This document shows positions 1 through 64,000 of a stretch of DNA of 64,000 nucleotides, piece by piece. Numbering within the stretch: the first letter of the stretch is position 1; each line of letters opens with the position of its first letter. Origin of the DNA: Prochlorococcus sp. AG-412-I05 (GTDB lineage: Bacteria > Cyanobacteriota > Cyanobacteriia > PCC-6307 > Cyanobiaceae); contig QCLC01000007.1 of assembly GCA_003214855.1 (NCBI GenBank), forward strand, positions 20,726 through 84,725. Direction: 5' to 3'. The notes under the pieces were generated by a model. It saw only the letters and a program-made list of their open reading frames with translations, was not told the DNA's origin and ran no database searches. The position numbers and the translations under genes are program-made.

Positions 1-953
1 ACATCCTGAGCATCAGCACTAATTTGTAAAAGCTCAGAAATACTGTCACCACTAACTTTTACAACATTATTATGTTGATCAGCTAAGACAGCTATCCGTT
101 CCAAAGCTGAAATAAAAGCACGCCGATCAACATCGAAGCTCCGAGCAAAACCATCAGGAATTAACTGACGATAGTTAGGATAAGTTCCGTCTAATGTTCG
201 ACTAGTTACCACTTGATCAGCCGCTAAAAATACCACTTGACCTTTATCACAAAACAAACTCACTTGATCATCACCACGCCATCCACCGATCAAGCGCTCC
301 ACTTCCCGCAAAGAGCGAGAAGGAAGCGTTACCGCAAAATTCTCACCTTCATCATCCATCTCAGATGAGACCGTAGTCTCAACAGATAAGGCATCTGCCA
401 AGCTTAAAACTGCAAGGCGATGACCATCAGTTGCCGCTGCTTCCATCGCTTTACCATCAAAATGCAAATGAACTCCTGTTAGTAACTGTTTGGCTTCATC
501 TGAACTGCTAGCAAAAAGAGTTCCTCGAAGAGCTGTCAAAAGAGCCCTCGCATTAACCTTGACAGCCTTACCACTTTCAACAAGAGGTAATTCAGGAAAA
601 TCATCAGCAGACATCCCACGCATCTGATAACTCCCGCTTAAACTTTTGAGCTCTACCTGTTCACCAGCTTCATCAGTTGCCAAAGTGATAGGCGAATCAC
701 TTGAAAGTCTTGAAACAATTTCCCCTAATAGGCGCGCAGGCAAAGTAATCGCGCCACTGGATTCCACCGAGGCAGTCAATGACGTTTGAATACCAAGGCT
801 CAGGTCAAAACCTGTGAGGCTGAGACGATCAGTACCAGCATCAGCAGTGAGAAGCACGTTAGCTAGCACCGGATGAGTAGGCCGTGAGGCCACGGCTCTG
901 CTAACGAGCTGTAGTGCTGTATTGAGTTCAGCCTGTGAGCAAATCAGTTTCAT
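1..953 (-). CDS. dnaN: DNA polymerase III beta subunit (sliding clamp), 3' end truncated by window edge
   Basis: Manual reverse-strand translation from ATG at 953: MKLICSQAELNTALQLVSRAVASRPTHPVLANVLLTADAGTDRLSLTGFDLSLGIQTS..., a typical DnaN N-terminus; open to the window edge. Confidence 0.95.
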   Translation of the reverse strand, partial: MKLICSQAELNTALQLVSRAVASRPTHPVLANVLLTADAGTDRLSLTGFDLSLGIQTSLTASVESSGAITLPARLLGEIVSRLSSDSPITLATDEAGEQVELKSLSGSYQMRGMSADDFPELPLVESGKAVKVNARALLTALRGTLFASSSDEAKQLLTGVHLHFDGKAMEAAATDGHRLAVLSLADALSVETTVSSEMDDEGENFAVTLPSRSLREVERLIGGWRGDDQVSLFCDKGQVVFLAADQVVTSRTLDGTYPNYRQLIPDGFARSFDVDRRAFISALERIAVLADQHNNVVKVSGDSISELLQISADAQD

Positions 954-1362
954 TGAATCAATGTCACGACTAGAACGAGAACGCTGAAGAGGTCTCCCAC
1001 AATTTCACAAGCCAGCAAGAAGTGCAATGGCAGATCATTCTCATTCATAACCTCCCGGCTTTATTGATTAAATGATTAAAAGAAATTAAAACAATCGTAG
1101 TAGTAGGGCTTGAGGAAATCGTGGAAAATTTAAAAATCCTTTACGGTGACTGGACTCTAATGCTTAGAGACTTCTGGAAAGCACAGTTGGGTATGTGGAG
1201 GGATGGCTTTCTTTCCACATTTTAATTAATTGGGGAAAATGCTGAGCTTTTTAAATGGTTTGGTTTTGGTTCCTTTCCCCCCAGCTTCAATAATGGTTTT
1301 AGCAAGATTTCCACAGTCAGATTATAGATGGTCCATTCGAGCTGTTAATTGCTGTTTAATCC
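954..1362. other. Candidate chromosomal replication origin region (AT-rich intergenic with DnaA-box-like 9-mers)
   Basis: 409-bp intergenic upstream of dnaN with four TTTTCCACA-like sites (1120-1128 inverted, 1194-1202 inverted, 1211-1219, 1307-1315). Confidence 0.45.
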
Positions 1363-2469
1363 TCAAAAACCCATGACACGAGCCACAGTGGTTAGATCTG
1401 GATTTAGATCTGCATGAAATGTTGCATCGTTGTTATTGATGGCACAATCTGGATCTTTTAAACCGTTTCCAGTAAGTACACATACAACAGTTGCCCCTGA
1501 AGGGACTTCAGAAGCACGTTTTAATAACCCTGCTACAGAAGCAGCACTAGCAGGTTCACAGAAAATGCCTTCCTCGCGACCAAGTAATTTGTAAGCTTCT
1601 ATTATTTTTTCATCTGAAACATCAAGAAAGGCTCCATTGCTGCTTGATTTTGCAGCAATGGCTTTTTCTTTGTTGACTGGGTTACCTATTCTAATTGCGG
1701 TTGCAATTGTATTTGGATTGTTTACGGTTTGATTGAAAACCAATGGAGCAGAGCCACTTGCTTGGAATCCCATCATTTTTGGTAGAAGTTGACATCTTCC
1801 GGCTTGTTTGTATTCTTGAAAACCCATCCAATAAGCAGTGATGTTGCCAGCATTACCCATTGGGATGCACAGCCATTCAGGCGCTTCTCCGAGAGCATCA
1901 ACAATTTCAAAGGCTGCAGTTTTTTGACCTTGAAGCCTGTATGGGTTGACGGAATTCACCAGAGTTACTGGGTATTTCAAGGCCATTTCTTGAACGATGT
2001 CGAGAGCACGATCAAAATTGCCTCGAATTGCCAGCACCTCGGCGCCATAAACTAAAGCTTGAGCTAACTTTCCTTGCGCTACATAACCGTCTGGAATTAA
2101 TACAAAAGCACGCATACCAGCGCGTCTTGCATATGCAGCAGCAGCAGCAGAGGTGTTGCCTGTACTGGCACATATGACTCCTTCACAATTCGCTTCTTTG
2201 GCCTTGCTGATCGCCATCGTCATGCCTCGGTCCTTAAAGGATCCTGTGGGGTTGAGGCCGTCGTATTTCACGTAGACCTTGACTCCCCTGCCAATCTGTT
2301 CAGCTATGCAGTTGACAGGGATCAATGGCGTCGCTCCTTCTTTGAGAGTCACGACAGGTGTGGTCTCGCTTACCGGTAACCAGGATCTATACGCTTCTAT
2401 TAGCCCAGGCCAATTTTGCATCACAGGGGCTGTGGCGATAGCTGGAGGGAGGTTCTGGCTTAGGGACAC
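1363..2469 (-). CDS. thrC: Threonine synthase
   Basis: PLP-dependent fold; KYDGLNPTGSFKDRGMTMAISKAKE and ASTGNTSAAAAAYARRAGM motifs. Confidence 0.95.
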   Translation of the reverse strand: MSLSQNLPPAIATAPVMQNWPGLIEAYRSWLPVSETTPVVTLKEGATPLIPVNCIAEQIGRGVKVYVKYDGLNPTGSFKDRGMTMAISKAKEANCEGVICASTGNTSAAAAAYARRAGMRAFVLIPDGYVAQGKLAQALVYGAEVLAIRGNFDRALDIVQEMALKYPVTLVNSVNPYRLQGQKTAAFEIVDALGEAPEWLCIPMGNAGNITAYWMGFQEYKQAGRCQLLPKMMGFQASGSAPLVFNQTVNNPNTIATAIRIGNPVNKEKAIAAKSSSNGAFLDVSDEKIIEAYKLLGREEGIFCEPASAASVAGLLKRASEVPSGATVVCVLTGNGLKDPDCAINNNDATFHADLNPDLTTVARVMGF

Positions 2470-2489
2470 CTACAGAGAGCAGTGTTTAG

Positions 2490-2521
2490 AAGGAATCTAA
2501 GCCTTAAGGCTTAGATTCCTT
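2490..2521. repeat. Perfect 32-bp palindrome AAGGAATCTAAGCCTT/AAGGCTTAGATTCCTT
   Basis: Read directly; each 16-nt half is the exact reverse complement of the other, no loop. Confidence 0.9.
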
Positions 2522-3091
2522 AAGACCGTCTAGTGGGGAATCAGAAAAGAATTTCACTAGACCAGCGATTGATTCAGCTTTTTGCATGATTCCAAAGAGA
2601 GCCGGTAGGTTTACTGTCATTGTTTGGTTGGGATAGGCTTGTAGAAAGTGGATGGCATTAAGATCGCCCTTTCCTATTTGCATGCCATTGATGACTCCAG
2701 CTCTGAATGCTGGAACGCTTATCGAAGGGTTTGGCACGTTGAGAGGGTAGATGATTTTGGATATGCGGTTGATGATTACGTTGCCAATGCGGGTTGTCAT
2801 TAATCGACTGGTAAGCCCTATAGGAAGTTCTATCTTTTTATTGAGGAGCTTGGAAACAGTTTCTGGGTTTTGTCGACTGAATTTCAGGGCATCTTTTAAA
2901 AGGCCTCTGGCTTTTCCTGTTTTTGCTAGATATTCCAAATCTGACACTGAGATTGAGCGGCGGAAGGCACCACTCACGAAGGCCACTTGTTTGGCTGCTT
3001 CTGCTTTCGGCATCGTTGAAAACAGACTTAATCCCAAACCTAGGCAGATAGCCATGAGAAATCGGTAAGAATGTTTTTTGGATTGATTCAT
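2504..3091 (-). CDS. Secreted DUF1400-type protein (alpha/beta hydrolase N-terminal-like module)
   Basis: Signal peptide, then AEAAKQVAFVSGAFRRSISVSDLEYLAKTGKA...; resembles the cyanobacterial DUF1400 module. Confidence 0.65.
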   Translation of the reverse strand: MNQSKKHSYRFLMAICLGLGLSLFSTMPKAEAAKQVAFVSGAFRRSISVSDLEYLAKTGKARGLLKDALKFSRQNPETVSKLLNKKIELPIGLTSRLMTTRIGNVIINRISKIIYPLNVPNPSISVPAFRAGVINGMQIGKGDLNAIHFLQAYPNQTMTVNLPALFGIMQKAESIAGLVKFFSDSPLDGLKESKP

Positions 3092-3115
3092 TAGTGAACC
3101 CTTTAGTCACAGAAT

Positions 3116-5005
3116 TTAGGGTGAAACTCCTGCTGCTACCTTGACAAGACGGACAACACCACGTTCGGCGAGACCCTGCGCAACTTTTATACCCATTTTG
3201 TGGGTGTTAGGTTCGCGGATCAGTCTTGGTAGGCGGCTGAGGACTAGTTCAGGAGTGAAGCCTGGCAGGTTTTGCAAGATAGCGATCAGTTGCCGAATTG
3301 GTTCTAAATCAAGCAGTGATTCATCGTCAGAATTTTCAGATTCCGAACCAAAGGCTATAAGTGGAGGTTGCAAGGATCGAGGTAGGTTACGACCCAGACG
3401 TTGAAATGTTTGCCAGCCAAAGGCGTCAAGGCGGTTGATTAGTGCTTCAACAAGTTGCTCTCTTAAGAGACCACCGTTAATTGAGAAGAGGAAATCGATG
3501 ACCTGATCCATTAAGTTGTCCAAGTCGAGCTGGGCTTGGCTTGCTGCACTTGCTACAAGGTTTTCTAGTCGAGTCCAGCGGAAGATTTCTCCGTCAAACA
3601 GCATTTCTTTGAGGCTTTGGCGTAATTGAGGGTCGGGATCTTCCATGAGGCGTCGAGCGAAGTAAGGATAAGCGGCACCAAGAATTTTGAATTCGGAATC
3701 TACGCTTAATGCGATGCCTTCAAGTGTTATTAGTGAACGAATAATTAATGCGTAGTATGGAGGTACCTTGAAAGGGAACTTGTACATTACCCCAGAGAGG
3801 TCATCAGTTACGCTTTTGAAATCAAGGCGACTTACACCCATCTCCAGAGCTTGGCTGAAGACACTTTCAAACGCGGGTACAATTGGTTCGAGATTGACAT
3901 CCTCTGCTAGAAAACCGAGCTTTACAAAATCACGTGAAAGGTTGTTGAAATTACGGTTTACCAGATGTACCACTGCTTCAATTAAGCCTGTACGTGATTC
4001 TCGGCTCACCTCACTCATCATTCCAAAATCGAGGTAGCAGAGTCGCCCATCGGCCAGAGCAAGAAGGTTGCCTGGATGTGGATCAGCGTGGAAAAAACCG
4101 TGTTCCAGCAACTGTTGCAAGCTGCAGTTAACTCCGACTTCAACCATATTATTGGGATCGATTCCTAGCTCTCTCACTGCCTCTAGATTAGTGAGCTTTA
4201 CTCCATCAATCCATTCCATTGTAAGTACTCGACGGCTAGTCGCTTGTCGATAGATTATTGGTACAGCGATGCGTTGATTATGGCTGTGAAGTGTGCGGAA
4301 ACGCTCTGCATTGGCAGCTTCATTGAGATAATCCATCTCTTCAAATACTCTTCGGCCTAGCTCATCAATCAGCGCCACAAGATCACTACGTATCAATCTC
4401 ACATTCCTTTTTAGCCATGCGGCAATGTTCCGTACGATGTAGAGATCAAGGGTGATTTGTTCACGAAGTCCTGGTCGTTGTACCTTGACGGCCACCTGTT
4501 GACCTCCTTTGAGTACGCCTCGGTGGACCTGTCCTAGAGATGCGGCAGAGATGGGCTCTTTGTCGAGTTGTTCGTAAATCTCTTCGATTGGTGCTTCAAG
4601 GTCTTCTTCTATGCAGGCCATAGCCAAAACACTTTCGAAGCCTGGCAATTGGTCTTGAAGTTGTGAAAGCTCTTCCAGTAGTACTGGTGGTACGAGATCT
4701 GGTCGACTGGAAAGAGCTTGTCCGGCCTTAATGAAAGCAGGGCCAAGTTCTACCAAAAGTTCCGCAAATTCTCGTGCTCGATCCCGAGCACGATTGGCAT
4801 CGTTCAGTAAGCCAAAAACTTTGTCCCCTGCTAAGCCAATCAGGAAGAGACCAATTGGTAGAAGTGTTTGCCATAGTCGGCTCAACAGGCGCTGTGGATG
4901 GCCGGCATAAATTCTGGTAATTGCAGCAGGATCGTATTCAAGTAGGCCTGCCGCCTCGATGAAATCCCCGAGTTCTGTTTCCATCCTGAGTGGGGTCTTG
5001 ATCAT
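3116..5005 (-). CDS. ABC1/AarF/UbiB family atypical kinase
   Basis: KAGQALSSRPDLVPPVLLEELSQLQDQLP, VAVKVQRPGL, HGFFHADPHPGNLLALADGRLCYLDFGMM. Confidence 0.93.
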   Translation of the reverse strand: MIKTPLRMETELGDFIEAAGLLEYDPAAITRIYAGHPQRLLSRLWQTLLPIGLFLIGLAGDKVFGLLNDANRARDRAREFAELLVELGPAFIKAGQALSSRPDLVPPVLLEELSQLQDQLPGFESVLAMACIEEDLEAPIEEIYEQLDKEPISAASLGQVHRGVLKGGQQVAVKVQRPGLREQITLDLYIVRNIAAWLKRNVRLIRSDLVALIDELGRRVFEEMDYLNEAANAERFRTLHSHNQRIAVPIIYRQATSRRVLTMEWIDGVKLTNLEAVRELGIDPNNMVEVGVNCSLQQLLEHGFFHADPHPGNLLALADGRLCYLDFGMMSEVSRESRTGLIEAVVHLVNRNFNNLSRDFVKLGFLAEDVNLEPIVPAFESVFSQALEMGVSRLDFKSVTDDLSGVMYKFPFKVPPYYALIIRSLITLEGIALSVDSEFKILGAAYPYFARRLMEDPDPQLRQSLKEMLFDGEIFRWTRLENLVASAASQAQLDLDNLMDQVIDFLFSINGGLLREQLVEALINRLDAFGWQTFQRLGRNLPRSLQPPLIAFGSESENSDDESLLDLEPIRQLIAILQNLPGFTPELVLSRLPRLIREPNTHKMGIKVAQGLAERGVVRLVKVAAGVSP

Positions 5006-5063
5006 CCCCCCCTTCTAAACGAACCGTGCTGCCGCTACGGTCGGAATCATCACAGGGCTGGAC

Positions 5064-6746
5064 GTGCTCACCGGTCTGCTGCTGCAGAACATCGCACTGA
5101 TCGAGAGTCTTGAACTGGAGTTCAGCTCTGGCTTTACGGTGCTTACCGGCGAGACCGGCGCAGGCAAGTCGATCCTTCTCGATGCCCTCGATGCGGTGCT
5201 GGGTGGAGCGCAGGGGGCCGGCGGTGTTCGTTTGCTGCGCGCTGGTTCTGATCGAGCCAGGATCGAAGCTGCGTTTCAACTCAGCCCTGCGCTTGAACAG
5301 TGGTTGATCGAGGCTGAGTTTGACCCTGAAGAGGAGCTCCTGATCAGCCGTGAATGGAAACGGCAGGAGAGTGATCGCTTCTCCAGTCGCTGCCGGCTGA
5401 ACGGCAGCACGGTGAATCGTCAGCAGTTACTTGAGCTCAGACCGCTGCTGATTGATCTCACTGTTCAGGGCCAGATCCAGTTGTTGTCGCGTGCGGGGCA
5501 GCAACGGTTATGGCTGGACCGTCTCGGTGGTTCTTCGCTGGCAGAGGTCAAGGCACAGGTGGCTGATGCCTGGACGGACTGGCGCGTTGCTGCAGATGCC
5601 CTGATGGCTCTCGAGCAGGAACAGCAGCGTTCCGAACAGGAGCGGGCTGAACAGGAGGAGCAGTTGGAGCAGCTTCAAGCTGCTGATCTCGAGGATCCAG
5701 ACGAGCAGCAGCGGCTGGAGCAGGATCAGGATCGCCTCGTTCATGGCGTGAGGCTTCTCGAGGGTCTGGCCCTGCTGTTTGGGCGTCTCCGCGATGGTGC
5801 GGATCAGGGGCCCTCTCTGCAGGATCACTTCTCGGCGTCCATCCAGGAGCTGCAGGCCATGGCCCAGCTGGATGGTTCCCTGGAGCCGCTGCGGGATCAG
5901 GCTCTGGATCTCGGGGCCGGTGTTGACGCCTTGCTGCGCTCCCTCGATCAATACGGTCTGGCGCTCGAGAGCGATCCAGATCATCTGGAGCGGATCCAAG
6001 AGCGCCTGTCGGTTCTAAAACGCCTGCAGCGCCGCTATGGCCTTGATCTGGCCGGTTTGATTCAGCGTCGCGATGACCTGCTTCAGCGTCTGGGTGCTGA
6101 AGGATTCGCGGCTGATCTCGCCTGCCTGCATCAGGACGAGAACAACCGACGCCAGAGCCGTGATCAAGCCAATGCGGCGTTGCATCGCGAGCGTTCCAAT
6201 GCAGCGGAGGCTCTGGAGGCCTCGTTGCTTGAGTTGTTGTCCCCTATGGGCCTGGCCAACGTGCGTTTCAAGGTGGATCTCACCCCCTGTGATCCCGCTG
6301 ACCATGGTGCGGATGCTGTCCAATTCCTGTTTTCTGCCAATCCCGGCCAACCGATGGCACCGCTGACGGAGGTGGCGTCCGGCGGTGAGATGTCCCGTTT
6401 TCTGCTGGCGCTCAAGACCACCCTTGCCGCAGTCGACGGGTCTAGCACGCTGTTGTTTGACGAGATTGATGCTGGCGTCAGTGGACGCGTCAGTGGAGCG
6501 ATGGCGGATCTTCTTCAGACCCTGGCGCGTCAACGCCAGGTGTTTTGCGTCACCCACCAACCGCTCGTGGCGGCCGTGGCCGATCACCATTTCCGGGTCA
6601 GTAAGCATGTGCAGGACGGCGTGACCCACTCGCGAGTGTCCCGACTGCGGGACACTCAGGAACGCCGCCAGGAGCTAGCTGACCTCGCTGGTGGCGATCA
6701 GGCGGATGCCTATGCAGCGAGCCTGCTGGACCAGCGAACAGCTTGA
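5064..6746 (+). CDS. recN: DNA repair protein RecN
   Basis: N-terminal Walker A (VLTGETGAGKSILLDAL), coiled coil, LTEVASGGEMSRFLLALK, LLFDEIDAGVSG, VFCVTHQPLVAA. Confidence 0.95.
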   Translation: MLTGLLLQNIALIESLELEFSSGFTVLTGETGAGKSILLDALDAVLGGAQGAGGVRLLRAGSDRARIEAAFQLSPALEQWLIEAEFDPEEELLISREWKRQESDRFSSRCRLNGSTVNRQQLLELRPLLIDLTVQGQIQLLSRAGQQRLWLDRLGGSSLAEVKAQVADAWTDWRVAADALMALEQEQQRSEQERAEQEEQLEQLQAADLEDPDEQQRLEQDQDRLVHGVRLLEGLALLFGRLRDGADQGPSLQDHFSASIQELQAMAQLDGSLEPLRDQALDLGAGVDALLRSLDQYGLALESDPDHLERIQERLSVLKRLQRRYGLDLAGLIQRRDDLLQRLGAEGFAADLACLHQDENNRRQSRDQANAALHRERSNAAEALEASLLELLSPMGLANVRFKVDLTPCDPADHGADAVQFLFSANPGQPMAPLTEVASGGEMSRFLLALKTTLAAVDGSSTLLFDEIDAGVSGRVSGAMADLLQTLARQRQVFCVTHQPLVAAVADHHFRVSKHVQDGVTHSRVSRLRDTQERRQELADLAGGDQADAYAASLLDQRTA

Positions 6747-6791
6747 AGGTTTCGGTTCTTCCTAAGCTCTTGAGCTTTCCAACGGGTCCTG

Positions 6792-9752
6792 ATGGCGCGA
6801 GCTGCTGCCAAGATCGCTGAATCAGCTGTCCCGCTGGCGACTCAGGACGATGTGATTCGCGTGAGGGGTGCCCGGCAGCACAACCTCAAGAACGTCGACC
6901 TCACCATCCCCCGCAACAAGCTGGTGGTGTTTACCGGAGTCAGTGGCAGCGGCAAGAGTTCGCTGGCCTTCGACACGATCTTTGCGGAGGGACAACGCCG
7001 CTATGTCGAAAGTCTGTCGGCCTATGCCCGGCAGTTCTTAGGGCAGGTGGATAAGCCCGATGTCGATGCGATCGAGGGTCTCTCGCCGGCGATCTCGATC
7101 GACCAGAAATCCACCAGTCACAACCCGCGGTCCACGGTGGGCACCGTCACGGAGATTCAGGACTACCTCCGTTTGCTGTTCGGTCGCGCTGGCGAACCCC
7201 ATTGCCCCAAATGCGGCCGCTCGATTAAGCCGCAGAGCATCGACGAGATGGTCGATCAGATCCTTCTGTTGCCGGAAGGGACCCGCTATCAGTTGTTGGC
7301 GCCGGTGGTGCGCGGCAAGAAGGGCACCCACACCAAGCTGATCAGTGGCCTGGCAGCAGAGGGTTTCGCTCGGGTGCGCATCAACGGTGAGGTGCGCGAG
7401 CTGGCCGACAACATTGAGCTGGACAAGAACCACAGCCACAACATCGAAGTGGTGGTCGATCGTCTTGTCGCCCGTGAGGGGATCCAGGAACGGCTGACCG
7501 ATTCCCTCCGCACGGCCCTCAAACGCGGCGATGGTTTGGCGCTGGTGGAGGTCGTGCCCAAGAAGGGTGAGGAACTTCCCGACGGCGTTGAGCGGGAGCG
7601 TCTCTATTCCGAGAACTTCGCCTGCCCGGTGCATGGCGCTGTGATGGAGGAACTGTCGCCACGGCTGTTTTCCTTCAACAGCCCCTATGGCGCCTGTGAG
7701 GCTTGCCATGGCATTGGCCATCTGCGCAAATTCACCGTGGACCGGGTGATTCCGGATCCATCCCAGCCGGTGTACTCCGCTGTTGCTCCCTGGGCGGAAA
7801 AAGACAACAGCTATTACTTCTCACTGCTCTATTCAGTGGGTGAAGCCTTTGGCTTTGAGATCAGGACCCCATGGAATGAGCTCACGGACGAACAGCGGGA
7901 TGTGCTGCTCAATGGAAGCCGCGAACCGATTCTGATTCAGGCCGACAGCCGGTATCGCAAGGGCAAAGGGGGGTATACCCGCCCGTTTGAGGGCATTCTT
8001 CCAATCCTTGAGCGGCAGTTCCGTGATGCCAGCGGAGAAGCCCAGCGCCAGAAGTTGGAGAAGTACCTCGAGCTGGTTCCTTGTGAAGCCTGTGGCGGTC
8101 AGCGGCTCCGACCCGAAGCCCTGGCGGTGAAGGTGGGTCCTTATCGGATTACTGAGCTCACTTCTATCAGTGTGGCGCTGACTCTTGAACGCATCGAAAA
8201 GCTTATGGGCGTTGGTGCAGCCAATGGGGCTGAGCCTTTGCTCAATTCACGTCAGATCCAGATCGGTGATTTGGTCTTGCGTGAGATTCGTATGCGTCTT
8301 CGTTTTCTTCTCGATGTTGGGCTCGAATATCTCAGTTTGGATCGACCCGCGATGACCTTATCTGGCGGCGAGGCTCAGAGGATTCGTTTGGCGACACAGA
8401 TCGGCGCTGGTCTTACGGGGGTGCTTTATGTGCTTGATGAACCAAGCATTGGTTTGCATCAGCGGGACAATGATCGTTTGTTAGCCACGCTCAGACGTTT
8501 AAGGGATCTGGGTAACACTTTATTGGTGGTAGAACACGATGAGGACACCATTCGCGCTGCTGACCATCTTGTCGATATTGGTCCAGGGGCAGGGGTGCAT
8601 GGGGGTCATATTGTTGTTGAAGGATCTTTGGATCATCTGTTGATGGCTGAAGAATCTTTGACAGGTGCATATCTCAGTGGCCGCCGCTCTATTCCTACAC
8701 CTAGAGAGAGGAGAGAAGGAAGCAGTCGCAGGCTTCGTTTGATTGATTGTGATCGCAATAATCTTAAAAATCTCACCGTAGATTTTCCTTTAGGGCGACT
8801 CGTTGCGGTCACAGGAGTCAGTGGTAGTGGTAAAAGCACTTTGGTGAATGAGTTGCTTCATCCTGCCTTAGATCACAGTTTGGGTTTCAAGGTGCCTTTT
8901 CCTCAAGGCTTGGGCGAGTTGCGAGGTGTCAATGCGATCGACAAGGTGATCGTGATTGACCAGTCTCCAATCGGCCGTACACCGCGTTCTAATCCAGCCA
9001 CCTACACCGGTGCGTTTGATCCGATTCGTCAGGTCTTTGCTGCTTCCGTTGAGGCAAAGGCTCGTGGTTATCAGGTGGGTCAGTTTAGTTTCAATGTGAA
9101 AGGTGGTCGCTGTGAGGCTTGTCGGGGTCAAGGGGTGAATGTGATTGAAATGAACTTTTTGCCAGATGTTTATGTTCAGTGCGATGTCTGCAAAGGTGCT
9201 CGATTTAATCGGGAGACTTTACAGGTCACTTACAAGGGAAACACCATTGCAGATGTTTTGCAGATGACGGTTGAGCAGGCTGCTGAGGTTTTTTCTGCTA
9301 TTCCCCAGGCGGCTGATCGATTGCGCACGTTGGTTGATGTGGGACTTGGATATGTGAAGTTAGGTCAGCCTGCGCCCACGCTTTCAGGTGGTGAAGCTCA
9401 ACGTGTGAAGCTTGCTACCGAGCTCTCAAAGCGCGCTACTGGAAAAACCCTTTATTTGATTGATGAACCAACCACTGGCCTCAGTTTTTACGACGTGCAT
9501 AAGTTGATGGATGTTATGCAGCGTCTTGTTGATAAAGGAAATTCAATTATCGTGATAGAACACAACTTGGATGTAATTCGTTGTTCTGATTGGATTATTG
9601 ATCTTGGCCCTGAAGGAGGAGATTGTGGTGGCGATCTTCTGGTCACGGGGACTCCAGAAGAGGTTGCATCCCATCCCACTAGCCATACGGGGCATTATCT
9701 CAAGACGGTGTTAGCGAAGCATCCTCCTGAGACTGTGTCTGTTGCAGCTTGA
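6792..9752 (+). CDS. uvrA: Excinuclease ABC subunit A
   Basis: Two ABC domains, Zn fingers ([34 protein letters not shown]), [37 protein letters not shown]. Confidence 0.98.
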
Positions 9753-11269
9753 TGATGTTTTTGCGTTCCCGTTTTTGGCTGGTTGCAATCAGTTTTGGAG
9801 CAGGGCTTGGATTTGTTCCAAGCTCTGCTCCTGCGCTTGAACGCTTGGTGTTTGATCTGCCTGTGCTGGAAAGTCAGATTGATTTTGAGCTTGGCGCTGC
9901 TCAGAGCGCAGGCGATTTAATTGATGCCAATCCCGATTTTGTGGAGTTGGATCGGGCTACGGATGGTGCTTTTGTGCGACTTCTCAATCAGGTCTTTAAC
10001 GCTCCCCTGCCAGCGCAGATTGAGAAGGTGGTTGAGAAGTCTGTCGGGCAGCCTCTTTTGGAGCAGGCTCTGATCGCAGTATCCAAGTTGGTTCAAGTTG
10101 AGGGGTTGCGCAAAGACATCAGTGGAAGCCTGTTGCTTGAGGCGCTTTCGCGTGCTTCCAAGAGTGATCAGCCAACTGTGCTTGGTTTGTTGCGACAAAT
10201 CCCTGGTCAAGTTGCATCTATCAACTTGTCGAAATTGGCCAGTTATGTCTCACGACTTCAACGCAATCAGCTAGCAGCAAATCTGCTTGTGGAGAAAGAG
10301 GCTTCTGTTCAGATTAAAACTGGATTGCGCATGCCGCTTACGGGGTTGTGGTTAAGTCAGCAAGTTGATTTTCAGGCTTCTCATCGCTCGAAACCGATAC
10401 GGGTGGTGGTGATACAACCAAAGTCTCGCTCAAATGGTCGCTTGGTGGTCATTTCACATGGGCTTTGGGAGTCTCCGAGAGATCTTCAGGGTTGGGCTGA
10501 ATATCTTTCTGCTAACGGTTATACGGTGTTGCTCCCGGATCATCAGGGCAGTGATGCTGATCAGCAGAAGGCGATGTTGGCGGGGGATCAACCTCCGCCG
10601 GGACCTCAAGAGTTGCGTCTTCGTGCGATGGATGTGACTGCGATGCTCTCTGCTGTTGAGTCAGGTCGTTTGTTGTCAAGACTTTCCCTTAATACAGATG
10701 AGGTTGCTGTTGTTGGTCATTCATGGGGGGCGACTACGGCGATTCAATTGGCTGGGGCACGCTCAACGGATGTGAAGCTCTCTGCTCGTTGTCATAACCA
10801 GGATGACCCTGAGCGCAATATCAGCTGGATACTGCAGTGCAGTTGGCTTTCCAAAATCAATGAGTCTTCTGTTGAAGACTCACGGGTCAAGGCAGTTGTG
10901 GCGGTGAGTCCGCCATTACGTCTGCTATTTGATCCAAGTAGAACTTCGGTTTTGACGGCCAAGGTTTTGTTGGTTAGTGGCACTCGTGATTGGGTCGTGC
11001 CTCCGGTGCCTGAGGCTCTGATGCCCATGCGTGATAGTGGTGCTTTGGAGTTTGGTCATCGCTTGGTGCTTGCCAAAGATGGTGGTCACTTCAACTTGAT
11101 GGCACCTGCAAATCAGCTTCAGCCGGCCACTTTGGCGCCTCTCATTCTTGCTTGGATTAATGAACAGCTTGCACATCCTGGTGTTGTCACCTTCAGTAGC
11201 GGCGGTTGGGGCGATCCCATGCATCCTTTAGTTGATGTGACTGATGCGGCTCTAAATCTGTATCGCTGA
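9749..11269 (+). CDS. Alpha/beta hydrolase with N-terminal DUF1400-like region, secreted
   Basis: N-terminal signal; hydrolase region VISHGLWESPRDLQGWAEYLSANGYTVLLPDHQGSD, VVGHSWGATTAIQLAG. Confidence 0.8.
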   Translation: MMMFLRSRFWLVAISFGAGLGFVPSSAPALERLVFDLPVLESQIDFELGAAQSAGDLIDANPDFVELDRATDGAFVRLLNQVFNAPLPAQIEKVVEKSVGQPLLEQALIAVSKLVQVEGLRKDISGSLLLEALSRASKSDQPTVLGLLRQIPGQVASINLSKLASYVSRLQRNQLAANLLVEKEASVQIKTGLRMPLTGLWLSQQVDFQASHRSKPIRVVVIQPKSRSNGRLVVISHGLWESPRDLQGWAEYLSANGYTVLLPDHQGSDADQQKAMLAGDQPPPGPQELRLRAMDVTAMLSAVESGRLLSRLSLNTDEVAVVGHSWGATTAIQLAGARSTDVKLSARCHNQDDPERNISWILQCSWLSKINESSVEDSRVKAVVAVSPPLRLLFDPSRTSVLTAKVLLVSGTRDWVVPPVPEALMPMRDSGALEFGHRLVLAKDGGHFNLMAPANQLQPATLAPLILAWINEQLAHPGVVTFSSGGWGDPMHPLVDVTDAALNLYR

Positions 11270-11526
11270 GGTTTTGGGCAAGCTTGTTGCGAGCAAGAGG
11301 CTTCATTATTCTGTCTTTGAGGTTTGTACTTCTCAACGATTCGTTCTAGGATTGATGGTGTTTAAAAGAGAAAACACATAGAGGGAATATATTGTTGTCG
11401 TTTCTAGTGAGCTGGGAGGCTTGGTTCTCATCCTTTCTTTAGGCTCATGAGGATGGAAGTTCATTGACTATTTCTTGATGACCATCCGCATATGGATTGG
11501 TTCGTTGATCGCCTTGGAGGCATCAG

Positions 11527-13659
11527 ATGGGTTTGCGATTGCTTCATCTGCATCTTCATGGCCTGTTTCGATCTCACGACTTGGAATTGGGTCGCGATGC
11601 TGATACAGGAGGCCAGGCTCTTTATGTGCTCGAGCTTGTCAGGGGCCTGGCTGCGCGTTCGGAAATTGAGCAGGTGGAGGTGGTTACCCGCTTAATTCAT
11701 GATCGTCGGGTTTCTACTGACTATGCCAATCCCATTGAGGATATTGCTCCTGGGGCCAAGATCATCAGGCTGCCGTTTGGACCAAGACGATATTTGCGTA
11801 AGGAGTTGTTTTGGCCCTATTTGGATGATTTAGCGGATCAGACCGTTAGCCATCTCCAGCAGCAAGACCATCTTCCTGATTGGATTCATGCTCATTACGC
11901 CGATGCAGGCTATGTGGGAGCCCTTGTGAGTCGCAGGCTGGGTGTTCCCTTGGTGTTTACAGGTCATTCCTTGGGGAGGGAAAAGTTGCGGCGCCTGTTG
12001 GGAGTTGGTGGAGACCATGAACAGATCGAGCAAACATATGCCATTGGTCAACGCATTGATGCTGAAGAGTTGACTCTTGCTCATTGCAGTTTGGTGATTA
12101 CGAGTACTCGCCAGGAAATTGATCATCAATACGCTCGCTATGGGCGTTTTGTTCCGGAGCAAGCGGAGGTGGTGCCTCCCGGCGTTGATTCCATTCGCTT
12201 TCATCCACTTCAATCTTCTAGTGAAACGGATGTTGTTGATGGCTTGCTCGCGCCCTTTTTGAGGAAACCTTCTTTACCTCCTCTTTTGGCCATTTCCAGA
12301 GCTGTGCGTCGTAAGAATATTCCTTTTTTGGTGGAGGCTTACGGCCGCTCGCCTGTGTTGCGTCAACGGCATAATCTTGTGCTTGTGCTCGGCTGTCGGG
12401 ATGATCCTCGTCAGTTGGAGAAGCAACAGCGGGAGGTGTTCCAGCAGATTTTTGATCTCGTGGATCGTTACGACCTCTATGGCCGGGTGGCTTATCCCAA
12501 ACAGCACCGTCGTGATCAGATCCCAGCGATTTACCGGTGGGCAGCCTTGCATCGTGGTTTGTTTGTGAATCCAGCGCTTACTGAGCCCTTTGGGCTCACT
12601 TTGCTTGAGGCGGCGGCCTGTGGTTTGCCGATGGTCGCGACTGATGACGGTGGTCCACGTGACATCCTGGCTCGTTGTGAAAATGGCTTGTTGGTTGACG
12701 TTACTGATCTGGAGGCACTTCAGGATGTAATGGAGCAGGCTGGTTCAGACGCAGATCAGTGGCGTCTTTGGAGTGATAACGGGATTGAGGCGGTCAGTCG
12801 GCATTTCAGTTGGGATGCTCATGTTTGCCATTACTTGGCATTGATGAAGCAACGTCTTGAATTGTCTCAACCACGAATCTGGGCCTCAGATAAAGAGTGT
12901 CTGGGCAGTCCACTGGGGCAGAGTTTGTTGTTGCTGGATCTTGATAGTTCTCTCGAAGAACCCGAGGCAGAGGGTTTGGCTTCGCTGCGGCAGGGATTGG
13001 AATTCATTGGCTCTGGCGGTGCGCATGGTCTAGGAGTATTGACGGGTCGTTCTGTGCAGGCTGCAAAGAAGCGTTATGCAGAGCTGCATCTTCCTTCCCC
13101 TCGGGTTTGGATTAGTCGCGCGGGTACTGAAATCCATTACGGATTGGAGGATCAGGCGGATCGCTTTTGGCAGGCTCATATCGATGTTGATTGGCAGCGA
13201 CAGGCAGTGGTGTCTGCTTTAGCTGATCTCAAGGACCATTTGACCCTTCAGGACGATCAGGAGCAGGGTCCTCACAAGGTGAGTTATCTATTGAAAGAGC
13301 ATGGCGAGGCGATTTTGCCACTCGTCCGTCAGCGTTTAAGGCAAAGGGGTCAGGCGGCACGTCCTCATTTGCGTTGTCATTGGTTTTTGGATGTGGTGCC
13401 TTTGCGGGCCTCCCGTAGCGAAGCCATTCGCTATCTCGCTCTTCGTTGGGGGCTGCCTCTTGAGCAGATTTTGGTTGTTGCCAGTCAACAAGGCGATGCT
13501 GAATTGGTAAGGGGATTGACTGCTTCAGTAGTCCTTGCAGAGCATGATCCTTGTCTGGAGGGTTTGCGACATCAGCAACGCGTGTTTTTTGCTAGCAGCC
13601 CGCATTTGTTTGGACTTTTAGATGGCTTAAATCACTATCGGTTTTTCTTAAAGTCTTAA
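11527..13659 (+). CDS. Sucrose-phosphate synthase with C-terminal HAD/SPP-like domain
   Basis: GT-B glycosyltransferase motifs (DADTGGQALYVLELVRGLA; PALTEPFGLTLLEAAACGLPMVATDDGGPRDI) plus C-terminal LLLLDLDSSLE...GVLTGRS. Confidence 0.88.
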   Translation: MGLRLLHLHLHGLFRSHDLELGRDADTGGQALYVLELVRGLAARSEIEQVEVVTRLIHDRRVSTDYANPIEDIAPGAKIIRLPFGPRRYLRKELFWPYLDDLADQTVSHLQQQDHLPDWIHAHYADAGYVGALVSRRLGVPLVFTGHSLGREKLRRLLGVGGDHEQIEQTYAIGQRIDAEELTLAHCSLVITSTRQEIDHQYARYGRFVPEQAEVVPPGVDSIRFHPLQSSSETDVVDGLLAPFLRKPSLPPLLAISRAVRRKNIPFLVEAYGRSPVLRQRHNLVLVLGCRDDPRQLEKQQREVFQQIFDLVDRYDLYGRVAYPKQHRRDQIPAIYRWAALHRGLFVNPALTEPFGLTLLEAAACGLPMVATDDGGPRDILARCENGLLVDVTDLEALQDVMEQAGSDADQWRLWSDNGIEAVSRHFSWDAHVCHYLALMKQRLELSQPRIWASDKECLGSPLGQSLLLLDLDSSLEEPEAEGLASLRQGLEFIGSGGAHGLGVLTGRSVQAAKKRYAELHLPSPRVWISRAGTEIHYGLEDQADRFWQAHIDVDWQRQAVVSALADLKDHLTLQDDQEQGPHKVSYLLKEHGEAILPLVRQRLRQRGQAARPHLRCHWFLDVVPLRASRSEAIRYLALRWGLPLEQILVVASQQGDAELVRGLTASVVLAEHDPCLEGLRHQQRVFFASSPHLFGLLDGLNHYRFFLKS

Positions 13660-14837
13660 CTGACACCCTTGCCCTTTCTTACCTGGATGGATGCGGCGGC
13701 TCGATCAGCTTTAGAGCGAACTGCTTCCAGAGACTTACCTTTGGCTAAAGCAACCCCCATGCGACGCCCTGGTCGAGCATTGGGTTTGCCGAACAGCAAG
13801 ATCTGGGTGTCAATTTCTGAGAGGGCTTTCTCCACTCCTTTGTAGGAAATGGATGAGAGATTGTCTTTTGCCAGGATCACCCTGCTTGCTGCTGCATCTG
13901 CATTTTGAATAGTAGGAATAGGTAATTTCAGCACTGCGCGCAGGTGTAGTTCGAATTCACTAAGGTTTTGGCTGATTAGGGTGACAAGTCCGGTGTCATG
14001 CGGCCTTGGTGATAGTTCCGAGAAAATCACTTCATTGCCACATAGAAAGAATTCCACCCCGAACAATCCCACACCACCAAGATTTTCGGTAATAGTCAGA
14101 GCCATTGATTGGGCTTGCTTGAGTTGTTCAGTAGAGAGCTCTGCTGGTTGCCAGCTGCATTGATAATCTCCATCAATTTGTTCATGCCCGATTGGCTCGC
14201 AGAAGAGGGTGGAGCCATCCTCTTGGCGAATTGTGAGCAAAGTAATTTCTAGATCAAAGTGAAGGAACTCTTCCACGATGACTCGCGGTGAGTTACCCCG
14301 GGACCCTGCCATAGCGGCTTGCCAGGCTTGCCGAAGGCCTTCAGGCTTGCTAACCACACTTTGGCCTTTGCCGGAGGAGCTCATGACTGGTTTGACTACC
14401 ACTGGCCAGCCCAGGGGCTCAGCTGCATGTCTGAGTTCTTCGGCACTGCCGGCATAAGCAAATTTTGGGGTCAGTAGAGCCAATTCTTCGCTGGCGAGAT
14501 CTCTGATTCGATCGCGATTCATTGTTACGGCTGTGGCTCGGGCCGTAGGGATCACTGTGATTCCTTCGTTTTCAAGCTCTGCCAGTGCATCCACCGCGAG
14601 TGCTTCGATTTCAGGGATCACCACATCTGGTTGATAACGACGAACCACAGCTTTGAGGGTTTCGGCATTGCTCATGTCCAGAACCTCTGCTTGGTCTGCT
14701 ACTTGCATGGCCGGGGCCCCGGAGTATCGATCACAGGCGATGACATGGCAACCCAAGCGTTGGGCTGCAATGGCGACTTCCTTGCCGAGTTCTCCGCTGC
14801 CAAGTAACAGCAAGGTTTTTGGTAAGACAGTCATCAT
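13656..14837 (-). CDS. purT: Formate-dependent phosphoribosylglycinamide formyltransferase (PurT)
   Basis: ATP-grasp: LLGSGELGKEVAIAAQRLGCHVIACDRY, VVVKPVMSSSGKGQSVV, SELSPRPHDTGLVTLISQNLSEFELH. Confidence 0.95.
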   Translation of the reverse strand: MMTVLPKTLLLLGSGELGKEVAIAAQRLGCHVIACDRYSGAPAMQVADQAEVLDMSNAETLKAVVRRYQPDVVIPEIEALAVDALAELENEGITVIPTARATAVTMNRDRIRDLASEELALLTPKFAYAGSAEELRHAAEPLGWPVVVKPVMSSSGKGQSVVSKPEGLRQAWQAAMAGSRGNSPRVIVEEFLHFDLEITLLTIRQEDGSTLFCEPIGHEQIDGDYQCSWQPAELSTEQLKQAQSMALTITENLGGVGLFGVEFFLCGNEVIFSELSPRPHDTGLVTLISQNLSEFELHLRAVLKLPIPTIQNADAAASRVILAKDNLSSISYKGVEKALSEIDTQILLFGKPNARPGRRMGVALAKGKSLEAVRSKADRAAASIQVRKGKGVS

Positions 14838-14914
14838 GAAGGTGTTGATGATGAGTTGATCTTCGCGCTTGGCTGGTTTGGGGAATGGCTTTAAAAGGGC
14901 TATTTGAGATGCCT

Positions 14915-15163
14915 TTACACGTTGAGATCAGGGATCAGCGTGAGCTGCCGAAAGGCTGGTTCTTCGCTGATGAACCCCCAGGCTTCGAATACACCGGGAT
15001 CAGGATGAGTGATGCGTTGTTGTTGCATGTTTTGTTCCAGCCGAAAGCCTTCTTGGGCCATGCGGCGCATCAGACTTGCAGCCTCTTCGAAACGGGAAGC
15101 CATGGCTTCAAGGCTTGCGCAGTCGCTTGTGAGACCAGCCTCTTTCCAGGTGAAGTAACTCAT
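14915..15163 (-). CDS. Small conserved-looking protein, function unknown (shorter start MSYFTWKEAGL preferred over the ORF-track start)
   Basis: C-terminal part of the 14915..15292 ORF: MSYFTWKEAGLTSDCASLEAMASRFEEAASLMRRMAQEGFRLEQNMQQQRITHPDPGVFEAWGFISEEPAFRQLTLIPDLNV. Confidence 0.6.
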   Translation of the reverse strand: MSYFTWKEAGLTSDCASLEAMASRFEEAASLMRRMAQEGFRLEQNMQQQRITHPDPGVFEAWGFISEEPAFRQLTLIPDLNV

Positions 15164-15449
15164 TTTTTTAATGCACCAGATTGATGGTGAAGACGACTTG
15201 GTGTTTGAAGCTTCGAGGTTCCGCAGACCACATTGGCTATTGGGGTGGTATGGATTTTTCTCGTTGGCAGTTTTTCTGTGTTGACAGGTCAACGATTATC
15301 GGCGGACAAGCCTGACCGACCGAGAGAGGGTGCTCTCAATAAGTGCGACACAATTGAGAATTTCTGGTCTTTGCCCCCCGTTGGCTTTTTTTGCACCAGC
15401 AAAACGCTCACGTTGCTTGATAAGGCTTGGACTTTAGTGAGTGAAGGAT

Positions 15450-16048
15450 GCTGCTCCGTGAGGTGCCTTCGGGGGGGTGTGCTTGATCAGTTTCAAAGGA
15501 AGCAAGGCCAATATGTAAACAAGGAACGGGATGTAGAACTTTGGATCTTCACGTGTGTGTCCAACGTAGGTGAGGAGAAAGACGGTCCAAAGCCAGTGGC
15601 TGCCAATCCAATGCAGTCTCTTTCAATTTTTCATACCCATCCAATGCTGGGCCCGATCAGTGGAAGTTAAGGCCATCAGGAAAATAAACACATAACCAAG
15701 ACCACCAACAATCCACTTTCCCATCGGCTGATCTTCGAGAAAAGGTTCTGGGAAGTTCAAAGAGATCGGCACAATCAGGCTGAGGTGAATGAAGTGCGAG
15801 GCTGCAAAGTTCAGTCCGATGTAGCGTCTGTAGTCAATAGTTCAGATCGTAAAAGGTGTTTTCCAGAGGGAATAGACACTCGAAGCTGTAAAGGCAATGG
15901 AGAAGAGAAATAGAGAGCTTCTACCGGTCTAATCAATGCTTGCGGTGATCGTTTCGGCATTCCATCCGCTCAAAACGAAAAAGATGGTAAGCATCAGAAG
16001 GATCATTTCAGCGACCAAAGCAGTGATATTCCAGCCTTGTAGTTTCAT
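15450..16048 (-). pseudogene. Degraded multi-TM membrane protein, ferric-reductase-like
   Basis: Reverse-strand translation from ATG at 16048: MKLQGWNITALVAEMILLMLTIFFVLSGWNAETITASID*TGRSSLFLFSIAFTASSVYSLWKTPFTI*TIDYRRYIGLNFAASHFIHLSLIVPISLNF..., further in-frame stops, then a frame change to EDPKFYIPFLVYILALLPLKLIKH. Confidence 0.75.
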
Positions 16049-16140
16049 GCCTTCATTTCGGTATTGATATTCTGAAACTGATACGATTTGCTTGCAAGAA
16101 GTGAGTTTAAAAGTGCATCTTTATTTCTTATAGAACTAAC

Positions 16141-17274
16141 TCATGCCAGCACTGATGCAGTGGGGCGTAATAGCAGACCCAGCAGCACTAAGCCTCCAGT
16201 GCTCAACCAAAATCTTCGCACCACCATTTGCTCGTCGGCACCTCCGATTTCATAGTGGTGGTGAAGCGGGGCCATGCGGAATACTCGTCGTCCAACTCCG
16301 TCAGGTCCTTTGGTGGCTTTGAAAACCCATACCTGAATAATCACAGAAAGGGATTCAGCCAAGAACACACCACCCATGATCAATAGCGGCCAGAGGCTGT
16401 TGGAGAGGATTGCGACTCCACTCAAGGCGGCCCCCATTGCTAGTGAGCCTGTGTCGCCCATGAACACTCGGGCTGGGTTGCGGTTGTGCATCAGAAAACC
16501 GAGCCAGGCCCCTGCCATTGCCATGCAGAAGCCTGCTAGTACAGGATCGCCATCATTGCCTCTGAGCATCAGTTGAATTGCTAGTCCAGTGAAGACAATT
16601 GCCCCGCAACCACTGGCTAGCCCATCGAGTCCGTCGGTGAGATTGGTGGCGTTGCTTTCCGCTAGGAACACGAACAGCGTTAGTGGCCAGATCATTACCC
16701 CCATCTCGATGGACATGCCAAAGGGCAGCGAGATGCTGGAGTCGATCCAGTGTTGCCAGCCCGCCCAAGTGAGAAAGATCAGGCCGGCTGCGGCTTGAAG
16801 TAGAAGTTTTCCTTGAGGGGTAAGACCAGTGTTGGTTCTGCGCGTGAGACTGCGCCAGTCGTCGAAGCCACCGATCACCATGTAAGCCAGGGTGATGCAT
16901 GCCAGAGCTAGCAGCTGCTCACTGCTTTCTCCATTCACACTGACGAGACTTCCGATGATGACCCCAGCAGGAACAACTAGCAGCCCACCCATGGTTGGTG
17001 TGCCAGATTTGCGCTGATGAGTCTGTGGTCCGTCTTCTCGAATCACTTGCCCCATTTTTAGGGCCCTTAGCTTTGGGATGCCCCAGCTTGCGATCAGCAC
17101 TGAAATCAGTGTTGAAATCATCAACGGCAAGCTGAGCAGACTATTGGCTATGAAGCGGTCCGATATGAAGCTTGCAGCAAAGATAACGATCCCGAGCAAG
17201 CTTGCGGACGTTGTCCCTTGAGTCCACCACCTTTGTGTATCCGTATCAGCCAATGGCTTCGGAGAGTTGCTCAC
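16141..17274 (-). CDS. mraY: Phospho-N-acetylmuramoyl-pentapeptide-transferase
   Basis: [51 protein letters not shown]. Confidence 0.96.
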
Positions 17275-17335
17275 GTTAGGGCTTGATTGGCAGTGAGTAA
17301 TGAAGTGAGCAGGCTTCTTCGGTTTGAGAAAATGG

Positions 17336-17623
17336 CTATTCTTCCCAGTTTTCTTCTGTTTGCTCGTCGTCGGCTTTGTAATCTTCTTTCTCTCCCATCA
17401 AAGCCGAAAGCTCCTCTTCCTCTACTGTGCTGATCTCTGGTGAGGTGGATTCTTCATCGGCGACTAGCCTTCCACTTGCTTCGAGCCAACTCAGCAGATC
17501 TGGTTCTTCGCGTAGGGGCAAAACAGGGGCAGGTTCTGTTCTTCTATAGCGTGTAAGAGCAGGGTTGATGCCGTCGAGTGCGCTCAGGTTGATCGTATCG
17601 AGGGCGCTCATTTGTGAGGACAT
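17336..17623 (-). CDS. DUF3134-like small acidic cyanobacterial protein
   Basis: [35 protein letters not shown]; acidic C-terminus. Confidence 0.6.
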
Positions 17624-17647
17624 AGATCAATCAGTCAACATAGTTCA

Positions 17648-17923
17648 TTGACTTCCTCTGATCAGGTGTTTTTTTCTTCCAAGCTGATCTTGATGGTTCT
17701 TGCCTGGGGCTTGGCCTTACTACTCAGCTTTGGCTTGCGGTTTTGGGGTCTGTTGCATCCTGAGCCTTTTGTAATTCGGCCCCTTCTGGTGGCGTTGTTG
17801 CTCTTTGTTCCTGCGGTTGGCCTCGGTATTTGGGTCATGCGGGAGGGATTTTCTACGGCTGATTCCGGTTCTTTGGTCAACGGGAAGGGAGAATCTTTGA
17901 ATTGTGATTCGGAGTCCAGTTGA
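17648..17923 (+). CDS. Small membrane protein, unknown function
   Basis: Two predicted TM stretches; 3' end overlaps the argG start, consistent with co-transcription. Confidence 0.6.
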
Positions 17924-19128
17924 TGGGGCGTGCGAAGAAGGTGGTGCTTGCTTATTCCGGTGGTGTTGACACCAGCGTTTGCATCCCATACCTCAAGCAT
18001 GAATGGGGGGTAGACGAGGTGATCACCTTTGCTGCTGATTTAGGTCAGGGCGATGAGCTTGATCCCATCCGCCTTAAGGCTCTTGATGCGGGTGCTAGTC
18101 AGTCTCTGGTGGGAGATTTGATAGAGCCTTTTGTAGAAGAGTTTGCTTTGCCGGCGATTCGTGCCAATGCTCTTTACGAAGGTCGTTATCCACTGTCTAC
18201 GGCGTTAGCTCGCCCCCTGATTGCTCGTCAGTTGGTAGAGGTTGCCAGGGAGGTCGGGGCCGATGCGGTGGCTCATGGTTGTACGGGTAAAGGCAACGAT
18301 CAGGTGCGTTTTGATTTGGCTATTGCAGCACTAGCACCTGATCTCAAGGTGCTAACTCCCGCTCGGGAATGGAGCATGAGCAGAGAGGAGGCGATCGCCT
18401 ATGGCGAACGCTGTGGGATTCCTGCCCCTGTGAGTAAGAAATCGCCTTATTCGATTGATCTGAATCTTTTGGGTCGGAGTATTGAAGCGGGTCCTCTTGA
18501 AGATCCGATGGTGGCTCCGCCCGAGGAGGTCTTTGCCATGACCTCCTCGATTGACGCTGCACCCTCACAGGCTCAGGACATTGAGATCAGTTTTGAAGCT
18601 GGTAATCCTGTGGCTATTGATGGGGTGCGACTTGATTCGGTGGGTTTGATCAAGGAGGCGAATCGTCTTGCTGGACGGCATGGTTTCGGTCGCCTTGACA
18701 TCATTGAGAATCGGGTGGTTGGTATCAAGAGCCGTGAGATTTATGAAACTCCAGGGTTACTTTTGTTGATTCGTGCTCATCAGGAATTGGAGAGTTTGAC
18801 ACTTGCTGCGGATGTGTTGCGCATGAAGCGTCAATTGGAGATGCAATGGGCTGAGCTGGTCTATCAGGGCCTTTGGTTTTCCCCTTTGAAGGATGCTCTG
18901 GATGGATTCATGGATCGCACTCAGATTTATGTGAATGGCTTGGTGCGGATTCGTCTCCATAAAGGCAATGCCATGGTGATTGGCCGGAGCTCTGACACCA
19001 ACAGCTTGTATATATCTGATATGGCTACCTATGGCAGCGAGGACAACTTTGACCACAGGGCTGCTGAAGGATTTATCTACATCTGGGGACTTCCAAGTCG
19101 CCTTTGGGCAGCAGCTCGTCGAGGCTAA
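17920..19128 (+). CDS. argG: Argininosuccinate synthase
   Basis: [52 protein letters not shown]. Confidence 0.98.
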
Positions 19129-19143
19129 GTTGTGATCTTTTGA

Positions 19144-19596
19144 TTAGTTTTCTTGTGGAGATTGTCCTTTGCCTCCAAGCCATCTTGTGCGAAGCAGGGA
19201 AGGCACTCTTAATGGGTGAGGCTCCTCAAGTATGATTGCTTCACTTTGAATAGCAGAGTTTTGAGTATGTGTGATTAGGCGATAGTGCTCTAGTAAGGGG
19301 ATGAGTCGTTGTTGAAATTTTCGTTCGAAAATATCAGGGAGTTCTTTTAGGAGTGCTTCGTATTCCTTGATTTGCTCCTTAAGGTCTTTGATTTGACTTT
19401 TAAGTAGATCTTGTTGGTCATAAGGATTTTCTTTGAAGTTAGATCTGATCTCAGCCTTGGTTAGTAGCAACTTGCCTGTTAATTGCCGCCATTGTTGGAT
19501 GGCATTAAGTCTGGTTATTTTTTTATTTTCTTGTTGTGTTTCCTGTTTCTTCCACATTGGAAGAGGGGTCTGATGGTCCTGATGGGCAGCGCGCAT
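19144..19596 (-). CDS. Coiled-coil hypothetical protein
   Basis: Intact ORF with heptad-like LKSQIKDLKEQIKEYEALLKEL. Confidence 0.5.
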   Translation of the reverse strand: MRAAHQDHQTPLPMWKKQETQQENKKITRLNAIQQWRQLTGKLLLTKAEIRSNFKENPYDQQDLLKSQIKDLKEQIKEYEALLKELPDIFERKFQQRLIPLLEHYRLITHTQNSAIQSEAIILEEPHPLRVPSLLRTRWLGGKGQSPQEN

Positions 19597-19640
19597 GGCA
19601 GCAAGTTAACGCCAAGCAGCTTTTTCAACAATGGTGTTGA

Positions 19641-20015
19641 TCAGGCTTCAACGGCTGCGGCTTCCTGCTGTTCTGCTGGTTCAGGCTCACTCCCGGGGAC
19701 GATTCTGGGAGCGGGTAGAGGACCTTCCTGTTTCACAGTGAGGTAGCGAATCACGTCTTCACTCAGACGCATAGCTTTTTCCAGCACGGCCACTTGTTGT
19801 CCATTGCCGTTGTGGCTTAGCTGCACATAGATGCCTTCCTTGTGATTTGAGATTGGATAGGCCAGGCGTCGCTTGCCACGCATTTGATTGTCGAGGACCT
19901 CTGCCCCAGCTTCAGTCACCATCTCGCGGTACTTGGTGACATGGGTTTCTACTTCCTCTTCCGGGATGTCCGGCCGGAGGATGTACATGGTTTCGTAATA
20001 AGGTTGTTGACTCAT
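19641..20015 (-). CDS. rpsF: 30S ribosomal protein S6
   Basis: [54 protein letters not shown]. Confidence 0.95.
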
Positions 20016-20093
20016 CAGGTGTTCCGACAGGGACTTAAAGGCTCACGGCAGTGAGCGACGGAGCCACCAGCCTATCTCTTTATGGTCAGTGTT

Positions 20094-20579
20094 TTAGTAG
20101 AGCTGCATGCGAACGGCTTGGCTGATACCTGGCAGGTCTGGTTCACGTCCTCTTAGGCATTCGATCAAGGCGAAGATCACGATGACAAGTATTGCGATCA
20201 GAACAGTGGTACTAAGAGTGCTGAAGATGAGTAAACCCTCAAGTGGTCTTTGAAGGATTCCGAAGAAGCCAAGACCCAGTACGGCGAGGACGATACTTAA
20301 TAACAAAGCCTGCAACGTGTTAAAGCGCAGGAAATAGGGAACCTTTGGGTTGCGAATTACGGCAAGGAAAAGAGCTATGAAAAGAACTAAGCTGCCTAGC
20401 CCGAAGGGCATCGCACGTTCCAAAATTACTATTGGATATGTGGGTAGGTAGAGCAAGGCAAATAAGATCTGAATGATTTCAGGTGCTTCATTCAGGCTTT
20501 GCGCAAACGGCGCGGTGTCGCTCCAAGGGAGCATGTAAATCAGCACTCCCAGCAACCGTTGCCAGACAGGGATCAGCAT
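20094..20579 (-). CDS. Tic20-family membrane protein
   Basis: Four hydrophobic segments; YFLRFNTLQALLLSIVL is typical of Tic20-like proteins. Confidence 0.7.
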   Translation of the reverse strand: MLIPVWQRLLGVLIYMLPWSDTAPFAQSLNEAPEIIQILFALLYLPTYPIVILERAMPFGLGSLVLFIALFLAVIRNPKVPYFLRFNTLQALLLSIVLAVLGLGFFGILQRPLEGLLIFSTLSTTVLIAILVIVIFALIECLRGREPDLPGISQAVRMQLY

Positions 20580-20604
20580 GGGGGGTCAGATCACTGCTAT
20601 GAAG

Positions 20605-21573
20605 CTAAACCGTGAGCCAGCCCAGAGCAGCTTTTCTCATCTCTTCGATAGGCACCTGGTTGTTGCCGCTCCAGAGCCTTAGAGAGGCAGCGCCTTGTTG
20701 AACAAGCATTTCGAGGCCATCTATGCAATGGCAGCCATGTTCAGTTCCTAAGGTCAGCCATGCGGTTGGTTTTGGTGTGTAAATCAGGTCATAGAGAGTT
20801 GTCTTTGGGCTTAGGTTTTGCCAAATTTTCTTCCCCAGGGGCATTGGCGCTCTAGGAGTTGATGTTTCCGAACGGTTTTGGGACATGCCTACTGGTGTGG
20901 TGTTGACCACCAGATCGGCTTTGGTTAGCTGTTCAACCAGAGCAGGGTCCTGTTGGAGAATTCCTTGCAAGAGCACTTGGCAATCAGATTCGGAGCTGGC
21001 TGGGTTGGGCTGGAGATCATCAAGAAATCTCTTCAGTGCATCAGATCGGCGCCCAACCACCATTATTTGAGCCAATTTTAAATCTTGCAGACCTGCAACG
21101 ACTGCTCGGGCGCTACCACCGCAACCGAGCACGACTGCACGACGCCCATGCCACTCGCACTTGCTTTCTTGAAGGGGTGCAATAAAACCGGCCACGTCTG
21201 TGTTGGTGCCTGTCCAGCCACCGTCTGCATGAGGGATCAGAGTGTTGACGGCTTTCAGTCGTTTTGCTAAAGGGCTGAGTTCTCGACAGGTTTTGGCCAC
21301 GTCTTGTTTGTGGGGGATGGTGATGTTCAGGCCAAGGCAGTTGAGCGAACGCAGAGCGCAGAGCACATTGGCCAGATCGTTGGTTTCGCAGGGCATGGCC
21401 ATGTAGCACCAGTCGAGATTCATTGCAGTGAGGGCTGCGTTTTGCATCACCGGTGAGAGGGAATGGTGCACTGGTTGGCCGAGCAGGCCTATTAGGGAGG
21501 TTGTGCCGCTAATCATTCCCATTGCTTGATCGGTTCTGTGCCCAGCCTGCCGGGTGAGCTGTTCGGGAACCAC
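20605..21573 (-). CDS. aroE: Shikimate dehydrogenase
   Basis: GLLGQPVHHSLSPVMQNAAL; GLNITIPHKQDV; VLGCGGSARAVVAGL. Confidence 0.95.
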   Translation of the reverse strand: MVPEQLTRQAGHRTDQAMGMISGTTSLIGLLGQPVHHSLSPVMQNAALTAMNLDWCYMAMPCETNDLANVLCALRSLNCLGLNITIPHKQDVAKTCRELSPLAKRLKAVNTLIPHADGGWTGTNTDVAGFIAPLQESKCEWHGRRAVVLGCGGSARAVVAGLQDLKLAQIMVVGRRSDALKRFLDDLQPNPASSESDCQVLLQGILQQDPALVEQLTKADLVVNTTPVGMSQNRSETSTPRAPMPLGKKIWQNLSPKTTLYDLIYTPKPTAWLTLGTEHGCHCIDGLEMLVQQGAASLRLWSGNNQVPIEEMRKAALGWLTV

Positions 21574-21646
21574 ACCTCGCCTCTAAGTGGCCTCACTGCC
21601 GAGGATGCACCTGTTCAAGACAGAGATCTTTAGGAGGTCGGCACGA

Positions 21647-23551
21647 ATGGGAAAGGTTGTTGGCATTGACCTTGGAACCACGAACAGTTGTGTCGCCGTA
21701 ATGGAGGGTGGCAAGCCCGTCGTGATTGCTAACGCTGAAGGGTTTAGAACAACTCCCTCCGTGGTCGCGTATACCAAAAATCAGGATCAGTTGGTTGGCC
21801 AGATCGCCAAGCGCCAAGCGGTGATGAACACTGATAACACCTTTTATTCAGCAAAGCGCTTCGTTGGTCGTCGGGTTGATGAAGTGAACGAAGAGTCGAA
21901 GGAAGTGAGCTATGAGGTTGAGAAGTCTGGCTCTAATGTGAGGTTGAAGTGCCCGGTTCTTGATAAGCAGTTTTCTCCTGAGGAAGTGAGTGCTCAGGTG
22001 TTGCGCAAGTTAGCTGAGGACGCTGGTAAGTATCTCGGTGAGAACGTAACCCAGGCCGTGATCACGGTGCCTGCGTATTTTAATGACTCACAGAGACAGG
22101 CCACCAAGGACGCCGGCAAGATAGCTGGCTTAGAGGTGCTACGCATCATTAACGAGCCAACTGCGGCTGCGTTGGCCTATGGCCTCGACAAGAAGAGCAA
22201 TGAGCGCATTCTGGTGTTTGACCTGGGTGGTGGAACCTTTGATGTTTCTGTGCTCGAGGTAGGTGATGGTGTTTTTGAGGTTCTATCTACCTCAGGTGAC
22301 ACTCATCTAGGCGGAGATGATTTCGATAAAGTGATTGTTGATCATCTGGCTGCAACTTTTAAGGCCAATGAAGGGATTGATCTGCGACAGGATAAGCAGG
22401 CTCTTCAGCGCCTCACTGAGGCGGGAGAGAAAGCCAAGATCGAGCTTTCCAGTGCTACGCAAAGTGAGATCAATCTGCCATTTATTACTGCTACCTCTGA
22501 GGGGCCTAAGCATCTTGATCTAACCCTGACACGTGCCAAATTTGAGGAATTGGCTTCAAAGCTGATTGATCGTTGTCGCGTACCTGTGGAGCAGGCTCTT
22601 AAGGACGCCAAACTCTCTTCTGGTGAACTTGACGAAATCGTGATGGTGGGCGGCTCTAGTCGCATGCCTGCAGTTCAGGAACTTGTGAAGAGGGTTACGG
22701 GTAAAGATCCCAATCAGACTGTCAATCCTGATGAGGTTGTTGCAGTAGGCGCTGCCATACAGGGCGGGGTATTGGCTGGTGAAGTTAAGGACATCTTGCT
22801 ACTTGACGTCACTCCTCTCTCCTTGGGTGTGGAGACTCTTGGTGGTGTGATGACCAAGATGATTACGCGTAATACGACTGTTCCTACGAAGAAGTCGGAA
22901 ACTTATTCCACGGCGGTTGATGGACAAACGAATGTTGAGATTCACGTGCTTCAGGGTGAACGTGAAATGGCCTCTGATAATAAGAGCTTGGGAACATTCC
23001 GTCTTGATGGAATTCCTCCTGCCCCTCGTGGTGTTCCTCAGATTGAGGTGACTTTTGATATTGATGCCAACGGTATACTTAGTGTTAATGCCAAGGATAA
23101 GGGTAGCGGTAAGGAGCAAAGCATTTCGATTACTGGTGCTTCAACCCTCTCTGAAAATGAAGTTGAGAAGATGGTTAAGGATGCTGAGACCAATGCCTCA
23201 GCTGATAAAGAAAAGCGAGAGCGCATTGACATTAAGAACCAGGCTGAGACGCTTGTTTATCAGGCGGAAAAGCAGCTCGGAGAGTTGGCTGACAAGGTTG
23301 ATGCTGATTCAAAGGCAAAGGTGGAAGATAAGCGCGTCAAGCTTAAGGCTGCCATTGAGAAAGATGACTTTGATTCGATGAAGTCACTATTGGAGGAACT
23401 GCAGCAGGAGCTTTATACCTTGGGTGCTTCTGTTTATCAGCAGGCGGGTGCCGCCGGCGCAGAATCCGGCGCTGATACTGGCGCGGCTGGTGCTGGTGAT
23501 TCCAGTAGTGGTGATGATGTGATTGACGCAGAATTTACTGAGTCGAAGTGA
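21647..23551 (+). CDS. dnaK: Molecular chaperone DnaK (Hsp70); start moved to [15 protein letters not shown]
   Basis: [23 protein letters not shown]-like RBS (taggaggtcg) just upstream of ATG 21647. Confidence 0.97.
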
Positions 23552-24962
23552 TGGGATAGTTGGCTTGTTGATGTCATAAAGCATCATTTGCCTGCTGCCC
23601 TATGGTCTAAAGTAGTTCTTGTCAATATTGGCCTTGCTTTTGATATATGGTTAGCACATGTAGCATGAATGCTTTTATCCTTTGAGTGGCTAAGAATGGA
23701 TCAATAAACTAAGGATTGTTTAGCTTTTGTTGATCAGCCCCTAAATTTGATCAGGGTTGATTGAAATGAGTAGATGTCTGATGTAAAGGCCCTGCCTTAT
23801 TTATAAAATGGTGACATCTCTTTCAGAGTGTTGCTTGATTTTGACCTGTAATTAGCGGCTTTTACATCACCATGGGCTGGCATGAAAAAATATTCTCTGG
23901 AGAGACTGAAGATCCAAAATTTATAAAATAGGTTAAATGGCTTCTAGCCTTCAGAAAGAATAATATTGATTAGCTGATCAACTTTGAGAGCTGATTATTT
24001 TCTATGCATGAGTTTAGCGAGAGGCAAGGGTTTGTTGGAGGTTGGTTGTTTCCTGCCTAATGATTTACTATTTGATTGTCTTGGAGTAGTCAATTCAATC
24101 AATATTGAGCCATGTGATTACAATGATTTAGCAGATGGAGATGCCCTACTTTGATTCCTATGAATATGATGATAGGAAGAGGCCATCTTCTGCAATTCTG
24201 AATACATTGCTACTTATTTGGCGATAGAACTGATCGAATCAATCTTTATACTGGTTGCTAGGAGTCTATCAATGATTTGACGGCAGCAATTGAATCTTGC
24301 TGCCAGTGATTGAAGAGTTGAGGAACTCTTTATTCATATTTTGGCCTAGTGACTTAAATTTTCACAAAATGCCTCTAGGGGTTATCCGCAAATTCTAAAT
24401 TTCTTGAAAAATTTCTGGGGTTTATCCCTTGCCTCAAAAGAATCAACACAGAACACTCTTCGAAGCATGGATTACTGTTGCGAAGGAGAGCCTATAGTTT
24501 TTAGTAAATGTTAATCCCAGTAGAATTCCAATTGTTTGATGTATGATAACTGCAAGCAGATTCTAGCCCAGCTATCATTTTATGACTTGGAATCATGCCG
24601 TTAAGGGCTCTGTAGATTTTCAATCTATTATGCTCAGTAAATTGCGGAAATAAGAAGCTCAAATTTTTGATTGGCAATCTTATGACGATTGGATTTAGGC
24701 TTCATTGATTGATGCGATAAGGTTTTTTTATGTGTAGGCGTTTGTTGACCATGTTTAGGGCAAATCCAATCCTTTATGCTCTCCCCTATCAGTGATTTTG
24801 ACGGTTCAATCTGCACTTATTCAAGCAAGGACTTTCTTGCAATGGCTGCTGCATGGGAATTTCTAATGAACTTTTCCCATCTGTTGCTGCGGACTCCACT
24901 GTCTGCTGGCATTGATCTGTGTTATAGCTTTAAGGATAGAAAATCCTATTTGCCAAAAGTTT

Positions 24963-25070
24963 ATGGAAACCCTTGGAACCATTTTCGCTTGTCTGCTGGC
25001 AGTAGTTCCTGTTGGTTTGTTGTTACATTTTTATGCCAGGCACCGAGACAAAGAGATAACTCTCAACTAA
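24963..25070 (+). CDS. Possible 35-aa single-TM small protein
   Basis: ATG...TAA encoding METLGTIFACLLAVVPVGLLLHFYARHRDKEITLN; not in the ORF track because of its length. Confidence 0.35.
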   Translation: METLGTIFACLLAVVPVGLLLHFYARHRDKEITLN

Positions 25071-25269
25071 CGCTGCTTACTTTATTTCTTCAACATCATG
25101 GCGTCTTGCCATCTCTAAAGCATGTGCCTCTTACGCATTCATCCCCTTTGAAAGCGTTTTCAGGCACTTCTTCAATGTTGATGGGCACTGGCGTCTCGAG
25201 GAATTAAGGCAATCCAAGTGTGTGGGTCTACCAGCTCATCGAGATTTCTTTGACGCAGCAAACTGGTGA
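25060..25269 (+). pseudogene. Possible start-less coding remnant
   Basis: Open frame LSTNAAYFISSTSWRLAISKACASYAFIPFESVFRHFFNVDGHWRLEELRQSKCVGLPAHRDFFDAANW* with no ATG/GTG/TTG at its head. Confidence 0.3.
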
Positions 25270-25318
25270 TCTTTGGACGCCTTGCTGTTGGATGATTGAA
25301 AATTGATCAAGAGTCAAG

Positions 25319-26443
25319 TCAAGATCTTGTTTCGTTAGCGAGTTGGTCTTTGACCCATGCAGCGCTGGCTGGGGCGAGCAAGACGCCATTTCGGTAATGG
25401 CCCGTAGCCACGATTAGCCCGGGCTCTAGTGTTTCTAAAAGAGGTGCTGGACGTTCGACAGGTCGAGCACGCAATCCATGCCATTGGTTTTTCACAGTCG
25501 CGCTCTGTAGCCAATCCGGTGCATCTCCTGCGAGGTGTTGCATGGCCTTGAGGTGGCTAGACATTGGTTGAACGCCTGGCTCGAGAGTGGCACCTATCCA
25601 GATCTGATTGGTTCCGTGGGGGATCAGGTTGATGCCATGGCTCACGAGTACTGCAGGCCAGCCGCTCCAATTGTGCTGATCTGAGATCAGCTCTAGATCC
25701 AGCACTTGTCCAAGCACAGGGGTCATGCGAAGACTGTGGCCTAGAGATTCCAGCAGGGCTTTGCTGCCCAGTGCTGCACAGATCACGACAGCGTCTTGGC
25801 TCAAATTTGTTCCTCCCGCAAGTTGAAGGCGCCACTGTTTGTCTTCGACAGATGAATTTCGTTTCAGTGAGATGACTGGTTCTTGGATTTGTTGTACGCC
25901 TTGGTCTTGTAGGGCAGCCCATAGGCATTTTTGTAGGGCGATCGGGTCTAGATAACCGTCTTGATGAGAGATCAGTCCTCCATGTTGTGTGTTTGGCCAT
26001 GATCGGCCCATACCGGGATTCGAGTTTGGTGAGATCAGCTCAAGGCCGAGATGTTGCCGCTGTTCTGCGAGTTGCTTCATCAGGATGGCTTCTGCTTCGC
26101 TACTCGCCAGTTGAATCAGAGGGGTGTTGAGCTCGAGCGGATGCTCTTGACTGCTCAGTTCTGCAATCCACTCTGGCCAGAGGGCCATGCTCTTTTGCCG
26201 GAGTCGCCAGGCTCGTCCACTGCTACGCCTGAAAACATGCCCCATGAGTACCCCTAGCGAAGCAGTTGTTCCTGGGAGGGTCCCTGATCTGTTAATCGGT
26301 TGACCCAATCTTGGATCAATCAGCATCACTTTGTGGCCATGCTTGGCTAAATACCAGGCGGTGCCAGCGCCAACCGCACCGGCGCCAATGATTGCAACGC
26401 TGGAAGCAGTCATATCTTGATATTGACCAGCAATGCATCTCAC
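25319..26443 (-). CDS. FAD-dependent oxidoreductase (DadA/glycine oxidase-like)
   Basis: VAIIGAGAVGAGTAWYLAKHGHKVMLIDP; C-terminal GLIVATGHYRNGVLLAPASA. Confidence 0.85.
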   Translation of the reverse strand: MRCIAGQYQDMTASSVAIIGAGAVGAGTAWYLAKHGHKVMLIDPRLGQPINRSGTLPGTTASLGVLMGHVFRRSSGRAWRLRQKSMALWPEWIAELSSQEHPLELNTPLIQLASSEAEAILMKQLAEQRQHLGLELISPNSNPGMGRSWPNTQHGGLISHQDGYLDPIALQKCLWAALQDQGVQQIQEPVISLKRNSSVEDKQWRLQLAGGTNLSQDAVVICAALGSKALLESLGHSLRMTPVLGQVLDLELISDQHNWSGWPAVLVSHGINLIPHGTNQIWIGATLEPGVQPMSSHLKAMQHLAGDAPDWLQSATVKNQWHGLRARPVERPAPLLETLEPGLIVATGHYRNGVLLAPASAAWVKDQLANETRS

Positions 26444-26489
26444 TTTGAGCTGTTCTTGGTGCTGACGTTCGTCAAGACAGAATGAGTTT

Positions 26490-27395
26490 TTGCAATCAGG
26501 TTGCGTGAGTTCCCCTCTTGGTGATGTATGGAATCCTTACGGTTGCAAGCTTCGTGTGATTTTGCAGCTCATCTGTCCAGATCGGCCTGCTTTGGTGAGT
26601 GAGTTGTCGGGATGGGTGGCTGTTAATGGAGGCAATATTCTTCATGCTGATCACCATACGGATGTTGGGGCTGGACTGTTTCTGAGCAGGATCGAATTTG
26701 GAATTGAGGGCTTCGGATTGCCTCGAGAGGCGATAGCACCGGCTGTGAATGCCTTGGCAGATCGCCTCGGGGGTCAGGCGCAAGTGCATTTTTCGGATGA
26801 GATCCCTCGGGTGGCGATCTTCGCCAGCAAGCAGAGTCACTGTCTGTTGGATCTACTTTGGCGCACTCGCAGTGGGGAGTTGCCGATGCAGGTGCCGCTT
26901 GTGATTGCAAACCACTCTCAATTGGAGCCTTTATGCAGGGAGTTTGGTGTTTGTTTTGAGTGTGTTCCTATGACGCTTGCCAGCAAGCCTGAGGCGGAAC
27001 AAACCATGCTGGATTTGTTGGCTGAGCATCGGATTGAGTTGGTTGTGTTGGCCAAGTACATGCAGGTCCTTAGTGGTGCTTTTCTAGAGCGTTTCCCCAC
27101 CGTGATTAATATTCACCATTCCTTCCTGCCGGCTTTTAAGGGGGCACAGCCCTATCACAGGGCCTGGGATCGAGGGGTGAAAGTGATTGGTGCTACCGCC
27201 CATTACGTCACTGAAGATCTGGATGACGGGCCGATTATTGAGCAGACCATCGAGCATGTAAACCATCGTGATGAGGTGGAAGATTTGATTCGTAAAGGGC
27301 GTGATACCGAACGTCTCGCTTTGGCAAGGGCTTTGAGATTGCATCTTTGTCGCCAGGTGATGGTCTATCGCGGTAGAACCGCTGTTTTTGCATGA
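26490..27395 (+). CDS. purU: Formyltetrahydrofolate deformylase (true start may be internal)
   Basis: N-terminal ACT-like LQLICPDRPALVSELSGWV; INIHHSFLPAFKGAQPYHRAWDRGVKVIGATAHYVTEDLDDGPIIEQ. Confidence 0.93.
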   Translation: MQSGCVSSPLGDVWNPYGCKLRVILQLICPDRPALVSELSGWVAVNGGNILHADHHTDVGAGLFLSRIEFGIEGFGLPREAIAPAVNALADRLGGQAQVHFSDEIPRVAIFASKQSHCLLDLLWRTRSGELPMQVPLVIANHSQLEPLCREFGVCFECVPMTLASKPEAEQTMLDLLAEHRIELVVLAKYMQVLSGAFLERFPTVINIHHSFLPAFKGAQPYHRAWDRGVKVIGATAHYVTEDLDDGPIIEQTIEHVNHRDEVEDLIRKGRDTERLALARALRLHLCRQVMVYRGRTAVFA

Positions 27396-28723
27396 CGGTG
27401 TTGGCTTGGATGGCTCGATGTCGCCCTGCGGCTGCGACCTCCATGGGTTGGCTTGTTTTCCAGTGGGGGCTTTTTTTGTTGCCTTCCAGTGCATTGTTGG
27501 CAGGCCTGTTGCTGCTTACGGCCCTGGTGCTTGGTAGTTGTCAGCGACAGCAACCGTTTTGGCGTGATCCCTGGAATTGGCCTTTGCTGATTGCCGCACT
27601 GTTGATGCTGTTTGGTTGCGTTCAGGCCTATTCGGGTGGACGTGCTTGGGTTGGTCTGGGGAATTGGTTGCCTTTCTTTTGGGCTTTTTGGGGTTTTCAG
27701 CCTTATTTAGTGAGTGATGAAGCCCGACGACGTTGTGCCCTTTGGCTTGTCGCTGGCACTTTGCCTGTGGTGATTACCGGTCTCGGGCAGCTCTGGTGGG
27801 GATGGCAGGGGCCATGGCAATTGTTCGGTGGCTTAATCGTCTGGTTCATGGCTCCCGGCGGGGAGCCTACTGGCCGTTTATCTGGTCTGTTCGATTACGC
27901 CAATATTGCCGGAGCCTGGTTGGCGTTGGTTTGGCCATTCTGTTTGGCAGCTCTGCTTCAGCCTGCCCTCAGTCGTTTTCAACGCAGTATGGCTTTGGGG
28001 GTCGCTATTGCTGTTGTGGCTGCATTGGTTCTTACCGACTCACGAAATGCTTGGGGAGGGTTGATGTTGGCGATTCCCTTTGTTTTTGGGCCCGCCAGGT
28101 GGCCCTGGTTGTTGCCGTTGATGGTGTTAGCGCTGTTACCAGTGACCCTTGCAGCATTACCAGGCAGTCCTTCAGGTTTGCAGCAGTGGGCACGCACGGT
28201 TGTGCCTGAGGGCATTTGGGCGCGTCTTAATGACATGCGCTATATCCAGGATCGTGAGTTGATGTCAACTCGCATGAGCCAGTGGGGGGTGGCTCTGCAG
28301 TTCATTAATTCTCGTCCTTGGCTGGGTTGGGGGGCTGCTGCTTTTTCAGTGCTCTATCCGCTGCGGACTGGTCAGTGGCATGGCCATGCCCATAACCTTC
28401 CTCTTGAACTTGCTGTGAGCCATGGGATACCCGTAGCTCTGCTAGTGGTGGGGACTGTTTTAGCCCTTTTGATCACAGTCTTGCGACGTGGTGTGTTGAC
28501 TGGTGGAGTCTTGATAAGCCGAGGTTTGAGTAGCACGGTCTTTGACCGTGCTTGGTGGACGGCAAGTTTGATCGTGGTGGTGATGCACGCTACTGATATG
28601 CCTTTCTTTGATAGTCGGCTCAACATTGCCGGCTGGATTCTTTTGGCTGGATTGCGTTGCATCATTCTTCCCCAGCAGGCACTCCAACATGCTCGTTCAG
28701 GGCTTGATGCTGCTGCTGGATGA
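27392..28723 (+). CDS. O-antigen ligase/IctB-like multi-TM protein
   Basis: Polytopic; GRLSGLFDYANIAGAWLALVWPF; TDSRNAWGGLMLAIP; GWGAAAFSVLYPL...HAHNLPLELAVSHG. Confidence 0.8.
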   Translation: MTVLAWMARCRPAAATSMGWLVFQWGLFLLPSSALLAGLLLLTALVLGSCQRQQPFWRDPWNWPLLIAALLMLFGCVQAYSGGRAWVGLGNWLPFFWAFWGFQPYLVSDEARRRCALWLVAGTLPVVITGLGQLWWGWQGPWQLFGGLIVWFMAPGGEPTGRLSGLFDYANIAGAWLALVWPFCLAALLQPALSRFQRSMALGVAIAVVAALVLTDSRNAWGGLMLAIPFVFGPARWPWLLPLMVLALLPVTLAALPGSPSGLQQWARTVVPEGIWARLNDMRYIQDRELMSTRMSQWGVALQFINSRPWLGWGAAAFSVLYPLRTGQWHGHAHNLPLELAVSHGIPVALLVVGTVLALLITVLRRGVLTGGVLISRGLSSTVFDRAWWTASLIVVVMHATDMPFFDSRLNIAGWILLAGLRCIILPQQALQHARSGLDAAAG

Positions 28724-30260
28724 GTTGTTTTTGGTTGAGGGGCCCTTCTAGATGGGTCCAGGGCAGTGTTCGTGATGGCTCCCATGATTCATGCACCACT
28801 TCTTCCCAGGCGGGTGGGCGGGGCAGTGGCATGGCTTGTTCAGTGGTTGCATTGAGACCCCCTTCTCTTGCTGCTCTGTAGGCCTTTCTCCAGCTGCCCA
28901 GTTTGTTGTGTGAGCCCCGGACAGATGCAATCACAGGGGCGAGGCGTCGGTCACTGCGTGACAGCAGAGCCTGGATCGTGCTCCATCCGAAGCTTTCTGG
29001 TCGCACCTCAATGCCTTTTGGTTTCAGTTGTTTGGCTAGTTGTTTGAGTCGTTTCTCCGCTTTACGGTTGATCCCTTGCCATTGAAAGGGAGTATGAGCC
29101 TTAGGGACAAAGGTGCTGACTCCCAGAGTGAGGCGTAAGCCTGGGGTTGTTTTTTTGAGGTTAAGTAACAGATTGCTCGTGTCGTTTATATCTGAGTCCT
29201 CTTCGGTAGGTAGTCCAACCATGCCGTAGAGCTTCAGCCCATTGAGGCCGCCTTCAAACGCATAGTTGGCAGCCGCAAAAATTTCTTCTTGAGCAAGCTT
29301 TTTATTGATCATTGCGCGAATGCGCTCGCTGCCGCTTTCGATGGCAATTGTGAGTGATTTACTGCCGCGGCGGTTCAGGATCCTGGTCAATTCTGAGTTT
29401 ACTGTGGATGCCCGTACAGAGCTAACGCTGAGGCGGATGTCGTTGAAGCGATCTTTGTCTAACCATTGCAGAAGCTCACCAAATTGAGGGTGTTGGGTAA
29501 CAGAGGCGCCTAGTAGTCCAAGTCTCTTAGTGGCGGTGAGTCCTTTCTCAATGGCAGGGATGAGTCCATCGTCTAAGGATGGACTGCGGAAGGGCAGTGT
29601 GAGATAGCTGGCAAGACAGAATCGGCAAAGTTCTGGGCAGCTGCGCACCACCTCAACCATATGGATGTTTGGCCAGGCAGCATCTGGCGTGATCACTGTG
29701 GAATGAGTGAGGGTGTTGCCGCGCCAGGTTTGCTTCGCGATTGAGTGGGGTAAGCCTGATTCGACGGGCTTTACTGTCAGCAGGGTGTCATCAGCGTCGT
29801 AGATGGGTTCATAGAACCTTGGTACATAGACACCTGGAATCTTTGCCAGAGCGCGCAGGCGATCAGTTCGGGGCAACTGTTTCACTTGTTGGAGCGTATC
29901 GATGAAGGCTGGTAAAAGTTCTTCCCCGTCGCCCAACAACACCACATCGAAAAATGGAGCTAGGGGTTCGGGGTTAGCTGTGAGTACAGGACCACCACCA
30001 AAAACAATCGGGTTGTTTTCTCCGCGTTGATGACTCCATAGCGGGATGCGTTGTTGCTCAAGTAGATCCAGCAATACCGGACCATCCAGTTCCCAGCTCA
30101 GGGAGAGTCCGAACAGGTCGCATGTGCGATGGGGGATGTCCCCTTGATCGGTAAATAACCGCCTTACATCGATGTCTTCACGTTTAGCGAGGGTGGCCCA
30201 GATGACTTGATATCCCAGGCTGGTAATCCCAATGCTGTATGTGCTTGGGAACGCCAGCAC
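28662..30260 (-). CDS. B12-binding-domain radical SAM protein
   Basis: VVRSCPELCRFCLASYLTLPFR (CxxxCxxC variant), AIESGSERIRAMINKKL, N-terminal B12-like region; frame stays open upstream of the called start. Confidence 0.85.
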   Translation of the reverse strand: MLAFPSTYSIGITSLGYQVIWATLAKREDIDVRRLFTDQGDIPHRTCDLFGLSLSWELDGPVLLDLLEQQRIPLWSHQRGENNPIVFGGGPVLTANPEPLAPFFDVVLLGDGEELLPAFIDTLQQVKQLPRTDRLRALAKIPGVYVPRFYEPIYDADDTLLTVKPVESGLPHSIAKQTWRGNTLTHSTVITPDAAWPNIHMVEVVRSCPELCRFCLASYLTLPFRSPSLDDGLIPAIEKGLTATKRLGLLGASVTQHPQFGELLQWLDKDRFNDIRLSVSSVRASTVNSELTRILNRRGSKSLTIAIESGSERIRAMINKKLAQEEIFAAANYAFEGGLNGLKLYGMVGLPTEEDSDINDTSNLLLNLKKTTPGLRLTLGVSTFVPKAHTPFQWQGINRKAEKRLKQLAKQLKPKGIEVRPESFGWSTIQALLSRSDRRLAPVIASVRGSHNKLGSWRKAYRAAREGGLNATTEQAMPLPRPPAWEEVVHESWEPSRTLPWTHLEGPLNQKQLIQQQHQALNEHVGVPAGEE

Positions 30261-30754
30261 GGCTCGGAGCGCTCCAGGTTCGGGAACGGCGGGGGTGAAT
30301 AGGAGCGTTTCCTTGTTCAGGAGGTCAACCTTGGCAACATCAGTTCATCCTGAAGAGGCTATTGGCATCGGGTGCGAAATCATCTGATGTACGTCAATAA
30401 ATCAATGGTTAAGGAATCAGCGCTTCATCATTGGGTTGCTTGATTATATGTTTTGACCTGCCAGCTGTCTTTGGCAAATTCTTTGCTTCACTTTATATTG
30501 ATGGAGTAATAATTTAGATGACTACCTGCCTTTTAGGGATCTAGGTTATTGTGATATTTAATGGCAATATTGGCTGACGTCCTGAGCTCGGGAGCGGATA
30601 TTTACGAGTCTTATTCTACAGATTATGAGAATTCAAATGATACGGGTTGTCTTAATTCTCTTTGTAAAATTTTTCTAGAGGATGGATTTGGGCTGTCTGC
30701 AAATTATCCAGTTTATTTAGATATTATAAGCAGTAGATTGCTTCTTTCGATTGG

Positions 30755-32134
30755 TTACTCTTTGTATTCCATTGTGATTTGTCTTTCATAGATTGAGTGT
30801 TCATTAAAGATGCGAGCGACGAGAAAACTTGATAGGCATGCCACTAGTATTGGTTTGAGGATTAGTAAATCTTTTGTTAGTGCGAAGGCCAAAAACATGG
30901 CTGTGATCGGTGTGCGTGAGCAGCTTGCTACGAACGCTCCCATGCCGGCAAAAATGAAGGTATTGGGTGCATGGCCAGTGAGCATTTCTGCCCAGTCTCC
31001 ACAGGCTAGGCCGATGGCTCCTCCTAGGGTCAGCATCGGGACAAATAAGCCTCCTGGTGCTCCTGAGGCAGCTGCTAGCCCGGTAGTGAAAAACAGCACG
31101 ATGAAGGTGCTGAGAGCCATCAGAGGACCAGCTTCTCCTCCGCCGACTAGATCTTGAAGGTTATCCAAATTCCTAAAGCTCTCAGGAAGAGCTGCATAAA
31201 CCCCTCCGAGTACACCACCACTGAGCACCATCTTTAAAACGAGTCGATTGCCGAACCAGGTTTTACCTTTGCGTTGCATCGCTAGGACGTAGCGGCAGTA
31301 AAACTCCGCTAAGACTCCAGTGACCAAACCAAGGGCGATTAGGTAGCCCAGGTCGATTGGAAGAAAGTGCACTAGGGGTGTGTATTCACGTTCCAGTTGA
31401 AAGCCCACGCCTTTGCTAAGACTTTCAGCTGATGGACTTAGTCCTAGGAATCCGAACACATCGGCCCAAGTATCAGCCCAGAAGGTGGTGACAACCACCA
31501 GCAACAAGACTGCAGGTTTTGCAGAATGAAGTAGCTCTTCAATTACATAAACAAAGCCTCCAATTGGCGCACTGAAAATAGCGGCTAGGCCTGCCCCACC
31601 ACCAGCAGCGACAATGACTCGGCGAAAGGCGATTGGTGCCTTTAACCATTGAGCAAATTTCCAAGCGACAGAGCCTCCCATTTGCACTGCTGGTCCTTCT
31701 GGACCAAGTGGAAAACCACTGCCGATGGCGATAACTCCTGCGACTAGCTTGACCATCCCAACCCTCAATCCCATTGGTACGGATCGATGGCGTAAAAATG
31801 CCATGATGTGGCTCACCCCTGAACCACTCGCAGAGGGGGCTAGACCAGATACAAGCAACCCAGAAACCAAGCCTCCTGTGGCACCAAGGGCTGGTAGAAC
31901 GATCCATGGTGGAAGAAGTTCAAGAAGCTGGAATCGCCACTTGGCGAGGCTATAGATACCAGCTTTGAAAAGCACTCCTGTGAGTGCAGCTCCAAGGCCC
32001 GTAAGCATCAGAGCCAGCACAACCACAAACCAGCGCTGTTCTAAGAGTTTGCGGATGCTGCGACTGGACGGCATCAGATTTTGTTGCTGGTTTAGATCAT
32101 TCGGCATGGCCATTGGTGGGTGAAAACTCTGCAA
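30755..32134 (-). CDS. Voltage-gated chloride channel family (ClcA-like)
   Basis: [38 protein letters not shown]; multi-TM. Confidence 0.9.
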
Positions 32135-34721
32135 GAACTTCTGCTTGTATGTCGTGACTTACCACGCGCCCTTGATCTGCAAAGCCATCAATCTGGTTGA
32201 AATTTAGATAGCGATAAAGCTCAGATGAGAGGGGATCAATTTTTTCTGTTGCGATCGAAAGATATTCTTTTGCTGTAGGGATTCTGCCTAATAATGCACA
32301 TACTGCTGCCAACTCAGCACTGCCTAAATAGACTTGGGCTCCTTGGCCTAGTCGATTGTTGAAGTTTCGAGTGCTTGTGGAGAAAACGGTTGTGTTGTCT
32401 TCCACGCGTGCTTGATTGCCCATACATAATGAACAACCAGGCATTTCCATGCGGCTCCCTGCAGCTTCGAAGATTTTGTAGTAGCCCTCTTCTTGAAGCA
32501 TGGCTTCATCCATTCTTGTTGGTGGGCAAACCCATAGGCGAGCTTTGCTGGTTCCAGACCCTTCAAGTATTTTTGCGGCAGCTCTGTAGTGGCCGATGTT
32601 GGTCATACATGAGCCGATAAAGACTTCCTGCACTGGATTGTTTGCAACCTCACTGAGTAGTTTCACATTGTCGGGATCGTTGGGACAGGCCAGTACGGGT
32701 TCTTTGAGTTCGTCGAGATTGATATTGATGATTTCGGCATACTCTGCGTTTTGATCAGCGCTAATCAATTCTGGCTTGGCCAGCCAAGCTTCCATGGCTT
32801 TGATACGTCTTGCCAGGGTGCGAGCATCCTGATAACCGCGGGCAATCATGTTTTTTAGCAATGCAATATTGCTGCGAAGGTATTCAGCAACCGTTGATTC
32901 AGAGAGTTTGATCGTGCAGCCAGCGCAGGAACGTTCAGCAGTGGCATCGGTTAGTTCAAAGGCTTGCTCCAGCTTCAGATCAGGTAATCCTTCGATTTCC
33001 ATGATTTTGCCGCTAAAGACATTGAGTTTGTTGGCTTTTTCTACGCTGAGTAGACCTTCTTGAATCGCGATCAAGGGGATGGCATTGACGACGTCACGCA
33101 GTGTGATGCCGCTCTGCAGTGAGCCGCTGAAACGAACCAGTACAGATTCCGGCATGTCTAGGGGCATGGCACCGATGGCTGCAGCAAAAGCCACCACGCC
33201 AGAACCTCCGGGGAAAGAAATGCCTAAGGGGAAACGAGTGTGGCTATCGCCGCCTGTTCCCACTGTGTCTGGCAGAAGCATGCGGTTCAGCCAGCTGTGG
33301 ATGATCCCATCGCCTGGATGAAGTGCTACTCCACCACGCTGGGCGAAGAAATCGGGAAGTTCTTTCTGGGTTTGTAGATCTACAGGCTTCGGGTAGGCAG
33401 CGGTGTGGCAGAAGCTTTGCATGACTAGATCTGCTGCAAATCCCAAGCACGCGAGTTCCTTCATTTCGTCCCGGGTCATTGGTCCAGTTGTGTCTTGGCT
33501 GCCTACAGTTGTCATCAGCGGTTCGCAACTTGTCCCAGGTCGTATTCCTGCGAGACCACAGGCAAGACCAACAATTTTTTGGGCCTGGGTATACCCCTTG
33601 CCCGTTTCAGGAGTGTCTCCTGGGCGGACGAATAGATCGGATGTTGACAGTCCAAATTGAGAACGCACTTTGTCGGTTAGTGCTCTGCCGATCAGTAGGG
33701 AGATACGCCCGCCTGCTCGCATTTCGTCGCTGATGGTGATTGGTTTGAGCTTGAAGTGAGCCACGATTTCGCCTGCTTTGTCTTCTCCGAAGGCTCGTTC
33801 GATGGTGCCGGCATGTGGACGGATGGTGATCACATCGCCACTTTGCAGCTGACTGACATCACATTCGATTGGTAGGGCGCCGGAGTCTTCCGCTGTGTTG
33901 AAGAAGATCGGAGCGATTTTGCCGCCAAGGATGACGCCGCCGGATCGCTTGTTGGGTACGTAAGGGATATCGGCTCCTATGTGCCAAAGCACCGAATTGA
34001 TTGCTGATTTGCGAGAACTGCCCGTACCCACCACATCGCCCACGTAGGCAATGGGATGGCCTTTTGCTTTCAGGCTGATGATCGTGGCAAGGGCATTGGG
34101 ATCCCGTGTTTCCAGCATGGCCAGAGCATGCAGGGGGATGTCTGGTCGGGTGGTGGCATGGGTGGCGGGGGATAGATCGTCGGTATTGGTTTCACCATCA
34201 ACTTTGAAGACTGTGACTGTGATCTCTTTGGCTAAGACTGGTTTTGAGGTGAACCATTCAGCGGCGGCCCAGCTTTCTACAACTTGCTTTGCGAAGCGAT
34301 TGGTTTCAGCTAGCTCGATGACGTCATGGACTGCGTCGTAGACGAGCAGGGTGCGACTCAGGCCTGTAGCGGCGCATTCAGCTAGCTCGTGGTCATTGTG
34401 TTGAAGCAGCTCAATCAGAGCTGCAACGTTGTACCCCCCAATCATCGTGCCTAGCAGTTTTGTGGCTTCTAAAGGAGTAATGAGTGGGCTCTTGCTGTTT
34501 CCCTGGGCGATAGCACTCAGCCAGGTTGCTTTCACGTAGGCAGCTTCATCTACTCCAGGAGGGATGCGTTCACGCAGCAGGTAAAGCAGTTCAGAGTTAT
34601 CTCCTGCTGGTGGATTCTGTAAAAGTAAGGTGAGTGCTTGGGTTTGCTCGGCAGTGAGGGGCAGGGGGGGGATGCCCTGGGCGTCACGTTCGGCGGCGAG
34701 CTGGCGATAAGCACTCAGCAT
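32097..34721 (-). CDS. acnB: Aconitate hydratase B
   Basis: [77 protein letters not shown]. Confidence 0.97.
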
Positions 34722-34852
34722 TGGGGTGATTCCTCGGCAGCGGTCATGGCCCTTCTATTGTTATTTGCCGTCGATCCCTCCTGGCAGGAGATCGATATTG
34801 AAATGCAATTACCGGATGCTGCCACCTTGCTGGTTTCCTAGCCTGGGTTGTC

Positions 34853-35935
34853 ATGAATTCTGGCGAAATGACCACCACCTCCGACTTGCATGTGGTGGAT
34901 ACGCGGCCTTTGGTGTCGCCCCTCTTGCTTCATCAGGAGCTGCCCCTCGATCTAGTGGCTCTCAAAACCGTTGCAGACACTCGTAAGCGCATCCAGGCAA
35001 TTCTGCGTGGTGAGGATCCCCGCTTGCTGGTGATTGTTGGTCCCTGCTCGGTTCATGACATTGCCTCTGCAAGGGACTATGCCCGTCAGTTGGAGCCACT
35101 GCGAATGCGATATGCCCCCCAGTTGGAGGTGGTTTTGCGGGTCTATTTCGAAAAACCTCGCACCACCGTTGGCTGGAAAGGTCTCATCAATGATCCTCAT
35201 CTCGATGGTTCCTATGACATCAACACTGGCTTGAGGCGTGCGCGGTCGTTGTTGCTCGACCTTGCCCGCGAGGGTATGCCGACGGCCACTGAATTGCTGG
35301 ATCCGGTTGTTCCTCAATACATCGCTGATTTGATCAGTTGGACGGCGATTGGAGCCAGAACTACTGAGAGTCAGACCCATCGGGAGATGGCTTCTGGATT
35401 GTCAATGCCCGTCGGTTACAAAAACGGTACCGATGGCAGTGCCAAGATTGCGATCCATGCGATGCAGGCAGCATCTAGACCGCATCATTTTCTAGGGATC
35501 AATCGGCAGGGTCAGGCTTCGATTGTGCATACCACTGGAAATCCTGATGGCCATCTCGTGTTGCGGGGAGGTAATGGCTGCACTAATTACCATCCCGAAG
35601 CGGTTGAAGAGGTTGCAAAAGAATTAGTGAAGGCTGGCTTGGCTGATCGGTTGATGGTGGATTGCAGCCACGACAATTCGAATAAAGATTTTCGGCGACA
35701 GTCAGAGGTGCTTCAGGCTGTTGCTACTCAGGTACGCCAAGGATCAACCCACCTCATGGGTGTGATGTTGGAAAGTCATCTTGTCGAGGGCAATCAGAAG
35801 TTGCCTGAAGACCTCTCTACTCTTGTCTATGGTCAAAGCATTACGGATGCTTGTATCGATATAGAGACAACGGCAACTCTCCTTGAGGATTTGGCGGCTG
35901 CAGTGGCTTCAGTGACGTTGTCACCAATAACTTGA
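34853..35935 (+). CDS. 3-deoxy-7-phosphoheptulonate (DAHP) synthase
   Basis: LLVIVGPCSVHDIASARDYA; YFEKPRTTVGWKGLINDPHLDGSYDINTGL; GYKNGTDGS. Confidence 0.95.
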   Translation: MNSGEMTTTSDLHVVDTRPLVSPLLLHQELPLDLVALKTVADTRKRIQAILRGEDPRLLVIVGPCSVHDIASARDYARQLEPLRMRYAPQLEVVLRVYFEKPRTTVGWKGLINDPHLDGSYDINTGLRRARSLLLDLAREGMPTATELLDPVVPQYIADLISWTAIGARTTESQTHREMASGLSMPVGYKNGTDGSAKIAIHAMQAASRPHHFLGINRQGQASIVHTTGNPDGHLVLRGGNGCTNYHPEAVEEVAKELVKAGLADRLMVDCSHDNSNKDFRRQSEVLQAVATQVRQGSTHLMGVMLESHLVEGNQKLPEDLSTLVYGQSITDACIDIETTATLLEDLAAAVASVTLSPIT

Positions 35936-35941
35936 AGAGTT

Positions 35942-36595
35942 TTAGATCGCTGTCATCCATGACCAGGCGACTGCAACTCCCATCGGAACAGTGAGGTTGT
36001 CGATACCCCAGCGACTTAGTTGTTCTAGTCCAACGGCAAGGCCTGTGACGGCGAAGATGCGTAGGGGATGGAAGCTAGCGTCAATGAGCAGGCTTAGAGT
36101 GAACAGAATGATTAGGGTTATCACAGCCATGGTAAGAGTGCCTGCGATTGATTTGCGTTGACCCCATATCAACCAATTGGGTGAGCGTACTTTGCGACCG
36201 ATGAGTCCAGCTAACCCATCGCCGAAAGCCATCACCAGCACTCCGGAGCAGACCGCTGCAGCATTTTCTGGCCAGAAGAAAATCAGCAACAGGGTGATTG
36301 TTAGAGCGTATGCCACTGTTCCATAGCTGCGCCGTTCGACGTCTTCAATCGCTGGTAGTAAGCGCCAGCGGTGGTTGATGAGGATCACAATGGTAATGAG
36401 GATTGCCATTGGAATCGCCCAATCCGATGGGATCCCTAGCCACCAGGCCAAAGGGATCACTGGGCCAGTACCGATGTGAACGATCTTGCGACTTAGTTCT
36501 CGTTGGTTAGGCCAGCGGACCCTGCAAACCACAGCAGCTGAAAGCACAAAAGCTATCCAGCATGCAATGGCAACCAGAGAGTTGATATACCCCAA
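35942..36595 (-). CDS. Phytol/dolichol kinase-like (CDP-alcohol/VTE5-like) membrane protein
   Basis: Polytopic; REL(S)RKIVHIGTGPVIPLAW; VMAFGDGLAGLIGRKV. Confidence 0.78.
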   Translation of the reverse strand: MGYINSLVAIACWIAFVLSAAVVCRVRWPNQRELSRKIVHIGTGPVIPLAWWLGIPSDWAIPMAILITIVILINHRWRLLPAIEDVERRSYGTVAYALTITLLLIFFWPENAAAVCSGVLVMAFGDGLAGLIGRKVRSPNWLIWGQRKSIAGTLTMAVITLIILFTLSLLIDASFHPLRIFAVTGLAVGLEQLSRWGIDNLTVPMGVAVAWSWMTAI

Positions 36596-36603
36596 GACTT
36601 AAC

Positions 36604-37641
36604 TCATGCTGCTTGTTGATGGTTGGTCATCATCCGTAGCTTGAGAATGGCTTTGGCCTCCAACTGTCGTACGCGTTCTCGTGAGACGCTGATTTGCCGA
36701 CCGATTTCAGCGAGGGTCAGTGGTTCTTCACCATCTAGACCGAAGCGCAAGCGCAGTATTTTCTGTTCACGTTCATTGAGCTGAGATAGCCAACCTCCTA
36801 GGTGTTCCTTTTGGATGCTGCGATCTAGGCCTTCCATTGGTTCGGCCCCATCGGGGTCGGGTATCAATTCCCCTAGGGTGCTGCGGTCTTCTTCTCCGCG
36901 GGCATGGGCATCGAGGGATGCGCAAGGAGCGCTTTGAGCGATGAGATCCTCAAGGTCTTGGGGTTGAATGCCCATGGCATGGGCTAACTCCAATCGATTT
37001 GGTTGACGGCCGAAACGATGGGAAAGTTCTCTTGAGATGCGTCGCATCTTGGAGAGTTTTTCGCTGATGTGAATGGGCAGACGGATGGTGCGGGCGCTGT
37101 TGTCGATGGCCCTGGTCATCCCTTGACGAATCCACCAATAGGCGTAAGTGGAGAACTTATAACCCATGGCTGGATCGAACTTGTCGACAGCACGCTCGAG
37201 ACCAATGGCTCCTTCTTGGACTAGGTCAAGGAGTTCAAGACCCTGATTCTGATATTTTTTGGCAACGCTAACCACGAGCCGGAGGTTGGCTGACATCATG
37301 CGGTCACGGGCGCGTTTGCCCATGCGAATTTTGTGGCGTTGTCGTGGCGTTTGGTCTTGCTCTGGTAACTCCAGCAATTCCTTCATCGCTTGCACATGGT
37401 GGGCCAGCTCAATTTCCTCAGCTGCGGTCAGCAAAGGGACGCGTCCAATGCTGCTCAGGTAGAACCCGATCGCATCAGTACCCAAACGACCACCTTGGCG
37501 ACTTTGATTACGGGATGCCTGCCCGTTACGGCCAGCTCGATTTGCTGTTTCTGAACGTTGCTTAGATGTAGACGGTAATACAACTTCTGACGAAGGCGTG
37601 AGTGAAGCACCCTTCGCAGATTCCAGAGGGATCCCCATCAC
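36604..37641 (-). CDS. RNA polymerase sigma-70 factor, RpoD-like (probably group 2)
   Basis: DAIGFYLSSIGRVPLLTAAEEIELA; YKFSTYAYWWIRQGMTRAI; LTLAEIGRQISVSRERVRQLEAKA. Confidence 0.95.
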   Translation of the reverse strand: MMGIPLESAKGASLTPSSEVVLPSTSKQRSETANRAGRNGQASRNQSRQGGRLGTDAIGFYLSSIGRVPLLTAAEEIELAHHVQAMKELLELPEQDQTPRQRHKIRMGKRARDRMMSANLRLVVSVAKKYQNQGLELLDLVQEGAIGLERAVDKFDPAMGYKFSTYAYWWIRQGMTRAIDNSARTIRLPIHISEKLSKMRRISRELSHRFGRQPNRLELAHAMGIQPQDLEDLIAQSAPCASLDAHARGEEDRSTLGELIPDPDGAEPMEGLDRSIQKEHLGGWLSQLNEREQKILRLRFGLDGEEPLTLAEIGRQISVSRERVRQLEAKAILKLRMMTNHQQAA

Positions 37642-37845
37642 CCTGGCCTCCTAAATTAGATTTGCGCGGAATGTAGCACTCATAGAGCTTAGAAACTTGG
37701 TTGAAGCAAAAAGTTTTTGTTATCCCGTGCGAGTGATCAGTTGATTGGTCGCTTCTAAGTAAAAAAACTGTTTTGCATGCTGATTATTCCTTTTTAGGTA
37801 GCAAAGAGCACTTCTCATAGTTATGGTCTCGAGAGGCACCGAGTG

Positions 37846-39984
37846 TCACCCTGCAGGGATGCCTTGTTGCCAAAGGTTGATCAGCTGTTGCTGTGCACGA
37901 TGTTCTTCACTATTCGGATTGGGTTGGCGCTGTAAAAAGCTGCCATCACTCTGCATATCCCAGGCTTCGCGGTTGTCGTTTAGGTAGAGGTTCAGCAGTC
38001 GCTCTAGGTGTTCCTTTTGCTCTGGTTCTTCAATTGGAGTAACGGCTTCCACGCGTCTGTCTAAGTTTCGAGGCATCAAGTCTGCGCTGCCGATATAAAC
38101 CTCTGGGTTGTTGTCATTGGCAAACCAGAAGATACGGGAGTGTTCCAGGAACCGGCCGATGATGCTGATCACGCTGATGTTTTCGCTGAATCCTTTTCGC
38201 CCTGGGTAGAGACAGCACATACCGCGGATGATCAGTTCGATGCGAACCCCAACTTGGGAAGCTTCGTAGAGCAGGTTAATGATGGCTGGATCCACCAGAG
38301 CATTCATCTTGGCGCGGATGTGTCCACCTCTACCTTTGCGGGCGTGTTCGATTTCGCGGAGGATCAGTGATTCCATCCCCTTGCGTAGGGTGACTGGCGC
38401 CACCAGCAGTCGACGGAAGCTTTGTTGCTTTGAAAAGCCAGTGAGATAATTGAAGAGCTCAACTAGATCTTGGCTGAGTTCTGGTCGTGCAGAGAGCAGG
38501 CCAAGATCGGTGTAGAGACGTGATGTCTTCGAGTTGTAGTTCCCTGTGCCAATGTGCACGTAGCTGCGTAGGCGCTCTTTTTCTTTGCGAACGACCAAGA
38601 TGGTTTTTGTGTGGGTTTTGAGTCCTAAAACGCCATAGACAACGTGAACGCCCGATCGTTCTAGATGACGGGCCCATTGAATATTGTTGCCTTCATCGAA
38701 GCGTGCCTTGAGTTCAACCAGAGCCATGACCTGTTTTCCGTGTTCGGCTGCACGGATCAGGGCCGCAATGATTGGGGAATCCTTAGATGTCCGATAGAGC
38801 GTGATCTTGATTCCCATGACGAGGGGATCGTCTGCTGCCTGATTGATGAATTCCTCTACAGAAGTCGCGAACAGTTCGTATGGGTGGTGAAGGAGAATGT
38901 CTTTGCGGCGAATCACCGAGAAGATGCTTTTGAATTCTTCTTCTTTGATTGATTCGTCTTCAAGCATTCTGCGCTGGCTGCGGGAGAGAACTTTGGCGGT
39001 CACGCCAATGTGGGGTTGGTCTTTGAGTTGTTCCAGAGGTAAACGCATGAGACCGAATAGATCATCGAGGCCTAGTAGTCCCTCGATGCGATAAAGGTCT
39101 TTTTCTTCAACAGCCATACCTTCAATCAGCATCTCAACGACTCTCTGGGGCATTTCGTTTGTCACTTCAAGTCTCACCACTTCTCCGCCCATCCGCCGCT
39201 TGTGCAGGCCTTGTTCCATGGCGCTCATGAGATCGTCGGCTTCTAGGTCCCTGAGTTCAAGGTCGGCATCGCGGGTGACTCGGAAGAAGTAGTGCTCTTC
39301 AATTTTCATTCCAGGGAAGAGCAATTTGAGGTTGAAGGCCACCACTTGCTCCAATGGAACTGCTGTGTGAACCGGTTTGGGATTGATGCCACTTAGATCA
39401 GGAGGGATCTCTACAAAACGAGGCATCGTTTTTTGTGGAATCTTGACCCGGGCGAATTGTTGTTGGCCTGTTTCCGGATCGAGGATCAGGGTCGCAATGT
39501 TGAGGCTGAGATTGCTAACGAAAGGGAAGGGATGGGCTTGATCCACGGCTAGTGGTGTGAGCACCGGGAAAATGGCTGTCTGGAAATAATTGTCAATCCA
39601 GAGGCGTTCTTTTTGATTGAGTTGCTCATAGTCGAGTAGGTGAACACCTTTCTCGACTAGCTGGTTTTTGAGGTGTTGACGGTAGTGATCTTGTTGTTTC
39701 TCGATGAGAGGAACAAGGTGGTCTCGGATTGTGAGGAGTTGCTGAAGAGGGGTTAGACCGTCTGCGCTGGTTTTGGTAATGCCGGCTTCCACTTGCGCTT
39801 TGAGGGAGGCCACGCGAACCATGAAGAATTCGTCGAGGTTGTTGCTGAAGATGGCACTGAACTTGGCTTGTTCCAGCAGCGGGGTGCGGTTATCCAGTGC
39901 CTGAGCAAGGACCCTTTCGTTGAAGGAGATCCAGCTGAGCTCTCGGTTGATGTAGTGCTCCGAAGCTACCGCTGGATTACTCAT
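37846..39984 (-). CDS. ppk: Polyphosphate kinase 1
   Basis: YINRELSWISFNERVLAQA; LFATSVEEFINQAADDPLVMGIKITLYRTSKDSPI; RSYVHIGTGNYNSKTSRLYTDLGLL. Confidence 0.97.
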   Translation of the reverse strand: MSNPAVASEHYINRELSWISFNERVLAQALDNRTPLLEQAKFSAIFSNNLDEFFMVRVASLKAQVEAGITKTSADGLTPLQQLLTIRDHLVPLIEKQQDHYRQHLKNQLVEKGVHLLDYEQLNQKERLWIDNYFQTAIFPVLTPLAVDQAHPFPFVSNLSLNIATLILDPETGQQQFARVKIPQKTMPRFVEIPPDLSGINPKPVHTAVPLEQVVAFNLKLLFPGMKIEEHYFFRVTRDADLELRDLEADDLMSAMEQGLHKRRMGGEVVRLEVTNEMPQRVVEMLIEGMAVEEKDLYRIEGLLGLDDLFGLMRLPLEQLKDQPHIGVTAKVLSRSQRRMLEDESIKEEEFKSIFSVIRRKDILLHHPYELFATSVEEFINQAADDPLVMGIKITLYRTSKDSPIIAALIRAAEHGKQVMALVELKARFDEGNNIQWARHLERSGVHVVYGVLGLKTHTKTILVVRKEKERLRSYVHIGTGNYNSKTSRLYTDLGLLSARPELSQDLVELFNYLTGFSKQQSFRRLLVAPVTLRKGMESLILREIEHARKGRGGHIRAKMNALVDPAIINLLYEASQVGVRIELIIRGMCCLYPGRKGFSENISVISIIGRFLEHSRIFWFANDNNPEVYIGSADLMPRNLDRRVEAVTPIEEPEQKEHLERLLNLYLNDNREAWDMQSDGSFLQRQPNPNSEEHRAQQQLINLWQQGIPAG

Positions 39985-40026
39985 TGAATGCCAGTTTGTT
40001 CATCCACTATCCAGGCAAAGTAGCAA

Positions 40027-41334
40027 TCATGATTGTTTGATTGTTGTGTGACGTGTGCTTGCAGGTAGGCCTCCTGCAACAAGGGCAACAACTCCTGCTA
40101 GTACGAGGATGGCCAGCCAGAAGGGACTGCGAGGGCCTATTTGGTCGTAGGCGAATCCTGCAGCCGCTGCACCAAGGAAGGTCCCTAGACTCTGCAGGCC
40201 TTGAAGGCTACCGAGTACTGCCCCTTGGCCTGCGTTATCGAGGCGTCTGGAGACGAGGGCTCTCAAGCATGGCACGACTAGACCTGTGCCAAGGGCTAGT
40301 ACCGATACGGCAGTGAATACAACAGAAATCGAATTCTGCTGACTGGCCATGGGCAATAGCAGACAGCCTGCAATGACGAAGCCAACGCCAGCAATGGTGA
40401 GCCGCCATTCGCCGAAGGATTTAACCAGTGGACCGATGAGCAGCCCTTGAACCACCATGGCGATCACGCCTACAACTGCAAAGGTCAGGCCTGCCAAACT
40501 GACTGTCCATGAAAAGGCTTGCTTCAGGTAAAGCACCAGCACAGCTGTGAAACCGTTGAATGCCATGAAGAACAGGAAGAAGGCGAAACAAAGGCGGCTT
40601 ACTAATGGATTGGCAAAGATCTGTGCTAGCTGGGTGATCGGGTTGAGTTGTCTTTTGCTTGGTAGGGAATTGCGAGCTGCTGGCGGGTGTGTTTCGGGAA
40701 GGATATAGATCACAAGAAGCAGATTCGCGACTGCGAAGGCTGTGGCGGCTATCCCGGGTAGAGCGATATTGATTTCTGCTAAGCGGCCACCGATATAAGG
40801 GCCCAAGATGAACCCGAGGCCGAAGGCAACGCCAATCAGGCCGAATGCCTTTGCTCGGCTCTCAGGTGTTGAGATGTCGGCAAGCACTGCTGTGGCGCTA
40901 CTTGCTGTTCCACCGCTAACGCCATCGATGATTCTTGCTGAGAAGAGAAGGATCAGGGGAACAATGCCGATCCAAGTGGCTGGAAGTATGTTCCAGTCAA
41001 TCCATACTGTGATAGCGAATAAGCCGAGGCCTATTACTGAGCCAGCAACGCAAGCGGTTAAAATTGGTTTGCGGCCAAAGCGATCACTGAGAGCTCCAAT
41101 TAGGGGAGCCACGACGAATTGAGCCAATGCATAAGTACCTCCAAGTAGCCCCAGGATGGTGCCGCTGTCTGTGAAGCGTCCTGGCAGGTATGGAAGTAAT
41201 GGCAGTAAAAGGGTTTCACCTAGGCGATCGTTCAACAGAGTGACAAAGGCACAGAGAAAGATGGGAATCTGTGGTCGGCGCAATTGGGAATGGGTCAGGA
41301 TGAATGTCACGATCCCATAGAGACTTGACGCCAT
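40027..41334 (-). CDS. Major facilitator superfamily transporter (TetA-like)
   Basis: 12-TM pattern; GALSDRFGRKPILTA motif A. Confidence 0.88.
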   Translation of the reverse strand: MASSLYGIVTFILTHSQLRRPQIPIFLCAFVTLLNDRLGETLLLPLLPYLPGRFTDSGTILGLLGGTYALAQFVVAPLIGALSDRFGRKPILTACVAGSVIGLGLFAITVWIDWNILPATWIGIVPLILLFSARIIDGVSGGTASSATAVLADISTPESRAKAFGLIGVAFGLGFILGPYIGGRLAEINIALPGIAATAFAVANLLLVIYILPETHPPAARNSLPSKRQLNPITQLAQIFANPLVSRLCFAFFLFFMAFNGFTAVLVLYLKQAFSWTVSLAGLTFAVVGVIAMVVQGLLIGPLVKSFGEWRLTIAGVGFVIAGCLLLPMASQQNSISVVFTAVSVLALGTGLVVPCLRALVSRRLDNAGQGAVLGSLQGLQSLGTFLGAAAAGFAYDQIGPRSPFWLAILVLAGVVALVAGGLPASTRHTTIKQS

Positions 41335-41355
41335 TGATCTAAATGGCAGGCTCTT

Positions 41356-41841
41356 GTGACTGGTCGCCGCTTAAGACCCCTTACAAAAACTGATCATTTT
41401 GTTGTCAGGGAGATTTATGCCGATGCGATTGAATCTCAAGGGGGAGGCTTGTATTCCCCTGTTCAGATCAGTGCTTGGGCAGCCTTGGCTTGGTTACCAG
41501 GAGTTCTGGATCGGCCACTGATCGAAGGACGCGGGTGGTTGAGTCTTGAGAACGACGAGGTTGAGGCTTTCGCTCTTCGTTATCCCTCTGATCGTTTGGC
41601 GTTGCTGTATTGCCGGGGCCGGTCTGCTCGTTGTGGCCATGCCACTGCGTTGCTTGAGCAGGTAGAAGCTGAAGCCTTTCAGGAAGGAGAGCTAATCTTG
41701 GTCACGGAAGCCAGTTTGTGTAGTCACCCTTTGCTGTTGAAGTGGGGCTGGATTGAACTGGCTAAGGAAGTGATTCAGATCGGAGGTGTGAGTTTCGATC
41801 GTTATCGCATGGCGAAAAACCTACAGGCTCGCTTCACATGA
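41356..41841 (+). CDS. GNAT-family N-acetyltransferase-like protein
   Basis: RLRPLTKTDHFVVREIYADAIES; LYCRGRSARCGHATALLEQVEAEA; EASLCSHPLLLKWGW. Confidence 0.7.
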   Translation: MTGRRLRPLTKTDHFVVREIYADAIESQGGGLYSPVQISAWAALAWLPGVLDRPLIEGRGWLSLENDEVEAFALRYPSDRLALLYCRGRSARCGHATALLEQVEAEAFQEGELILVTEASLCSHPLLLKWGWIELAKEVIQIGGVSFDRYRMAKNLQARFT

Positions 41842-42940
41842 TGGTCTCTCTCCAAGCAATGAGCTGCTCAAGTGTGGTTTGGGCTAAGCCTGATTGCAGA
41901 CACTTTTCAGCATGAGCGATACCTTCATCGAGGTTGTCGGCCAGGCCCGCTAACCATAGGTAGGTACCAGCATTCCAGAGAAGGGGCTGACTTAATGGCC
42001 CGCGATTGTGCAGAGCTTCCATTGCCTGCTCGCTCCACTCAGTCAGGTTGCTCCACTCAACGTCTTGGCTAAAGCAGCCATGGTTACGGGGGTGGAGGAT
42101 GAGTCGTTCTGGTTTGCCGTTTTGAACTCGGGACGTGATGCAAGTTCGACTGATGGGAAGGTCTGTGCTTCCTTCGAGCCCTTTCACAGTCACGAGATTG
42201 GTTTCACCTGCTAGCTCAAGAGCTTTCCAGGCCCGCTCTTCGGTGGGTGGATGCACGAAGCCGCTGACGAGTAAATGCTTTCCTTGATGTGCTGTCCAAA
42301 GCAGCTCCAAACTGGCCACAGGCGGTCGCTTACCGATGTCGTCGCGATAACTGATCAAGCTTTCGGCTAGCGGGAAGTGATCTGGCTGGTAAATCAGTGC
42401 CAGACCATGTTGTTGAAAGCCAGCTTCTAGGTTGGCTATTGATAGGCCTTGGAGTTGTAGCCCTAAGGCTTTGAATAACTCTTCTGTGGTGACGCCATAT
42501 TTGATTGGCATACGCTGCCCGCCTTGCAAGACGACGGGTTGACCAGCGTTGAGTAGGACCAGTGCTGTGAGCGGATAAATCGGGGCTGTTCGCTTGCGGC
42601 CGTCGAATGGCATCCCAAAGCAAATGGGTCGTTTCTGGCCATTGGTTGATTTCAGTTTGGGCCCAAGCACTCTGTATGTATCGAGCATGCCGGCGAGTTC
42701 CTGGGGCTCGGGTCGACGAATGCGATGGGCGATGAGGAAGGCGCCAATTTGAGCAGGGCTGGCTTGGGCTGTAAGGATGAGATGCAAGGCATCAGCTGAT
42801 TCTTCACGGCTCATGCCACGACTGGTGTGCTCTCCACTTCCCACCTTCCTGAGGTGGGCTTTGAAGCGTTCACGGCCGGATAATTCGGGGCATGAGGTCA
42901 CGATTGATTGCCGGAACTCATTGGATCTTTCTGTAGTCAT
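41834..42940 (-). CDS. Anthranilate phosphoribosyltransferase-like (TrpD2/YbiB family)
   Basis: SREESADALHLILTAQASPAQIGAFLIAHRIRRPEPQELAGMLDTYR; glycosyltransferase family 3 layout without canonical TrpD catalytic motifs. Confidence 0.78.
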   Translation of the reverse strand: MTTERSNEFRQSIVTSCPELSGRERFKAHLRKVGSGEHTSRGMSREESADALHLILTAQASPAQIGAFLIAHRIRRPEPQELAGMLDTYRVLGPKLKSTNGQKRPICFGMPFDGRKRTAPIYPLTALVLLNAGQPVVLQGGQRMPIKYGVTTEELFKALGLQLQGLSIANLEAGFQQHGLALIYQPDHFPLAESLISYRDDIGKRPPVASLELLWTAHQGKHLLVSGFVHPPTEERAWKALELAGETNLVTVKGLEGSTDLPISRTCITSRVQNGKPERLILHPRNHGCFSQDVEWSNLTEWSEQAMEALHNRGPLSQPLLWNAGTYLWLAGLADNLDEGIAHAEKCLQSGLAQTTLEQLIAWRETIM

Positions 42941-43396
42941 GTAGCTGGGTGGAGTAGCGATTAAGACATCCTTGTGACATGTTTGCTTGGTACAGGCCTA
43001 ATTGGTTTAGTTGGGCTTTAGCAATCACTTAAACGATAAAGCGAGACTGTTTGCATTGCAGCGTAGTTATGTTTTTTAAGTGCAAGGCTCAAGTCTCCAT
43101 GGTTTTTGCGCTGGGGCATTGATCACAGTTGGGACTATTTTCATGCCATTTTTTATTTGCTTGTTGAGCTTTTGATTGCAAGGGTTCGGAATGCATCTTG
43201 CATAGATGATTCGTCTAAGAGTAAGACTGTTTTTTGTGGCACCGTAGTTCTACGTTTCAGTAGTTGATTGGTGTCAAAGAAGTGAATGCTTACATGCGAT
43301 TGCTTTTGCTTGGATTGCAGTTTTCCTTTATCGCCACTGCCATATTTTTTGATCAAAGAATGCATCTTGGCGTATCCGTTGGCGATGGATTCAGGA

Positions 43397-44113
43397 TCAT
43401 GACCTGTATTGCTGAGCAAGTTGTTTTTTGGCTAGGTCTCGATGGAGATCACTCGGCAGACTTTGGCTGAGCTTGAACAGGTTTGATTGACTGCTGGATG
43501 TGCCGATGCAGCCCAGGGCTAGTAATGCTGCTCGTGTTGTAGCTTCGGAACCTTTTCTTGCTACTTCGGCGATGCGGTTGCTGATGTCGATACCATCGCG
43601 TCGTTGCAGAATGCGCATGGTGCTTAACACCACCGGATCGCGTATGTCGTTGAGGAGGTCGTCAAGCAGGTTCAGCAGCTCGTCATCGCTGAGTTGGTAT
43701 GCCTTGAAGCTCAACAACTCCAGACCAGCCATGCGCATTGCTTGGGAAGGTTCTTTGAAAATCCTTTTTATCAGCAAAGTTGGCACGATTGCTCCCCAGC
43801 AGGCCATTGCTTGTAGTACCTCGAGCTCCAGTTCTTCTTGATCACCAAGTTGTTGGATGAGCCAGTCTCGAGCCTCAGGTTGATGGCAGAGGCCAGCTGC
43901 ATGGATGAGTTCGGACTGCTTACCATGTTGCTTAAGCAGGGTTTTTAATATTCCCCAGCCATCATCACCAAGTAAGCCCAGTCTTTCGGCTAAGGCTTTA
44001 CGTAGATCAGCAGACTGGCTGGGGCAGTAAACATTCCCCAGCCAGTCTGGTTCTAGAGGAGCCTTGCCTACTTTATTGAGACGTTCCCAGAGAACGGCTT
44101 CATCGAAGCTCAT
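43397..44113 (-). CDS. HEAT-repeat-like protein
   Basis: Helical repeats; LLNDIRDPVVLSTMRILQRRDG...ALLALGCIGTSSSQSNL. Confidence 0.6.
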   Translation of the reverse strand: MSFDEAVLWERLNKVGKAPLEPDWLGNVYCPSQSADLRKALAERLGLLGDDGWGILKTLLKQHGKQSELIHAAGLCHQPEARDWLIQQLGDQEELELEVLQAMACWGAIVPTLLIKRIFKEPSQAMRMAGLELLSFKAYQLSDDELLNLLDDLLNDIRDPVVLSTMRILQRRDGIDISNRIAEVARKGSEATTRAALLALGCIGTSSSQSNLFKLSQSLPSDLHRDLAKKQLAQQYRS

Positions 44114-44125
44114 GAATGTTCTAGA

Positions 44126-45037
44126 TCAGCGTGCGCCTAGTTCGGCGGCGAGTTCACGTTCCAGTTTCTCATCGTGAACGGTCGGCAGTACGTTGCTCAT
44201 TTGGGTGCGATGGGTGCTGTAGAAGAGCATGCCGATAAACACCATCCCGCCAATGATGTTGCCGAGGGTGACTGGAATGAAGTTCCAAACGATTACCTGG
44301 CCAAAAGAAACGCCTGAACCAAGCATGGGTCCGGCGGTGTGTAGGAACATGTTCACCACGATGTGCTCCATTCCCATGGTTTGGAACGCTGTGATCGGTA
44401 GCCAGCAGGCCAGGATCTTTCCTGGAACGCTCTTGCTGACCAAGGCCATCGTGACCCCAAGACAAACAAGCCAGTTGGCAATCATGCCGCGTAGGAACGC
44501 GAGGAAGAAACCAGTGCTGCCTAGGTCTTGATATTTGGCCACGACATTGGCCTTATTGAGTGCCATGATCTTGGCGGCAATCACGGCCCAACCTTTGCCG
44601 CCATCGGCTGCCGCAAGTGGCTCAACTGTGCCTGCGCTGGTCAGGCTTGTGGCGAGTAATAGAGCCACCAATGCACAGCCGATGAAATTGCCAATCCAAA
44701 CCCATATCCAGTTGCGGAAGGTTGCTTGCCATGTGCTTTTCCCAGCCCAGGTTGCCATTGGCAATAAGGCGAAGTTGCCTGTGACTAGCTCCATGCCGAA
44801 GAGCACGATGCTGGCAAACCCAAAGGGGAAGAGAACGGAGCCTAGAAATGGCATTCCAGACTGGACTCCTACGGTGATGGCTAAGCAGGTGGCTAGGCCA
44901 AGAATCGCTCCTGAATAGAAACCACGTACCAGCAGATTTTTAATACTGACACTGGATTTTTTCCCGCCGGCAGTAATCATGCCGTCGACGAGTTCATTGG
45001 GCAGGACGTAGTCCATTTGGGATGTGTTCACATCCAT
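44126..45037 (-). CDS. Formate/nitrite transporter family protein
   Basis: FocA/NirC-like: GMELVTGNFALLPMATWAGK; NWIWVWIGNFIGCALVA; GMEHIVVNMFLHTAG. Confidence 0.92.
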   Translation of the reverse strand: MDVNTSQMDYVLPNELVDGMITAGGKKSSVSIKNLLVRGFYSGAILGLATCLAITVGVQSGMPFLGSVLFPFGFASIVLFGMELVTGNFALLPMATWAGKSTWQATFRNWIWVWIGNFIGCALVALLLATSLTSAGTVEPLAAADGGKGWAVIAAKIMALNKANVVAKYQDLGSTGFFLAFLRGMIANWLVCLGVTMALVSKSVPGKILACWLPITAFQTMGMEHIVVNMFLHTAGPMLGSGVSFGQVIVWNFIPVTLGNIIGGMVFIGMLFYSTHRTQMSNVLPTVHDEKLERELAAELGAR

Positions 45038-45089
45038 GGCAGTTCTCGTTGGGGTGGGGTGTTGAAGGAAGGAATTGAGGGTTAGGGTT

Positions 45090-45233
45090 TCAGCCGCTGA
45101 TTCGGTTCATCAGGCGTGAGAAGACATCTTGGCCACCTTCTTTTTGATTGATTGCAGGCTTGTCGTGACCGCTGTTGCTTAACCAGTTGACAAAGCGAGA
45201 GAAAAGATCACGTGCTGGGGAAGTCGATTGCAT
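45090..45233 (-). CDS. 47-aa small ORF sharing a repeated motif with the NirA C-terminal tail
   Basis: Manual translation: MQSTSPARDLFSRFVNWLSNSGHDKPAINQKEGGQDVFSRLMNRISG*; lies between nirA and the focA-like gene on the same strand. Confidence 0.65.
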   Translation of the reverse strand: MQSTSPARDLFSRFVNWLSNSGHDKPAINQKEGGQDVFSRLMNRISG

Positions 45234-45285
45234 GGTGGGGCTTGATAGGTGATTGATCTAAGAACGGTGATTTAGCGATTGCAGC

Positions 45286-46914
45286 TCAAGGGGATGGGCT
45301 GCTGTTTTCGCCTAAATTGCTGAACCAGTTCATGAAGTTGGAGAAAGGGTCGCTGTTTTGCTTCGGTTGGCTACGAGGTTGAGCACCGAAGCGTTCGATC
45401 AGTAATTCCCGCAGTACGTCTTTCAGTTCGCTGCCAGGAATGCCTTTGCGATGCAGTGTCCCGATTCGGGCGTTCGGCCCTTGCCTGCCTTCAAGGCTGA
45501 GGTCATAGGCCTCAACCATGCCTTTGCCCCCGTTTGGTGCACGGGCTTTGGTTCCTGTGAGGCCGATTGCGCCCATGTAGGCCTGGCCACAGCTGTTGGG
45601 ACAGCCAGTCCAATGGACTTTGATTTCCTCAGGGAGGATGAGTTCTGCATCCAGTTCATGGGCCATTGCCATGGCCTGATCTTTGGTATTTGTAAGGGCG
45701 AAGCTGCAGTACGTATTTCCTGTGCAGGAGACAGTGCCGGCGGCAAAGGAACCGGGTTTAAGTGGAAAACGCTGTAGCAGTGGATCAGCTTGAAATTTGT
45801 CGAGGTTGGTAGTTGATATCCCCACCAAAATGATGTTCTGGTCTTCTGTAAGACGAATTTCACCACTGCCATAGTTAAGACTGGCGCTAGCAAGATCCTG
45901 AAGATCCTCTGCGCTTAATCGTCCAACGGGCACATGCATGCCGGCGTAGTGAAGCCCTGTTTGTTTCTGAGGGTGGATTCCGTAAAAAGAGCGTGGCTTG
46001 TCGTCAAATACAGAACCGGGGTCAGGTGTTAGCGGTCCAAATTTTTCCGCCACCATGGTGCGAAACGCTTCGATGCCCACGCTGTCGAGATACATGCGAA
46101 ACCTGCCCTTAGGGCGATTGTTGCGCTCACCGTGATCTCGCCATAGCGTCAGAATAGTGCCGGTGAGCCGACAGATTTCATTGGGTTTAACCCAGGCATT
46201 TAAAGGCAGCGCATAATCATTCATCTGCGAGGAGAGGATTCCTCCGAGCCAGACCCCGAAACCCATCACCCCATCGTGTTCCACTGGATGGAAGATGATG
46301 TCGTTATGGAGCAGGAAATTATCGCGGGCCCCTGCAACTGCCGTATTCCATTTGCGGGGAAGGTTGGAGAATTCATGGTTTCCTTTTCCTTGATTCGTGA
46401 GGAAATTTTGTAGTTCAGTTGTGTATGGGCGAGTGTCAACAATTTCAAGAGGGTCAATGCCAGCCAGTGGATTTCCTGTGACATTGCGTGGGTTATCAAA
46501 ACCTGATTGGATTGTGTTGAGACCTGCCTCTTCAAGACGTCTGAGGATTTCGGGAAGATCACTCAGTAAAACACCACGAAGCTGTAGGTTTTGGCGTGTT
46601 GTGATGTCGCAACTGCCGTCTTCTCCGTAGCGACCCACGATTGAGGCCACTACTTTTATTTGGTGGCTATTGAGAACACCATTGGGTATCCTTAGCCGTA
46701 GCATGAACTTGCCAGGGGTTTTCGGTCGCCAAAACATTCCATACCATTTCAGGCGCAGTTCGAGGTCTGTTTTATCTATCTGCTCCCAACCGACCTGAGC
46801 AAAGGTTTCAAGTTCATCACCAACATCTAAGCCATCTTTAAAAGCTTTGTTTTGCTCAATTTTGTTGAGCTTCTTTCCTTGGAGAAATTGTTTAGCAGGA
46901 GAGCTAATAACCAT
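45286..46914 (-). CDS. nirA: Ferredoxin-nitrite reductase
   Basis: DITTRQNLQLRGV; GTVSCTGNTYCSFALTNTK; HWTGCPNSCGQAYMGAIGLTG (siroheme/4Fe-4S ligands). Confidence 0.95.
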   Translation of the reverse strand: MVISSPAKQFLQGKKLNKIEQNKAFKDGLDVGDELETFAQVGWEQIDKTDLELRLKWYGMFWRPKTPGKFMLRLRIPNGVLNSHQIKVVASIVGRYGEDGSCDITTRQNLQLRGVLLSDLPEILRRLEEAGLNTIQSGFDNPRNVTGNPLAGIDPLEIVDTRPYTTELQNFLTNQGKGNHEFSNLPRKWNTAVAGARDNFLLHNDIIFHPVEHDGVMGFGVWLGGILSSQMNDYALPLNAWVKPNEICRLTGTILTLWRDHGERNNRPKGRFRMYLDSVGIEAFRTMVAEKFGPLTPDPGSVFDDKPRSFYGIHPQKQTGLHYAGMHVPVGRLSAEDLQDLASASLNYGSGEIRLTEDQNIILVGISTTNLDKFQADPLLQRFPLKPGSFAAGTVSCTGNTYCSFALTNTKDQAMAMAHELDAELILPEEIKVHWTGCPNSCGQAYMGAIGLTGTKARAPNGGKGMVEAYDLSLEGRQGPNARIGTLHRKGIPGSELKDVLRELLIERFGAQPRSQPKQNSDPFSNFMNWFSNLGENSSPSP

Positions 46915-47027
46915 GACAGTTTGTTGAAACTAAACTTGAAAAGGAGTGATCATGTTTTTTTAAATTTTATTGGCGTACTTCGATAGACATGGTTTTTAGG
47001 CTCTGCCAGTATTGAAGCAAGGGTAAG

Positions 47028-47132
47028 CTGCGAATAGAGTTATTAAGCCTCATGGAAGAGGGTCTTGGCGGTATCAGATTGAACAAAACTGAGCATTTGT
47101 GTGAAATTCAAAATTTGGTGTCTTTGTATACA
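47028..47132. repeat. Direct repeat copy 1
   Basis: CTGCGAAT(A/G)GAGTTATTAA(G/C)CCTCAT(G/T)GAAGAGGGTCTTGGCGGTATCAGATTGAACAAAACTGAGCATTTGTGTGAAATTCAAAATTTGGTGT...; second copy 159 bp downstream. Confidence 0.9.
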
Positions 47133-47186
47133 TTCTGAGCTCGGCTGATGTTCGCTGAGCTAGGGGTGTTGAGCAGTCAGGCCACG

Positions 47187-47291
47187 CTGCGAATGGAGTT
47201 ATTAACCCTCATTGAAGAGGGTCTTGGCGGTATCAGATTGAACAAAACTGAGCATTTGTGTGAAATTCAAAATTTGGTGTTTATCGATACA
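47187..47291. repeat. Direct repeat copy 2
   Basis: See copy 1; near-identical over about 105 bp. Confidence 0.9.
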
Positions 47292-47457
47292 TCTAGGTGC
47301 ACAAGTTTCCTTCTTTATGGTTGCTGTCTATACATTTTTAAGGGATTTCAGTATTGGCGGCCTATCTCCCCCAACCAGCGGATTGTGCCTTGTCGGAGCA
47401 TTCTCCACACACGGTTCATGGCAGCTAAATCCCTTTCGAAGTCACTGTTGAAGGGTT

Positions 47458-48243
47458 TTGAGCGGTTTGCACCCTTTCTGCCCTGGCGACCACTCCTCCT
47501 TAACACAGTTTGCGACTGTGTTCGATAGCGACGGGATGCCATGGTTGCAGTCGACTATTAAGACTGGAATGACTTCAGCAGTTTCGGATGTCTTAGATCC
47601 GTGGCCGTTGTTACGAAAGCATGAGGAGGATGGTTGTAAGCGCGCTTTGCGTTTGATCGTGCATGGCCGTGCTGGTGGGTATGTTCCTTCTTGTGTGCGT
47701 TCTTTTGCTCTGCAGGTCGCGCAACGTCGTGGCACACCTGTGTTGGTAGAGGCCTTAACGGCTACTGATCGCCATGAGCAGAGTGCAGATCCTATTTGGC
47801 TGGTTCCTTTGTTGTTGCTGCCTGGTTCTCATGTTCGCGAGGATGTGCCGTTGATTCGTCAGCGACTTCAGCAACAGGGTGTGAACACCAGGTTGGTGCC
47901 TTTCTTGGGTGCCTGGCCCTCTTGGTGGCGATTGTTACAGGAGTGGGTGGAGCGTCAGGATTGTCGTCATGACTCTCTTGTTTTGGTTCACCATCCCCTT
48001 CGCCAGGGTGTTGCTCATCGCTATTTAAGTGTGCTGCAGCAGCGGCTGGCGTTGCCCATGCTTTCCTGGGACGACTGGCATGCTGATGTCGCTTCAGCGA
48101 AGGAGGCATCCACGCCTCTTTTTCTCGCCTTGGCGCCAATCCAGATGACGGAGACGCTGCGTGCTTCTGGGGTGATGACTTCCCTACTTGAGATTGAGTT
48201 ATTTCGATTGGGTTTGATTGATTTGCTGGCTGCATTGCCATGA
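47458..48243 (+). CDS. CbiX/sirohydrochlorin chelatase-like protein (start uncertain)
   Basis: RALRLIVHGRAGGYVPSCVRSFALQVAQRRGTPVLVEALTA...LLLLPGSHVREDVPLI; directly upstream of cobA. Confidence 0.7.
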   Translation: MSGLHPFCPGDHSSLTQFATVFDSDGMPWLQSTIKTGMTSAVSDVLDPWPLLRKHEEDGCKRALRLIVHGRAGGYVPSCVRSFALQVAQRRGTPVLVEALTATDRHEQSADPIWLVPLLLLPGSHVREDVPLIRQRLQQQGVNTRLVPFLGAWPSWWRLLQEWVERQDCRHDSLVLVHHPLRQGVAHRYLSVLQQRLALPMLSWDDWHADVASAKEASTPLFLALAPIQMTETLRASGVMTSLLEIELFRLGLIDLLAALP

Positions 48244-49025
48244 GCTCCTTGGACTTTGGCACTGTGTATTTGGTGGGTGCAGGCCCTGGTGATCCTGATT
48301 TGCTCACACTGAAGGCTTATCGTCTGCTTCGACAATGCGGAGCCTTGGTTCACGATGCTCTGGTGCCTAAGGAAGTACTCGAGTTAGTGCCTGAGTCTTG
48401 TGAACGGCATTTTGTTGGTAAACGTCGAGAACGGCATTGGGTTCCACAGTCCAAGACAAATGAGTTGCTTGTTGAATTGGCTCAGACTCATTCCTGTGTA
48501 GTACGCCTAAAAGGTGGTGATCCTTTTCTGTTTGGGCGGGGTGGTGAGGAGGCCGCCTATTTGAAGAGACATGGGGTATCGGTGGAGGTGGTCCCTGGGA
48601 TTACAGCGGGGATGGCTGCGCCGGCCTATGTGGGTATTCCTCTGACCCATCGTTGTGGTGGTAGTTCTGTCACCTTTGTGACAGGTCACGAGAAGATCGA
48701 CAAACAGCGCCCTTCTGTGAATTGGAAGGATCTTGCTAGCGCAAGTGACAGTCTGGTGATTTATATGGGTTTGCATAACCTTGCTTATATCGTCGAAGAG
48801 TTGATTGCCGGTGGTCTGGATCCAGTTACGTCCGCAGCAATCATTCAACAGGGCACTGTCGTAGGTCAGCGCTACCTCAAAGCTCCCTTGGAAGAGTTGG
48901 TTCAAAGGGTGCAGAGCGAAGGGTTTGCAGCGCCGTCGATTGTGATTGTGGGTGCAGTAGTTGATGAACAGGTGGCAGAGTGTGCTCCTCAGCCGGCGGA
49001 GGTTGTGATGCCGATCAAGTCTTGA
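48240..49025 (+). CDS. cobA: Uroporphyrinogen-III C-methyltransferase
   Basis: VYLVGAGPGDPDLLTLKAYRLL; VRLKGGDPFLFGRGGEEA; VVPGITAGMAAPAYVGIPLTHR. Confidence 0.96.
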   Translation: MSSLDFGTVYLVGAGPGDPDLLTLKAYRLLRQCGALVHDALVPKEVLELVPESCERHFVGKRRERHWVPQSKTNELLVELAQTHSCVVRLKGGDPFLFGRGGEEAAYLKRHGVSVEVVPGITAGMAAPAYVGIPLTHRCGGSSVTFVTGHEKIDKQRPSVNWKDLASASDSLVIYMGLHNLAYIVEELIAGGLDPVTSAAIIQQGTVVGQRYLKAPLEELVQRVQSEGFAAPSIVIVGAVVDEQVAECAPQPAEVVMPIKS

Positions 49026-49067
49026 TCTATTACTTCGCAACCTAAAGGTAGATGTTGAATTGAGCGC

Positions 49068-50792
49068 TTAAAGTAGGAGATATCGCTGGGCCATTGGTAG
49101 TTCTTCTGCTGGGTCGCAGGTGAGTAATTCGCCGTCGGCGAACACCTCGTAAGTTTGTGGATCTACCTCTACTTTTGGTAGTGAATTGTTGTTGTGCATT
49201 TCTGCTTTGCCGATCTTTCGTGTGTTCAGAACGGGAATGCAGGCACGTTGCAGCCCCAGCTTGTTTGGAAGATCTGTTTCGATGGCCGCTTGGCTCAGGA
49301 AGGTGAGGCAGCTGGGGGCAAGGGCTTTGCCGAATGCTGCAAACATTGGTCTGCCATGGACTGGTCCAGGTGTTGGAATTGAGGCATTTGCATCGCCCAT
49401 TTGCGCCCAGATGATTGACCCGCCCTTGATGACAAGTTCTGGCCGCACGCCGAAGAAGCCTGGCTTCCAGAGCACTAAGTCTGCCAGTTTGCCTACCTCT
49501 ACTGAGCCAACATGGTTGTCAATGCCGTGGGCAATGGCGGGGTTGATCGTTACCTTGGCGATGTAGCGCTTTAGGCGGTTGTTGTCGTTACGAGTGCCAC
49601 CTGGATTGGCAGCATCTTCTGGCAGAGGGCCTCTCTGAACTTTCATCTTGTGAGCGGTCTGGAATGTTCTTGTAATCACCTCTCCGACTCGTCCCATCGC
49701 TTGGGAATCACTGGCAATGATGCTGAAGGCACCGAGGTCGTGGAGAATATCTTCCGCAGCGATCGTTTCGCGACGGATGCGCGATTCGGCAAAGGCCACA
49801 TCTTCAGGAATCGCTGGATCTAGGTGGTGGCAAACCATGAGCATGTCGAGGTGCTCTTCCAGGGTGTTGCGGGTGTAAGGCCGGGTTGGATTTGTGGAGC
49901 TGGGCAGCACGTTGCTTTCACCACAGATACGGATGATGTCTGGTGCGTGGCCTCCACCGGCCCCTTCGGTATGGAAGGTGTGGATGGTGCGTCCACCGAT
50001 GGCTCGGATTGTGTCTTCTACAAAACCTGCTTCATTGAGCGTGTCTGTGTGGATGCAGACCTGGACATCGAAGCGATCGGCTACCGAAAGACAGCAGTCA
50101 ATAGCTGCTGGAGTGGTACCCCAGTCTTCGTGGAGTTTGAGGCCGCAGGCTCCGGCTCGCACTTGCTCCTCGAGAGCTTCAGCTGTACTGGCATTGCCTT
50201 TACCAAAGAAGCCAAGATTCATCGGCAATCCTTCGGCTGCTTGCAGCATGCGGCTGATGTGAAAGGCGCCAGGTGTACAGGTCGTGGCATTGGTGCCTGT
50301 TGCCGGACCTGTACCACCACCGAGCATGGTGGTCACGCCGCTAGCCAGGGCAGTCTCGATTTGCTGTGGGCAGATGAAATGGATGTGGCTATCGATGGCG
50401 CCGGCGGTCACGATGTGACCCTCTCCAGCAATGGCTTCAGTGCCTGGGCCGATCACAATGTCAATCCCGTCAGTGATGTCGGGATTGCCAGCCTTGCCGA
50501 TGGCAACGATCCGTCCGTCTCGCAGGCCGACATCTGCTTTGACGATCCCCCACCAGTCGAGGATCAGGGCATTGGTGATCACGGTGTCAACAGCACCATT
50601 GGCGCGGGATTGCTGGGATTGCCCCATGCCGTCGCGGATCACTTTCCCTCCTCCGAATTTGACTTCTTCGCCGTAGGTGGTGAAATCGCGTTCCACCTCC
50701 AGGATTAACTCGGTATCTGCTAGGCGTATGCGGTCGCCTGTGGTGGGGCCGTAGGTTTCGGCGTAGGCCTGGCGATCCATCCGGTAGGCCAT
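49068..50792 (-). CDS. ureC: Urease alpha subunit
   Basis: [49 protein letters not shown] (carbamylated Lys); MVCHHLD. Confidence 0.98.
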
Positions 50793-50828
50793 AGCAATGC
50801 AGCGAAAGGGACGAGGTGTAGAAGCAGT

Positions 50829-51146
50829 TCAGTCGAGTGGTCCGTTGACCAGACCGTTGAAACCAAAAACCTTGCGGTGACCAGCAAGGGCAACCAGGCG
50901 GACGTCACGTTCGTCGCCGGGTTCGAAGCGGATCGCTGTTCCAGCAGGGATGTCCAATCGGTGCCCTCGTGCAGCATCACGATCGAAGTGCAGAGCTGTA
51001 TTGGTCTCGAAAAAGTGAAAGTGCGAGCCAACTTGGATCGGTCGATCGCCACTATTGGCCACGCGCAGGGTGAGGGTTGGCCGGTTGCTGTTGAGTTCAA
51101 GCGTGCCCGGTTCAGGAATCAGTTCACCGGGGATTAGCGGAGGCAT
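50829..51146 (-). CDS. ureB: Urease beta subunit
   Basis: [30 protein letters not shown]. Confidence 0.97.
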
Positions 51147-51155
51147 GGGGATTTT

Positions 51156-51458
51156 TTAGCGGATGGGGTCGTGGAGGGTGACCAATTTGGTGCCGTCCTT
51201 AAAGACGGCTTCGATTTGCACCTCCGGGATCAGTTCGGGCACACCGTCCATCACCTGATCGCGACGCAGCCAGGTGCTGCCTTCAGCCATCAGCTCCGCG
51301 ACGGATTGGCCGTCACGAGCGCCTTCGATGACAAGGAAGCTGAGCCAGGCCAAGGCTTCGGGGTGGTTGAGCCGCAGGCCGCGATTGAGGCGTCGTTCTG
51401 CAAGCAGGGCAGCGGTGACGATCAGGAGTTTGTCTTTTTCCTGGGGGCTGAGGTGCAT
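51156..51458 (-). CDS. ureA: Urease gamma subunit
   Basis: [35 protein letters not shown]. Confidence 0.97.
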
Positions 51459-51527
51459 GGAAGCCAGGAGTTCAATTCAGTCTGGCGAGGCAACAGGCGG
51501 CTGATGGTTCTTTGTGAACCTTTCTTT

Positions 51528-52436
51528 TTAGAACGTTCCCTCCTCTTGCAGGGGCCATTCTCGTGGGGGTTGAGGAATGCTTAGCTGCCGCAGCTGGCGA
51601 GTACGGGCCCAGAGGCGGGAAAACCATTGGCGTGCGGCTTGACTTGATGGCCCTATATATCGGGCCACTAAGCCTTGATCGAGACCACCACAAGCCATCG
51701 AACCTTCTAGGTTTGCGCGATCTGTTCGACAGTTCTTCAGAAGTGTCTCCATCACTTCGGCAGTCAGGGGATCCGGTGCGGCCCAAACAAACGATCCGAA
51801 CACGGGCTTTGTTCCCATGCCGTGCAAACTCTGCAGCACTTCGCTGTTGAGCTCGAGTTGATCGACTAGTTCCCATTGACGACCAATCGGGGTTTGTCGG
51901 CAGATCTCCAGGCTTGACCTCCAGGCGCCTTCGCTCAGTGTTTCTCCTGCAGCTGTGCGACCTAGGCGCACCACTTCGGCACAGAGAAAACTGGCTTTTG
52001 GTTGCAGTTCGACTTGCATCCGTTGCTTGTAGAGGCCTCCTTGAAAAACCACGAGCTCTTGGGGCAACCATTCCAGGTCAGCATTGGTGGCTAGTTCGAA
52101 GTGACACTCTTGACTTGCCCAGCGGCCTTTGGGGTGTTGTTTGGAGCGGCCTACGGAGCCATAGACCTTCTGGGCAGCCACACTCGTGACCAGGCCGCGG
52201 CTGTCTGCTTCAGCTTTGACCTTCACACTGAGCTGATCTCCTCCGACCAAACCCCCTGCGGTGTGGAGTAAGGGCAGTTGACAGCGGCCGTCATCATCAA
52301 GCTTGGCACGTTGCAGCTTTAATGGAGCCGTGCATTGGCTCTGATGCACGGTGAGCCGGGATTGAAGATCGTCTGCCGTAGTTTTGCTGATCAGTTGAAG
52401 GGAACATTGGCCGTGCCAGGGTCTATCGCCAGTCAT
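51528..52436 (-). CDS. ureD: Urease accessory protein UreD (start MTGDRPWHGQ preferred)
   Basis: LPLLHTAGGLVGGDQLSVKVKAEADSRGLVTSVAAQKVYGS. Confidence 0.92.
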   Translation of the reverse strand: MTGDRPWHGQCSLQLISKTTADDLQSRLTVHQSQCTAPLKLQRAKLDDDGRCQLPLLHTAGGLVGGDQLSVKVKAEADSRGLVTSVAAQKVYGSVGRSKQHPKGRWASQECHFELATNADLEWLPQELVVFQGGLYKQRMQVELQPKASFLCAEVVRLGRTAAGETLSEGAWRSSLEICRQTPIGRQWELVDQLELNSEVLQSLHGMGTKPVFGSFVWAAPDPLTAEVMETLLKNCRTDRANLEGSMACGGLDQGLVARYIGPSSQAARQWFSRLWARTRQLRQLSIPQPPREWPLQEEGTF

Positions 52437-52519
52437 CGGAGCACGCTGTGATCGAGCACGGTTTAACTCTTTAGCAACACTCACGGATGGAGCAGTTGCC
52501 GTTTGGCAGCCTTTTGGTC

Positions 52520-53032
52520 ATGAGCTTGGTCGATTTTCCTTCTCTCGATACTGTTCCGGTGCTTACCCGCAGGCTTGATGCTGTTGGGGTTGAGGCTTGC
52601 ATGCAGTTGCCTCTCACTGCTGAAGAACGCACCCGTTTGCGAGGGCTGCGATGCACGGCTTGTGGTCAGTCCGTCTTATTGCAATTGCCGCGGCAGGGCC
52701 CATTGCAGCCTGGAGAAAGTTTGGCTGCGGCAGAAGGTCCTGTTTTGGTGAGGGTGGACGCTGCTCCTGAGAAACTGTTGGTGGTGAGGGCTCCTTCAGA
52801 ACTGGCTCTGCTTGAGGCGGCTTATCACTTGGGTAATCGTCACGTGGCACTAGAGCTACGTACGAAGCAGCTGCGTTTGCTAGATGATCCTGTCTTAGCC
52901 GATCTGCTACGGGTGCGTGGCTTGGCTCTGGAGTCTCTGATGGAGCCATTTTATCCGGAGCCTGGGGCCTATCAAGGCGTCCATAGCCATGATCACCAGC
53001 CCATTGATGGGCAGCAACAACGTCATTACTGA
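52520..53032 (+). CDS. ureE: Urease accessory protein UreE (start may be 52487)
   Basis: YHLGNRHVALEL; C-terminal His-containing tail GVHSHDHQPIDGQQQRHY. Confidence 0.9.
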   Translation: MSLVDFPSLDTVPVLTRRLDAVGVEACMQLPLTAEERTRLRGLRCTACGQSVLLQLPRQGPLQPGESLAAAEGPVLVRVDAAPEKLLVVRAPSELALLEAAYHLGNRHVALELRTKQLRLLDDPVLADLLRVRGLALESLMEPFYPEPGAYQGVHSHDHQPIDGQQQRHY

Positions 53033-53715
53033 TGAGCAGTCTCGCTTTGCTTCAGCTTGTTAGCCCGGCTTTGCCGGTGGGTGCGTTCAGTTATTCGGAG
53101 GGTTTGGAACTGCTGGTGCAGCGAGAGCAGCTTCAGGATCGAGCAACTTTGGCAAGTTGGTTGGAGGCGGAGCTCAGTCGCGGGCAGGTCATCATCGAAG
53201 CTGCTGCTTTGCGTCCCCTGCGTCAGTCCCTCAGCCAATGGAAGGTGAGTGATGAGCAGGGCAAAGTTGACCATGGCACTGACGTGCGCGATTGGGCTCA
53301 ATGGTTGATTGCACTGCGAGATGCGGCTGAAGTCAGAGCGCAGCAGCAGCAAATGGGTCGCTCTCTATTGCAGTTATTAGCCGATCTGGGTCATCCTCTC
53401 CCTGATGGAGGAGTGGATTTTGGTTGGCCAGTGGCGTGGGCTTGGGCTGGTTTGTCTTGGGAGATAACGCCTTTGGAGGTTGTGCAGGGTTACCTGTTTG
53501 GTTGGGTGGCTAATCAGCTCAGTGCGGCCGTGCGTCTTGTTCCGCTGGGGCCAACTGAGGCACAACGGTTGCAACGTCAGCTTCAGCCGCTGATTGAAAT
53601 GCAGGCCATTAGCTTGCTTGATGTGGATCCACAGCAGCTTTGGTGCGGAGGAGTGGGTTCTGCTATTGCCCAGCTCTCCCATGCTGAGCTTTATTCCCGA
53701 TTATTCCGGAGCTGA
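53032..53715 (+). CDS. ureF: Urease accessory protein UreF
   Basis: [25 protein letters not shown]. Confidence 0.95.
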
Positions 53716-54329
53716 TGAGTAGCAAACTGCGCTTAGGTGTGGCTGGCCCGGTGGGTTCGGGTAAGACAGCTCTAGTGGAGGCAATCTGTCGCCGTCTACG
53801 AGATCAATTGCAATTAGCAGTTGTCACAAATGACATCTATACCCAGGAAGATGCAGAGTTCTTGACGCGTGTTGGAGCTCTTGAGCCAGAGCGTATTCGC
53901 GGAGTGGAAACAGGCGGTTGTCCTCATACTGCTATTCGTGAGGATTGTTCGATTAATCGCGCGGCGGTAGAAGATCTGGAGCGAAATTTTCCAGATCTTG
54001 ATGTTGTGCTTGTTGAGAGTGGTGGCGATAATCTTGCCGCCAGCTTCAGTCCAGAATTGGTGGACCTTTGCATCTATGTGATTGATGTGGCGGCTGGCGA
54101 CAAGATCCCTCGCAAGGGTGGCCCTGGGATTACACGCTCGGATTTATTGGTGATCAACAAGATTGATCTCGCTGTCCATGTAGGGGCCAACTTGGAGGTG
54201 ATGGAGCGCGATACGACGCGGATGCGGGGAGAGCGCCCTTGGTGTTTCACCAACTTGCGGAGCGGCGATGGCCTGGAGAGTGTGCTGCAATTTTTGTTGC
54301 AACAGATACCAAATCGACCTGAGCAATGA
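53715..54329 (+). CDS. ureG: Urease accessory GTPase UreG
   Basis: [49 protein letters not shown]. Confidence 0.98.
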
Positions 54330-54346
54330 TCAGCGCAAAGGGCTTT

Positions 54347-54360
54347 GTATCATTCACTAC
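54347..54360 (+). promoter_or_regulatory. NtcA box GTA-N8-TAC upstream of urtA
   Basis: GTATCATTCACTAC; TAN3T (TACGTT, 54383-54388) begins 22 nt after the box. Confidence 0.82.
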
Positions 54361-54440
54361 AGAATCATGCCTGGCTGATCTTTACGTTCCCCAAGCCGCC
54401 CGAATAGGCGTGCTCCATATTCTGCCTATCTACGGTTTCG

Positions 54441-55733
54441 ATGAACGTTTCATTCTCAAAGCGCCTTGTGGCTGGCTTCGCCGCAACCGCCGTTGGTGTC
54501 AGCATTACGGCTTGCGGTGGTGGTGATAAAACTGCTAACACCGATTTCGACGACACGGTCACGGTTGGTATTCTCCATTCCTTAAGTGGCACGATGGCCA
54601 TCTCGGAGTCCACCCTTGTGGACACAGAGAAAATGGCGATTGAAGAGATCAACGCTGCCGGTGGAGTTGAAGTTGATGGCAAGAAATACAAGATTGACTA
54701 CATCGTTGAAGATGGCGCTTCTGATTGGCCAACCTTCGCTGAGAAATCTGAGAAGCTGATCGATCAGGACAAGGTGCCTGTTGTCTTTGGTGGTTGGACG
54801 TCGGCAAGTCGTAAGGCCATGCTGCCGGTTTATGAATCGAAGAATGCATTCCTCTATTACCCGATTCAGTACGAAGGCCAGGAGTGCTCCAATAACATCT
54901 TCTACACAGGTGCGACTCCGAATCAGCAGTCGGAGCCTGCAACCAAGTTCATGTTCGAGAAGTCGCCTGCTGCTGGCAAGCCCTTCTTCCTTGTAGGTTC
55001 TGATTACGTTTTCCCTCGCACCTCCAACACCATCACTAAGGAGCAGGTCAAAGCTCTGGGTGGAAAAGTTGTTGGAGAGGATTATTTGCCCCTCGGCAAC
55101 ACTGAAGTGGCGCCGATCATCGCCAAGATCAAGAAGGCATTGCCTGACGGTGGTGTGATCATCAACACCCTCAATGGTGACCAGAACGTCGCTTTCTTTA
55201 AGCAGATTCAGGATGCCGGACTTACTCCTGACAATGGCTACTACGTGATGAGCTATTCCATCGCGGAAGAAGAGATCAGCACGATCGGGCCTGAGTTCCT
55301 TGAGGGACACTATGGGGCTTGGAATTACATGATGTCGATTGATACACCTGCTTCGAAGAAGTTTGCATCTGACTTCAAGGCCAAATATGGCAAGGACCGT
55401 CAGGTTGCTGACCCTCAGGAGTCTGCTTACAACATGGTGTATCTGTGGAAAGCTGCGGTCGAGAAGGCCAATAGCTTTGATGACGACAAGGTACGTGAAG
55501 CTTTGATCGGAATTAAGTTTGATGCGCCTCAGGGCCCTGTGACAGTGATGCCAAACCATCACCTGTCTCAGACCGTACGTATCGGCAAGATCACCAAAGA
55601 TGGTCAGTTCGAGATTCTTGAAGAGACAGATGGCCCTGTGGCTCCACAGGCTTGGAACCAGTTCGAGCCAAGTTCCAAGGGCTTTGCTTGCGATTGGACT
55701 GACGCCAACAAAGGCGAGAAGTACAAGCTTTGA
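54441..55733 (+). CDS. urtA: Urea ABC transporter substrate-binding lipoprotein
   Basis: Lipobox-like SITACGGG; VTVGILHSLSGTMAISESTLVDTEKMAIEEINAAGGV; followed by urtBCDE. Confidence 0.96.
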   Translation: MNVSFSKRLVAGFAATAVGVSITACGGGDKTANTDFDDTVTVGILHSLSGTMAISESTLVDTEKMAIEEINAAGGVEVDGKKYKIDYIVEDGASDWPTFAEKSEKLIDQDKVPVVFGGWTSASRKAMLPVYESKNAFLYYPIQYEGQECSNNIFYTGATPNQQSEPATKFMFEKSPAAGKPFFLVGSDYVFPRTSNTITKEQVKALGGKVVGEDYLPLGNTEVAPIIAKIKKALPDGGVIINTLNGDQNVAFFKQIQDAGLTPDNGYYVMSYSIAEEEISTIGPEFLEGHYGAWNYMMSIDTPASKKFASDFKAKYGKDRQVADPQESAYNMVYLWKAAVEKANSFDDDKVREALIGIKFDAPQGPVTVMPNHHLSQTVRIGKITKDGQFEILEETDGPVAPQAWNQFEPSSKGFACDWTDANKGEKYKL

Positions 55734-55739
55734 ATACTT

Positions 55740-55765
55740 TGCCAAGGCGTTTTTCCGCTTTGGCA
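55740..55765 (+). terminator. Hairpin 1 in urtA-urtB spacer
   Basis: TGCCAAgGCG-TTTTTC-CGCtTTGGCA. Confidence 0.5.
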
Positions 55766-55772
55766 TTGTTTG

Positions 55773-55798
55773 GGAGGAGTCCGGAAACGGGCTCCTCC
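55773..55798 (+). terminator. Hairpin 2 in urtA-urtB spacer, followed by T-rich sequence
   Basis: GGAGGAGTCC-GGAAAC-GGGCTCCTCC then TTTCGTCGTTTTTTC. Confidence 0.65.
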
Positions 55799-55831
55799 TT
55801 TCGTCGTTTTTTCGGTCTCTGATCTTCGCTC

Positions 55832-56986
55832 GTGCAACTGCTTCTTGAAAGTCTTTTCAATGGTGTGGCCATCGGCTCGGTGCTGCTGGTTGCTGCCCTC
55901 GGACTGGCGATAGTCTTCGGCCTAATGGGTGTCATTAACCTTGCCCACGGCGAGCTAATCATGCTCGGGGCTTACACCACGTATGTGGTACAGCTGATCT
56001 TCAAGCTGCCTGCTCTGCAGCCTGTCTACAACGCTTATGTGTTGGTGGCGATCCCTCTGGCCTTCATTGTTAGTGGTGTGGTTGGTATCTTGCTAGAACG
56101 CACCGTGATACGTCGTCTCTACGGCAACCCGTTGGAGACATTGTTGGCAACTTGGGGCGTCAGCCTGATTCTGCAGCAGTTTGTGCGCAGTGTTCCACTC
56201 GCTTACGCTGCTGGCTTGGTGCTGGCGTTAGTGCTTGGCTTCAGCTTGCCGATCGTCCTGCCTGGACAGCTTTTGGATAGGCCGCGTGCCCGCCTGGTTC
56301 GTGCCGGAAGCTGGCTTGTGTCGGCTCTGGCTGGTGTGTTATTGGCGGGTGGCTTGGCTTCTCAGATCAGTCGTATCGCTCGTGCGACCTCTCGCAATGT
56401 CGATGTCACGGCACCTAAGTGGATGCGTGGGGGGATTGAACTGTCGGGCATGATCTTCCCTGTGCCGCGCTTGGTGATCATTGTGATCACGATCCTCGCT
56501 GTACTCGGTATCACCTGGTTCCTGAATCGCAGTGTATGGGGGATGCGCATCAGGGCAGTGACTCAGAATCGCTCGATGAGTGATTGCCTTGGCATCTCAA
56601 CCGATACCGTAGATGTACTTACCTTTGGCATCGGTTCCGGTTTGGCCGGCATCGCGGGGGTAGCGGTGTCTTTGTTGGGATCCGTGGGACCCAACGTCGG
56701 CACTTCTTATATCGTCGGCTGCTTCATGGTGGTGGTGCTTGGAGGTGTGGGAAATCTGTTCGGCACAGTGTTGGCCTCCTTTGCTATTGGTGTTTTAACA
56801 GACCTGATTGGTGCTGGCCGTTTGCTCAGTATCTGGCCTTCGATGCCCGCGCCATTGGCGAGCGTGGTTGATTTTTTTGCTACCACGAGCATGGCCCAGG
56901 TAATGGTGTTTGCATTGATTGTGGTGTTCTTGCAGTTCCGTCCTGCTGGCCTGTTTCCCCAGCGGGGACGCATGGTGGAGGCTTAA
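55832..56986 (+). CDS. urtB: Urea ABC transporter permease UrtB
   Basis: LIV-type permease; IVFGLMGVINLAHGELIMLGAYTTYVVQ. Confidence 0.95.
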   Translation: MQLLLESLFNGVAIGSVLLVAALGLAIVFGLMGVINLAHGELIMLGAYTTYVVQLIFKLPALQPVYNAYVLVAIPLAFIVSGVVGILLERTVIRRLYGNPLETLLATWGVSLILQQFVRSVPLAYAAGLVLALVLGFSLPIVLPGQLLDRPRARLVRAGSWLVSALAGVLLAGGLASQISRIARATSRNVDVTAPKWMRGGIELSGMIFPVPRLVIIVITILAVLGITWFLNRSVWGMRIRAVTQNRSMSDCLGISTDTVDVLTFGIGSGLAGIAGVAVSLLGSVGPNVGTSYIVGCFMVVVLGGVGNLFGTVLASFAIGVLTDLIGAGRLLSIWPSMPAPLASVVDFFATTSMAQVMVFALIVVFLQFRPAGLFPQRGRMVEA

Positions 56987-56990
56987 ATCG

Positions 56991-58118
56991 ATGTTGCAAG
57001 CGTTTCAACAACACCGGTGGCCTCTGGTGATTGTTTGGGTCTTGATCATTGCTGCGATTGTGGCGGCGCCTGCCGTGTTGCCTGTATTTGGGCTCAAGCT
57101 GCTGGGCCGTTTTCTCTCTCTCTCGATCGTGGCCCTCGGCATCGATTTGATTTGGGGTTTTACAGGCTTATTGAGCCTGGGCCAGGGCATCTTCTTTGCG
57201 CTTGGTGGTTACGCCGTAGCAATGTATTTGCAGCTCAACAGCTCGAGCGAGCAGCCCAACGGGATTCCAGAGTTCTTCAGCCTTTATGGGGTGGATCAGC
57301 TGCCTGGATTTTGGCAGCCGTTTTATTCGCCTTGGTTCACGCTGATTGCGATCTGGTTGATCCCTGCACTACTGGCCGCGCTGTTGGGGAACTTGGTGTT
57401 CCGTAACCGGATCAAGGGCGTTTATTTTTCGATTCTGACTCAGGCTGCCTTGCTGGTTTTCTTTAATTTCTTCAATGGCCAGCAGAAACTGATCAACGGC
57501 ACCAACGGTCTTAAGACTGGCGTTACAAAGCTCTTTGGTGAGGAGGTGGGCTCGGATTTGATGCAGCGAGGTTTCTTTTGGTTAACGGCCTTGATCGTAA
57601 TCCTGGCCTGGCTGGCTGTGCGCTGGGTGGTGCGCGGTCGCTTTGGTGAAGTGTTGATCGCCATTCGCGATGATGAACCGCGTTTGCGCTTCGCTGGTTA
57701 CAACCCCACTTTGTTTAAAACCATCGTGTTTGCGATGGCTGGTGGCTTGGCCGGCATCGGTGGTGCTCTTTACACAGTGCAGTCCGGCATCGTTTCGCCT
57801 CAATACATGACTGTTCCGTACTCCATTGACATGGTGATTTGGGTGGCAGTTGGTGGACGCGGAACTTTGATTGGTGCCATTCTCGGAGCCTTAGTGATCA
57901 ACTTGGTTAAATTTCAATTCCAGTCCTTGTGGCCAGAAGGCTGGCTATTTGTGCTTGGCGGCTTATTCATTCTTGTAGTCACCGTTCTGCCAGAAGGTGT
58001 GATTGGTTGGTTACAGGCGGGCGGTCCTCGCAACCTGCTAACTCGCTTGGGTGTTCCGCGCCGGATCGGCACCTATCCAAGATTGGAAATCGATGGCAAG
58101 GAGGAGGCGAAGTCATGA
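56991..58118 (+). CDS. urtC: Urea ABC transporter permease UrtC (start MLQAFQQHRW)
   Basis: DLIWGFTGLLSLGQGIFFALGGYAVAMYL. Confidence 0.95.
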   Translation: MLQAFQQHRWPLVIVWVLIIAAIVAAPAVLPVFGLKLLGRFLSLSIVALGIDLIWGFTGLLSLGQGIFFALGGYAVAMYLQLNSSSEQPNGIPEFFSLYGVDQLPGFWQPFYSPWFTLIAIWLIPALLAALLGNLVFRNRIKGVYFSILTQAALLVFFNFFNGQQKLINGTNGLKTGVTKLFGEEVGSDLMQRGFFWLTALIVILAWLAVRWVVRGRFGEVLIAIRDDEPRLRFAGYNPTLFKTIVFAMAGGLAGIGGALYTVQSGIVSPQYMTVPYSIDMVIWVAVGGRGTLIGAILGALVINLVKFQFQSLWPEGWLFVLGGLFILVVTVLPEGVIGWLQAGGPRNLLTRLGVPRRIGTYPRLEIDGKEEAKS

Positions 58119-58867
58119 CAACCGCTTTGCTTGAGATGCGTCAAATCAGTGTCAGCTTTGATGGCTTTATGGCACTGCGGGATCTCAATCTCAGCCTGCA
58201 GCCAGGAGAATTGCGCGCCGTGATTGGTCCCAACGGTGCAGGCAAGACCACCTTCCTTGACGTGATCACTGGCAAGCTGCGACCAACGGCAGGTGATGTT
58301 TTGTTTAAGGGCCGATCTCTTTTAAACAAGCCGGAACACAGGATTGCGCGCCTTGGCATTGGTAGGAAGTTTCAGAGCCCGAGAGTCTTCGAAAACCTCA
58401 CTGTTGAGGAAAACCTCGCCTTGGCGGTCAGTCATCCCAAGCGTCCTTGGCCACTTTTAAGTGCAGGTCTTAGTGCTGTTGAGCGCGATCGTATTGCCCA
58501 TTTGATGGGTATCGTTTCTCTGCAGACACGTGCGCATCAAGTTGCTGGGTCGTTGTCTCATGGTCAGAAGCAGTGGCTCGAGATCGCGATGCTTGTGGGT
58601 CAGTCTCCTGACCTGTTATTGGTTGATGAACCAGTTGCTGGTTTGACGGATGAGGAAACGGATCTCACTGCGGATCTGCTTAAGTCTCTCGTTGGTGATC
58701 ACACTGTTTTGGTGATTGACCATGACATGGAGTTCATCCGGCGCCTGGAGAGTCAGGTTTCTGTTCTGCATCAGGGGCATGTTTTGTGCGAGGGCTCGAT
58801 GGATCAGATTCAGTGTGATCCACGCGTGATCGAGGTGTATCTAGGTCGCAATGAGGAGGCTGCTTGA
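58115..58867 (+). CDS. urtD: Urea ABC transporter ATPase UrtD (start MTTALLEMRQ)
   Basis: VIGPNGAGKTTFLDVITGKLRPTAGDV; SLSHGQKQWLEIAMLVGQSPDLLLVDEPVAGL. Confidence 0.96.
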   Translation: MTTALLEMRQISVSFDGFMALRDLNLSLQPGELRAVIGPNGAGKTTFLDVITGKLRPTAGDVLFKGRSLLNKPEHRIARLGIGRKFQSPRVFENLTVEENLALAVSHPKRPWPLLSAGLSAVERDRIAHLMGIVSLQTRAHQVAGSLSHGQKQWLEIAMLVGQSPDLLLVDEPVAGLTDEETDLTADLLKSLVGDHTVLVIDHDMEFIRRLESQVSVLHQGHVLCEGSMDQIQCDPRVIEVYLGRNEEAA

Positions 58868-58910
58868 TGCAGAGATTTCTACCTATGTCGTTCATGATTT
58901 GGTTAAGCCG

Positions 58911-59618
58911 ATGACCCTACTCGAGATTCGCGGCTTAAACACCTACTATGGAGAGAGTCATATCCTTAGGGATGTCGACCTTACCGTGAAAGCTGGTGAG
59001 ATGGTCTGCTTGATCGGCCGCAACGGTGTAGGTAAGACCACGTTGTTGAAATCGTTAATCGGTCTGTTGCGTCCTCGTAGTGGAGAGATTCTGTTTAGCG
59101 GCGAAGGCTTGGATCGCCATCCTCCGCATCAGCGGGCTCGTGCGGGCATTGGTTATGTGCCTCAGGGGCGAGAAATTATTCCCCATCTGACGGTGGAGGA
59201 GAACCTGCTGCTAGGGATGGAGGCATTGCCCGGAGGCTTGGCGCGTAACCACAGCATTGACCCGCTTGTGTATGAGTTGTTCCCGATCCTGCAGGAGTTT
59301 TTGCCGCGTAAAGGCGGAGATCTCAGCGGTGGGCAGCAGCAGCAGCTAGCGATTGCTCGGGCTCTGCTTGGCAAACCGAAATTGCTCCTGCTAGATGAAC
59401 CGACGGAGGGTATTCAGCCTAATATCGTTCAAGATATTGAAAGAGCTGTTCGACGCATTATTGCCGAGACAGGGATTGGCGTTCTTTTGGTAGAACAGCA
59501 TCTGCACTTTGTTCGTCAAGCTGATCGCTACTACGCTATGCAACGAGGTGGCATTGTGGCCAGTGGTCCAACCAGCGACCTTAGTCAGGCAGTGGTGGAT
59601 CAATTCCTAAGTGTATGA
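58911..59618 (+). CDS. urtE: Urea ABC transporter ATPase UrtE (start MTLLEIRGLNTYYG)
   Basis: LIGRNGVGKTTLLKSLIGLLRP; DLSGGQQQQLAIARALLGKPKLLLLDEPTEGIQP. Confidence 0.96.
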   Translation: MTLLEIRGLNTYYGESHILRDVDLTVKAGEMVCLIGRNGVGKTTLLKSLIGLLRPRSGEILFSGEGLDRHPPHQRARAGIGYVPQGREIIPHLTVEENLLLGMEALPGGLARNHSIDPLVYELFPILQEFLPRKGGDLSGGQQQQLAIARALLGKPKLLLLDEPTEGIQPNIVQDIERAVRRIIAETGIGVLLVEQHLHFVRQADRYYAMQRGGIVASGPTSDLSQAVVDQFLSV

Positions 59619-59645
59619 GTGCGTTTGAAGATGTTTAGGGCTGGG

Positions 59646-60509
59646 TCATTCATCTGTATGCCTGGGAGAACTGTCAGTGTTGTTGGCTTTTAAGAGGGAG
59701 TACCAAAGGCCTTCAGGATCCGACCATGCTTTGAGCAGATGATCATTGAGCTTCACGATGGGTTGGCAGCTGAGGCTATTAATTAGGAGCCATTGATCAT
59801 CTTTTTCTGGTGTGGCTTCTAGTTGAGTTTCTTGCAGCCATCCATGTTCGAGGCCCTGTTGCCGCATGACACCTGGTAGACAGCCACTGACAAGACGAGG
59901 TGTGAGCCAATGATTGTTTCGTCGCACGATGAGGTTGGCGGTACTGCCACAACACAGTTCACCGCTTGTGCTGAGCAGGATGGCCTCATCGCAATTCGAG
60001 TTCTGGGCTTCGTGGCGCGCCTGTATCGCTTGACCATAGGCGAATGTTTTGAAACGACTCAAGCGACTATTGGCGTTGCGACGCTCATGGCAACTGATCA
60101 TCGTCGTAAGTGGAGTAAAGCAGGGTTGCATTGCATTCAGCTCTAGCCAGAAGCGATGGGTTGTTGATTTCGGGTTACTCTGGGGCAGGCTGATGCCTCG
60201 GTTTGAACGATCGCCACGGCTCCAGTTGAGGCGTAGGGCCCCATTGCCATTCTCCAAGTTGCATTGTTTCAGGCCCTCTTTGATCAGAGGTGTCAACCAT
60301 TTCGCTGTAGGCGGGGGGGCCATCCCTAGCAGGGATGCACTGGTTTGCCAGCGGCTGAGATGAGCATTGAGAAGTTGTGGATGTCCATCAAGGATCAGAA
60401 TTGTCTCAAAGATTCCATCGGCAAGCTGCAGGCCTCGATCTCTTAGAGGAAGAGCGAGCTCTGCAGGGCTACCCCAGCTGCCATCGATCCAGGCAATCTG
60501 GCTTTTCAT
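59646..60509 (-). CDS. Class IV aminotransferase (PabC-like; start [13 protein letters not shown])
   Basis: LPLRDRGLQLADGIFETILILDGHPQLLNAHLSRW; NSNCDEAILLSTSGELCCGSTANLIV. Confidence 0.85.
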   Translation of the reverse strand: MKSQIAWIDGSWGSPAELALPLRDRGLQLADGIFETILILDGHPQLLNAHLSRWQTSASLLGMAPPPTAKWLTPLIKEGLKQCNLENGNGALRLNWSRGDRSNRGISLPQSNPKSTTHRFWLELNAMQPCFTPLTTMISCHERRNANSRLSRFKTFAYGQAIQARHEAQNSNCDEAILLSTSGELCCGSTANLIVRRNNHWLTPRLVSGCLPGVMRQQGLEHGWLQETQLEATPEKDDQWLLINSLSCQPIVKLNDHLLKAWSDPEGLWYSLLKANNTDSSPRHTDE

Positions 60510-61846
60510 TGCAGTGCCTCCAGTAGTGGCAGCAGTTTCCAGTTCAGCTCTTCCGCTTCGCAATCGGGGTCGGAACCGGTCACGATGCCGCAGCCCGCAT
60601 GGGCTCGTAACGTGTTCCCCTCGAGCAACATCGAGCGAATCAAAATGCTGCTGTCGAGCTGCCCATCCCAGTTGAGATGCAACAACGAGCCGCAATAGGG
60701 TCCGCGTGCTGTTGGTTCCAGGTCGTGCAGTCGCTGACAGGCGCGCAGCTTGGGGGCACCGCTGATCGAACCTCCCGGCCAGCAGGCTTTCAGCAGGTCT
60801 ACCCACGATTGGTCTGATCGAAGTTGTCCTTGCACGACTGAGGTGAGGTGATGCACATGGGGATAACTCTCAAGGCCTACCAATTGAGGCACTGTGATGG
60901 AGCCGGGTTGACAGACTCGCCCTAGATCGTTGCGCAATAGATCGACGATCATCACGTTTTCAGCTCGGTCTTTGCTGCTGCAAACAAGATCAGCTGCCAG
61001 ATCAGCGTCTTGTCTCGGGTTGGGGTGGCGAGGTCGGGTTCCTTTGATTGGTCGTGTTTCAACTTCTCCTGTCGGGAGTGCTTTTAGGAAACGCTCTGGA
61101 GAGGCGGAGATCACGGCTTCACCTTTTGCAAGGCCTGCAGCTATTACCAGGCCGGCAAAGGGAGCTGGGTTGTGGTGGCGAAGTTTTAGGAAAAGGTCAA
61201 CGGCGAAGCTTCCCGAAGGGATCGTGGTGGTACAGCAAGCGCTGAGATTGGCCTGGAAAATATCGCCGCTGGCAATCCAATCTCGGATCTGCTGCACATC
61301 ACGTGCATAGTCAGCTCTAGTGGTGAGCCATTCCCATGCATTGACGGGAATGTTGAGGTCTGTTGTTGCAAGTAACGACTCATCTTTGCTGCTTTTAGGT
61401 GCATCTTCAGTTGGGTTGGCTTCTAGCCAGTTAGCCAGCTCTTGCAGTCGTTTGGGATCACACCCTTCGATCCAGAGTTGATGCTTTTGAAGGTCGAATC
61501 GCAGTATTGGATCGTGACGCGCCATCCACAGAGTCGCCATGGAATCTGCTTTCCAGGGATTTTTGGGTTCTATCCAGGCTCCTGCCTCATAGCTAAGCCA
61601 GCCAGTCCAGTGGCCTGGCTTTAGATGCCGCAGTGCCTCAAAAGGATTGCTGGCACCTTTTTCGCCAGGGATGCCTCGGCAACAAATCTGATTAATGGGA
61701 TCGACTGCCAGAGTCGCCCAACGACCGAGACCACTGCCGTCTCCATCCAGCCAGACAAGCCCAGCTTCTCCCCAAGTTTTGGTGAGTCGTTTTGCCAACA
61801 TGGCTGGTTCTTGCCAGCGGCAAAGTCGCCGCTCCAGAGCAGTCAT
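60506..61846 (-). CDS. Chorismate-binding para-aminobenzoate/anthranilate synthase component I (PabB-like; start [11 protein letters not shown])
   Basis: [66 protein letters not shown]. Confidence 0.93.
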
Positions 61847-62544
61847 GGTGTCGGCTTGCTGCAGAGATCTGATCTGCCAGCCTCGCTCAAAGCTGCATCG
61901 CGGATGCGGCAGCTGTCGCATATACCGCAGGCATGATCGCCTCCGCTGTAGCAGCTCCAAGTTTTTTCGATTGGTACGCCTAGCCGCAGCGCCTCTTGCA
62001 CAATCTGTTTCTTGTTCCAATCAATTAAAGGAGCCCAGAGTTGGATCCCATGTCCCTCACGGCCAGCTTTATTGGCCAGATCAGCCAAGGTCTGATAGGC
62101 CTTGAGATAGTCAGGTCTGCAGTCTGGGTAGCCGGAGTAGTCCATTGCATTGACCCCTAATACCAGCCCATTGGCATCCCGGGCTTCGGCAAGACTGAGG
62201 CCAATGGCAATGAAGACGGTGTTGCGTCCAGGGACGTAAGTGTTGGGGATCACTCCGTCAACGACTCCTTCACTGGGCACTGTTTGCGTTAGATCAGTGA
62301 GGGAGGAGCCTCCCCAACTGCCAAGGTTGACATTGATCACATGGTGTTCAGTGAGACCCATGTGGGCTGCTAGCTCGTTAGCGGCTTGCAGTTCTTTGTG
62401 ATGTCGTTGCCCGTAATCGAAGGAAAGTCCGATCACTTTTTGCCCAGCCTCTATGGCTAAAGCAGCGGCAGTCGCCGAATCAAGTCCGCCTGAGAGCAGG
62501 GCAATGGTTGTTGAGTGGATCATGTTGGCCATTCTGTTGTGCAC
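61843..62544 (-). CDS. queC: 7-cyano-7-deazaguanine synthase
   Basis: [39 protein letters not shown]-terminal [13 protein letters not shown]. Confidence 0.97.
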
Positions 62545-62576
62545 GTTGACGTGGCGTATTCATTCAGATCAGGCCT

Positions 62577-62830
62577 TTGTTTTGGCTTTTAGCCCTACTA
62601 GCGACGACAGGGGCAGCACCGTTAGGGGCCATCCCACCCCTTGATTGGACTGCTTATCCCTTGCCTGTGCAAGATCAGCAATGTTGGCTGATTCAGCTGC
62701 CTGGATGGCTGCCTCGCAGTTCTGACCCTGCAGTGTCTTCAAATCCTGCCGATTGGCGAGTTCAATTGATTGTCGGTTAAAACGTTCAGCTCGATTGCAA
62801 TCAGCAATCTTTAGTTGGTCATTGATTGAG
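62577..62830 (+). pseudogene. Ecotin-like serine protease inhibitor, interrupted
   Basis: LFWLLALLATTGAAPLGAIPPLDWTAYPLPVQDQQCWLIQLPGWLPRSSDPAVSSNPADWRVQLIVG*NVQLDCNQQSLVGH*; in-frame TAA at 62778-62780 inside a conserved-looking block. Confidence 0.6.
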
Positions 62831-62957
62831 GATGATGAGGCTCAATGGGATGACCAGGAAAGAACTTTTCTAAATTCCACCTCATGTTTCAGCTTGCCTG
62901 TAAAAACAGACATCAGTGCGATTTTCAGCTATAGAAACATTAGCCAAGAGCCTCTTA

Positions 62958-63302
62958 ATGTCAGAAGAACAACTCAAAGCCTTTTGGGAAGCAGTCCAGG
63001 CTGATACTTCGCTGCAGGAAAAGCTAAGGGCTACAACAGATGCTGATTCAATCGCCAGCATTGCCAAAGAGGCAGGTTTTGAGATTACTGCTGAAGAGGT
63101 CGAGGAAGCTCAATCTGAGCTGTCAGAAGAAGAGCTTAAGGGAGTTGCTGGTGGCTTTTCTTCAAGTTACAGAACGATCGGTGGAGCGAAGGGACGACCT
63201 AAGCGGGATGAGACGGCGGGGCCGTTAACTTTTGCTTGTACAGATAAGCGACCTAAGCGGGATGAGACGGCGGGGCCGTTAACTTTTGCTTGTACAGATT
63301 GA
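62958..63302 (+). CDS. Prochlorosin-type lanthipeptide precursor (Nif11-like leader, duplicated core)
   Basis: MSEEQLKAFWEAVQADTSLQEKLRATTDADSIASIAKEAGFEITAEEVEEAQSELSEEELKGVAGG | FSSSYRTIGGAKGRPKRDETAGPLTFACTDKRPKRDETAGPLTFACTD. Confidence 0.9.
   Translation: MSEEQLKAFWEAVQADTSLQEKLRATTDADSIASIAKEAGFEITAEEVEEAQSELSEEELKGVAGGFSSSYRTIGGAKGRPKRDETAGPLTFACTDKRPKRDETAGPLTFACTD
63195..63299 (+). repeat. Perfect 51-nt tandem repeat (54-nt period) within the lanthipeptide core
   Basis: 63195-63245 and 63249-63299 are identical (cgacctaagcgggatgagacggcggggccgttaacttttgcttgtacagat), separated by aag. Confidence 0.98.
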
Positions 63303-63473
63303 TCCGACTTCGGACAGCGCCGCACGCCAGTCCGGACCGCGCGACCACGCCAGTCGACCCGACTCCGCCCAGTGTCCGACTCCGTACTGTGCGATGCTTG
63401 CGACGACTGTGCGATGTCCGTCCGCAGCGCTGGGCATGAGGTGACATTGACCACTCCCCAAACCTACATACTC

Positions 63474-63505
63474 AAAGCCCCTGCAATCGCGGGGGCTTTT
63501 TATTT
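63474..63505 (+). terminator. Intrinsic terminator downstream of lanthipeptide precursor
   Basis: AAAGCCCC-TGCAATCGC-GGGGGCTTTTT. Confidence 0.8.
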
Positions 63506-63681
63506 CTTCAACCACCTCACTATTGGCTTGAAATAACCATCGATACCTGGCACGATTGTCTTTCGAAAAGTTGCCTTGATGCCTTATTTGGCATGCACTA
63601 ATCGGAAATAGTTTTTCGTATTCACAACAAATCTACCCTTAACTTAATCTGCTCTAAAGCTATTTATATTCCCTAACTTAA

Positions 63682-64000
63682 TCACCACAGATTGAGGCTT
63701 TGATCACCCTCTCTAATTCCATTTGTTTTTCTAAATCTCACCGCAACCTGATGCCAATCCTCAGGGATTTGATTGAGGCGAACATCCCAAGCCCAAGGTA
63801 ATTGCTGTTGGCCAGGAGAAACCCTCTTCTTTTTGCTTCTAGTTCTTGCACTGCTCACCAGTCGTTTGAGCATGCGGCTGCCCCAATGGCACTTAGGAGC
63901 GCCTTTGCCCTTATGGCGATAGTGCTTACAGAAATGCTCATAGCTCCTGGCACAACCATCAAGCGTTGCCGAGAGCTTTAAAAAGGCAGGGCTCCATTCA
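63682..64000 (-). mobile_element. C-terminal part of a probable transposase (IS200/RAYT-like), truncated by window edge
   Basis: Open reverse frame to the edge: EWSPAFLKLSATLDGCARSYEHFCKHYRHKGKGAPKCHWGSRMLKRLVSSARTRSKKKRVSPGQQQLPWAWDVRLNQIPEDWHQVAVRFRKTNGIREGDQSLNLW*. Confidence 0.4.

Follow-up and report, generated by a model that had tools for sequence, protein, structure and literature searches.

Genomic context of the precursor gene

In Prochlorococcus sp. AG-412-I05, a gene encoding a ProcA-type precursor peptide lies near one end of the window, i.e. the whole 64,000-nt stretch of DNA that was analysed (positions 20726-84725 of contig C7, itself 84,725 nt long). The genome assembly comprises 2.13 Mb in 101 contigs and is 74% complete, and some 700 nt separate the gene from the end of its contig. 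The precursor is followed by an untranslated stretch, a 3' element with a terminator-like hairpin and a convergent transposase gene that is cut by the contig end (Table 1). Upstream, at 62577-62834, lies the broken 5' part of a gene encoding ecotin, a protease inhibitor. MIT9313 has neither the precursor nor the transposase; an intact ecotin gene (PF03974) stands in their place.

Table 1. Features of the precursor locus, in window coordinates.
Feature	Position	Strand	Basis or remark
ProcA-type precursor gene	62958..63302	+	ORF, ATG 62958 to TGA 63302, 114 aa plus stop
Nif11-type leader, 66 aa, end SEEELKGVAGG	62958..63155	+	TIGR03798, PF07862
Core, 48 aa, FSSSYRTIGGAKG plus two modules	63156..63299	+	sequence; 2 Cys, 10 Ser/Thr
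Module copy 1, RPKRDETAGPLTFACTD	63195..63245	+	51-nt direct repeat, 100%
AAG (Lys) linker between copies	63246..63248	+	outside matched tract; period-54 run is 51 nt, not 54
Module copy 2, RPKRDETAGPLTFACTD	63249..63299	+	51-nt direct repeat, 100%; TGA stop directly after
GC-rich 3' untranslated stretch	63303..63447	+	replaced with core relative to MIT 0701 (alignment)
Conserved 3' element of ProcA-type genes	63448..63570	+	downstream of precursors in several genomes
Intrinsic-terminator-like hairpin in 3' element	63474..63499	+	terminator scan; 11 pairs, then T-rich tail
IS200/RAYT-type transposase gene, C-terminal part	63682..64000	-	convergent with precursor, cut by contig end

Profile searches with the leader gave 83.4 bits for TIGR03798, well past the curated cut-off of 32.3 by which Nif11-leader RiPP precursors are recognized, and 60.9 bits for PF07862 (Nif11). 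The leader ends in EEELKGVAGG, the double-Gly ending of prochlorosin (ProcA/SyncA) leaders, with Lys replacing the consensus Glu after EEL; the motif described for prochlorosins is of the D/EELExxxGG kind (PMC10783134). In the leader tree, this leader and that of the syntenic gene in MIT 0701 form a pair (support 100/99) within a group of 12 leaders (95/88), five of which are from MIT9313. The assignment of the gene to the ProcA-type precursors is supported, and its host belongs to the MIT9313 group of Prochlorococcus, with MIT9313 and MIT 0701 among its genus-mates. An earlier note on this DNA, made from the letters alone, had proposed a Nif11-type leader ending in ELKGVAGG and a 48-aa core, and the ORF and both of its parts are present as it described them. 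In the same genome, 11 leader matches score higher than the family cut-off; some of these are truncated or contain stops.

The 3' element, about 120 nt long, was found behind 29 of 30 precursors in MIT9313, eight of nine in the genome under study, seven of 12 in MIT 0701 and 11 of 18 in genome G050, as well as behind many Synechococcus precursors. Since it follows nearly all precursors of MIT9313 and of the present genome, each gene can be regarded as a variable core set between two conserved arms. Over 105 aa, the window transposase shares 91% identity with a complete protein of MIT 0701 that carries Y1_Tnp (PF01797). Convergent IS200/RAYT-type genes or their 3'-end remnants accompany 15 of 30 precursors in MIT9313, 4/12 in MIT 0701 and 3/9 in the present genome, as a rule some 150-420 nt past the stop codon of the core; genes or remnants of the same type (Y1_Tnp) were found at 6/20 precursors of G050 and at 13 of 281 others. 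Control stretches (window, procM and transporter loci) yielded two weak transposase matches besides the window's own copy. The recurring layout of leader, variable core, 3' element and transposase suggests a possible route for dispersal of these genes or exchange of their cores. A limited literature search returned no paper on such an arrangement of RAYT genes in Prochlorococcus.

The doubled core module

The core reads FSSSYRTIGGAKG-RPKRDETAGPLTFACTD-K-RPKRDETAGPLTFACTD. Each module has 17 residues with one Cys, and the two copies are identical at 51 of 51 nt with a start-to-start period of 54 nt. The triplets at the edges all differ (GGA before copy 1, AAG between the copies and TGA after copy 2). 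As the matched tract is 51 nt and not 54, either 51 nt were duplicated with a 3-nt change at the junction, or a 54-nt duplication was followed by changes in one edge codon only. The twin modules, their joining by one Lys and their identity had been pointed out in the earlier note and were all found in the sequence; the recent in-frame tandem duplication that it proposed is likewise supported, and looks recent. Assembly permitting, the sequence shows that the doubled module arose when 51 nt, together with a 3-nt junction, were duplicated in tandem and in frame. Each of the two Cys has a Thr at i-3 and further Thr upstream, as is required of a core that forms thioether rings, and the two identical modules in one precursor correspond to the repeated like modules (at least two) of multi-core precursors.

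The repeat was compared with a survey set of 353 distinct ProcA-type precursors from the present genome, MIT9313, MIT 0701 and related, mostly LanM-bearing, Cyanobiaceae, each core being scored by its longest exact direct repeat. Most of these repeats were 4-7 nt long (mode 5), and just four exceeded 11 nt, at 51 (the window core), 15, 13 and 12 nt; a repeat longer than 15 nt occurred in the window gene and in none of the 352 others. Two thousand shuffles of the core produced no exact repeat above 11 nt. With the shuffles stopping at 11 nt and the 51-nt repeat ranking highest among the 353 cores, the repeat is not due to chance. The repeat of 15 nt, second in rank, belongs to the syntenic gene of MIT 0701 and is in frame with a period of 18 nt; the top two repeats of the survey are both in frame and occur at a single orthologous locus, which hints at a local tendency, judged from two events only. 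Core duplication as a general mode of change was rejected, its perfect form being seen in one of 353 cores. Hairpin-driven slippage as the cause was also unsupported: each copy contains one hairpin-like sequence, but the folding stability of the tract does not exceed that of shuffled DNA (z -0.72).

Cys together with Ser/Thr is present in 93% of the 353 cores, and the commonest spacing, which the window modules share, places two residues between Cys and the closest Ser/Thr before it. At 48 aa, the core is long compared with the survey median of 21 (11 of the 353 reach at least 48 aa), which could reflect relaxed selection.

The earlier note had also proposed a search for one-copy alleles, and this search found none. 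The module unit was absent from all others of 400 Cyanobiaceae genomes (30 nt of the unit, up to three mismatches) and from IMG/VR viral contigs (27-nt exact search), blastn of the whole core region against 24 other related genomes, most of them LanM-bearing, gave no nucleotide relative, and tblastn of the whole precursor gave no match among phage records. An apparent match of residues 1-110 to a Synechococcus UW140 MAG is real for the leader only, as its remainder crosses a stop codon.

Core replacement at the orthologous locus

In MIT 0701, a precursor gene occupies the syntenic place with the same neighbours, and its leader is 92.4% identical in nucleotides. From about 63448 onward, the two sequences are again nearly identical. 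Between leader and 3' flank, the 294 nt of the window and the 220 nt of MIT 0701 are unrelated; the longest words shared by the two cores are 8 nt, about the level of chance, and remnant homology between them was rejected on this ground. Similarly, the 3' untranslated stretch had no match in its own or in related genomes. Such an unrelated middle between a leader and a 3' flank that are near-identical indicates that core and 3' untranslated region were replaced wholesale after the leaders had diverged. On this alignment, wholesale core replacement is the larger process at the locus, and the duplication a later or embedded step. Thus, where the earlier note saw a snapshot of core evolution by module duplication, the duplication itself is real, but it is one step in a core whose main modes of change are replacement and indels.

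Prochlorosin cores are known to evolve in large jumps and not through a gradual build-up of substitutions. The main evolutionary study, that of Cubillos-Ruiz et al. in PNAS in 2017, reportedly identified indels as the source of core diversity, a conclusion summarized in PMC10783134. To our knowledge, the origin of new prochlorosin cores is poorly documented at the level of single loci. The present locus displays two outcomes, namely a core replaced between near-identical alleles and a perfect in-frame duplication of a module within one of them. Turnover of these cores by replacement and indels has already been reported (PMC10783134).

When positions 61001-64000 of the window were compared with the two genomes, a block ending near 62834 was 87% identical to MIT9313. 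With MIT 0701, identity is 92-97% in the leader and 3' flank but only about 80% in the block that lies further upstream. This mosaic of relatedness to MIT9313 and MIT 0701 suggests recombination near the precursor. Within MIT9313, two precursors (L097:9616 and L101:1286) have identical leader proteins and unrelated cores.

Genes for modification and export

A lanM gene on contig C39 encodes a protein 82% identical to ProcM of MIT9313 and 78% identical to that of MIT 0701 over about 865 aa. It retains the Cys and Cys-Cys-Gly zinc positions and scores 346 bits for DUF4135 and 127 bits for LANC_like; by sequence, it is a ProcM orthologue, so that a ProcM-type LanM, as expected for prochlorosins, is present in the same genome. 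Adjoining it are genes for a peptidase-C39 ABC transporter, a second ABC protein and TolC-like and HlyD-like ORFs. The earlier note had looked to the rest of the genome for a lanM/procM gene and a peptidase-ABC transporter, and both the orthologue and a LanT-type transporter beside it are in place on C39. Their presence removes the main objection to that note. The presence of ProcM is also informative, since PF13575 occurs in just 26 of 400 genomes of the family.

A second LanM, encoded on contig C56 (L086:4329-7454, minus strand), is about 24% identical to ProcM and also has the Cys-Cys-Gly motif. As the genome carries two LanM genes, ProcM is the presumed, rather than the demonstrated, enzyme for this precursor. 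Upstream of procM, in the present genome only, is a gene for a subtilase (S8) with a W_rich_C domain (L085:11791-13647, minus strand); no S8 gene stands beside procM in MIT9313 or MIT 0701. ProcM of MIT9313 has been found to modify all 18 of the MIT9313 ProcA peptides tested with it (PMC11667668).

Proposed product and alternative explanations

The gene is probably a real class II lanthipeptide (prochlorosin-type) precursor that gives rise to one peptide of about 48 residues with two small identical rings. By orthology, the Nif11 leader would recruit the ProcM encoded on C39, which would dehydrate Ser/Thr residues and link both Cys, each to a dehydrated Thr that precedes it. The simplest ring, Thr-Phe-Ala-Cys in each module, would give the single chain a pair of small, identical methyllanthionine rings. 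The peptidase-C39 ABC transporter encoded by procM's neighbour may then cut after VAGG and export a peptide of about 48 residues with two like domains. The duplication arose in a core that, at this locus, is otherwise exchanged as a whole from one species to the next, while the leader and the 3' element are kept. The second Gly-Gly (TIGG|AKG), which the earlier note offered as an alternative cleavage point, lies outside the ELxxVAGG pattern of the surveyed leader ends and is therefore a weak candidate.

Alternatively, the two modules may be modified separately and cut apart at the basic RPKRD/KRPKRD sequences to give two copies of a single-ring peptide. Both modules come with a Cys and Thr residues of their own and start with the same basic N-terminus, copy 2 ends exactly at the stop, and a subtilase gene lies near procM. 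However, the stretch between the modules lacks Gly-Gly and any other conserved processing site of the leader type, and the subtilase was rejected as a dedicated linker protease because its place near procM is not conserved in MIT9313 or MIT 0701. A 2026 paper further states that multi-core architecture, known in other RiPP classes, is as yet unreported among lanthipeptides (PMC13343206). We consider this explanation unlikely, and two peptides separated at the basic linker less likely than a single 48-residue lanthipeptide with two rings. If cleavage at KRPKR did occur, the gene would be a multi-core lanthipeptide precursor; a natural one in which, following a recent tandem duplication, one leader and one ProcM event supply two identical single-ring peptides seems rather improbable.

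It is also doubtful, though conceivable, that the core is non-functional and drifting, with the leader kept, the core a transient of rapid replacement and the duplication neutral. The core has no relative in any of the genomes, viral contigs and phage records searched, the syntenic core of MIT 0701 is likewise long, unrelated and marked by a small duplication of its own, and several precursors of the same genome contain stops or truncations. Against drift, neither copy disrupts the frame, the duplicated length is divisible by three, and the leader, terminator and modification genes are all intact. An artefact of assembly or amplification, with a single copy in the cell, is very unlikely. The assembly is incomplete and fragmented, the contig end is near and the unit occurs in no second assembly; on the other hand, the array of 105 nt fits within ordinary short reads, the 3-nt junction linker is absent from the outer edges, which is not expected of a simple repeat error, and the contig stops inside the transposase gene, past the dispersed 3' element, rather than in the array.

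The precursor is a simple natural substrate for testing the formation of two identical rings within a single chain by a ProcM-type enzyme. It is also a test case for whether lanthipeptide precursors can act as multi-core precursors.

Comparison with known systems

The window gene is an unusual member of the known prochlorosin family, whose turnover by replacement and indels is already known. With the ProcA/ProcM system of MIT9313, it shares a Nif11 leader with an ExxELExVAGG-type end, a hypervariable core of Cys, Ser and Thr and the conserved 3' element, and the ProcM orthologue is likewise encoded elsewhere in the genome. A perfect tandem module of 17 residues, as in the window core, is missing from all 30 cores surveyed in MIT9313. 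The core AACHNHAPSMPPSYWEGEC, that of ProcA2.8, marks genome G002 as MIT9313. Multi-core RiPP precursors of other classes similarly carry several like modules behind one leader, whereas the window gene has no recognised processing sequence between its modules. The syntenic precursor of MIT 0701 is alike in locus, leader, near-identical terminator and downstream transposase, and its core also contains a short in-frame tandem duplication; that core (WWTTPDPSTCEASAVGC...) and its 3' untranslated region are nevertheless unrelated to those of the window, and its repeat is the shorter one, of 15 nt.
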